Part shown: positions 1 through 36,307 of the stretch, piece by piece
Position numbering within the stretch: position 1 is the stretch's first letter
How the letters are laid out: every line of letters starts with the position of its first letter
Assembly: GCA_030831125.1 (NCBI GenBank)
Contig: JAURLQ010000009.1
Location: forward strand, 1-36,307
Length of the DNA stretch: 36,307 bases
Reading direction: 5' to 3'
Source of the DNA: Gammaproteobacteria bacterium
GTDB lineage: Bacteria > Pseudomonadota > Gammaproteobacteria > Pseudomonadales > Pseudohongiellaceae
Notes under the pieces: model-generated
What the model was told of the DNA's origin: nothing
Databases searched by the model: none
The model's input: the letters and a program-made list of their open reading frames with translations, nothing else
Translations under genes and position numbers: made by a program

Positions 1-1
1 C

Positions 2-556
2 TGTCTGTTATGGGGACGTTACGGGTCTGGCAAAAGCCATCTGCTGCGAGCCATTTGTCAGGGAAACAATAATGCTGTTTATCTTCCGCTGGACAAAATG
101 CCCGAGAGTGATCCGCAACTATTGCACGAGCTGGATGGCTTTTCGCTTGTGGTTCTGGATGATCTGCAACTGATCTCAGGCAAAGCCGACTGGGAAGAGG
201 CGTTATTCATTTTGTTCAATCAGCTGCATGCAGTCGGAGCCCGTTTGTGTGTAGCTTTGGACAGCCCTCTGGATCAGTGCAACTGGCAATTGCCAGATCT
301 GCATTCGCGCTTGAAACTGGCTGTGCAGTTTGAAATGCATGAGCTTGCCGATATTGAAAAGGAACAGGTGTTACTTCGGGAAGCCCGAAGCAGGGGCATG
401 CCACTTAAACCGGAAGTAGTTGCTTATCTGCTGTCCAGAAACAACAGAAACCTGCACGAATTAATGCGTGTGCTCGACAGACTGGATACACTTTCACTCT
501 CTGAGAAAAGGCGCCTGACCATACCCTTCATCAGGGAAAAACTTCACTGGCAATGA
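2..556 (+). CDS. hda: DnaA-homologue regulator Hda, 5'-truncated by the window edge
   Basis: Hda is a short AAA+ relative of DnaA that, with the DNA-loaded beta clamp, promotes hydrolysis of DnaA-bound ATP and so shuts off re-initiation of replication. The reading frame is open from base 2, so the true start lies outside the window; 184 residues are visible. They begin just before a Walker A motif (GRYGSGKS) and continue through a Walker B-like VVLDDLQ, then a short lid ending in a TIPFIREKL tail. There is no DNA-binding domain IV of DnaA, as expected for Hda. The N-terminal clamp-binding motif is not visible. The gene converges on sppA with only 10 bp between stop codons. Synteny with arsC/wrbA/yihY/proS matches the Pseudomonas hda neighbourhood. 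Identification is firm; only the missing 5' end is unknown. Confidence 0.93.
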   Translation, partial: CLLWGRYGSGKSHLLRAICQGNNNAVYLPLDKMPESDPQLLHELDGFSLVVLDDLQLISGKADWEEALFILFNQLHAVGARLCVALDSPLDQCNWQLPDLHSRLKLAVQFEMHELADIEKEQVLLREARSRGMPLKPEVVAYLLSRNNRNLHELMRVLDRLDTLSLSEKRRLTIPFIREKLHWQ

Positions 557-566
557 TAGCGCGTCG

Positions 567-2429
567 TCAGAACTGCATGGCATTGCAGCCAAAGCAATGC
601 AAGTACAGTGAGTTGGGATCCCTTGCCCGCATCGGCAGACTTATGGCTTTTTGCAGGGCATGAACCATGAATTCAGGCTGTAAATTCAACAGGTTTGATG
701 CTCTGAAGCTGCCCATGAGCGCCTGAATCCGGGAATTGTCCAGCAGTTCCTGCAGCATCTGCTCAAATGGCGAGAGTCGGCTATGGAGCATTATGGTTTC
801 GAAATTTTCCAGACCAGCCAGCATGGCAGCTGAATCAATCGCGTCTTCGAGATTCCCCAATTCATCAACCAGTCCGTTACTTACTGCCTCACTTCCGGAC
901 CAGACCTGACCTTGTGCAATGACATCAACATCTGCTTCGCTCATCTGCCGGGCACTTGCCACCAGAGACAAAAACCGGTTGTAACCGAATTCAACAGTAG
1001 ACTGTAGCGAGCTCTCTACAATCGGTGAAAGCGCCCGGCCAGGCAAGGCCGCCCCGGAAATTGCCGTCGTGCCAACACCATCCACATGCAGGCCGAGCCT
1101 GGTGAAAGTTTCCTCGAAAGTGGGCAATACACCGAATATACCGATAGAACCGGTTATCGTTGAGGGAGATGCCCAGATACGGTTGGCTTCTGTGGCAATC
1201 CAGTAACCACCAGAGGCAGCTGTGGCGCCCATGGAAACGACCAGTGGACGCCCGGTATTCCTGTAGGCTTCAAGTTCCCCACGAATAATCTCGGATGCAA
1301 AGGCACTGCCGCCGGGGCTGTTGATTCTCAGCACCATGGCCTTCACCTGATCATCTTCCGTTGCCTCTCTGATCACCCGTGAAAGACTGGTGCTGCCAAT
1401 AATGCCGGGAGGCGCCTCTCCGTCAACAATCTCTCCGCTGGCCACGATAACGGCTACCTTGTCATCAGACTGGTCTGCTCTTTGCTGAGTCTGGTTCAGT
1501 GAACGCAGATAGCGTGCAAAATCCACCTGCCGGATCGGATCATCAATGGATCCGAGCTCCTCCCTGAGATGCCTGATGCTGTCAGGCTGGCTTTCAACGC
1601 GATCTACCAGCCCGGTATCAAGTGCCAGAACGGCAAGGTCTCCGCCATAGGCGGCCAGGCGTTCATCAAAATTCTCCAGCAGATCATCAATGGTATCGGG
1701 TGAAAGTTGTCGCTGCTGGCTCACATCATTCACATAACTGTCCCAGAGTCCATTGAGGAGGCGACTGTAGTTCTCGCGCGCCTCATCCGACATGTCATTG
1801 CGTTCCCATGGCTCAACTGCAGATTTGTACTCTCCGACACGGAAAACATGTGCATTCACACCGATTTTTTCCAGCGCGTCACTGAAATAGATCTGCCAGG
1901 CGCCAAATCCCTCCAGATTGACTGCACCGAAAGGGTTCAGGGTTATTTCATCAGCATGGCTCGCCAGATAGTACTGTGCCTGTGTGTAGTTACCGGAACT
2001 TGCATAGACGGTTTTTCCCGACCTGCGGAAAACTTCGATGGCATCAGCTACTTCCTGCAAGTGACTGAAACTCCCGCCTGCAAGTGACTCCGGCATCAGG
2101 ATCATCGCCTTGATCCGGTCATCTTCTGCCGCAGCATGGATGACATCGAGCAGGTTTTGCAGCAATACTTCCTGGGCGGCATCAGCAATAGTTCCTCTAG
2201 AGAGCAGCTGCTCTATCGGTCTGGTCAGGCTGCGTTCTTCAACAATGACGCCCCTGGGATCCAGAACCAGTGTTGTATCGGACAATATCGGGGCAGCAGG
2301 TTCTCCAATCAAGGCAACAAGCAGGGAGACAAGGACAAACAGGAACAGCAGGTTTACTACCAGCGCACGGCAGAACCTGAAGATAGCAAGAAGGCCTCGC
2401 AGGAAGCGTAAAAATGGATTGCTTGACAT
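567..2429 (-). CDS. sppA: Signal peptide peptidase SppA, 67-kDa type
   Basis: Inner-membrane serine protease that degrades cleaved signal peptides. The 620-residue length fits the long (67K) two-domain SppA of E. coli. A single N-terminal membrane anchor lies at about residues 21-41. The catalytic dyad is recognisable: Lys202 in GEYKSAVEPW in the N-terminal domain and Ser406 in GATAASGGYW in the C-terminal domain, preceded by the INSPGG oxyanion segment near 369-374. The C-terminus ends with a Cys pair (CFGC). An AAGGAA Shine-Dalgarno sits 8 nt before the ATG, overlapping the end of the upstream DUF2069 gene, which is 12 bp away. It is therefore probably the last gene of an arsC-wrbA-DUF2069-sppA operon. 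Confidence 0.95.
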   Translation of the reverse strand: MSSNPFLRFLRGLLAIFRFCRALVVNLLFLFVLVSLLVALIGEPAAPILSDTTLVLDPRGVIVEERSLTRPIEQLLSRGTIADAAQEVLLQNLLDVIHAAAEDDRIKAMILMPESLAGGSFSHLQEVADAIEVFRRSGKTVYASSGNYTQAQYYLASHADEITLNPFGAVNLEGFGAWQIYFSDALEKIGVNAHVFRVGEYKSAVEPWERNDMSDEARENYSRLLNGLWDSYVNDVSQQRQLSPDTIDDLLENFDERLAAYGGDLAVLALDTGLVDRVESQPDSIRHLREELGSIDDPIRQVDFARYLRSLNQTQQRADQSDDKVAVIVASGEIVDGEAPPGIIGSTSLSRVIREATEDDQVKAMVLRINSPGGSAFASEIIRGELEAYRNTGRPLVVSMGATAASGGYWIATEANRIWASPSTITGSIGIFGVLPTFEETFTRLGLHVDGVGTTAISGAALPGRALSPIVESSLQSTVEFGYNRFLSLVASARQMSEADVDVIAQGQVWSGSEAVSNGLVDELGNLEDAIDSAAMLAGLENFETIMLHSRLSPFEQMLQELLDNSRIQALMGSFRASNLLNLQPEFMVHALQKAISLPMRARDPNSLYLHCFGCNAMQF

Positions 2430-2441
2430 GCCTACTATTCC

Positions 2442-2795
2442 TTATTTGCCCTGGTTGGGAGCGGTTGTGCGCAGTCTGCGCAAGATCACTATAGCAGTCA
2501 GAAACAGCGAGAAACAGCAGATGATGGTCAGCATTCCCAGTACTTTCTGCAGTGTGCTGTCGCTGAATATTTGCAGAACGCCAGTTGTAAAATAGAAGAG
2601 CACTACAAAGCCGAGCCATTGCAGGGAGCGTGGTTTGTTTTCCCTTAGTCCGGGTAACAACATCACTAGCGGCAGAACCAGCATCAGCCACATCCCCATA
2701 CTGGGAGAAGGACCCAGCCATACAGACAATGAAAAAATTACCAGCAGGGACAAGGCCAGTACGGGGACCAACCGGGGTTTTGCAGAAGCATTCAT
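2442..2795 (-). CDS. DUF2069 family inner-membrane protein
   Basis: Small membrane protein of about 117 residues with four likely membrane segments (roughly 9-27, 33-46, 56-73 and 83-103) and a basic C-terminal tail. The length, topology and position directly downstream of wrbA match the DUF2069 proteins found beside wrbA and hda in Pseudomonas and relatives. No biochemical function is established for the family. I chose the ATG at 2795, 2 bp after the wrbA stop, because it gives the usual length and suggests translational coupling. A GTG start at 2858 would add 21 residues and overlap wrbA by 61 bp. No strong Shine-Dalgarno precedes either start. Confidence 0.75.
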   Translation of the reverse strand: MNASAKPRLVPVLALSLLVIFSLSVWLGPSPSMGMWLMLVLPLVMLLPGLRENKPRSLQWLGFVVLFYFTTGVLQIFSDSTLQKVLGMLTIICCFSLFLTAIVILRRLRTTAPNQGK

Positions 2796-2797
2796 GT

Positions 2798-3756
<959 letters not shown>

Positions 3757-3780
3757 AAGGTTCCCATGTAAAAACAGGCA

Positions 3781-5088
3781 ATGGTAGAGATGCAGGCAGA
3801 AATTGGAAAGCATAATGCTTTCATTATCAGGATTGAATGGTGGAAACCCCGGGTATTGTGGCGTTTTCTCTGTTTTGTGTATGAGAGCTTTCAACAGAAC
3901 AAGGGGCTTGAGGTTGCCAAGTCGCTGACCTATACCAGTCTGTTCGCAGTTGTGCCCCTGATCACGCTGATGCTTTCCATATTGTCGGCCTTTCCTTCCT
4001 TCCAGGTTTTCGGTTCACAGATACAGGAAATGATATTTGACCGGCTGCTGCCAGCTTCAAGCAATGAACTGGAAGGATACATCAGCAACTTTGCAGATCA
4101 GGCAAAAAACCTGACATGGATGGGTGCAGTGATGCTGCTGGTTACTTCCTATCTCATGCTGGTGAATGTCGAGCGCAGTTTCAATCATATCTGGGGTGTA
4201 GGCGAATTGCGCAAGGGCCTGGGCAGTTTTCTGCTTTACTGGAGCGTACTCAGTCTGGGTCCACTGCTGTTGGGTGTGGGCTTTGCTATCAGTTCCTACA
4301 TCACCTCGTTGACGCTTTTCGAACGTTTCTCTGAGTTTTCGGATCTGTTCGGTGCCAGAAGGGTGTTGCTGGGAATGTTTCCGGTTCTGCTTACCGCCGG
4401 TGCCTTCACGCTGGTATATGCAGCAGTGCCCAATTGTGGAGTGAAACTCAGACATTCTATTGTGGGCGCCATCGCTGTGAGTCTATCCTTCATGGTGGTC
4501 AAGAAAGTTTTCACCCTGTCCATTGCAACTGCAAGCTATCAACTGATCTATGGTACTTTTGCTGCGATTCCGATATTCCTGTTATGGCTCTATGTTGGCT
4601 GGGTTGTCATTCTGCTGGGAGCAAATCTGGTCAGGGCAATTCCGCTTTTCAGTACCAACAATGTGAGTGACGAAGTGCATCCGAGCCTGCTGTTACTGGC
4701 ACTGTTGCACAAGTTCTGGGAAAAACAGCAGGTGGGAGAAGAATTGAAGGTGCAGGAACTGATGGATAAACAATGGCCGTTCAGATCCATTCACATTGAT
4801 GCGCTGCTCAACCTGTTGCAACAGCAGAAACTGGTCAGACCCATCAATCATGACGAATACCTTCTGGTAAGGGATCTGGGTGGTGTTGCTTTATGGGAAC
4901 TGCTGGGCTCATGCCCCTGGGCCCAACCTGCAGCCAAGGATCTGGACAAGCCACTGCCTGCAGTGCTGGTACCACATCTGCCAGGTCGTGAAGTACTGGT
5001 ACAGGCTTTCACACATCTTGAAGAAAAAGCCAGGGAGGAGTTTTCCGGCACTTTCCTGCAGTGGTTCAGGGAGCATGACCGGCAATGA
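3781..5088 (+). CDS. yihY: YihY/BrkB family inner-membrane protein (UPF0761)
   Basis: Polytopic membrane protein of the BrkB/YihY family, once misassigned as RNase BN; its function is unsettled. The 435-residue ORF shows the conserved opening (GLEVAKSLTYTSLFAVVPL, about residues 41-59), about six hydrophobic segments up to residue 290, and a soluble C-terminal part of about 140 residues resembling a winged helix. The start is uncertain. The ATG at 3781 is only 24 bp from the divergent arsC start, has a weak ribosome site and adds about 26 residues before the homology begins. A TTG at 3859 would begin where homologues usually do and leave room for promoters. It converges with proS, with 5 bp between stops. 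Confidence 0.88.
   Translation: MVEMQAEIGKHNAFIIRIEWWKPRVLWRFLCFVYESFQQNKGLEVAKSLTYTSLFAVVPLITLMLSILSAFPSFQVFGSQIQEMIFDRLLPASSNELEGYISNFADQAKNLTWMGAVMLLVTSYLMLVNVERSFNHIWGVGELRKGLGSFLLYWSVLSLGPLLLGVGFAISSYITSLTLFERFSEFSDLFGARRVLLGMFPVLLTAGAFTLVYAAVPNCGVKLRHSIVGAIAVSLSFMVVKKVFTLSIATASYQLIYGTFAAIPIFLLWLYVGWVVILLGANLVRAIPLFSTNNVSDEVHPSLLLLALLHKFWEKQQVGEELKVQELMDKQWPFRSIHIDALLNLLQQQKLVRPINHDEYLLVRDLGGVALWELLGSCPWAQPAAKDLDKPLPAVLVPHLPGREVLVQAFTHLEEKAREEFSGTFLQWFREHDRQ
3806..3822. promoter_or_regulatory. 17-bp perfect palindrome between arsC and yihY, possible operator
   Basis: GAAAGCATAATGCTTTC has 8-bp arms around a single central base. It lies about 50 bp upstream of the arsC start and inside the annotated N-terminus of yihY. 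CATAAT within it could act as a -10 for yihY if that gene starts later. Operator function is inferred only from symmetry and position. Confidence 0.35.
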
Positions 5089-5093
5089 GCAGG

Positions 5094-6827
5094 TCAGGCT
5101 CCTCGATTTGGCAGTTGTGAAACGATAAAGTCCACGATCTGATCCACAGCAATCATTTCACTTTCCTCTGCACGCCTGCTTTTGTATTCAACAGTCTGAC
5201 TTTCCAGGCCACGGTCCGAAACAACCAACCGGTGCGGAATACCAATCAGTTCCATGTCGGCAAATTTGACCCCGGGGCTGGTTTTCTTGTCTCTGTCATC
5301 AAGCAGAACTTCCACTCCGGCAGCCTGAAGGTCGGCATAAAGCTGTTCGGCAATTTCCATCACCCTTGGACTTTTATGGGCATTCAGGGGGATGAGAGCT
5401 ACATGGAAAGGTGCAATATTGGCAGGCCATATTATGCCTTTGTCATCATGGCACTGCTCAATCGCAGCGGCAACTATCCTGCTTACGCCTATACCATAAC
5501 AGCCCATTTCCATGATGCTGCTGCGCCCGTTTTCATCCAGCACAGTTGCGTTCATGGCTTTGCTGTATTTGTTGCCCAGCTGGAATATATGGCCAACTTC
5601 AATACCCCTTTTGATATACAGGGAACCTTCGCCATCAGGACTCGCATCGCCTTCAACCACATTGCGCAGATCTTCAATACGCACCAGCGGCAAGTCTCGC
5701 GCCCAGTTTACACCTGTCAGGTGGAAACCATCTTCATTGGCACCACAGACAAAATCAGCGAGCACAGCAGCATCACGATCAACAATAACAGGGATTTCGA
5801 GGCCAACCGGTCCAATGGAACCAGGTGCGCAACCAAGCACTTGTTGTATGCGGGTATCACTGGCCAGTGCAAGTGGGGAAGCTACACCCACAAGCTTTGC
5901 AGCCTTGATGGCGTTGAGTTCGTGGTCTCCGCGCAGCACCAGGGCAACAATATCCTGATCTTCGCTGTCACCTTGCACTATCAGTGTCTTGATGCATGAT
6001 GAGGGCGGTATGTCCAGCAGTGTCGAAACTTCATCTATCGTTCTGCTGTCGGGTGTAGCGAGTTTTTCCAGGGCCCGGGATGGTGCTGGGCGGGAATCGG
6101 GCGACGGGGCACGGGCTGAAGCCATCTCAATGTTGGCAGCATAGGTACCGGCTTCATTGAAAACAATGAGGTCTTCTCCTGAATCGGCCAGAACATGGAA
6201 TTCGTGAGAACTGTTGCCACCAATATTGCCTGAATCGGCCATTACAGCCCTGAAATTGAAACCCAGACGGGTAAAAATTTTCTGATAGGTGGCATACATC
6301 AGGTCATAGGATTCCTGCAGGGAAGCCTGGTCGAGATGAAAGGAATAGGCATCTTTCATGATGAATTCCCTTGCGCGCATTACACCGAAACGGGGACGGC
6401 GTTCATCCCTGAATTTGGTCTGGATCTGGTAGATATTGATTGGCAGCTGTTTGTAGCTGCTGATTTCATTGCGCACCAGATCGGTAATGACTTCCTCATG
6501 CGTTGGCCCCAGACAGAAATCACGGTCATGTCTATCCTTGAGGCGTTGCAGTTCATCGCCCATGACGTCCCAGCGCCCTGATTCAATCCAGAGCTCTGCA
6601 GGTTGAACGACTGGCATGGAGACTTCCAGTGCCCCTGATGCATCCATTTCTTCGCGAATGATGCCGGCCACTTTCTGCAGCACCCTGAGGCCAACGGGTA
6701 GCCAGGTGTACATACCGGCAGCAAGTTTGCGAATAAGACCAGCCTTGATCATCAACTGGTGGCTGACTACCACTGCATCTGCTGGTGTTTCCCTGGTGGT
6801 TGCCAGGAGGTATCTGGAGGTTCTCAT
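5094..6827 (-). CDS. proS: Prolyl-tRNA synthetase, bacterial type with editing domain
   Basis: Class II aminoacyl-tRNA synthetase that charges tRNA-Pro with proline. The 577 residues match the usual bacterial length (E. coli 572). Motif 1 lies in the [19 protein letters not shown] region (about 35-53), and motif 2 is [17 protein letters not shown] (about 138-154). A YbaK-like insertion domain (about 225-390) removes mischarged alanine. Motif 3 is ECYGIGVSR-like ([10 protein letters not shown] near 442-451), followed by the anticodon-binding domain. The ATG at 6827 opens with the standard [18 protein letters not shown]. The gene is downstream of the HU-like gene but separated from it by a strong terminator, so it is probably transcribed on its own. 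Confidence 0.97.
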
Positions 6828-6883
6828 TTTGCAGGATTCTTCAGGAAATCAGGGTTTGTACGGTTAATGGGACTGAAAAAAGG

Positions 6884-6907
6884 AAAAGCAGCCGGAAGGC
6901 TGCTTTT
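6884..6907 (-). terminator. Intrinsic terminator downstream of the HU-like gene
   Basis: A perfect 10-bp inverted repeat (AAAAGCAGCC / GGCTGCTTTT) with a 4-base loop. On the minus strand it is followed by a pyrimidine tract (CCTTTTTTC). It lies about 70 bp after the stop of the HU-like gene and about 60 bp before the proS start, so it insulates proS. Confidence 0.8.
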
Positions 6908-6976
6908 CTCGTGCAGGTTTACCTTCGTTCCACAAGGGGGTGAAGGAATTTACTGCTGTATTGCTGAATCTGACGC

Positions 6977-7342
6977 TTATTGTTCTGCGAATGATTTCAG
7001 CTTTTTCAAAGGCAGAACCTTTACGCGGACAGAAGCCGGCTTTTTCGGGATGTCCATCAGTTCGCCCGGTTTGAACGGGTTGGGCACACCTTTGCGTGCC
7101 GGACGTGCAGGGCGTTTTACGGCTTTTATTTTCAGCAGGCCTGGCAGGGTGAATTCGCCAGCGCCACGCTTTTTGAGGTGTCTTTCAATGATGTCGCCCA
7201 GGCTGTCCAGAACTTCACCAACCTGTTTTTTGGTCAGGCCGGTATCTTCGGAGATGGTATTCAGGATAGCAGTCTTTGTGTACTTCTCCTGGATAGCGGT
7301 CGTTTTCTTTGCAGGGGCTTTGGGTGCTTTTTTGGCTGCCAT
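6977..7342 (-). CDS. HU-family nucleoid DNA-binding protein with Lys/Ala-rich N-terminus
   Basis: A 121-residue basic protein of the HU/IHF superfamily. Residues 1-15 are Lys/Ala/Pro-rich (AAKKAPKAPAKK). The helical HU dimerisation part follows (KTAILNTISEDTGLTKKQVGEVLDSLGDII, about 23-52). The beta-arm region carries RPARPARKGVPNPFKPGE (about 80-97), the counterpart of the R-x-G-x-NP arm tip of HU; canonical HU has about 90 residues. It presumably binds DNA without strong sequence preference and may be an alternative HU paralogue. It is not closely like hupA, hupB, ihfA or ihfB, so I give no symbol. The ATG at 7342 has a purine-rich AAGAGA upstream. A good promoter lies about 280 bp upstream. 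Confidence 0.85.
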   Translation of the reverse strand: MAAKKAPKAPAKKTTAIQEKYTKTAILNTISEDTGLTKKQVGEVLDSLGDIIERHLKKRGAGEFTLPGLLKIKAVKRPARPARKGVPNPFKPGELMDIPKKPASVRVKVLPLKKLKSFAEQ

Positions 7343-7625
7343 ACTTTGATCTCTTGTCTGCTTGCAGTGGTTGTTGTAGTGGTTCTTGTATCAAGTCCGG
7401 GGTGATCCGGAGAGGTTCATGTCAACGACACTCTGGATCATACCTGCAGTCTGCCCGGAATCTATCCGGCAACCAACTTTTTGTTACCCGGTTGTTCATT
7501 CATGGAGATTAACCCTGAATTGGAACAGTACCCGGAGTAGTTGCTGGCAAGGGAAAACTGCCTGGTTCGAAGAATAAGGGGAACAGCTCTTCACCCTTTG
7601 TTTTTCGCTCCGAATTAGTGGCGTA

Positions 7626-7654
7626 TTTATAGCGGAATCAAAAACGGCACACAA
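7626..7654 (-). promoter_or_regulatory. Predicted sigma-70 promoter for the HU-like gene
   Basis: Minus strand: -35 TTGTGT (7654-7649), a 17-bp spacer and -10 TATAAA (7631-7626). This is the best promoter match upstream of the HU-like gene. Transcription would start near 7619, giving a leader of roughly 280 nt. Confidence 0.6.
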
Positions 7655-7800
7655 GGATTTTATGAAAACTTTTTGCACAGTCCGTGCATATCAGCAAACT
7701 TGTCTGATTCAGTTGTCCTGTGGATTGAGCAAATTGCAGGCGTGGTGATTGGCTCTGTATTTTACGGGAAAAGGAGTATGTGTGTTGCTTTTGATTAGGC

Positions 7801-7806
7801 TACAAT
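7801..7806 (+). promoter_or_regulatory. Possible -10 element for fmdB
   Basis: TACAAT lies 61 bp before the fmdB ATG. No good -35 is found at 16-18 bp, so this is weak. Confidence 0.35.
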
Positions 7807-7867
7807 ACGCCGCTTTTTGGTGTGTGCGAATCCAGCACTTCTTTTTGTGTCAGCAGGATAGAACAAG

Positions 7868-8239
7868 ATGCCGATTTATGAATACCAGTGCAAGGCCTGT
7901 GGCGCAGCGCTGGAAAAGCTGCAGAAAATATCAGAGCCACTGCTTGTTGAATGTCCCGAGTGTGGACAGCCTGCGCTTGTAAAACAGGTTTCTGCTCCCA
8001 GTTTCAGGCTGAAAGGTACTGGTTGGTATGAAACCGATTTCAAGACCGGCAAGAAGAAACTGGGCACTGCTGACAGTGATGAAGGCAGCAATGCCGGCAG
8101 CGGAAAAGACAATTCTGCAGACAGCAAGGCAAAAGAAGCGGGGAATGGAGCAGGGAAGTCAGCAGATACTGCAGAATCCCGTCCAATCGCTGCAAAGAGT
8201 GAAAATGCACAGAAAGCCCCGGCTGCTGACTCTCAATAG
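7868..8239 (+). CDS. FmdB-family zinc-ribbon protein
   Basis: A 123-residue protein starting with the FmdB-type zinc ribbon MPIYEYQCKACG...ECPECG. Cys8, Cys11, Cys29 and Cys32 form two CxxC knuckles that should bind one zinc. KGTGWYETDF follows at about residues 54-63, typical of the family. From about residue 70 the protein is low-complexity and hydrophilic (Ser/Ala/Lys/Gly/Asp) and probably disordered. The family is widespread and often annotated as a putative regulatory protein, with no settled function. It is conserved just upstream of aspS in many gammaproteobacteria; here it is 86 bp away in the same direction and probably co-transcribed. Confidence 0.88.
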   Translation: MPIYEYQCKACGAALEKLQKISEPLLVECPECGQPALVKQVSAPSFRLKGTGWYETDFKTGKKKLGTADSDEGSNAGSGKDNSADSKAKEAGNGAGKSADTAESRPIAAKSENAQKAPAADSQ

Positions 8240-8325
8240 CACAGGCTGCATACAAGTGTAGGGTTGATGGATGACACAGGCCTGCAGTCAAACAGATCAA
8301 CAAGTAATCCGTCAGGAATCCAGTT

Positions 8326-10098
8326 ATGCGAACTCATTATTGTGGTGAACTTGATACAAGCCACATCGGACAGACTGTTACCTTGTGTGGCTGGGTACAC
8401 CGCCGCCGGGATCATGGAGGCGTAATCTTCCTTGATATGCGCGATCGTGACGGGCTGTCCCAGGTGGTAGTGGATCCGGACACCAAGGAAAGCTTTGCCA
8501 GGGCAGAACATGTACGTAGTGAATTTGTACTGCGTATTACCGGCCTGGTCCGTGCCCGTCCTACCGGAACAGAAAACAGGGATCTGGCATCGGGCGCCAT
8601 AGAACTGCTTTGCAGGGAACTGGAAGTGCTCAACAGTGCTGAAACGCCACCTTTCCAGCTGGATGAGCACACTGCTGTGAGTGAGGATGTTCGCCTGCGC
8701 AGCCGATTCATAGACCTGCGTCGGCCGGAAATGCAGAATCGCCTGAGAATGCGATCCAGTGTTACAAGTACCGTCCGTAACTTCCTGGACAGCCACGGCT
8801 TTCTCGACATAGAAACTCCGATACTTACACGGGCAACACCGGAAGGTGCGCGTGACTATCTGGTGCCCAGCCGTACCCATCCGGGCAAGTTTTTCGCCTT
8901 GCCGCAATCTCCCCAGCTGTTCAAACAGCTTCTGATGGTTGCCGGTATGGATCGTTATTACCAGATTGCAAAGTGTTTCAGGGATGAAGACCTCAGGGCT
9001 GATCGGCAACCGGAATTTACCCAGATCGATATCGAAACCTCATTCATGACCGAAGAACAGATTATGGCCCTGATGGAGCAGATGATTCGCGAGTTGTTCA
9101 GCAAGCATCTGGGTATTTCTTTGCCTGAGTTTCCCAGAATGCCCTATTCGGAAGCAGTGAGCCGCTTCGGTATAGATCGTCCGGATCTGCGTATTCCAAT
9201 GGAATTCACCGACATTGCCGATCTGATGAAAGCTGTGGAATTCAAGGTTTTCAATGGCCCGGCAAATGATCCGCAAAGCCGGGTTGTTGCCATGAGGGTG
9301 CCTGGTGGTGCTGAAAAAATCAGTCGCAAGCAGGTGGATGCCTATGGTGACTATGTGGGGCAGTACGGTGCCAGGGGCCTTGCCTGGATCAAGATCAACG
9401 ATCTTTCAGCGGGTATGGAAGGTCTGCAGTCTCCCATAATCAAGTTCATGCCTGAAACCGTAGTGAACCAGGTGCTGCAGCGCACAGGTGCGCAGACAGG
9501 TGATCTGGTGTTCTTTGGTGCTGACAAGGCAAAAATTGTCAATGAGGCGCTTGGTGCGCTGAGGGTCAAGGTCGGACTGGATCTGGGTATGCTCGAATGT
9601 GAATGGGCACCTGTATGGGTTGTCGATTTCCCGATGTTCGAACAAGACAAGGATGGTAATGTCACTTCTGTGCATCATCCCTTTACTGCCCCGTCCTGTT
9701 CGCCCCAGGAACTGGAAGCGAACCCGTTGGCTGCGCTCTCCAGGGCTTATGACATGGTGCTCAATGGCACTGAGCTCGGTGGTGGCTCCATTCGTATCAA
9801 CAGGGAAGAAATGCAGCAGGCTGTGTTCAGGATCCTTGGGATAGGCCCCGAAGAAGCGGAAGAGAAATTCGGTTTCCTTCTCAATGCACTCAAATACGGT
9901 GCGCCACCTCATGGCGGGCTTGCCTTCGGACTTGACCGTCTGGTGATGATGATGACGGGATCACACTCCATCCGGGATGTCATTGCCTTTCCGAAAACCC
10001 AGTCGGCAGCTTGCCCGCTGACTGAAGCACCCGGTGCTGTCCCCCAGAAACAGTTGCGCGAACTCAACATCCGTCTGCGAGAACAGATAACCGAGTGA
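8326..10098 (+). CDS. aspS: Aspartyl-tRNA synthetase, probably non-discriminating (Asp/Asn)
   Basis: Class II aspartyl-tRNA synthetase of 590 residues, the bacterial length. An N-terminal OB-fold anticodon-binding domain (about 1-105) is followed by the catalytic core with motif 2 [18 protein letters not shown] (about 218-235), an inserted GAD domain (about 285-410) and motif 3 [12 protein letters not shown] (about 530). The anticodon domain reads [11 protein letters not shown], with His at residue 30; discriminating E. coli AspRS has Leu at this place, while non-discriminating P. aeruginosa AspRS has His. The enzyme may therefore also make Asp-tRNA-Asn for conversion by GatCAB, which is inference. 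The ATG at 8326 has AGGA 9 nt upstream. ruvC follows directly; the usual intervening yebC is missing. Confidence 0.96.
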
Positions 10099-10117
10099 CC
10101 AACAGGAAACCATAAAA

Positions 10118-10642
10118 GTGGCAGTCATTCTCGGCATCGACCCCGGCTCAAGACATTGCGGCTACGGTGTGATCAATGCCGTGGGGTCGAAACTGGAGTA
10201 CATGGCCAGTGGTGTCATCAGGGTGAGCACACTGCCTTTCCCTGACCGGCTGCAGGTCATATTCACCGAGTTGTCGGCCATCATTGATGAGTATCATCCT
10301 TCTGAAGCTGCAATCGAGGAAGTTTTTGTCGGCAAGAGCAATGTGTCGGCCCTGAAGCTAGGGCAGGCCAGGGGGGCTGCGATGGTCGCCTGCAGCAATC
10401 GCAATCTTCCCATCCATGAATATGGTGCCCGCAAGGTCAAGAAGGCGCTGGTTGGCAGTGGACAGGCAGACAAGAAGCAGGTGCAACACATGATTACCAC
10501 CTTGTTGCGCCTTTCCAGAGCGCCTTCCCAGGATGCCGCTGATGCACTTTCTGTGGCAGTGTGTCATGCTCACACACAGCATTCACTTATCCGTATGGCA
10601 GGCGTTCGCACAAGCCGGCGGGGCAGAATGGTTGGACACTGA
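10118..10642 (+). CDS. ruvC: Holliday-junction endonuclease RuvC
   Basis: RNase H-fold nuclease that cuts Holliday junctions symmetrically during recombinational repair. The protein has 174 residues (E. coli 173). Four catalytic acids are visible and each is shifted by one from E. coli: Asp8 in GIDPGS, Glu67 in AAIEE, and Asp139 and Asp142 in QDAADA. The start is GTG at 10118 with AGGAA about 10 nt upstream; it yields the canonical MAVILGIDPG opening. The gene lies 19 bp after aspS and 87 bp before ruvA, in a likely aspS-ruvC-ruvA-ruvB transcription unit. Confidence 0.97.
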   Translation: MAVILGIDPGSRHCGYGVINAVGSKLEYMASGVIRVSTLPFPDRLQVIFTELSAIIDEYHPSEAAIEEVFVGKSNVSALKLGQARGAAMVACSNRNLPIHEYGARKVKKALVGSGQADKKQVQHMITTLLRLSRAPSQDAADALSVAVCHAHTQHSLIRMAGVRTSRRGRMVGH

Positions 10643-10729
10643 GTGATATCTTGCCGTTTCAGTTCCAACATTAAACCGGGTCATTGAACTGACCCACGGA
10701 AACAACCGGGGAACAGGTACTTCAACCAG

Positions 10730-11353
10730 ATGATTGGGCGATTGCAGGGTGTCCTGCTGGAAATATCCGGGAGCGGAGTGCTGATAGTTGTCCATGGAGT
10801 GGGCTATGAAGTGGAAATCCCTGAAAGCACGCTGATGCAGTTGCCTGAAACCGGTACAGAGCTGGTTCTGCATACTCACTTTATTGTGCGTGAGGATGCG
10901 CAACACCTCTATGGATTTACCTCCACGCGTGATCGCAGCCTTTTCAGGATGCTGCTCAAGGTCAATGGTGTGGGACCAAAAATGGCACTGGGACTGCTTT
11001 CGAGCATGGATGTTGAAACTTTTGTTACCTGTGTGCACAAAAATGATGTCAATGCTCTGGTAAAGCTGCCGGGTGTTGGCAAGAAAACCGCTGAAAGACT
11101 GTTGATTGAAATGCGAGACCGGCTTGCCCACTGGGAATTTGCACCGGGTAGCGGAACCTCAAGGCAGGACAGGGTGTCTATTGAGGGAAATGCTGCGTTG
11201 CAGGAAGCAGAATCTGCGCTTGTTTCCCTGGGATACAAACCTTTGGAGGCCAGCAGGGCGCTGGTCCATGCCGAAGCACAGCTTCGGGAGAAAGGAGAAG
11301 TGCTTACAACCGAAGCGCTTGTCAGGGCTGGTCTCAGGTATCTTGGCAAGTGA
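10730..11353 (+). CDS. ruvA: Holliday-junction branch-migration protein RuvA
   Basis: RuvA tetramers bind the four-way junction and load RuvB hexamers for branch migration. The protein has 207 residues (E. coli 203). It opens with MIGRLQGVLLE and an N-terminal OB fold (about 1-64). Two helix-hairpin-helix motifs follow (VNGVGPKMAL at about 76-85 and LPGVGKKTAERLL at about 111-123). A flexible linker leads to the small C-terminal domain that contacts RuvB (about 158-207). The ATG at 10730 gives the family N-terminus. ruvB begins 28 bp downstream. Confidence 0.97.
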   Translation: MIGRLQGVLLEISGSGVLIVVHGVGYEVEIPESTLMQLPETGTELVLHTHFIVREDAQHLYGFTSTRDRSLFRMLLKVNGVGPKMALGLLSSMDVETFVTCVHKNDVNALVKLPGVGKKTAERLLIEMRDRLAHWEFAPGSGTSRQDRVSIEGNAALQEAESALVSLGYKPLEASRALVHAEAQLREKGEVLTTEALVRAGLRYLGK

Positions 11354-11381
11354 CAGGCATTAACTGGATAAAATCATAGTG

Positions 11382-12458
11382 ATGCGTGAAGAAGACCGTT
11401 TGATCACAGCCGGAACAGACAGCGCCGAAGCAAGACATGATCGCGCCATCAGGCCTGTTCGACTGTCCGATTATATCGGGCAGGATGCAGTCAAGGCCCA
11501 GATGGAAATCTTCATCAGTGCAGCACGCAAGCGTGGTGAATCACTCGACCATACCCTGATCTTCGGACCGCCCGGCCTTGGTAAAACCACGCTTTCCCAC
11601 ATAATCGCCAATGAAATGGGGGTTTCCCTCAAAAGTACTTCCGGTCCTGTGCTTGAAAAAGCCGGAGATCTGGCAGCATTGCTTACCAACCTGGAAGAGG
11701 GCGACGTCCTGTTCATTGACGAAATCCATCGCCTGAACCCGGTAATAGAAGAAATTCTCTACCCGGCAATGGAAGATTATCAGCTCGACATCATGATCGG
11801 AGATGGACCTGCCGCACGCTCGCTCAAGCTGGAACTGCCACCTTTTACCCTCGTAGGAGCCACCACCAGGGCCGGATTACTCACATCACCACTGCGAGAC
11901 CGCTTTGGCATAGTGCAGAGACTGGAATTCTATACTGTTGAACAGCTCACCAGGATTGTGGCCCGCTCAGCCGAAATCCTGCAGACCCATTGTGATGAAG
12001 AAGGGGCTGCAGAAATTGCACGTCGTTCACGCGGCACTCCCCGCATAGCCAACCGGCTCCTGCGAAGGGTGCGGGATTTTACCGAAGTCAGGAGCGATGG
12101 CAGAATTTCCAGGGATCAGGCAGCAGAAGCGCTGGACATGCTGAGTGTAGACCGCAATGGCTTTGATCATCTGGACAGGCGACTGTTGATGACCATTATC
12201 GAAAAATTTGATGGTGGTCCGGTTGGTGCAGAAAGTATCGCCGCCGCTATCAGCGAGGAAAGGAGCACCATAGAGGATGTGCTGGAACCTTATCTCATCC
12301 AGCAGGGTTTCATCCACCGGACACCAAGAGGGCGCATGGTGACCCAATTCGCCTACCGCCATTTCGGTCTTAAACCCAGAGATCCCGACAATAAATCAGG
12401 CAAGGGACTGGAAGGTGGCAGTATTGCTGCATCAACCGACCTGTTCAGTAACGAGTAA
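11382..12458 (+). CDS. ruvB: Holliday-junction branch-migration ATPase RuvB
   Basis: AAA+ motor of the RuvAB complex, 358 residues. Walker A is [10 protein letters not shown] (about residue 62) and Walker B is LFIDEIHR (about residue 110). Sensor 1 is VGATTRAG and the arginine finger lies in [10 protein letters not shown]-terminal winged helix ends in [13 protein letters not shown] and YRHFGL. I chose the ATG at 11382; a GTG immediately before it (11379) would add one residue. Most gammaproteobacteria of this synteny type have ybgC next, but here tolQ follows after 40 bp. Confidence 0.97.
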
Positions 12459-12498
12459 AGTATCAACCCTGGAATTTGAGTAGGTAACAGAGGACTGC

Positions 12499-13203
12499 AT
12501 GAACGAATCGTTAAGTATCTGGAGTTTGATTCTCGGCGCAACATTGCCAGTACAGCTGGTCATGGTTTGCCTGTTGGTTATGTCGGTGCTCTCCTGGGTA
12601 ATCATTGTCCAGAAATGGCTGGTCATCAATGATGCCGATACTGAAGTCTTCAATTTTGAAAAGCGATTCTGGTCCGGCATGGATCTCAGCCAACTGTACC
12701 GTGAAGGGACCAGCAAACAGAAGGGCAATACTGCTGTCATCGGCATGGAAAACCTCTTTCGCAGCGGATTCAAGGAGTTCACCAGGTTACGCCAGCAGCC
12801 CGGAATTGATTCCGATGCCGTGATGGAGGGCTCCCAGCGCGCCATGCGGGTTGCGCTGGCCAGGGAGGAAAAAGTACTCGAAAAACACATTGCACTGTTG
12901 GCTACAGTGGCTTCGGTCTCGCCCTATATCGGATTGTTTGGTACCGTTTGGGGCATCATGGATTCGTTCATCGGACTGGCAAATCAGAGTCAGGCGTCCC
13001 TGGCAGTGGTAGCCCCCGGTATCGCGGAAGCGCTGATAGCCACCGCGATGGGCCTTTTTGCCGCCATTCCGGCCGTGCTGGCCTACAATCGCTACTCTTC
13101 CAAGGTTGATTCCATCATTCACAGCTACTATACCTTCCTGGATGAGTTCTCCAGCATTCTGCATCGCCAGGCCCACAGCAAGCGCAGCGCGGAGCGTGCC
13201 TGA
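12499..13203 (+). CDS. tolQ: Tol-Pal system proton-channel subunit TolQ
   Basis: Inner-membrane protein homologous to ExbB and MotA. It forms the proton channel with TolR that energises TolA for outer-membrane constriction at division. The protein has 234 residues (E. coli 230). One N-terminal membrane helix lies at about 16-37. A cytoplasmic loop and two further helices (about 136-160 and 168-192) carry the family motifs SPYIGLFGTVWGIMDSF and APGIAEALIATAMGLFAAIPAV. AGAGGA precedes the ATG by 5 nt. The stop overlaps tolR as TGATG, so TolQ and TolR are probably translated together. Confidence 0.97.
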   Translation: MNESLSIWSLILGATLPVQLVMVCLLVMSVLSWVIIVQKWLVINDADTEVFNFEKRFWSGMDLSQLYREGTSKQKGNTAVIGMENLFRSGFKEFTRLRQQPGIDSDAVMEGSQRAMRVALAREEKVLEKHIALLATVASVSPYIGLFGTVWGIMDSFIGLANQSQASLAVVAPGIAEALIATAMGLFAAIPAVLAYNRYSSKVDSIIHSYYTFLDEFSSILHRQAHSKRSAERA

Positions 13204-13646
13204 TGGATATAAATCGTCCTGGTCGTCGCAAGCCGATGGCTGAAATAAACATGGTGCCACTGATAGATGTGATGCTGGTGCTGCTCATAGTTTTCATGGT
13301 CACAGCACCATTGATTACCCAGGGTATCAAGATAGACCTGCCCCAAGCGGATGCTGAGCCAATGGAGGAATCTGAGGAAGAAACACTGGTGGTTTCCATC
13401 AATGCGGAAGGCCAGTATTTCATCAATCTGGGTGAGGTCAGTGCCGAGAACCCGGAACCGGTTACGCTGGAGCAGATCGGTGAGCAGGTGACCAAGATCA
13501 TGGACGCCAATCCGGCTGTCCCGGTTTATCTGGAAGGCGATGCCGGTATTGAATATGGGCTTGTCACCGGTTTGATGGCAGTGCTGGAAGATGCCGGTGT
13601 ACCCAATATCGCCCTGATAACCCGCCCACCCGGACTCGAGAATTGA
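13203..13646 (+). CDS. tolR: Tol-Pal system channel subunit TolR
   Basis: Partner of TolQ, homologous to ExbD. The protein has 147 residues with a single membrane helix (about 18-38) starting with the essential aspartate (Asp22 in MVPLIDVMLVLL, equivalent to E. coli Asp23). The periplasmic domain runs to about residue 140, followed by a short tail. The start overlaps the tolQ stop, and tolA follows after 17 bp, so this is an operonic gene with conserved order. Confidence 0.96.
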   Translation: MDINRPGRRKPMAEINMVPLIDVMLVLLIVFMVTAPLITQGIKIDLPQADAEPMEESEEETLVVSINAEGQYFINLGEVSAENPEPVTLEQIGEQVTKIMDANPAVPVYLEGDAGIEYGLVTGLMAVLEDAGVPNIALITRPPGLEN

Positions 13647-13663
13647 GAATCAGGCCCTGATTC

Positions 13664-14497
13664 ATGATGAACCTGTTGCTCAAATATGAAGGATATCCGC
13701 CAGCCGTGGTGGCAGCCTTGTGCCTGCACGCCTTGCTGCTGTGGATAATATTCGAGAAGGAGTTCGAACCTTCCGATTTAGTGCAGATAGACCAGCCCAT
13801 GTATGTTGCAGCAAGCTCTGTGAAGCAGAACCCGCAGCAGCTCAGGCGCATAGAACAGCTACAGCAGCAGCGCCAGCGAGAGGCCGATGAGCAGCGCCGA
13901 CGGGAAGCAGAACAGCAGGCTGCCAGAGAGCGGGAAGCACAGGCGCAGCGGGCCCGGGAACAGGAAGCAGAACAACGTAGACTTGCTGAACAGCGTCAGC
14001 AGGAACAGCAACGTCAGCAGGCAGAGGAGCGGCAAAGACTGGCCCAGCAGGAAGCAGAGCGCCAGGCCAGGGAGCGGGCGGCAGCTGAAGAAGCCGAAAG
14101 GCGCAGATTACTGGCTGAACAGCAGCAACAGGCAGCTGAAGCTGCAGAACGGCAACGTCTGGCGCAACAGTCCGAGGCCCAGGCTGCTGAAAACAATATT
14201 GTCAGCCAGTATGTTTCGATTATTCATGATCTGGTCCAGCAAAACTGGATCATTCCACCCAGTGCACGGTGCAATATGGTGGCAGTGGTGGAAATACGCC
14301 TGACACCTGTTGGGGATATCGTGTCCAATACGATTTCCCAGAGCAGTGGAGATGCGACATTTGACCGCTCGGTACTGCAGGCGGTCGACCGTGTTGGCAG
14401 CTTTCCTGAAGTCAAGGAATTGCCGAACCCCGTATTTGAGAGAAATTTCAGACGCTTTACTTTGACCTTCCAGCCACAGGACCTGTTACGATGCTGA
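13664..14497 (+). CDS. tolA: Tol-Pal system trans-periplasmic linker TolA
   Basis: TolA is anchored in the inner membrane, interacts with TolQR and reaches across the periplasm to TolB/Pal. The 277 residues are short for the family (E. coli 421). A membrane helix spans about 13-31. A long Gln/Glu/Ala/Arg-rich helical region (about 50-175), made of imperfect QRQQ/AEEAERQR-type repeats, is the periplasmic stalk. The C-terminal domain III (about 180-277) includes a conserved Cys (CNMVAVVEIRL) and ends ...DLLRC. His22 of the TolA SxxxH membrane motif is present, but the Ser four residues before it is Ala18. The two consecutive ATGs make the start ambiguous by one codon. The end overlaps tolB by 7 bp. 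Confidence 0.94.
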   Translation: MMNLLLKYEGYPPAVVAALCLHALLLWIIFEKEFEPSDLVQIDQPMYVAASSVKQNPQQLRRIEQLQQQRQREADEQRRREAEQQAAREREAQAQRAREQEAEQRRLAEQRQQEQQRQQAEERQRLAQQEAERQARERAAAEEAERRRLLAEQQQQAAEAAERQRLAQQSEAQAAENNIVSQYVSIIHDLVQQNWIIPPSARCNMVAVVEIRLTPVGDIVSNTISQSSGDATFDRSVLQAVDRVGSFPEVKELPNPVFERNFRRFTLTFQPQDLLRC

Positions 14498-15807
14498 AAA
14501 CCCTGTACCGCAGCTTTTTTGTAATTCTGCTGTGCCCCCAACTGCTCTTCGGGCAGCAGGTGCTCAATATTGTCATCACCCAGGGTGTTGATAACCCCGT
14601 TCCCATTGCCATAGTGCCCTTTGCCTGGGAAGGATTCGGGGTGTTGCCTGAGAATGTGACCGACGTTATTGGCAGCAATCTCCGCAACAGCGGGGAATTC
14701 CGCACCATTGAAGAACGAAACATGCTGAGCACACCCCATGAAGAGCGTGAAGTGTTCTATCGGGACTGGTCATTTCTTGGCGCAGATTATCTGCTTGTGG
14801 GCAAGATCATGCGTTCCAGTGGCAGTAACCTGATGCAGGTGCAGTATGAACTGTTTGACGTGGTTCGGCAGACTCGCATGGTGGGAGAAGTCATCAGCGG
14901 GTCCGAAAGCCAGCTGCGTGACATATCCCACCAGATCAGTGATGTGGTTTACGAGCAGATAACCGGTGTCAGGGGGGCATTCGCGACCAAGATCCTCTAT
15001 GTGACCTCCCAGCGGCGCTCCGAGACCGACACCGATTACCAGCTGAATATTTCCGATGCTGATGGAGGTCGTCCCCAGGTGCTGCTCAGTTCCAGGGAGC
15101 CCATCATGTCACCAACATGGTCTCCTGACGCCAGCCAGATTGCCTATGTCAGTTTTGAGGACCGGTATCCAAGAATCTATATCCAGGATCTTGCCACGGG
15201 TAACCGTGAGAAAATCACGGAATTTCCGGGGTTGAACAGCTCTCCGGTGTGGTCGCCGGATGGATCAATGATGGCCATGGTCCTGTCCATGGACGGAAAT
15301 CCTGATATCTATGTCATGGATTTGCGCACCCGTGAGTTACGCAAGGTTACAACGCATTTTGCCATTGATGTAGAGCCGAGCTGGACCCCGGACAGCAAGT
15401 CCATAATCTACACATCCGAGCAGGGAGGTGCCAACAGGCCCCAGATCTATCAGGTGGACCTGGAAACCGGATGGACAGAAAGAGTCACATTCCAGGGAGT
15501 CTACAATTCCAAGGGCAGCCTGCTGCAGGATGGCAATAACCTGATCATGATTCACAGGGAAGATACCAGTGACAGTTACCATCTGGTCATCCAGAATCTT
15601 GAAAGGGGCACTATCCGATTTCTTACCGATACCCAACTTGATGAATCTCCCACAGTTGCACCAAATGCGAGTATGATCCTTTATGCTTCAAAAGAGGGGG
15701 ATCGCGGAGTTCTCAATGCTGTTTCAATCGACGGCAGGGTGAAGTTCCAGCTTCCGGTGGATCAGGGAGATGTCAGGGAACCCGCGTGGTCACCCTTTCT
15801 CGATTAA
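14491..15807 (+). CDS. tolB: Tol-Pal system periplasmic beta-propeller TolB
   Basis: Periplasmic protein that binds Pal and the TolA C-terminal domain. The 438 residues start with a Sec signal peptide (MLKTLYRSFFVILLCPQLLFG, cleavage about residue 21-22). An alpha/beta N-terminal domain (about 25-165) follows, then a six-bladed propeller (about 170-435) with typical repeats such as SPTWSPDASQIAYVS, SSPVWSPDGSMMAMV and EPSWTPDSKSIIYTS. It overlaps tolA by 7 bp. A 136-bp gap with its own promoter separates it from pal. Confidence 0.97.
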   Translation: MLKTLYRSFFVILLCPQLLFGQQVLNIVITQGVDNPVPIAIVPFAWEGFGVLPENVTDVIGSNLRNSGEFRTIEERNMLSTPHEEREVFYRDWSFLGADYLLVGKIMRSSGSNLMQVQYELFDVVRQTRMVGEVISGSESQLRDISHQISDVVYEQITGVRGAFATKILYVTSQRRSETDTDYQLNISDADGGRPQVLLSSREPIMSPTWSPDASQIAYVSFEDRYPRIYIQDLATGNREKITEFPGLNSSPVWSPDGSMMAMVLSMDGNPDIYVMDLRTRELRKVTTHFAIDVEPSWTPDSKSIIYTSEQGGANRPQIYQVDLETGWTERVTFQGVYNSKGSLLQDGNNLIMIHREDTSDSYHLVIQNLERGTIRFLTDTQLDESPTVAPNASMILYASKEGDRGVLNAVSIDGRVKFQLPVDQGDVREPAWSPFLD

Positions 15808-15899
15808 TCATCGCTGAACGGGATCAGCAATTGAATTGAAAAAAAATGGCCAAAATGGCCCCCAGGGTCTTGTTACTGTAGTCAAAACCTTAGAAAATA

Positions 15900-15928
15900 T
15901 TGCCGCAATTTTTGCCAACGCATAATAA
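15900..15928 (+). promoter_or_regulatory. Predicted sigma-70 promoter for pal
   Basis: -35 TTGCCG (15900-15905), a 17-bp spacer and -10 TAATAA (15923-15928). This is followed by a GAGGAG ribosome site and the pal ATG at 15944. It could allow pal to be made in excess of the other Tol proteins. Confidence 0.55.
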
Positions 15929-15943
15929 ACACGAGGAGTTTGT

Positions 15944-16456
15944 ATGCAAACCAACACCGTACTGAAACTTGGTATAACTGCTTTGTTGTCGGTAACAATA
16001 GCAGCTTGTTCTTCCAATGATACCGATGGTTCAGCTGGTACAGAAACGGTGTCTACAACCCCGCCTGCAACATCTGCACCGGTTAATAACCCTCAGCCTA
16101 CTGCCGCTGAGCTGGAGCAGCAGCGTTTAATGGCGACCAGAATTTTCTATTTTGAGTTCGATCGTAGTGATCTGAGTGCAGAGGCCCGTACGGCTCTTGT
16201 AGCCCATGCCAACTATCTGAAAGCCAATCCGGGTCAGCGTTACCGTCTGGAAGGCCATGCAGATGAGCGTGGTACACGCGAATACAACCTTGCACTCGGC
16301 GAGCGCCGTGCCCAGGCAGTTGAGCGTTATCTGCAGGTGCAGGGTGTTTCTGCCAGCCAGCTTGAAACGATAAGCTACGGTGAAGAAAGACCTGCCCAGC
16401 AGGGTACTACTGAAGCGGCTTACTCACGTAACCGTCGCGTGGAAATCGTACAGTAA
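15944..16456 (+). CDS. pal: Peptidoglycan-associated lipoprotein Pal
   Basis: Outer-membrane lipoprotein that binds peptidoglycan and, in turn, TolB/TolA. The 170 residues have a lipoprotein signal ending in TIAAC, with lipidated Cys22. A Ser/Thr/Pro-rich linker runs to about residue 55. The OmpA-type peptidoglycan-binding domain contains [32 protein letters not shown] and SYGEERP, and ends RNRRVEIVQ. The residue after the Cys is Ser, consistent with outer-membrane sorting. A strong GAGGAG ribosome site lies 6 nt before the ATG, and an intrinsic terminator follows about 60 bp after the stop. Confidence 0.97.
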
Positions 16457-16516
16457 GCTGTCAGTACAGTCTGATGGGCGCATTGTCTTGAGTTCTGCGC
16501 TGAAAGCTTTAAAGTC

Positions 16517-16543
16517 AAGCCGGGTTCGCCCGGCTTTTTTTTT
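16517..16543 (+). terminator. Rho-independent terminator after pal
   Basis: An 8-bp stem AAGCCGGG/CCCGGCTT with a stable TTCG tetraloop runs into a tract of nine T (16535-16543, its first two T in the stem). This is a textbook terminator closing the tol-pal unit; cpoB begins about 50 bp later. Confidence 0.92.
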
Positions 16544-16591
16544 CCGGTGCCATAATTGCGGCATCATACAGCTGAAATCGGGAGTAAAGTC

Positions 16592-17443
16592 ATGCGTGGT
16601 CTGATCATTACCTTTTTGAGTATTGCCAGTAGCCAGTTGCTGGCCCAGGTTCCCGTTGTCGAAGCTGGTGTAAATGGTGGACCGTCGCGTGTGGCGCCGG
16701 TAGCGCAGCAAAATCAAAGTGGCGGCAACGATCTGCTGCTGAGCATGTACAACCAGCTCGAAGCCCTGCAGGGAGAAATGCAGACCCTGCGTGGCATAGT
16801 GGAAGAGCAGGGCTATCAGCTCAGACAGTTGCAGCAGGAATCCCTTGACCGTTATCTGGACCTTGACCAGAGGCTAAGTGCAGCCAGCACCATAGCGACC
16901 CAGCCAGGTCAATTACCCGTCACTGGAGTAACATCCCCCACACCGGGGACAAGCAGCCAAACATCACCTCAATCGGGTATTCAGGGTATTGCTAATGGCA
17001 CCGGGGCAGCTATCAGCGTGGTTACACCGATAGCACAGACAGGTAACGCCAGTGCCGATACCACTGCTCTCAATGATGATGAGTTGTACAACTCTGCGCT
17101 GAATCTGTTGCTGGAAGAACGGCGCTATGAGGAGTCGGTTACCCAGTTCCAGCAGTACATCGATGTCTATCCCCAGGGAAGAAGATATACCAATGCCCTC
17201 TACTGGCAGGGGGAAGCCCTTATTCTGCTGCAAAGACTGCCACAGGCGCGTGATGTGTTCATGAAACTGATGAATGAATATCCACAGGATGCCAAAACCC
17301 CGGGGGCCATGCTCAAACTCGGTGTGGTTTACAGCCAGATGGGTAATCGTGCCCAGGCTGAGCAGCTGTGGCGGGATCTGCCTGCCCGTTACCCCCAGAG
17401 TAGTCCGGAAATCAGGGAAGCAGAGCGCTTTCTGCAGCAATAG
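16592..17443 (+). CDS. cpoB: Cell-division coordinator CpoB (YbgF)
   Basis: Periplasmic Tol-Pal-associated protein that links outer-membrane constriction with septal peptidoglycan synthesis. The 283 residues begin with a signal peptide (MRGLIITFLSIASSQLLA, cleavage before QVP at about 18). A coiled-coil trimerisation segment (about 45-95) follows, then a Thr/Ser/Gly-rich linker (about 100-160) and a C-terminal set of TPR repeats (about 165-283) starting LYNSALNLLLEERRYEESVTQFQQYI. I chose the ATG at 16592, with GGGAG 8 nt upstream and a proper signal peptide. An in-frame ATG at 16556 would spoil the signal sequence and sits almost on the terminator. Confidence 0.93.
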   Translation: MRGLIITFLSIASSQLLAQVPVVEAGVNGGPSRVAPVAQQNQSGGNDLLLSMYNQLEALQGEMQTLRGIVEEQGYQLRQLQQESLDRYLDLDQRLSAASTIATQPGQLPVTGVTSPTPGTSSQTSPQSGIQGIANGTGAAISVVTPIAQTGNASADTTALNDDELYNSALNLLLEERRYEESVTQFQQYIDVYPQGRRYTNALYWQGEALILLQRLPQARDVFMKLMNEYPQDAKTPGAMLKLGVVYSQMGNRAQAEQLWRDLPARYPQSSPEIREAERFLQQ

Positions 17444-17508
17444 TCTGCAATCGGCCAGCTACCACTGTAAAACCTGACACTGCATTCGGAACATCCGGGC
17501 AAATTCCA

Positions 17509-18153
17509 ATGGACAAACTCCGTATCACGGAAATTTTCTATTCCCTGCAGGGTGAAGCCCTTACGGCAGGGTGTCCTACTGTATTCATCCGTCTGACTGG
17601 ATGCCCACTGAGATGCGTCTATTGCGACACTGCCTATGCATTCAGCGGGGGGGTGTTGTATGCACAGGACCAGGTTCTCAATGAAGTTGCAAACTTCAAT
17701 GCGCGTTATGTGTGTGTTACTGGCGGTGAGCCGCTCGCGCAAAAGGCCTGTTTGCCGCTTTTGCAAGCCCTTTGTGATGCCGGTTATGAGGTTTCCCTCG
17801 AAACCAGTGGGGCCATTGATGTGAGTGCTGTCGATGCCAGGGTCAGTCGTGTAGTAGACATGAAGACTCCAGCATCGGGCGAGCTGGATCGTAATCTCTA
17901 TGAGAATCTTGCGGTTCTGGGCAAGCATGACCAGATAAAGTTCGTGATTGCAGATGAGCAGGATTATGAATGGTCACGACAGTTGATAGACAAGTATGGA
18001 CTGCAGGGGAAAACAGGAGAACTGCTGTTTTCTCCTGTTCATGAAAGTCTGCAGGCCTGTACGCTTGCAGACTGGATCTTGCGGGACAGATTGCCTGTGC
18101 GCCTGCAGCTGCAATTGCACAAGTATCTTTGGCATGATGCCCGGGGAAGATAG
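17509..18153 (+). CDS. queE: 7-carboxy-7-deazaguanine synthase QueE
   Basis: Radical-SAM enzyme that converts 6-carboxy-tetrahydropterin to 7-carboxy-7-deazaguanine in the queuosine (preQ0) pathway. The 214 residues carry the [4Fe-4S] motif CPLRCVYC (Cys32, Cys36, Cys39, CX3CX2C), a substrate-binding FYSLQGEA segment near the N-terminus and a TGGEPLAQ glycine-rich loop (about 70-77). The ATG at 17509 gives the usual [16 protein letters not shown] opening; its Shine-Dalgarno is weak. It lies 65 bp after cpoB and 17 bp before queC, so both queuosine genes are probably co-transcribed. queD and queF are not in the window. Confidence 0.95.
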
Positions 18154-18170
18154 TGTTGCGGGGAAAAGAC

Positions 18171-18866
18171 ATGCATGATCAACCAAGGGCAGTTGTACTG
18201 CTCTCAGGGGGACTGGATTCAACAACCTGTCTGGCACTGGCACTGGAACAGGGATATGCCTGTTATGGGCTCAGCTTTGACTATGGCCAGAGACATCGCA
18301 GTGAGTTGCAGGCTGCTGCAAGGATTGCAGCCAATTTGCCGCTTGTGGATTACAAGGTCATTCAGGTTGATATGAGTGGTATCGGCGGATCTGCCTTGAC
18401 TGATATGTCGATGCAGATACCGGAAACAGAAACATCCGGCATACCTGTTACCTATGTGCCTGCACGAAACACGGTTTTTCTTGCCTATGCGCTGGCATGG
18501 GCCGAAGTGATCAGGGCAAGGTCGATTTTTATTGGAGTGAATGCACTGGATTATTCAGGTTATCCTGATTGCAGGCCGGATTTCATCGCCGCTTTCCAGC
18601 AAATGGCCAACCTTGCAACCAGAGCAGGAGTTGAAGGAACAGAATTGCGCATAGAGGCCCCACTGATCAACCTCAACAAGGCACAGATTATCAAGGCCGG
18701 TATTGCCGCAGGTGTAGATTACAGCCAGACAGTTTCCTGTTACCAGGCAGATCAGGAAGGCAGGGCATGTGGTGTTTGTGACAGTTGTCGATTCCGGCGC
18801 AAGGGCTTCATGGAGGCAGGTACCATTGATCCGACACGTTATCAGACTGCTCCGCACAGTACCTGA
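18171..18866 (+). CDS. queC: 7-cyano-7-deazaguanine synthase QueC
   Basis: ATP-dependent enzyme that turns 7-carboxy-7-deazaguanine into preQ0 using ammonia. The 231 residues show the N-type ATP pyrophosphatase loop SGGLDST (12-18), NTVFLAYA, and a C-terminal zinc site formed by Cys190, Cys200, Cys203 and Cys206 (SCY...CGVCDSC). I chose the ATG at 18171, with GGGGAA upstream; an in-frame GTG at 18153 overlapping the queE stop would add 6 residues. A 7-bp hairpin lies about 30 bp after the stop. Confidence 0.96.
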
Positions 18867-18893
18867 GATAATTTGGACTTTGGTTTTGTGACG

Positions 18894-18910
18894 AAACGGG
18901 AAGCCCGTTT
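18894..18910 (+). terminator. Hairpin after queC, possible weak terminator
   Basis: AAACGGG/CCCGTTT, a 7-bp perfect stem with a 3-base loop, lies 27 bp after the queC stop. Only TTT followed by GCC comes next, so an intrinsic terminator would be weak. Confidence 0.4.
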
Positions 18911-19064
18911 GCCTCAATGTCCATCACTGGTGTTCCTGCAGCGATGGCAGCAAGTCCCTAAACCCCTGAAGTAAAGAATTTCCAAATGTTTACGCAAGCT
19001 CGTCGGGACTTATTCGCACTTGTAATTTCCGTCTGTTTGAGTACCATGTGCGCCTTTCTGAAAC

Positions 19065-19140
19065 GGGTCGTTAGCTCAGTCGGTAGAGCAGTTGGCTTTT
19101 AACCAATTGGTCGAAGGTTCAAATCCTTCACGACCCACCA
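19065..19140 (+). tRNA. tRNA-Lys (anticodon TTT)
   Basis: A 76-nt cloverleaf with encoded CCA. The acceptor arm GGGTCGT pairs with ACGACCC. The D arm is GCTC...GAGC with the GG pair in the loop. The anticodon loop CTTTTAA gives anticodon TTT. The T arm is GAAGG/CCTTC with TTCAAAT. The anticodon stem has a G-T pair at 27-43. It follows queC in the same position as tRNA-Lys genes in Pseudomonas. TTGTAA (19020-19025) and TACCAT (19042-19047) may be a weak promoter just upstream. U34 is the known target of mnm5s2U modification. Confidence 0.98.
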
Positions 19141-19206
19141 TTTCAGTCATATCCATTGCTTTTCATTTCCTTTCACCTGGTAGCTCCTTCTCGATACAAA
19201 AGGCTC

Positions 19207-19212
19207 TACAAT
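19207..19212 (+). promoter_or_regulatory. -10 element for nadA, placed for a leaderless transcript
   Basis: TACAAT ends 6 nt before the nadA ATG, so the expected start point (+7 from the last -10 base) is the A of the ATG. No Shine-Dalgarno is present between them. No clear -35 is visible at 16-18 bp. Confidence 0.45.
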
Positions 19213-19218
19213 CCGTTC

Positions 19219-20295
19219 ATGGCTGAATCTGAAGTAACCAGAACTGATGAATTACCTGCTGCTGACCGGGAGACTGTCAAGGCCTGGCTGGACAGGGTAC
19301 CTGTTGAATCAGAAGACAGCAGGGCAAGACATGCTGCGTTCGAGCATAAAGTCCGGCAGTTGCTTCAACAACGCAATGCCATTTTGGTCGCGCATTACTA
19401 CACAGATCCTGATTTGCAGAAACTTGCAGAGGAAACAGGAGGTCTGGTCGCCGATTCCCTGGAAATGGCCCGTTTTGGTACACAGTGTTCTGCAGATACC
19501 CTTGTAGTGGCCGGTGTGCGTTTCATGGGCGAAACAGCCAAGATACTGAATCCCGAAAAAACTGTGCTCATGCCTACTCTGGAGGCAACCTGTTCTCTGG
19601 ACATCGGTTGCCCTGCCGAAGAATTCAGTAAATTCTGCCGGGCACATCCTGATCATGAAGTTGTGGTTTATGCGAATACGTCCGTCGGCGTAAAGGCAAT
19701 TTCAGACTGGGTGGTAACTTCCGCAATTGCTGTTGATGTAGTTGAGCACTTGCTGGATCAGGGGAAAAAAGTCATTTGGGCTCCTGACAAACATCTCGGT
19801 CGTTATATCCAGCAGAAACTCGGCACGCAGGACATGCTGCTATGGGATGGTGCCTGTATTGTGCATGAGGAATTCAAGACCAGGGCATTACTGCAAATGA
19901 AGCATCTACACCCGGATGCTGCGGTGCTGGCGCACCCGGAGTCGCCCTTGAGCGTTCTTGAACTGGCCGATGTTGTCGGTTCGACCACGCAGATCATCAA
20001 CGCCGCACGCAACAGGGCTGAGCAAAAGTTCATCGTGGCTACTGACCAGGGAATTTTCTACAAGCTGCAGCAAAATGCGCCAGACAAGGAGTTCATCATG
20101 GCACCTACCTCGGGAGAAGGTGCCACCTGCCGCAGTTGTGCCAACTGTCCGTGGATGGGCATGAACAATATGGAAAATCTGTATTACTCCCTGCTCAAGG
20201 GGACCAATGAAATTCTGGTGGATCCTGAGCTCGGGCGAAGGGCATTGGTTCCTCTGCAGAAAATGTTGCAGTTCAGGGACAAAAGCTCGACATGA
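19219..20295 (+). CDS. nadA: Quinolinate synthase NadA
   Basis: [4Fe-4S] enzyme that condenses iminoaspartate with dihydroxyacetone phosphate to quinolinate in de novo NAD synthesis. The 358 residues contain cysteines matching the three cluster ligands of E. coli NadA: Cys125 (ATCSLDIGC), Cys213 (DGACIVHE) and the CRSCANC group at 304-310, of which Cys310 corresponds to the ligand. [13 protein letters not shown], a substrate-site segment, is at about 55-67. I chose the ATG at 19219 because it follows a TACAAT box by 6 nt. An in-frame ATG at 19156 would start right behind the tRNA gene and add 21 residues. It converges with the M48 protease gene. Confidence 0.95.
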
Positions 20296-20333
20296 ACCTG
20301 CATAACGGTAGATAAGCAGGTATTGCGACACCC

Positions 20334-21773
20334 TTAGCGATAGAAGCGTGTAGTTATGTCCCTGATGTAATCCAGTCTTTGCTGGATTCGGGCTCTGGCC
20401 AGTCTTTCTTTTTCTAGATCCATTGCAAAAGCCAATTGTTCACGTGCATGGGTAAAATCACCAATGCAAATGAAATACTCGGCCCTTGCCTGGTGGACTT
20501 TGCTGATGTTGCCTGCCTGTCCCTGGATCTCTGCCAGGTCATACCAGAGCTGCATATCATTTGGATGAGACTGTGAATGCAGTTCCAGTACCCGGGCGGC
20601 ATCACTGAATCGTCCGGCACTTGCAAGTGTAGTGGCATAGTTCATCGTGAGTGGATGGTTACCCGGATTGATCCGCAGCTGCTCCTCCAGAATTGCAAAT
20701 GCCTTTTCAAAATTCTGTGCTTCACGGGCAATATCTGCAGCAAGCATGGCATAAGTGATACTGGTAGGATTCTTCTGCAGGAGCGTTTCGAGGGTTTCCA
20801 CTGCGTCGATTGTACGGCCGGATTTGAGCTGAGCCAGGGCTATACCATAACGTGCGGCGTCTGCCTGCTGTCCATTCAACCGGGGCAGCGCACGCTGCCT
20901 GCTGTCAATTTCACTTTCCAGATTGGTGGCGTAATGCATGACCACCCGTTCCTTCATCAAGAGGAATTCCGGATTCGGAATATGACCGACGAAACCGTAG
21001 CTGTTTGCCCTGTTGCGGCTGTCAGCAATACGGTTTTCATCCAGTGGATGCGTTGAGAGGAATTCCGGTGGCCGGCGGGAGAAACCACGCATGCGGAGCA
21101 TCTGCTCGAACATGCCTGCCATGTCCTGGGGGTCAAAACCGGCATTATAGAGATTCCTGATACCAATACGGTCAGCTTCTTCTTCATTGCTTCTGCTGAA
21201 GCGCAGCTGGTTTTCAACACCGATAGCCTGACTGGTCATCAGGGCAGCCTGTCCGGCGTCACCACCGGCAGCGGCGGCAATAACGAGACTGGCCAACAGA
21301 CCTGCCATGTTCGGCAGGGTGCTGGCACGGGCTTCCTCTATGCTGCGGGCATAATGACGCTGACTGATATGTGCCAGCTCATGGGCTAGCACCGATGCCA
21401 TTTGTCCTTCATTGTCAGCGTAAAGGAACAAACCTGCATTCACACCAATGATGCCACCCGGTGCTGCAAATGCATTCAGTACATCGCTGTCTATAAGCAC
21501 AAAATCCAGACGGTGATCGGTAAGTTCACTGGTAGCAGCCAGTTTGTATGTAAGGCTGATAATGTATTCCTGGATCAATGGATCATCCAGCAGCAGGGTT
21601 TCTCTTCTTACCGAACGCAAAAACTCCCTGCCGTATTCGTATTCCTGCTGGGTGGAAATTGTTCCGGAAACGGAATTGCCAAGCACAGGTAGATTTACCT
21701 GGGCCAGTGAAGGCATGGTGGAAAGGAGTGGCAGTGATACAAACACTGCAACAAAACAGGTTTTGAGCTTCAT
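20334..21773 (-). CDS. bepA: Periplasmic M48 metalloprotease with TPR domain, BepA-like
   Basis: Zinc metalloprotease and chaperone-like factor that in E. coli assists and degrades stalled outer-membrane proteins such as LptD at the BAM complex. The 479 residues (E. coli 487) have a signal peptide (about 1-24, ending PSLA), an M48 catalytic domain with HELAH at 131-135 and a third zinc ligand in EEEADRIGI (about 208-216), an STHPLDENRI segment, and C-terminal TPR repeats from about residue 310. I chose the ATG at 21773; the ATG at 21797 would give an 8-residue longer n-region. It is divergent from the tusA-like gene, as in Pseudomonas (PA1005/PA1006 type). Confidence 0.9.
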   Translation of the reverse strand: MKLKTCFVAVFVSLPLLSTMPSLAQVNLPVLGNSVSGTISTQQEYEYGREFLRSVRRETLLLDDPLIQEYIISLTYKLAATSELTDHRLDFVLIDSDVLNAFAAPGGIIGVNAGLFLYADNEGQMASVLAHELAHISQRHYARSIEEARASTLPNMAGLLASLVIAAAAGGDAGQAALMTSQAIGVENQLRFSRSNEEEADRIGIRNLYNAGFDPQDMAGMFEQMLRMRGFSRRPPEFLSTHPLDENRIADSRNRANSYGFVGHIPNPEFLLMKERVVMHYATNLESEIDSRQRALPRLNGQQADAARYGIALAQLKSGRTIDAVETLETLLQKNPTSITYAMLAADIAREAQNFEKAFAILEEQLRINPGNHPLTMNYATTLASAGRFSDAARVLELHSQSHPNDMQLWYDLAEIQGQAGNISKVHQARAEYFICIGDFTHAREQLAFAMDLEKERLARARIQQRLDYIRDITTRFYR

Positions 21774-21893
21774 CCGACCGGGTCTGAAAATGAACATGAC
21801 TCTATGTAAGACACCGATATCATACAGATAATTCCCTGAAATAACCTGAAATTCGTGGATTTGCAGGCCCACGTTCAGGCTGGAGAGGGTGAT

Positions 21894-21910
21894 ATTAAGC
21901 TAGGCTTAAT
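21894..21910. promoter_or_regulatory. 17-bp perfect palindrome upstream of the tusA-like gene, possible operator
   Basis: ATTAAGCTAGGCTTAAT has 7-bp arms and a 3-bp centre. It lies in the 163-bp divergent region between bepA and the tusA-like gene, and covers the -35 position expected for the TACAAT box at 21925-21930. Function is inferred from symmetry and position. Confidence 0.45.
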
Positions 21911-21921
21911 TTCAACTTGCT

Positions 21922-21930
21922 TGATACAAT
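21922..21930 (+). promoter_or_regulatory. Extended -10 element for the tusA-like gene, placed for a leaderless transcript
   Basis: TGATACAAT (TGn plus TACAAT) ends 6 nt before the ATG at 21937, so the predicted transcription start coincides with the start codon. Confidence 0.5.
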
Positions 21931-21936
21931 GGACAC

Positions 21937-22170
21937 ATGTCAGATCAGGTAGATATCGAACTGGACCTGAGCGGTCTTCACTGTCCCATGCCCCTGCTTA
22001 AAACAAGGCAGGCGCTGAATAAGATGCAATCTGGCATGACCATCCGGGTTATATCGACTGATCCCGGCTCGGAGCGGGATTTTCAGGTATTTTCCAGGCA
22101 AAGTGGCATAGCGCTTGAAAAGTTCGAAAAAAGCGACAATCACTTCATCTACCGGCTTCGTAAACCGTGA
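21937..22170 (+). CDS. tusA: TusA-family sulfur-carrier protein
   Basis: Small SirA/TusA/YedF-family protein of 77 residues. The signature LHCPMPLLKTRQALNKM contains the reactive Cys (about residue 17) in a CPMP motif, and the rest is the two-layer sandwich fold. The canonical E. coli TusA relays sulfur for s2U34 in tRNA. The Pseudomonas orthologue in this syntenic position (beside an M48 protease and a perM-like gene) has been linked to molybdenum-cofactor sulfuration, so the substrate is not certain and the symbol is at family level. There is little Shine-Dalgarno (only GGA). The perM-like gene follows after 16 bp. Confidence 0.85.
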   Translation: MSDQVDIELDLSGLHCPMPLLKTRQALNKMQSGMTIRVISTDPGSERDFQVFSRQSGIALEKFEKSDNHFIYRLRKP

Positions 22171-22186
22171 GGAATCCACAAATCGC

Positions 22187-23272
22187 ATGATTCAGGTATT
22201 CAATGGCTTATATCAGCGGTATTTTTCTGAAGATGAGGCCATCATATTCACGCTGCTTCTGCTGGTATTCTTCACGATAATGATGACCATGGGCAGCATC
22301 ATAGCGCCCTTGCTCTGGAGTCTGATCCTTACCTACATGCTGCAGGGGCTCGTGAACTCCCTTGTTAAACTGCGACTGCCGAGGCGAGTTGCGGTTTATA
22401 TTGTCTATACCCTTTTCCTGGGTACCACATTGCTTATCATTCTGGTTTTCCTGCCGTTCACCTGGAACCGAATCACCATACTGATCAATGACCTGCCGTC
22501 AATGATTGACCAGATTCGAGGGCTGATGCTGCTGTTGCCTGCGAATTACCCTGATGTGTTTTCTGAAGGGCAGGTGCAGCAGTGGCTTTCGGCAATCCAG
22601 AACGAACTGGCGCTGGTCGGACAGCAACTCTTGTCCTACTCCTTTTCGAGTGTCACCCGCATTGTGACCTGGATGGTGTACACGGTGCTTGTACCCATCA
22701 TGGTTTTCTTCATGCTGAAGGATTCCGCGAAACTGTTGAACTGGATGGAAAGCTGGCTCCCTGAAAAGCGCCCCATCATGGCGCAGATCTGGCATGAAAT
22801 GAATGACCAGCTTGCCAACTACATCAGGGGCAAAGCGCTGGAAATTCTCATTGTCGGCGGTGTCAGTTATCTGGTTTTTGCCGTACTGGGGCTCAACTAC
22901 CCGCTGCTGCTGGCTGTGCTGGTAGGGTTTTCCGTCATTATCCCGTTTGTTGGCGCTACCGTAGTTGCCCTGCCTGTCATGCTGGTTGGCTTTTTCGAAT
23001 GGGGCTTCAGCAGTGAACTGTATACCCTGATGATTGCCTACGCCGTGCTGCAGATGGTCGACGGTAACATTCTGGTGCCATTGATTTTTTCTGAAACCGT
23101 CAACCTGCATCCCATTGCCATCATCGCGGCTGTGCTGGTATTCGGTGGTATCTGGGGATTCTGGGGCGTCTTTTTTGCAATACCCCTGGCCACTTTCATC
23201 AAGGCGATCATCAGAGCCTGGCCTGTCAGTCATCATGTGGATCTGATCCAGACGAAAAGTGCCAAAAAGTAA
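22187..23272 (+). CDS. perM: AI-2E family (PerM/YdiK/TqsA-type) transporter
   Basis: Polytopic inner-membrane protein of 361 residues in the AI-2E exporter superfamily. About eight hydrophobic segments are visible. The family-typical soluble stretch (about 110-165) separates the N-terminal helices from the core, and the conserved GLNYPLLLAVLVGFSVIIPFVG and LHPIAIIAAVLVFGGIWGFWG segments lie in the C-terminal half. The substrate is unknown; members export autoinducer-2 or ions or remain uncharacterised. I chose the ATG at 22187, after GAGGAA, since it begins where homologues start; earlier ATGs lie within the tusA-like gene. Association with bepA matches both E. coli (yfgO-yfgC) and Pseudomonas. 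Confidence 0.85.
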   Translation: MIQVFNGLYQRYFSEDEAIIFTLLLLVFFTIMMTMGSIIAPLLWSLILTYMLQGLVNSLVKLRLPRRVAVYIVYTLFLGTTLLIILVFLPFTWNRITILINDLPSMIDQIRGLMLLLPANYPDVFSEGQVQQWLSAIQNELALVGQQLLSYSFSSVTRIVTWMVYTVLVPIMVFFMLKDSAKLLNWMESWLPEKRPIMAQIWHEMNDQLANYIRGKALEILIVGGVSYLVFAVLGLNYPLLLAVLVGFSVIIPFVGATVVALPVMLVGFFEWGFSSELYTLMIAYAVLQMVDGNILVPLIFSETVNLHPIAIIAAVLVFGGIWGFWGVFFAIPLATFIKAIIRAWPVSHHVDLIQTKSAKK

Positions 23273-23403
23273 GCCGGAATAGCCCTGGGCAGGGTGCGTA
23301 TCAAGATTTCCCTTCATCAGTTAAAATCCCGTTTTTGGTATTGTCGGCCCTCCTGCTGAAGAGCGCCAATTGAACAAGGTAATACAGCTGAACCGAGGTA
23401 GGT

Positions 23404-24279
23404 ATGATCACAGGCAGTATCGTGGCGCTGGTCACTCCCATGACCGCAGAAGGTGCACTGGATTTCCAGGCGCTGGGCAGTCTGGTGGAGTGGCATGTTG
23501 CAAGCGGCACTGGTGCCATTGTTGCGGTAGGTACCACAGGTGAGTCGGCCACACTGGATGTGGATGAACACCTGCAGGTTATCAGGCATGTCATCAAGAC
23601 AGCTGCAGGCAGAATTCCTGTCATTGCCGGCACCGGTGCCAATTCCACCGCTGAGGCCATAGCGTGGACTGAAGCTGCCAGAATTGCTGGCGCCGATGCC
23701 TGTCTGCTGGTTACACCCTATTACAACAAGCCCAGCCAGCGTGGCCTGTATGAACATTACAGAATGATTGCAGAAAAGGTGGATATTCCGCAGATTCTTT
23801 ACAATGTGCCGGGCAGAACTGCCTGCGACATGTTGCCCGAAACAGTCTATGCACTGGCTGATCACCCGAATATTGTCGGTATCAAGGACGCCACGGGCGA
23901 TATTGACAGAGGTAAAGCCCTGATAGAAAACTGTCCTTCGGATTTCGCCATTTATTCAGGAGATGACGCTACGGCACTTGAGCTCATTTTGCTTGGTGCG
24001 AAGGGGAACATTTCCGTAACAGCCAATGTCATACCAGCTGTCATGGCACAAATTTGTGAATTGGGTCTGGCGGGCAAGAGTGAGGAAGCCCGACAGCTGA
24101 ATGCAACAATTGCTGCATTGCACAAGGACCTGTTTCTCGAATCGAATCCTGTGCCGGTGAAGTGGGCCCTGAAGGAAATGGGCAGAATTGACAGTGGTAT
24201 ACGCCTGCCTCTGGTAGAGCTGGATCAGCAATACCATGACAGGCTGCGCAATACCCTGAAAGAAACCGGAGCAATTTGA
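23404..24279 (+). CDS. dapA: 4-hydroxy-tetrahydrodipicolinate synthase DapA
   Basis: Class I aldolase-fold enzyme that condenses pyruvate with aspartate semialdehyde, the first committed step to diaminopimelate and lysine. The 291 residues equal the usual length (E. coli 292). The Schiff-base lysine is Lys161 in GIKDATGD, and Tyr133 in YNVPGRT is the catalytic tyrosine; both carry the E. coli numbers. GTTGESATL near 43-51 binds the pyruvate carboxylate. GAGG precedes the ATG. TAAAAT at 23322-23327 may be the -10 of its promoter. The stop is 2 bp from the bamC start; the dapA-bamC pair is conserved in gammaproteobacteria. Confidence 0.97.
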   Translation: MITGSIVALVTPMTAEGALDFQALGSLVEWHVASGTGAIVAVGTTGESATLDVDEHLQVIRHVIKTAAGRIPVIAGTGANSTAEAIAWTEAARIAGADACLLVTPYYNKPSQRGLYEHYRMIAEKVDIPQILYNVPGRTACDMLPETVYALADHPNIVGIKDATGDIDRGKALIENCPSDFAIYSGDDATALELILLGAKGNISVTANVIPAVMAQICELGLAGKSEEARQLNATIAALHKDLFLESNPVPVKWALKEMGRIDSGIRLPLVELDQQYHDRLRNTLKETGAI

Positions 24280-24281
24280 AG

Positions 24282-25418
24282 ATGTTGTCCAATGCAAGTA
24301 TGAAGCCCGGCAGCAGATTACAATGGCTTCTGCCATTGATGAGCATGGTGCTTTCGGCATGCTCACTCATTCCGGATGTTGATGTTCTCGGCGTGAACAG
24401 GATTGTTGGTGAAGATGGCGTGTTTCGTGATCGCAAGGCTGAGTATCTCGAGGCAGAAACCATTCCGCGCACACTGATACCCACCGGCATGGATGGTTTT
24501 ATCATTGATGACCTGCTCATTATTCCGGAAATTCCTGATAACGGGCGGCAGTCATTCCTTGACCCGCCTCGCCCTGAAGTGCTTGAAGGCCGAACAGGCA
24601 GGGAAGTGGTCATACAGAGGATGGAGCTGAATGCATGGATCGTGGTTGATGTCAGCCCTAGTGAGGTATGGCCCCGCATCCGCGACTACTGGAACCAGCG
24701 AGAGGTGGAAATTGCATTCGAAAACCCTACTGAAGGCCGCATGGAAACCACATGGTTCATACAGGATGACAATGTCCTGACCAGGGAAAAAATCCGGGTA
24801 ACGGTTGATACCGGTTTCCAGGACAACAGCGCAGAAATCCGTCTGCTTCACATGCAGGTGCCACAGGCTACTCCTGTGTTTGAACAGGTAAACTGGCCGA
24901 CAAGCTCCATTGACAATGACTTTGCATACGCTGAGCTTACCCGGATGTCCACTTACCTTGCTGATGTAGCAGATCTTTACCAGGCTTCATCAGCATCATT
25001 TCTGGCGCGCAACATTTCCAGCGCAGGCAAGGCGTCCCTTGTAACCGGTGCCGATGGGTCGCAGAGACTGCAGTTGCGATCTGACTATGATCGAAGCTGG
25101 GCAGCTGTAGGTCGTGCACTCAGAAGAGCGGGGGTAGAAGTAGTGGAGGAGGACTCAAGTGCTGGTATTTTCGAAGTTCTCTATTCTCCTGGCAGTGAAA
25201 ACATCGATGCAGAAGAATCTCCTGGTTTCCTGAAGAAAGTGGTTACCATCAATGGCCTGTTTTCCAGGGATGCTTCCCTGCCTGCCTATCCCTTCCGTGT
25301 AGAGATTCGCCGACTGGCAGGCATTGTGGAAGTACTGGTTATTCCTGGTGAATCCGGTGAAGTGGATGCTGAAAGTGCCAGTATGCTGCTTCGCCTGATA
25401 CGCAACACAATCGCCTGA
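24282..25418 (+). CDS. bamC: Outer-membrane assembly lipoprotein BamC
   Basis: Lipoprotein subunit of the BAM complex that inserts beta-barrel proteins in the outer membrane. The 378 residues have a lipoprotein signal with box LSAC (Cys27). An unstructured N-terminal lasso containing [18 protein letters not shown] follows, then two helix-grip domains (about 110-220 and 255-370). The ATG at 24282 is 2 bp after dapA with GGAG about 10 nt upstream. In-frame TTG (24276) and ATG (24300) starts are possible and would not change the lipobox. Together with dapA and purC this is a conserved arrangement (dapA-bamC-purC). Confidence 0.92.
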
Positions 25419-25465
25419 TCCCAGGCATGACAATTCCAAATAATCAAGCAGTCTCCGGAGTCGGT

Positions 25466-26191
25466 ATGCAAAGACGTGAGTTGGTTTATTCAGGCAAGGC
25501 CAAGAGTGTCTATACCACGGATGATCCGGACCTTTACATCATGCATTACCGGAATGACACCTCTGCATTTGATGGCACCAAGGTGCAGAAACTGGATGAA
25601 AAGGGCAAGGTCAACAATCTCTTCAACGCCTTTGTCATGGGCAAGCTCAGTGAAGCCGGTATTGCATCGCATTTTGTCCGTGTGCTGAGCGACACTGATT
25701 CACTGGTAAGGAAACTAGACATGATTCCGGTTGAATGTGTTGTACGTAACCTCGCAGCAGGAAGTCTTTGCAAGCGCTACGGTATTGCGGAAGGCACAAT
25801 AATCAATCCTCCTACTTTTGAATTCTTTCTCAAGGATGATGCCCTGCATGATCCGATGATCAATGACTCCCATATCATTTCCTTTGGCTGGGCCACAGAG
25901 CAGCAGATAGCTGCCATGAAGGAGCTCACCTTCAAGGTAAACACAGTTCTCAAAGCCCTGTTCGAAGAAGCAGGCATGCTGCTGGTCGACTACAAGCTGG
26001 AATTCGGGATGAGTGGGGATTCGCTGTTGCTTGGAGATGAGTTCAGCCCGGATGGCTGCAGGATCTGGGACAGGGAAACACGCAAGAAAATGGACAAGGA
26101 CCGCTTTCGCCAGGATCTGGGTAATGTCATCGAGGCATACAGGGAAGTGGGCGAACGTCTTGGTGTTGATTTCAGTTCTATCGATGCCTGA
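25466..26191 (+). CDS. purC: Phosphoribosylaminoimidazole-succinocarboxamide synthase (SAICAR synthetase)
   Basis: ATP-dependent ligase joining CAIR and aspartate in purine biosynthesis. The 241 residues (E. coli 237) open with [16 protein letters not shown] (ATP-binding strand region) and contain the [19 protein letters not shown] and [14 protein letters not shown] motifs of the family. I chose the ATG at 25466, with GGAG 6 nt upstream, over the in-frame ATG at 25427, because it matches the family N-terminus. Its stop overlaps the rmuC start as TGATG. Confidence 0.97.
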
Positions 26192-27585
26192 TGCCTGAGT
26201 CGCTGCCACCTCTTTTCTATCTGCTGTTTGCGCTTCTTTTTATTGTTGTACTGGCATGCTTGTTCCTGCTCATGCGCGGGACCAGTGCGCAGGGAGAAGA
26301 GGGCAGTGCAGTTGACAAGGCTATTCTGGAGGAAAGGCTGTCAGGCAGGGACAGGGAACTCAGACAGGCAGGTCAGAATCTGGAGGCACTGCAACAGCAG
26401 TTGCAGCATTCCCGTGAGGAAAATCTTGGCCTGAAAGAGCAATTGTCCCGTCAGGAAACACTGTTGCAGCAGCAACATCAACAGTTTGAAGAAAAACTGC
26501 AGTTCCTGCAGAATGCTGAAGAAAGGCTCAAGCTCCAGTTCCAGAGTCTGGCAGAAAGCATTCTTGAACAGAAAGGTCGTAATTTCAGTGAAAGCAGCCA
26601 GAAGCAACTGCAGGATCTGCTCAAGCCCCTTGGAGAAAAAATCCAGCTGTTCGAGAAAAAAGTTGAAGAAACCTATGACAAGGAGTCAAAGCAGCGCTTT
26701 GCGCTTGAAAAGGAAATTCGTTCACTTCTTGAAATCAACAACCGCATCAGTATCGAAGCAGACAACCTGACCAAGGCTCTCAAAGGTGACAGCAAGGTGC
26801 AGGGGAACTGGGGTGAGATCATCCTGGAGCGTGTGCTGGAAAAATCAGGTCTGCAAAAAGGACGTGAATACGAGGTGCAGGTAAGTCTCAAGGATGAAAG
26901 TGGCTCACGCAGTCAGCCGGATGTCATTGTGCATCTGCCTGAAGGGAAGGATGTCATCATCGATTCAAAAGTGTCCCTCAAGGATTACGAGGCCCACTAT
27001 TCTGCGGCAGATGAGCCGGCACGAGAGCTGCATCTGAAACAGCATATTCGATCGATCAGGAATCACATCAGTGAACTTTCAGGCAAGAATTACCAGCAGC
27101 TCAAGGGTATTACGAGCCTTGATTTTGTATTGTTGTTCATCCCTGTCGAGCCCGCATTCACCCTTGCCCTGCAGCATGATGATGCACTGTTCGGAGATGC
27201 CTTCGCGAGCAACATCATTCTGGTCGGTCCTTCAACGCTGCTGGCGACTCTCCGGACAATCCAGAGCCTGTGGCGTATAGAACACCAGAACAAGAATGCC
27301 ATGCAGATCGCTGAAAATGCCGGCAAGCTATATGACCAGTTTGTGGCATTTACACGAGATCTGGACAAGGTGGGGGAGCATCTGGACAAGGGTCATCTGG
27401 CCTGGGAAGAGGCATGCAAGCGTCTTTCAACCGGCCGTGGCAATCTGGTTCGACGCGCAGAGAATATCCGCAAACTTGGAGCCAAGGCTGCCAGGCAGTT
27501 GGGTGAAAACTGGTTGGAAGATGATGAGTTGCTGGAAGATCAGTCGGATGATGAAAGCGCTGATGGCGATAACACCAATGAATGA
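26191..27585 (+). CDS. rmuC: DNA recombination protein RmuC
   Basis: Membrane-anchored protein that limits inversions at short inverted repeats; the exact nuclease activity is unproven. The 464 residues have one N-terminal membrane helix (about 5-27), a long coiled coil (about 45-135) rich in Gln/Glu/Leu, and the RmuC domain (about 150-420) with a PD-(D/E)XK-like core: GNWGEIILERVLEKSGL, SQPDVIVHLPEGKDVIIDSKVSLKDYEAH. The C-terminal tail is acidic. The start overlaps purC and the end overlaps miaE by 8 bp, so purC-rmuC-miaE are co-transcribed. Confidence 0.93.
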   Translation: MPESLPPLFYLLFALLFIVVLACLFLLMRGTSAQGEEGSAVDKAILEERLSGRDRELRQAGQNLEALQQQLQHSREENLGLKEQLSRQETLLQQQHQQFEEKLQFLQNAEERLKLQFQSLAESILEQKGRNFSESSQKQLQDLLKPLGEKIQLFEKKVEETYDKESKQRFALEKEIRSLLEINNRISIEADNLTKALKGDSKVQGNWGEIILERVLEKSGLQKGREYEVQVSLKDESGSRSQPDVIVHLPEGKDVIIDSKVSLKDYEAHYSAADEPARELHLKQHIRSIRNHISELSGKNYQQLKGITSLDFVLLFIPVEPAFTLALQHDDALFGDAFASNIILVGPSTLLATLRTIQSLWRIEHQNKNAMQIAENAGKLYDQFVAFTRDLDKVGEHLDKGHLAWEEACKRLSTGRGNLVRRAENIRKLGAKAARQLGENWLEDDELLEDQSDDESADGDNTNE

Positions 27586-28183
27586 CCTCTCCCATGTTCT
27601 GGATTTTCTGCCGTGCAGGACGCCCGCCAGATGGATCGAGGCGGCACTGCAGAATCCCGAGATACTACTGATTGATCATGCCAACTGTGAGAAAAAAGCT
27701 GCCTCAACAGCAATGAATCTGATGTACAGGTATGTCAACAAAAGTGAACTGCTGAAGAAAATGTCACAACTGGCAAGGGAAGAGCTCCTTCATTTTGAGC
27801 AGGTGGTCAGTCTGATGCAGGAACGGGGTATAGACTATATTCATCTCGGACCTGCCCGTTATGCAGGAGCCCTGCATAAAATGGTGAGAACCCATGAGCC
27901 TGCCCGGCTTGCAGATATCCTCATTATTGGCGCATTCGTGGAGGCAAGATCCTGTGAGCGTTTCGCAGCACTTGCTCCGCATCTGGATGAAGATCTGCAG
28001 AAATTCTACCAGTCGCTGCTGCGATCGGAATCAAGACATTTCGAGGATTATCTGTCCCTGGCCCGTTTGTACAGCGATGAAGATATCGACAGTCGCATAG
28101 GTCAATTTTCCATGCTGGAAAAAACCCTTGTCTGTGAGCAGGATGATGAGTTCAGGTTTCACAGTGGTGTACCTGTGTCCTGA
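27578..28183 (+). CDS. miaE: tRNA-(ms2io6A) hydroxylase MiaE
   Basis: Non-haem di-iron monooxygenase that hydroxylates ms2i6A37 of tRNAs reading U-initial codons, in an oxygen-dependent step. The 201 residues form a ferritin-like helical bundle. Likely iron ligands are in LLIDHANCEKKAA, REELLHFEQV (ExxH), EARSCERF and SESRHFEDY (ExxH). I chose the ATG at 27578, which overlaps the rmuC stop by 8 bp; further ATGs lie 12-30 nt upstream in the same frame. MiaE occurs in Salmonella and Pseudomonas but not E. coli. Its activity requires miaA and miaB elsewhere. Confidence 0.9.
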   Translation: MNDLSHVLDFLPCRTPARWIEAALQNPEILLIDHANCEKKAASTAMNLMYRYVNKSELLKKMSQLAREELLHFEQVVSLMQERGIDYIHLGPARYAGALHKMVRTHEPARLADILIIGAFVEARSCERFAALAPHLDEDLQKFYQSLLRSESRHFEDYLSLARLYSDEDIDSRIGQFSMLEKTLVCEQDDEFRFHSGVPVS

Positions 28184-28239
28184 AGCGCTGAATTTCCGAG
28201 AACCGGCAGCTAACATTGTGGCATGGCAAAGTTGCCCTG

Positions 28240-28773
28240 CTATCTGATACAGCTTGAAGGTCGTGCCAGGGTGTTGCCGAGTTTTTCTTCCAGCTCGTCA
28301 AGTTGTCTGCAACTTATACCCTCATTTCCCTGCAGGGAAACAAAACGCAGAATCGGCATGCCACTCAGAATGCCGATGTTGCCTAGATCGTTGTTCCTGA
28401 TGCCCAGCACTCTCAGGTTACGCAGACTGCCGAGGGGGGCAAGGTTGGAGACATTGTTGTCGCTCACATCCAGCTGTTCCAGTGCCGCAAGGACGTCTAT
28501 ACCCTCCAGATTTTGTATGCCTGCACCGGGGCAGGCCAACAGCGTAATATCGGCAAGTTGGAGGGAGACATTAACGGATATGAGCTGGTTAACACAGGCC
28601 TGCAAAGCAGCATCACTGAAAATCCGGCTCTCCTCAGTAACAGTGGGATCGTAAATGACATTGTCATTGAAGGTGATACGGTAGGGACTGCTGTTGCAAC
28701 CTGTCAGCACTACCAGGAATATCAGGTGCTGCATGTACAACCGGTATTGATTTATTTTCATGAAAAGGGTCAT
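28240..28773 (-). CDS. Leucine-rich-repeat lipoprotein of unknown function
   Basis: I do not recognise this as a named gene. The 177 residues begin with a lipoprotein signal (hydrophobic 17-24, box LTGC with Cys26). An N-terminal part of about 55 residues follows, then about three to four SDS22/internalin-like repeats: LEGIDVLAALEQLDVSDN, VSNLAPLGSLRNLRVLGIRNN, and LGNIGILSGMPILRFVSLQGN. It has no membrane anchor besides the lipid and is probably on the periplasmic face of the outer membrane. I chose the ATG at 28773 (GGGA nearby); 28809, 28761 and 28734 are alternatives. It faces miaE tail to tail and diverges from the FKBP gene. A role in protein-protein contact is inference. Confidence 0.7.
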   Translation of the reverse strand: MTLFMKINQYRLYMQHLIFLVVLTGCNSSPYRITFNDNVIYDPTVTEESRIFSDAALQACVNQLISVNVSLQLADITLLACPGAGIQNLEGIDVLAALEQLDVSDNNVSNLAPLGSLRNLRVLGIRNNDLGNIGILSGMPILRFVSLQGNEGISCRQLDELEEKLGNTLARPSSCIR

Positions 28774-28976
28774 TTTTCCCGCTGGATACTGGTCTGCACT
28801 GGTAAGCATAGTGCTGGTAGAGTGGAGTTTTGTCCAGTCCGCTCCAGTGGCATTTGGGGGCCGGTACTAGTAGTATGCGCCCCTTGTTTGCCCGGGTTGA
28901 CCCCCCGGAATCTACATGGCTAAAAACACGTGCGGTCCCTGGTCCGAACCTGCACTGCCGAATACAGGAATCTTAT

Positions 28977-29678
28977 ATGAAAAATGCACTTACCAAGTCA
29001 GTCCGCAGTGTAATGCCCCTGATTGTGGGTTCACTGTTTGTCCTGCCGGTTCTGGCACAGGACCTCAGCAGTGCCGAACAAAGAGCAGGTTACAGCATAG
29101 GTGTCAATATTGGTGCAAACCTTGTCGGACAGGGCCTGATGGAAGATCTTGACATGGCAGCACTGGTGATGGGCATCCAGGATGCCGTATCCGGTGAACT
29201 GAAACTGGAAGAAAGCGAACTGATGGCAGCCATCCAGGAGTTCAGCATGCTGCAGCAGCAGAAAGTTCAGCAGGCCATTGAAGCCTTCGCCCAGCAAGGA
29301 CGTGATTTTCTGGCCAGCAATGCTACCCAGCCAGGCATAATGACCACCGCATCAGGTTTGCAATATCAGGTTGTTACCAGTGCAGGTGACAGTAGTTCAC
29401 CAATGCCATCTGAAAGCGACACGGTAAGTGTCCACTACGAAGGCACCCTGATTGATGGTACCGTTTTCGACAGTTCAATCCAGAGAGGCGAGCCTGCTAC
29501 ATTTCCGCTCAATGGCGTTATTCCCGGCTGGACGGAAGGCTTGCAGTTGATGAAAGTGGGTGACAAATTCCGTTTCTTCGTGCCTTCTGATCTGGCTTAT
29601 GGCCCTTCAGGTGCAGGTGATGCAATTCCACCCAATGCCGTACTGATTTTTGATGTGGAACTGCTCGAAATCCAGTAA
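28977..29678 (+). CDS. Periplasmic FKBP-type peptidyl-prolyl isomerase (FkpA/Mip-like)
   Basis: The 233-residue protein has a signal peptide (about 1-25, ending PVLA), an N-terminal helical dimerisation domain (about 28-110: AEQRAGYSIGVNIGANL... ending QQGRDFLASNA) and a C-terminal FKBP domain (about 120-233) with VSVHYEGTLIDGTVFDSS, VIPGWTEGLQLMKVGDKFRFFVPSDLAYG and the terminal FDVELLEI. This architecture is that of FkpA, FklB and Mip; the signal peptide favours a periplasmic folding role. AGGAA lies 7 nt before the ATG. The M18 aminopeptidase gene follows after 9 bp. Confidence 0.9.
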   Translation: MKNALTKSVRSVMPLIVGSLFVLPVLAQDLSSAEQRAGYSIGVNIGANLVGQGLMEDLDMAALVMGIQDAVSGELKLEESELMAAIQEFSMLQQQKVQQAIEAFAQQGRDFLASNATQPGIMTTASGLQYQVVTSAGDSSSPMPSESDTVSVHYEGTLIDGTVFDSSIQRGEPATFPLNGVIPGWTEGLQLMKVGDKFRFFVPSDLAYGPSGAGDAIPPNAVLIFDVELLEIQ

Positions 29679-29687
29679 CAATAGCGT

Positions 29688-30992
29688 ATGAACCCTGTGG
29701 CACCGGATCGCGCGCTTTGCGATTTCATCGCTGAAGCACCTTCACCCTTCCATGCAGTCGCCGTCATGGCGACACTTCTGGAAGAGGCCGGATTCAGTCG
29801 GCTGGATGAAGGTGCTGCATGGTCCCTGAAAAACGGAGGCTGCTACTATCTCACCCGCAATGATTCATCGATCATTGCCATGCGTCTTGGTGATGAGCCG
29901 CTCCCCGAAAGCGGCATTGCCATGGTTGGCGCGCATACCGACAGTCCCTGCCTGAAAATAAAGCCAAGACCGGAACTGTTTCGTCATGGTTATCTTCAGT
30001 TGGGCGTAGAAGTATACGGTGGGGCACTGCTGAATCCCTGGTTTGACCGGGATCTTTCACTGGCGGGCCGCGTTAACTACGAGGACAGCAATGGAAAGCT
30101 GCAGCAGTGCCTGCTGGACTTCAAAAGACCCCTTGCTGTTATTCCAAGTCTTGCAATACATCTTGACCGCGAAGTAAATCTCAAACGCAGCATCAATGCC
30201 CAGACAGATTTACCACCACTGTTGATGCAGACTTCAGACAACAGAACTGAATTCAGACAGATTCTGGCCGATGAAACAAGAACCCGGAATCCTCAGGCAA
30301 ATGTCGGCAGAGTGCTCGATTATGAGCTTTGTCTTTATGACTGTAATCGTCCCGCACTGGTCGGTTTCAATGAAGAATTCATTGCTGCAGCCAGACTGGA
30401 CAACCTGTTGAGCTGCTTTGCCGGCTTGCAGAGTCTGCTTCAAGCCAGGGGAAGCAAGACCTGTCTGCTGGTATGCAATGACCATGAAGAAGTAGGCAGT
30501 GCATCAGCCTCAGGTGCTTCCGGACCGTTTCTGGAATCGGTGTTGTTGCGACTGAATGAAAAATGCAACGGGGGCAGTGAAGAAGACTATCGTCGTATGC
30601 TGAGCCGCTCATTGATGATTTCAACGGACAATGCCCATGGTATTCATCCCAATTTTCCCGACAAGCATGACAGCAGGCATGGGCCACTGCTCAATGGTGG
30701 GCCTGTCCTGAAATTCAATACCAATCAGCGCTATGCCACCAATAGTGATACCAGCGCTCGTTTCAGGCAGTTGTGCAAGTCCGTTGATGTGCCTCTCCAG
30801 GATTTTGTTGTCCGCAGTGATATGGGTTGTGGCAGTACTATCGGACCACTGGTTGCTGCAGCATTGGGCATTGCTGTGCTGGATCTGGGTGTACCTACCT
30901 TTGCAATGCACTCTATACGTGAACTGGCAGGCAGCAGGGATATCGAATACTTGTGCAGGGCGCTCACCACTTTCTACAGCGCAGGTTGCTGA
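29688..30992 (+). CDS. apeB: M18 family aminopeptidase
   Basis: Cytosolic di-zinc aminopeptidase preferring acidic N-terminal residues in characterised relatives. The 434 residues match the family (about 430). Metal-ligand motifs are visible: [13 protein letters not shown] near residues 82-94, a central [36 protein letters not shown], and the C-terminal FAMHSIRE histidine. The ATG at 29688 gives [24 protein letters not shown], the standard N-terminus. It is 9 bp downstream of the FKBP gene and converges with mnmC with 6 bp between stops. No signal peptide is present. Confidence 0.92.
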
Positions 30993-30998
30993 AACACT

Positions 30999-32864
30999 TC
31001 ATTGCGGATATCTGGAGGGATTCAGCATTTGCGCATGCAGTTTGTTCATCGGCGGCGGCGTGCCTGTGATAAGGCTGGCGAGCAGTGCTGCAGCAAAAGG
31101 CGTCCGTGTCAGGCCATGCGAGCCATGACCAATGTTCAGGAACAAGCCCGGATATTGCGCCAGTTCACCAGTCAATGGCAGGCGATCAGGTGTAATACAT
31201 CGTGTACCTGAACGCTGCATCAACAGGGTTTGATTTTCCAGGGAGTCTGCAAGTAGCGGGCTCATTGCTGCCAACTTTTCCAGATGCCAAACCCTGCGTG
31301 ATTCCTTCCCTTCACCGGAATGATCTCCGAGGAAATAACTGCCGCCAGTACTCTGGAGTCCATTTGAAGCAGGTACAAGATAACTCTGGCCACAGACTAC
31401 TGTCCTGAGCCTGGTTGCATCAGCGCCTGCAGCATATACATCCACCTGGCCCCGGTTACTGATCACCGGCAGATGCCTTGTTTGCCTGAAAAAATGGACA
31501 TCTGCGCTGTTGCAAAGCACTACCCGGTTGAAACCTGTTGTGGAAGTTCCTGAAGCAGACTTCACTTCAAGCTGCCATTGTGTGTTGTCCTTTTCCATGT
31601 TGAGCACCTGCTGCCCACGCATGACAGTGATAAGAGGATGGTCCAGATAGAACCTGCACAGTGCGGGTGGTGATATCCAGCCTGAATCGGGAAAAAACAG
31701 CGCACTGGTCAACACTTTCACACCGGCAATACTGCTTGCTTCTTCTGGACTGAGCAGCTGCATCAGTGGATCTGCGTACTGCTGCTGCTGCAATATTTCC
31801 CTGAAACGCTTTGCCTGGTTTTCATCATGGGCAAGTTGCAGATGTCCGCAAGCTTGCCAGTCCAGCCCTTTTGATGCTGCCAGTGACCGGTAAAAACATG
31901 AAGCATGCAGAAAGGCTTGCAGGTTGAAGTGATGGTCAGGAGCCAGGCTTTTTACTGGTCTGAAATGCAGAATACCCTGTGGATTACCAGAACCGTGTGC
32001 AGCAATTTCCTGTTCTTTTTCGAGCACTGTCACCGGGACACCGCTGCAGGCCAGTGCATAGGCAGTGCTGCAACCTGCAAGGCCACCGCCGACAACACAA
32101 ACCGCTTCATTTTTCGGCAGGGGAGACCTTTCAATTGTGGTTCTGTATCCGGCTATCAGCATTTCCTTTTTGCTGGCAAAACCCGGCACTTTTTCCACAG
32201 AAAATCCGGCTTCGAGTAGCCCCTGCCTGATACTCCCGGCAACTGAATAGGTGGCCAGCGTGGTGTTGTTGTCACTGAGCGCTGCTAGACTTCGGAACAG
32301 GGCTGTATTCCAAAGACCGGGGTTGAGTCTGGGTGCGAAGCCGTCCAGAAACCAGGCATCAACCCTGAAGCCGGTAATCCCGTTGAGCGCATTGAACATT
32401 GGCAGCGCATCTCCCAACAGCAGTGTCAACAATACACGGTGTTTACCCAGCGTCAGCTGGAACTGCTGGACACCCGCAGTATGTCCCGAGTATTGCAACA
32501 GCAGCAGTTTGCTCCATTCCCCCAGCTGAGGAAATCCGGCATGCCAGCGTTCCATGTCTTCCCTGCTTACCGGATGCAGTTCACAACTGACATAGTGCAA
32601 TGTTGCATCGCCAGCAGTTGTTGAAGCCCAAAGCCTGCAGGCGTTGAGGAAATTAAGCCCTGTGCCGAATCCAGTTTCACCGATGATGAAATGGGCAGCG
32701 GACAAGGAACGCCATCGTGTTTGCAGCTGGTTGCCGTCGAGGAAGACATGTGTACTTTCTCCCAGAGCATCTGCACGGGAAAAATAGATGTCACCGTAGT
32801 CCAGTGAGCAGGGCAGTCCCTGTGCATCCCATTGCAGCGATGCCTGTTGTATACGGCTGGTCAA
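30999..32864 (-). CDS. mnmC: Bifunctional tRNA 5-methylaminomethyl-2-thiouridine enzyme MnmC
   Basis: Completes mnm5s2U34 in tRNA-Lys/Glu/Gln: the FAD domain removes the carboxymethyl group from cmnm5U, and the SAM domain methylates the product. In the 621 residues, the N-terminal methyltransferase (about 1-240) has GETGFGTGLNFL (62-73) and WFLDGFAPRLNPGLW (171-185). The C-terminal oxidase (about 253-621) has the dinucleotide motif VGGGLAGCSTA (258-268), GNPQGILHFRP and a terminal GHGSHGLTRTPFAA loop. Both domains are intact. The start is TTG at 32864, with AGGA 7 nt upstream; the next upstream in-frame ATG is cut off by a stop. The tRNA-Lys(UUU) substrate is encoded 12 kb away in this window. 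Confidence 0.95.
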   Translation of the reverse strand: MTSRIQQASLQWDAQGLPCSLDYGDIYFSRADALGESTHVFLDGNQLQTRWRSLSAAHFIIGETGFGTGLNFLNACRLWASTTAGDATLHYVSCELHPVSREDMERWHAGFPQLGEWSKLLLLQYSGHTAGVQQFQLTLGKHRVLLTLLLGDALPMFNALNGITGFRVDAWFLDGFAPRLNPGLWNTALFRSLAALSDNNTTLATYSVAGSIRQGLLEAGFSVEKVPGFASKKEMLIAGYRTTIERSPLPKNEAVCVVGGGLAGCSTAYALACSGVPVTVLEKEQEIAAHGSGNPQGILHFRPVKSLAPDHHFNLQAFLHASCFYRSLAASKGLDWQACGHLQLAHDENQAKRFREILQQQQYADPLMQLLSPEEASSIAGVKVLTSALFFPDSGWISPPALCRFYLDHPLITVMRGQQVLNMEKDNTQWQLEVKSASGTSTTGFNRVVLCNSADVHFFRQTRHLPVISNRGQVDVYAAGADATRLRTVVCGQSYLVPASNGLQSTGGSYFLGDHSGEGKESRRVWHLEKLAAMSPLLADSLENQTLLMQRSGTRCITPDRLPLTGELAQYPGLFLNIGHGSHGLTRTPFAAALLASLITGTPPPMNKLHAQMLNPSRYPQ

Positions 32865-33292
32865 ATCAGGTCCTGGTCATGAAGTGGCTAAATCAAGGTT
32901 TTATTCAGCATGCTGATGTCAACTTTTTCAGTTATGGGGCGTTAACAGCAACAGGCATGTCAGGCAAGGCTGCATAGTTTACATGAGTCCGGGCCAGGTG
33001 CATGCCAATGATCAAAACAGGTAGCTGGTCAGTTTGAATTATTCGATATCAGTGGTAATTGTGGAGTCCTCTGGTTGACACTTCGACACGCCGTAAACCC
33101 GGTTCAGCCATTCGGTATAGCCGAATGTCGCTATACCTCACGCAAAGCTTTGCTTTGCATACGTTCGGCTCTGCCCATGGGGGCTCGACTGCGGCTCCCT
33201 GCCGCAGACGGTCTCAGTTTCAACCAGAGTACTCCGCTGTCAAACCCTGCTGAATATTCAAACAGCCGAGCTACCACGACAGGAGATTCCGT
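32865..33292. other. 428-bp intergenic region between mnmC and the lipoprotein gene
   Basis: No credible protein gene. It holds a perfect 12-bp palindrome TCAGCATGCTGA at 32905-32916, flanked on the minus strand by a consensus -35 hexamer TTGACA (32922-32917) but without a matching -10, and the dense inverted-repeat cluster at 33109-33207. The end carries the ribosome site (AGGAG) of the downstream lipoprotein gene. Confidence 0.6.
33109..33207. repeat. Cluster of interlocking inverted repeats
   Basis: Within 99 bp there are several perfect stems: CATTCGG/CCGAATG (33109-33115 with 33121-33127), GGTATAG/CTATACC (33114-33120 with 33131-33137), AGCCGAA/TTCGGCT (33119-33125 with 33164-33170), GCAAAG/CTTTGC (33142-33147 with 33153-33158) and CTGCGGC/GCCGCAG (33189-33195 with 33201-33207). 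The first three share bases and exclude one another. It could be an extragenic palindromic repeat, a structured RNA or a regulatory leader. Confidence 0.6.
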
Positions 33293-33676
33293 ATGCGTGC
33301 CCCTATGACACTTACCATCGTTACTGCCATTGTGTTCGGACTTTGCGCTTGTGCAGGTGTGGAAAAACTGACCGGTCGTGAGCCGATTATCGATATGGCC
33401 GGTGTAGACCCTGAAGCATTGGAGCAGGATATGGCAGAATGTGAAGTCTATGCCGATCAGGTCGAAGTGGCACGGCAGACTGCAGCCGGCGCTGCCACGG
33501 GTGCGGTGGTTGGCGGTGTAGTGGGCGCTGTATTCGGCAATGGTGAAACTGCAGCACGGACTGCTGGCGTAGGTGCAACCACAGGAGGCGTTTCCGGCGC
33601 TGGCGGAGCACTGGCTGAACGTCGTATGGTTATCAGGAACTGCCTGGTTGGAAGAGGTTACAGAGTACTCAACTGA
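33293..33676 (+). CDS. Glycine-zipper lipoprotein
   Basis: Small envelope protein of 127 residues. The signal ends in a lipobox LCAC with lipidated Cys20. After a 50-residue acidic stretch comes a glycine-zipper region (about 62-103: AAGAATGAVVGGVVGAVFGNG... TTGGVSGAGGA), the pattern of SlyB/17-kDa-antigen/YMGG-type outer-membrane lipoproteins. It ends with RNCLVGRGYRVLN, where the second Cys (about 118) may pair with the Cys at about 48. AGGAG lies 8 nt before the ATG. Function is unknown; such proteins associate with the outer membrane. The following gene probably starts inside its 3' end. Confidence 0.8.
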   Translation: MRAPMTLTIVTAIVFGLCACAGVEKLTGREPIIDMAGVDPEALEQDMAECEVYADQVEVARQTAAGAATGAVVGGVVGAVFGNGETAARTAGVGATTGGVSGAGGALAERRMVIRNCLVGRGYRVLN

Positions 33677-34583
33677 TATTCCTGTTCAGCCCGTGAATAC
33701 GGGCTGGATCAATCCCTTTGGGGTTTCAGTTTCCATTCTCAGGGCCGATCTGGTCGATGCTGAAATCAGTGGCAACAAATATTTCAAACTGCTGCCCAAC
33801 CTGCAGGCAGCCAGATCAGGCGCCTACAGCACCCTGCTAAGTTTTGGCGGATACTGGTCTAACCATCTGCATGCTCTGGCTGCTGCAGGACACAGATTCG
33901 GCTTCAATACCGTGGGCATCATCAGGGGTGAAGAGCCAGCTTTTCTCAATCCCTGCCTGACTGAGGCAAGGGCCTGGGGCATGGAGCTGGAATTCGTTTC
34001 CCGTGCCCGATACCGCAGAAGAAATTATGCAGACTATCAGGAGTATCTCGCTGGCCGGTACAGTAACTGTATGGTCATTCCTGAAGGAGGGGCCAATCTG
34101 CATGGCATACAAGGCTGCCAGAAACTGGTTAGAGCCGGGCTCGAAGGTGACTTCAGTCATCTCTTGTTGGCTTGTGGTACAGGTACGACCCTCTGCGGAT
34201 TGATTACAGCTACCTCCCTGCCTGTAACGGGTATACAGGCCCTCAAGGGAAAGGGATATCTGCAAGCTGCAGCAGAAGATCTGCTTGCTCGACACAGGCT
34301 GACGGTGAGATCTGAAAAATGGGAAGTACTGGATGATTTTCACAGGGGTGGTTTTGCAAAAGCAGATAAGCAACTGCTCAATTTTATCGATGACTTCCAG
34401 GCCGAAACCGGTATTCCACTGGAACCTGTCTATTCGGGTAAACTTTTCATGGCCCTGCAAAGTCTGCTTGAATCCGGATATTACCCGGCAGGAAGCAGAG
34501 TACTGGTGATTCACGGTGGTGGGCTTCAGGGGCTAAGGGGCTGGGAACGCGGAAGTGATTATTCTGATTCTTCAGAAAGTTAA
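33648..34583 (+). CDS. PLP-dependent ACC-deaminase/D-cysteine desulfhydrase family enzyme
   Basis: Fold-type II PLP enzyme related to 1-aminocyclopropane-1-carboxylate deaminase and D-cysteine desulfhydrase. From the chosen start it has 311 residues. SGNKYFKL gives the Schiff-base lysine at Lys44. SFGGYWSNHLHALAAAG is the substrate/PLP-ring segment, and ACGTGTTLCGL binds the PLP phosphate. Substrate cannot be assigned; D-cysteine or other D-amino acids are as likely as ACC. The start is uncertain. I chose TTG 33648 because AGGAA sits 8 nt before it and the PVQPV segment typical of the N-terminus is kept; it overlaps the lipoprotein gene by 29 bp. A GTG at 33693 avoids the overlap but lacks a ribosome site. 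Confidence 0.8.
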   Translation: MEEVTEYSTDIPVQPVNTGWINPFGVSVSILRADLVDAEISGNKYFKLLPNLQAARSGAYSTLLSFGGYWSNHLHALAAAGHRFGFNTVGIIRGEEPAFLNPCLTEARAWGMELEFVSRARYRRRNYADYQEYLAGRYSNCMVIPEGGANLHGIQGCQKLVRAGLEGDFSHLLLACGTGTTLCGLITATSLPVTGIQALKGKGYLQAAAEDLLARHRLTVRSEKWEVLDDFHRGGFAKADKQLLNFIDDFQAETGIPLEPVYSGKLFMALQSLLESGYYPAGSRVLVIHGGGLQGLRGWERGSDYSDSSES

Positions 34584-34653
34584 ATACTTGAAAGACATGA
34601 AATTGCGCCTGCATTTCTGAAGATTCTGCATCCCCATAAGTACGATTGTCACA

Positions 34654-34662
34654 TGCTATACT
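34654..34662 (+). promoter_or_regulatory. Predicted extended -10 promoter for nadK
   Basis: TGCTATACT (TGn plus TATACT) lies 25 bp before the nadK ATG, in a 104-bp gap after the PLP-enzyme gene. There is no good -35, which an extended -10 does not strictly need. Confidence 0.45.
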
Positions 34663-34687
34663 GCGACTTTTCCCGCAGACTTGTGGC

Positions 34688-35590
34688 ATGCAACAGTTTT
34701 CGACCATAGGATTGATCAGCAGACGTGACAACCGGGATATCATAGATTCCCTGCACACACTTATTGCATTTCTGGAGCACAGACCGTCTACCCGTATTGT
34801 GCTTGATGATGCTGTTTCCGGTTTGCTTGGTGAACATCCTTACAAGGTATGCCCAAGGGAAAGCATGGGCGAAGTTTGTGAGCTTGTTATAGTGGTTGGT
34901 GGTGATGGCAGCATGCTGAAAGCTGCCATAGTGCTGGCCGAGCAGGATATTCCGGTGGTTGGTATCAACAGGGGGCGACTTGGCTTTCTGACTGACATAC
35001 TGCCTGATGATATTGAACAGAGCCTTGGCCAGATTCTCTCCGGCAAGTACAAGGTTGAATCACGTTTTCTGATGGATGCCAGCCTTTCTTCAAATGGCCA
35101 GGCCACCCTGATCGGCTCTGCGATGAATGATGTGGTGCTGCACCCCGGTATCGCAGCCCAGATGATCGAATTCGCGCTCTATATTGACGGGCAATTTGTA
35201 TATAACCAGGCATCAGATGGTTTGATTGTTGCAACCCCGACTGGTTCCACGGCCTACTCGATGTCGGCAGGCGGACCTATCATGCACCCCGACCTGGATG
35301 CACTGGTATTGGTGCCGATGTATCCCCACAGCCTGAGTTCGCGCCCTATAGTAGTAGACAGTCACAGGGAGATCACTATTGTGGTGGGAGACAGGCACAA
35401 CAGTGCCAGCCCCCAGGTGAGCTGTGATGGTTCTGTTGAATATACGACAGCACCCGGAGACATCATTACAATCAGACGCAAGGCACGGGAACTGAAACTG
35501 CTGCATCCCGAGGACTACGATTACTACGCCACATGCAGGAGCAAACTGGGATGGTCACATCGTCCCGGTGACAACCAGGGTGGAAGATGA
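34688..35590 (+). CDS. nadK: NAD kinase
   Basis: Phosphorylates NAD to NADP with ATP in the cytoplasm. The 300 residues (E. coli 292) carry GGDGS at 71-75, the NRGRLGFL loop, MNDVVLHPG, and the family's SDGLIVATPTGSTAYSMSAGGPI core; the end ...CRSKLGWSHRP is typical. I chose the ATG at 34688, which gives MQQFSTIGLISRRDN; an in-frame TTG at 34646 would lie upstream of the predicted promoter. The stop overlaps the glpG start as ATGA. Confidence 0.97.
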   Translation: MQQFSTIGLISRRDNRDIIDSLHTLIAFLEHRPSTRIVLDDAVSGLLGEHPYKVCPRESMGEVCELVIVVGGDGSMLKAAIVLAEQDIPVVGINRGRLGFLTDILPDDIEQSLGQILSGKYKVESRFLMDASLSSNGQATLIGSAMNDVVLHPGIAAQMIEFALYIDGQFVYNQASDGLIVATPTGSTAYSMSAGGPIMHPDLDALVLVPMYPHSLSSRPIVVDSHREITIVVGDRHNSASPQVSCDGSVEYTTAPGDIITIRRKARELKLLHPEDYDYYATCRSKLGWSHRPGDNQGGR

Positions 35591-36307
35591 TCAACGTATT
35601 TTCGGTTAATTCAGAAATTGACCTTGCTGATTTCAGTCGACTGCTGTGGCAGAAAAAAATATCCCATCGCATAGTGCAACAGAACCCGGAACAGTTTGTG
35701 CTGGTAGCTGACAGGGAGAAAGTCCGTGAAACGCTTGCACTTTTCAATCAATGGCAGCAGGGCCTGATCAGGCCTCTACCCGAAGACAACATCAGTCTTG
35801 GTGGTTATCTCAATGGAGGCAAACTGGCAGGGCAGATTGGCCAGACCCTGCAAAATGCACCCCTTAGCCTTTTTCTGATAGCAGTATGTGTGCTTCTGGC
35901 TTTTATTGCGCCACTTGATGCGCCAACAGCCCTGACAAGAGATCTTTTGTATCCTGATTTCAGCTTCGGTACCCGCATTATCATTCTGAGCCGGGTAATT
36001 GAAAATTTCAGCGTCTTACAGCTGATGAAGATGATGACGCCGATCCTGCTGCATGCAGGACTGATCCATCTGGTTTTCAACATGATGTGGCTCTGGGAGT
36101 TGGGACAGCGGATAGAGCTCAAGCTCTCCTCGATCTCGCTGGGTATTACAATTGTTGTGCTCTCCCTGGTGTCCAACACAGTCCAGTATCTCTATGGTGG
36201 AGGCAACAATTTCGGCGGTATGTCAGGCGTTGTTTATGGTCTGTTTTCATATATCTGGATGTGGCAGCTTTTTGATTCCTCGAAAGGTCTGAATCTGCCA
36301 GGGTCCC
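35587..36307 (+). CDS. glpG: Rhomboid intramembrane serine protease GlpG, 3'-truncated by the window edge
   Basis: The frame opens at ATG 35587, overlapping the nadK stop, and runs off the window after 240 codons without a stop. The N-terminal domain of about 70 residues resembles the cytosolic domain of GlpG. TM1 is at about 97-115, and a loop-L1-like stretch follows. HAGLIHLVFNMMWLW (His161, Asn165) matches the oxyanion-side HxxxN of E. coli GlpG (His150, Asn154). GGMSGVVYG places the nucleophile at Ser213 (E. coli Ser201). The catalytic His in the next helix lies beyond the window. It cleaves membrane proteins within the inner membrane; natural substrates are not predictable here. Coupling with nadK is an organisational oddity to note. 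Confidence 0.9.
   Translation, partial: MINVFSVNSEIDLADFSRLLWQKKISHRIVQQNPEQFVLVADREKVRETLALFNQWQQGLIRPLPEDNISLGGYLNGGKLAGQIGQTLQNAPLSLFLIAVCVLLAFIAPLDAPTALTRDLLYPDFSFGTRIIILSRVIENFSVLQLMKMMTPILLHAGLIHLVFNMMWLWELGQRIELKLSSISLGITIVVLSLVSNTVQYLYGGGNNFGGMSGVVYGLFSYIWMWQLFDSSKGLNLPGS

Follow-up and report, generated by a model that had tools for sequence, protein, structure and literature searches.

A MITE-like intergenic repeat of Gammaproteobacteria with a putative bivalent Csr/Rsm-type RNA site

A cluster of interlocking hairpins was found between mnmC and a lipoprotein gene in the window analysed here, a 36,307-nucleotide stretch of a gammaproteobacterial genome (contig JAURLQ010000009.1). 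On balance, the evidence makes it an even call that this cluster represents a MITE-like repeat, intergenic and present in many copies, whose cargo is a putative bivalent RNA site of the Csr/Rsm type. The element is a dispersed repeat with a conserved three-way-junction fold, it occurs in many genera of the class, and in the host genome a part of its copies is flanked by target duplications.

The initial annotation placed five perfect stems within 33109–33207, and all five are present in that span: CATTCGG (33109–33115) with CCGAATG (33121–33127), GGTATAG (33114–33120) with CTATACC (33131–33137), AGCCGAA (33119–33125) with TTCGGCT (33164–33170), GCAAAGC (33142–33148) with GCTTTGC (33152–33158) around a TTT loop, and CTGCGGC (33189–33195) with GCCGCAG (33201–33207). 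The cluster holds 11 six-base stem seeds, compared with a contig mean of 1.27 per 99-bp window, and this number was reached by one of 1098 contig windows and by none of 500 letter shuffles. The limits given for the cluster were, however, too narrow. Longer nested inverted arms lie on both sides, pairing 33063–33087 with 33211–33235 (84% complementary) and 33020–33039 with 33256–33275 (85% complementary), and the five stems form the centre of a 256-bp nested palindrome at 33020–33275. Much of the gene-free flanks described earlier consists of arms of this same element. RNA folding of 33010–33285 (276 bases) gave −118.4 kcal/mol for the plus strand (z = −8.0) and −119.4 kcal/mol for the minus strand (z = −7.4), with no equal among 200 shuffles in either case. 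On one side, the minus strand carries mnmC (Pfam DAO and Methyltransf_30); on the other, the plus strand carries a glycine-zipper lipoprotein gene, whose match to Gly-zipper_YMGG (E = 0.0008) is under the cut-off of that family. Elsewhere in the window, a PALP-family (pyridoxal-phosphate enzyme) ORF overlaps the end of the lipoprotein gene and is followed by a NAD kinase gene (33573–35590), and a tRNA-Lys (TTT) gene occupies 19065–19140 on the plus strand.

The suggestion that the cluster belongs to a dispersed palindromic repeat family proved correct. Searched at the nucleotide level with 33000–33300, the host genome (3.16 Mb, 179 contigs) returned 69 matching pieces, and a covariance model, R1, returned 101 matches at E ≤ 1. 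These were read as 97 places, the four omitted being three opposite-strand echoes and one weak match. A second model, R2, matched 80 times, which places the number of related copies in the host at about 80–97. Two findings that had been named as counting against the cluster, a single copy and stems without compensatory change, did not materialize, copies being many and such changes present; a further one, a lack of conservation in relatives, does apply to the insertion at this locus. Screening of the window against Rfam 15 at gathering thresholds matched a tRNA at 19065–19137 alone, and at E ≤ 10 the interval 32900–33400 gave seven weak matches, all under the family thresholds. Twenty loci with other copies gave a single match, sX15, in the flank of one of them (L306), so that no Rfam family was found for the element at or above gathering threshold in the window copy or these 20 loci. 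Five contigs of the host assembly (G000: C20, C59, C113, C117 and C144) start or end at or within copies, and the repeat therefore probably broke the assembly.

The unit of the family is a 98-position three-way junction, which reads on the window minus strand as P1 – GACC – X – U – P3 hairpin – X′ – GA – GCC – P2 hairpin – UUYAC – GGC – GU – GUC – P1′. Its core is strongly conserved and its stems are freely exchanged yet paired; one 20-bp stem differs in sequence among most copies with its pairing kept. The window copy is of the long form (256 bp, 33020–33275, minus strand), as judged from the nested arms, related copies and wobble pairs. Its terminal inverted repeats lie at 33020–33039 (left; GGTAGCTGGTCAGTTTGAAT, with GGTAGTGGTCTGGTTTGAAT as the family form) and at 33256–33275 (right). 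The outer left arm of P1 (33063–33087) ends in the core GAC, and the outer right arm (33211–33235) starts in the core GTC. Three core segments are read on the minus strand: GACACGCCGTAAACCC (minus strand GGGUUUACGGCGUGUC; 33085–33100), with the closing bases of P1, the junction and the 3′ arm of P2 with its UUYAC bulge; ATGGGGGCTC (minus strand GAGCCCCCAU; 33177–33186), with the junction and the 5′ arm of P2; and ACGGTC (minus strand GACCGU; 33208–33213), with the junction and closing bases of P1. The P3 hairpin (33189–33207) carries the minus-strand loop C[AGGGA]G, a predicted pentaloop of the Csr/Rsm type as described in PMC4005645.

Short copies do not have the 75-bp piece at 33101–33175, which is therefore an insertion in the P2 loop. 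This nested hairpin module, which takes the place of the P2 loop, contains four of the five stems first noted; it sits at the same position in several other copies, and a homologous module occurs in the P3 loop of further host copies. A search of the host genome with the module gave 20 matches. Four were read apart, three of them (L407–L409) being in broken or contig-end cores and the fourth (L410, weak, E = 0.0016) outside any such core. The hairpin loops look like insertion points. A multi-hairpin module of this kind was also noted at L008:136–226, and three loci from other genera (L120, L156 and L171) have extra hairpin sequence, of different sequence, within the P3 loop. A divergent host subfamily (L264–L267 and L270) has a core like GACACGCCGTAAATACATCCGTGTAGGCTTG and, on the folding strand, UACACGGAUGUA as P2.

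Compensatory change was evident in every set of copies, P1 covarying in all four that were counted. Among 27 copies (set A1), two-sided changes affected 14 of 33 pairs. Set A3 comprised 92 copies from named genomes, one per distinct stem, collected by an exact 30-base pattern that fixes P2; standard pairs filled 91.3% of its paired cells compared with 61.2% after shuffling, and its covariation was 0.704 compared with 0.151 when shuffled and at most 0.162 when slid. Set A4 consisted of 40 copies from 40 genomes, one row per genome, chosen without a pattern filter among the listed hits of R2 (30 from the class and 10 from the phylum). Here 95.4% of cells were paired compared with 56.7% shuffled, and covariation reached 0.971 compared with 0.196, with P2 covarying too; as well-scoring hits to a model derived from A3, these rows may favour the same loop, though changes in the P2 stem passed. 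For the host-genome matches (A5; 78 matches in 76 distinct rows, two copies being doubled), covariation was 0.417 compared with 0.120 shuffled. A1 and A3 are sequence alignments, whereas alignment to the model makes A4 and A5 lean towards it.

Mismatches in the stems identified the folding strand. In a symmetric test, A·C and G·T mismatches of P1 on the window strand numbered 58 and 26 in 79 own copies (18 of the 97, with core or tail motif not recognized, being left out), and 71 and 18 in 67 named copies, loci with short flanks being left out. At fixed register on the minus strand, A3 had 52 G·U to 7 A·C (37 rows to 3, with 52 ties, p = 2 × 10−8) and A4 had 21 to 3 (15 rows to 1, with 24 ties, p = 5 × 10−4). 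This excess of G·U marks the minus strand, opposite to the lipoprotein gene, as the folding strand, whether it folds as RNA or as single-stranded DNA. The four orientations of the flanking genes showed no clear preference, at 24, 22, 21 and 20 of 87 named copies and 27, 24, 21 and 19 of 91 own copies (called with a simple ORF caller). Bias between replichores was considered as a cause of the asymmetry and discarded, since it is no more than weak, with 28 of 43 and 18 of 31 single copies among the matches listed (69 of 123 and 44 of 143) in two genomes whose records start at dnaA. A third genome (G204; 20 of 35 singles, 37 of 150 matches listed) was dropped because its record does not start there. 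With no clear orientation preference and so weak a replication-strand bias, mutational strand bias is an unlikely source of the wobble asymmetry.

These results bear on the two functional guesses made for the cluster. That of a small RNA found partial support, in the conserved fold with its compensatory changes and strand-specific wobble. That of a cis-acting leader or switch for the glycine-zipper lipoprotein did not hold and is highly improbable. The end of the element does lie just 17 bp upstream of the gene start, but the fold is on the wrong strand, all four gene orientations occur, two relatives of the same genus (G186 and G194) have the gene without the element upstream, and the genome has some 80–97 copies. 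If transcribed on its folding strand, the window copy would stand in the leader of mnmC instead. The strong folds and the intergenic position would suit transcription terminators or ERIC-like mRNA-stabilizing hairpins that work without a trans-acting partner. This is improbable, since copies are not clearly concentrated at gene 3′ ends, the two terminator-like sites found both lie outside 33020–33275, and the class-wide conservation of loops and junction would go unexplained.

The host copies have two marks of a MITE. Many have inverted ends like GGTAGTG..CACTACC; with up to three mismatches this end pattern matched the host genome 52 times, compared with 3 for the reversed control. Terminal inverted repeats as in a MITE are thus present, and 29 of the 97 copies were taken as having both ends. 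Duplication-like flanks were found at 13 of these 29, with 0.84 expected from shuffled pairings, and none of 2000 shuffles had a mean as high; in the clear cases the target duplications are 8 bp long, so that the second mark of a MITE, target-site duplication, is also found in the host genome. One of the 29 rows was an unfair test, as the right end of the window copy had been mis-set; at its true ends, read by eye, no clear target duplication was seen. At the locus of the window copy, the same-genus genome G186 has the same divergent mnmC/lipoprotein pair without the element, separated by a gap of 140 bp compared with 428 bp here. The carrier measures about 184 bp in its short form and about 256 bp in its long form. 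Where 8-bp duplications are present, the element extends about 60 bp beyond the core in either direction, and since the insertion ends lie there, the core behaves as cargo in the host genome.

Spread across the class was wide. GTDB genomes yielded at least 114 stretches with the exact 30-base core, from Xanthomonas, Stenotrophomonas, Marinobacter, Microbulbifer, Oceanisphaera, Rheinheimera, Halopseudomonas and Shewanella among others. Klebsiella and Patescibacteria also appear as record titles, but these records are metagenome bins that may be mis-binned. R2, which was built from the 92 copies of A3, matched 69 of 369 Gammaproteobacteria genomes. Against the phylum it matched 30 of 398, every one in Gammaproteobacteria, although the class make-up of the other 368 is not given. 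With at most 150 candidates scored per genome, matches at E ≤ 0.001 numbered 123 in S. maltophilia SJTL3, 150 in X. hortorum jj2001, 143 in Xanthomonas sp. LMG 31884 and 18 in Rheinheimera sp. D18. Within the genus of the host, R2 counted 80 copies in the host itself and 59, 34, 27, 21, 21, 19, 13, 9, 5 and 0 in ten relatives. Spread by phages or plasmids was considered and set aside: the exact core had no match in IMG/VR, and a 141-base S. maltophilia copy had none among 50,697 phage records and one among 72,556 plasmids, in Marinobacter adhaerens HP15. Judged from this one copy, the element looks chromosomal.

Outside the host, the carrier seems to take other forms. At the stem ends of 100 copies from other genera, duplications numbered 2 with 2.3 expected, and the true ends there may lie elsewhere. 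Of the 123 matches in S. maltophilia (G203), 69 were listed; these included 13 close pairs, all head-to-head and 227–334 bp apart (one 1102 bp), and in two Xanthomonas genomes this held for one of one and four of seven close pairs among the matches listed. The target duplications in the host, with none at the stem ends of other genera, and the head-to-head composites of Xanthomonas and Stenotrophomonas suggest that the carrier differs between lineages, with the core in common. Some of the S. maltophilia pairs (L290–L296, L301 and L302) enclose GTAG-type repeats or GGGGTCAG..CTGACCCC palindromes. Xanthomonas copies (L297–L300 and L317–L336) fall into two subfamilies by their P2 stem, CCCA/TGGG and TACA/TGTA, which at several loci stand head-to-head via a shared spacer.

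Such doublets, in Xanthomonas as in Stenotrophomonas, together with short hairpins and a strand-specific fold, would also be expected of a REP/BIME-type element moved as single-stranded DNA by a Y1 transposase (RAYT or IS200). Intergenic hairpins, inverted doublets and many Stenotrophomonas copies are likewise shared with the REP/BIME and RAYT-linked terminal repeats described in PMC3733652, and a Y1 gene is weakly associated with the element (50 of 69 genomes with it compared with 174 of 300, odds 1.9, p = 0.03). The unit here is, however, not a 20–40 bp hairpin tagged GTAG or CGTC at one end but the 98-position junction, and GTAG lies inside the host terminal repeats rather than tagging the core. 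The host genome, 99.9% complete and with 80–97 copies, gave no Y1 candidate, so that a Y1 transposase is not required now; nor was one found in 19 of the 69 element genomes, or in 8 of the 29 with at least eight reported matches. The elements make 8-bp duplications in the host genome, and the replichore bias is weak at most in the listed singles described above. IS200/IS605 elements are not known to make such duplications. Mobilization of the REP/BIME kind is thus a poor fit and improbable.

What the core may carry is suggested by its loops. In A4, the P2 loop on the minus strand reads A-N-G-G-A-X, with A, G, G and A fixed in 40 of 40 rows, N being G in 27, T in 11, C in 1 and A in 1, and X being T in 29, C in 8, G in 2 and A in 1. 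The loop always stands on a C-G pair (40/40), below which two pairs covary (UA 27, CG 12 and GC 1; AU 22 and CG 18), and its A and X positions could form no standard pair in 11 of 40 rows. Host copies without the nested module (A5) keep A.GGA in P2 in 71 of 75 rows and depart from it in 4, two copies being counted twice. The P3 loop has A(N)GGA in 36 of 40 rows of A4 and 71 of 78 of A5, with 4 and 7 departures. Among named copies, 60 of 67 have GGA in a P3 hairpin loop, of several sizes, under a parser that required GGA; 9 of these 60 are without the A before GGA, and 7 of the 67 were not parsed. The two GGA motifs are 20 nt apart in 33 rows of A4, 21 nt in 4 and 19 nt in 1, two of the 40 rows being without a value and 38 scored.

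According to PMC4005645, CsrA/RsmE binds with high affinity to an ANGGAX hexaloop that sits immediately on a stem, and pentaloops with AGGGA or AAGGA are given there as binders too. PMC7652899 gives RUACARGGAUGU as the CsrA SELEX consensus, to which the commonest P2 loop kind, UACANGGAUGUA, is near, and states that one CsrA dimer bridges sites 10–63 nt apart, with an optimum above 18. By sequence, the family therefore has the attributes of a Csr/Rsm target, with two predicted A(N)GGAX stem loops whose spacing falls within the range of 10–63 nt. The window copy retains one such predicted loop, that of P3; the ANGGAX loop of P2 was lost because the nested module replaced it, and the copy may be degenerate. 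The match in loop, strand and spacing came to notice once the loop sequences were already known, which makes it a strong lead rather than a test. A csrA match was found in 64 of the 69 element-bearing genomes; of the five others, one (G218) is 98% complete and the rest 67–88%. The association (odds 2.7, p = 0.04) is weak, because 312 of all 369 genomes have csrA.

A purely selfish mobile element, whose mobilizing machinery recognizes the minus strand in its folded form (as single-stranded DNA or as RNA), is a less likely though plausible alternative. The GGA loops and the junction would then be contacts of that machinery and not of CsrA, and stems would stay paired since only well-folded copies propagate. 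Such an element would account for the conserved junction as well as the loops, and copy numbers swinging from 0 to 80 within one genus, 8-bp duplications with an empty site in G186, and the head-to-head arrangement of every close pair in S. maltophilia (13 of 13, with 69 of 123 matches listed) fit it. The lack of clear gene-orientation preference is expected of it too. It makes no prediction, however, of a fixed A, G, G and A with variable N and X; the ends with 8-bp duplications lie about 60 bp outside the core, which is thus not the transposon end in the host genome; and no partner enzyme was found among Y1 transposases, the kind searched for.

A bivalent Csr/Rsm-binding RNA would be the simplest cargo function to fit the folding strand, the spacing, and the pattern of constant and variable bases in the loops. 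Copies would be transcribed by read-through from neighbouring promoters, and the two loops of a transcribed copy would together engage a single CsrA/RsmA dimer. All copies together could then serve as a dispersed decoy for the regulator, and each might also act locally on the RNA that contains it. In the host genome the carrier, with its GGTAGTG..CACTACC ends, inserts with an 8-bp target duplication, presumably mobilized by a transposase in trans. As no orientation is preferred, selection, if any, would be on the element or the total copy number, not on single loci. Several observations weigh against a Csr function. The orientation counts do not suggest that copies are retained preferentially at sites with transcription of the folding strand; a junction conserved to this extent (GACC, GAGCC and UUYACGGCGUGUC) exceeds what CsrA binding needs; copies with the nested module, including that of the window, are without one loop; and P3 is a stable stem, very stable structure being a feature that may disfavour CsrA binding according to PMC7652899.

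A bolder form of the proposal would be a transposable sponge. Here a class-wide mobile family would spread bivalent Csr/Rsm sites at tens to more than 100 per genome, its copy number and transcription helping to set the level of free regulator, and the conserved junction would be a further site for a protein or ligand. We regard this as rather unlikely. CsrB/RsmZ-type sponge RNAs are single-locus small RNAs. The element differs from them in that its copies are dispersed, its conserved junction is elaborate and its closing stem is long and variable, and its binding is predicted. Shared with them are ANGGAX hairpin loops, more than one site per RNA and a spacing that a dimer can bridge (PMC7652899 and PMC4005645).

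Among known repeats, the bacterial MITEs with conserved RNA folds, ERIC, bcr1, NEMIS and YPAL, are comparable in being 70–300 bp long, non-coding, intergenic and multi-copy, with terminal inverted repeats and predicted RNA folds, as described in PMC3733652 and PMC2267715. To this list the element adds target duplications in the host genome. It differs in its three-way-junction core, which many families of one class have in common despite different stems and outer ends, in its strand-specific wobble and in its two CsrA-type loops. CsrA-type loops are not known to have been reported for ERIC, bcr1, NEMIS or YPAL. Six core 15- and 16-mers had no occurrence in the searchable text of PMC, and no paper listed by topic searches there was recognizable from its title or the start of its abstract as a prior description, though a figure, a supplement or a subscription journal may contain one. 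In PMC2267715, which treats 92 stem-loop families, neither Xanthomonas nor Xylella occurs in the main text.

If CsrA/RsmA does bind these RNAs, mobile repeats, which usually go unnoticed, would make up a large and variable share of the target pool of this regulator in Xanthomonas, Stenotrophomonas, Marinobacter, Microbulbifer and other genera. Even without CsrA binding, this is a widespread structured element, without an Rfam match or a description found in print, whose fast-changing 20-bp stem stays near-perfectly paired.
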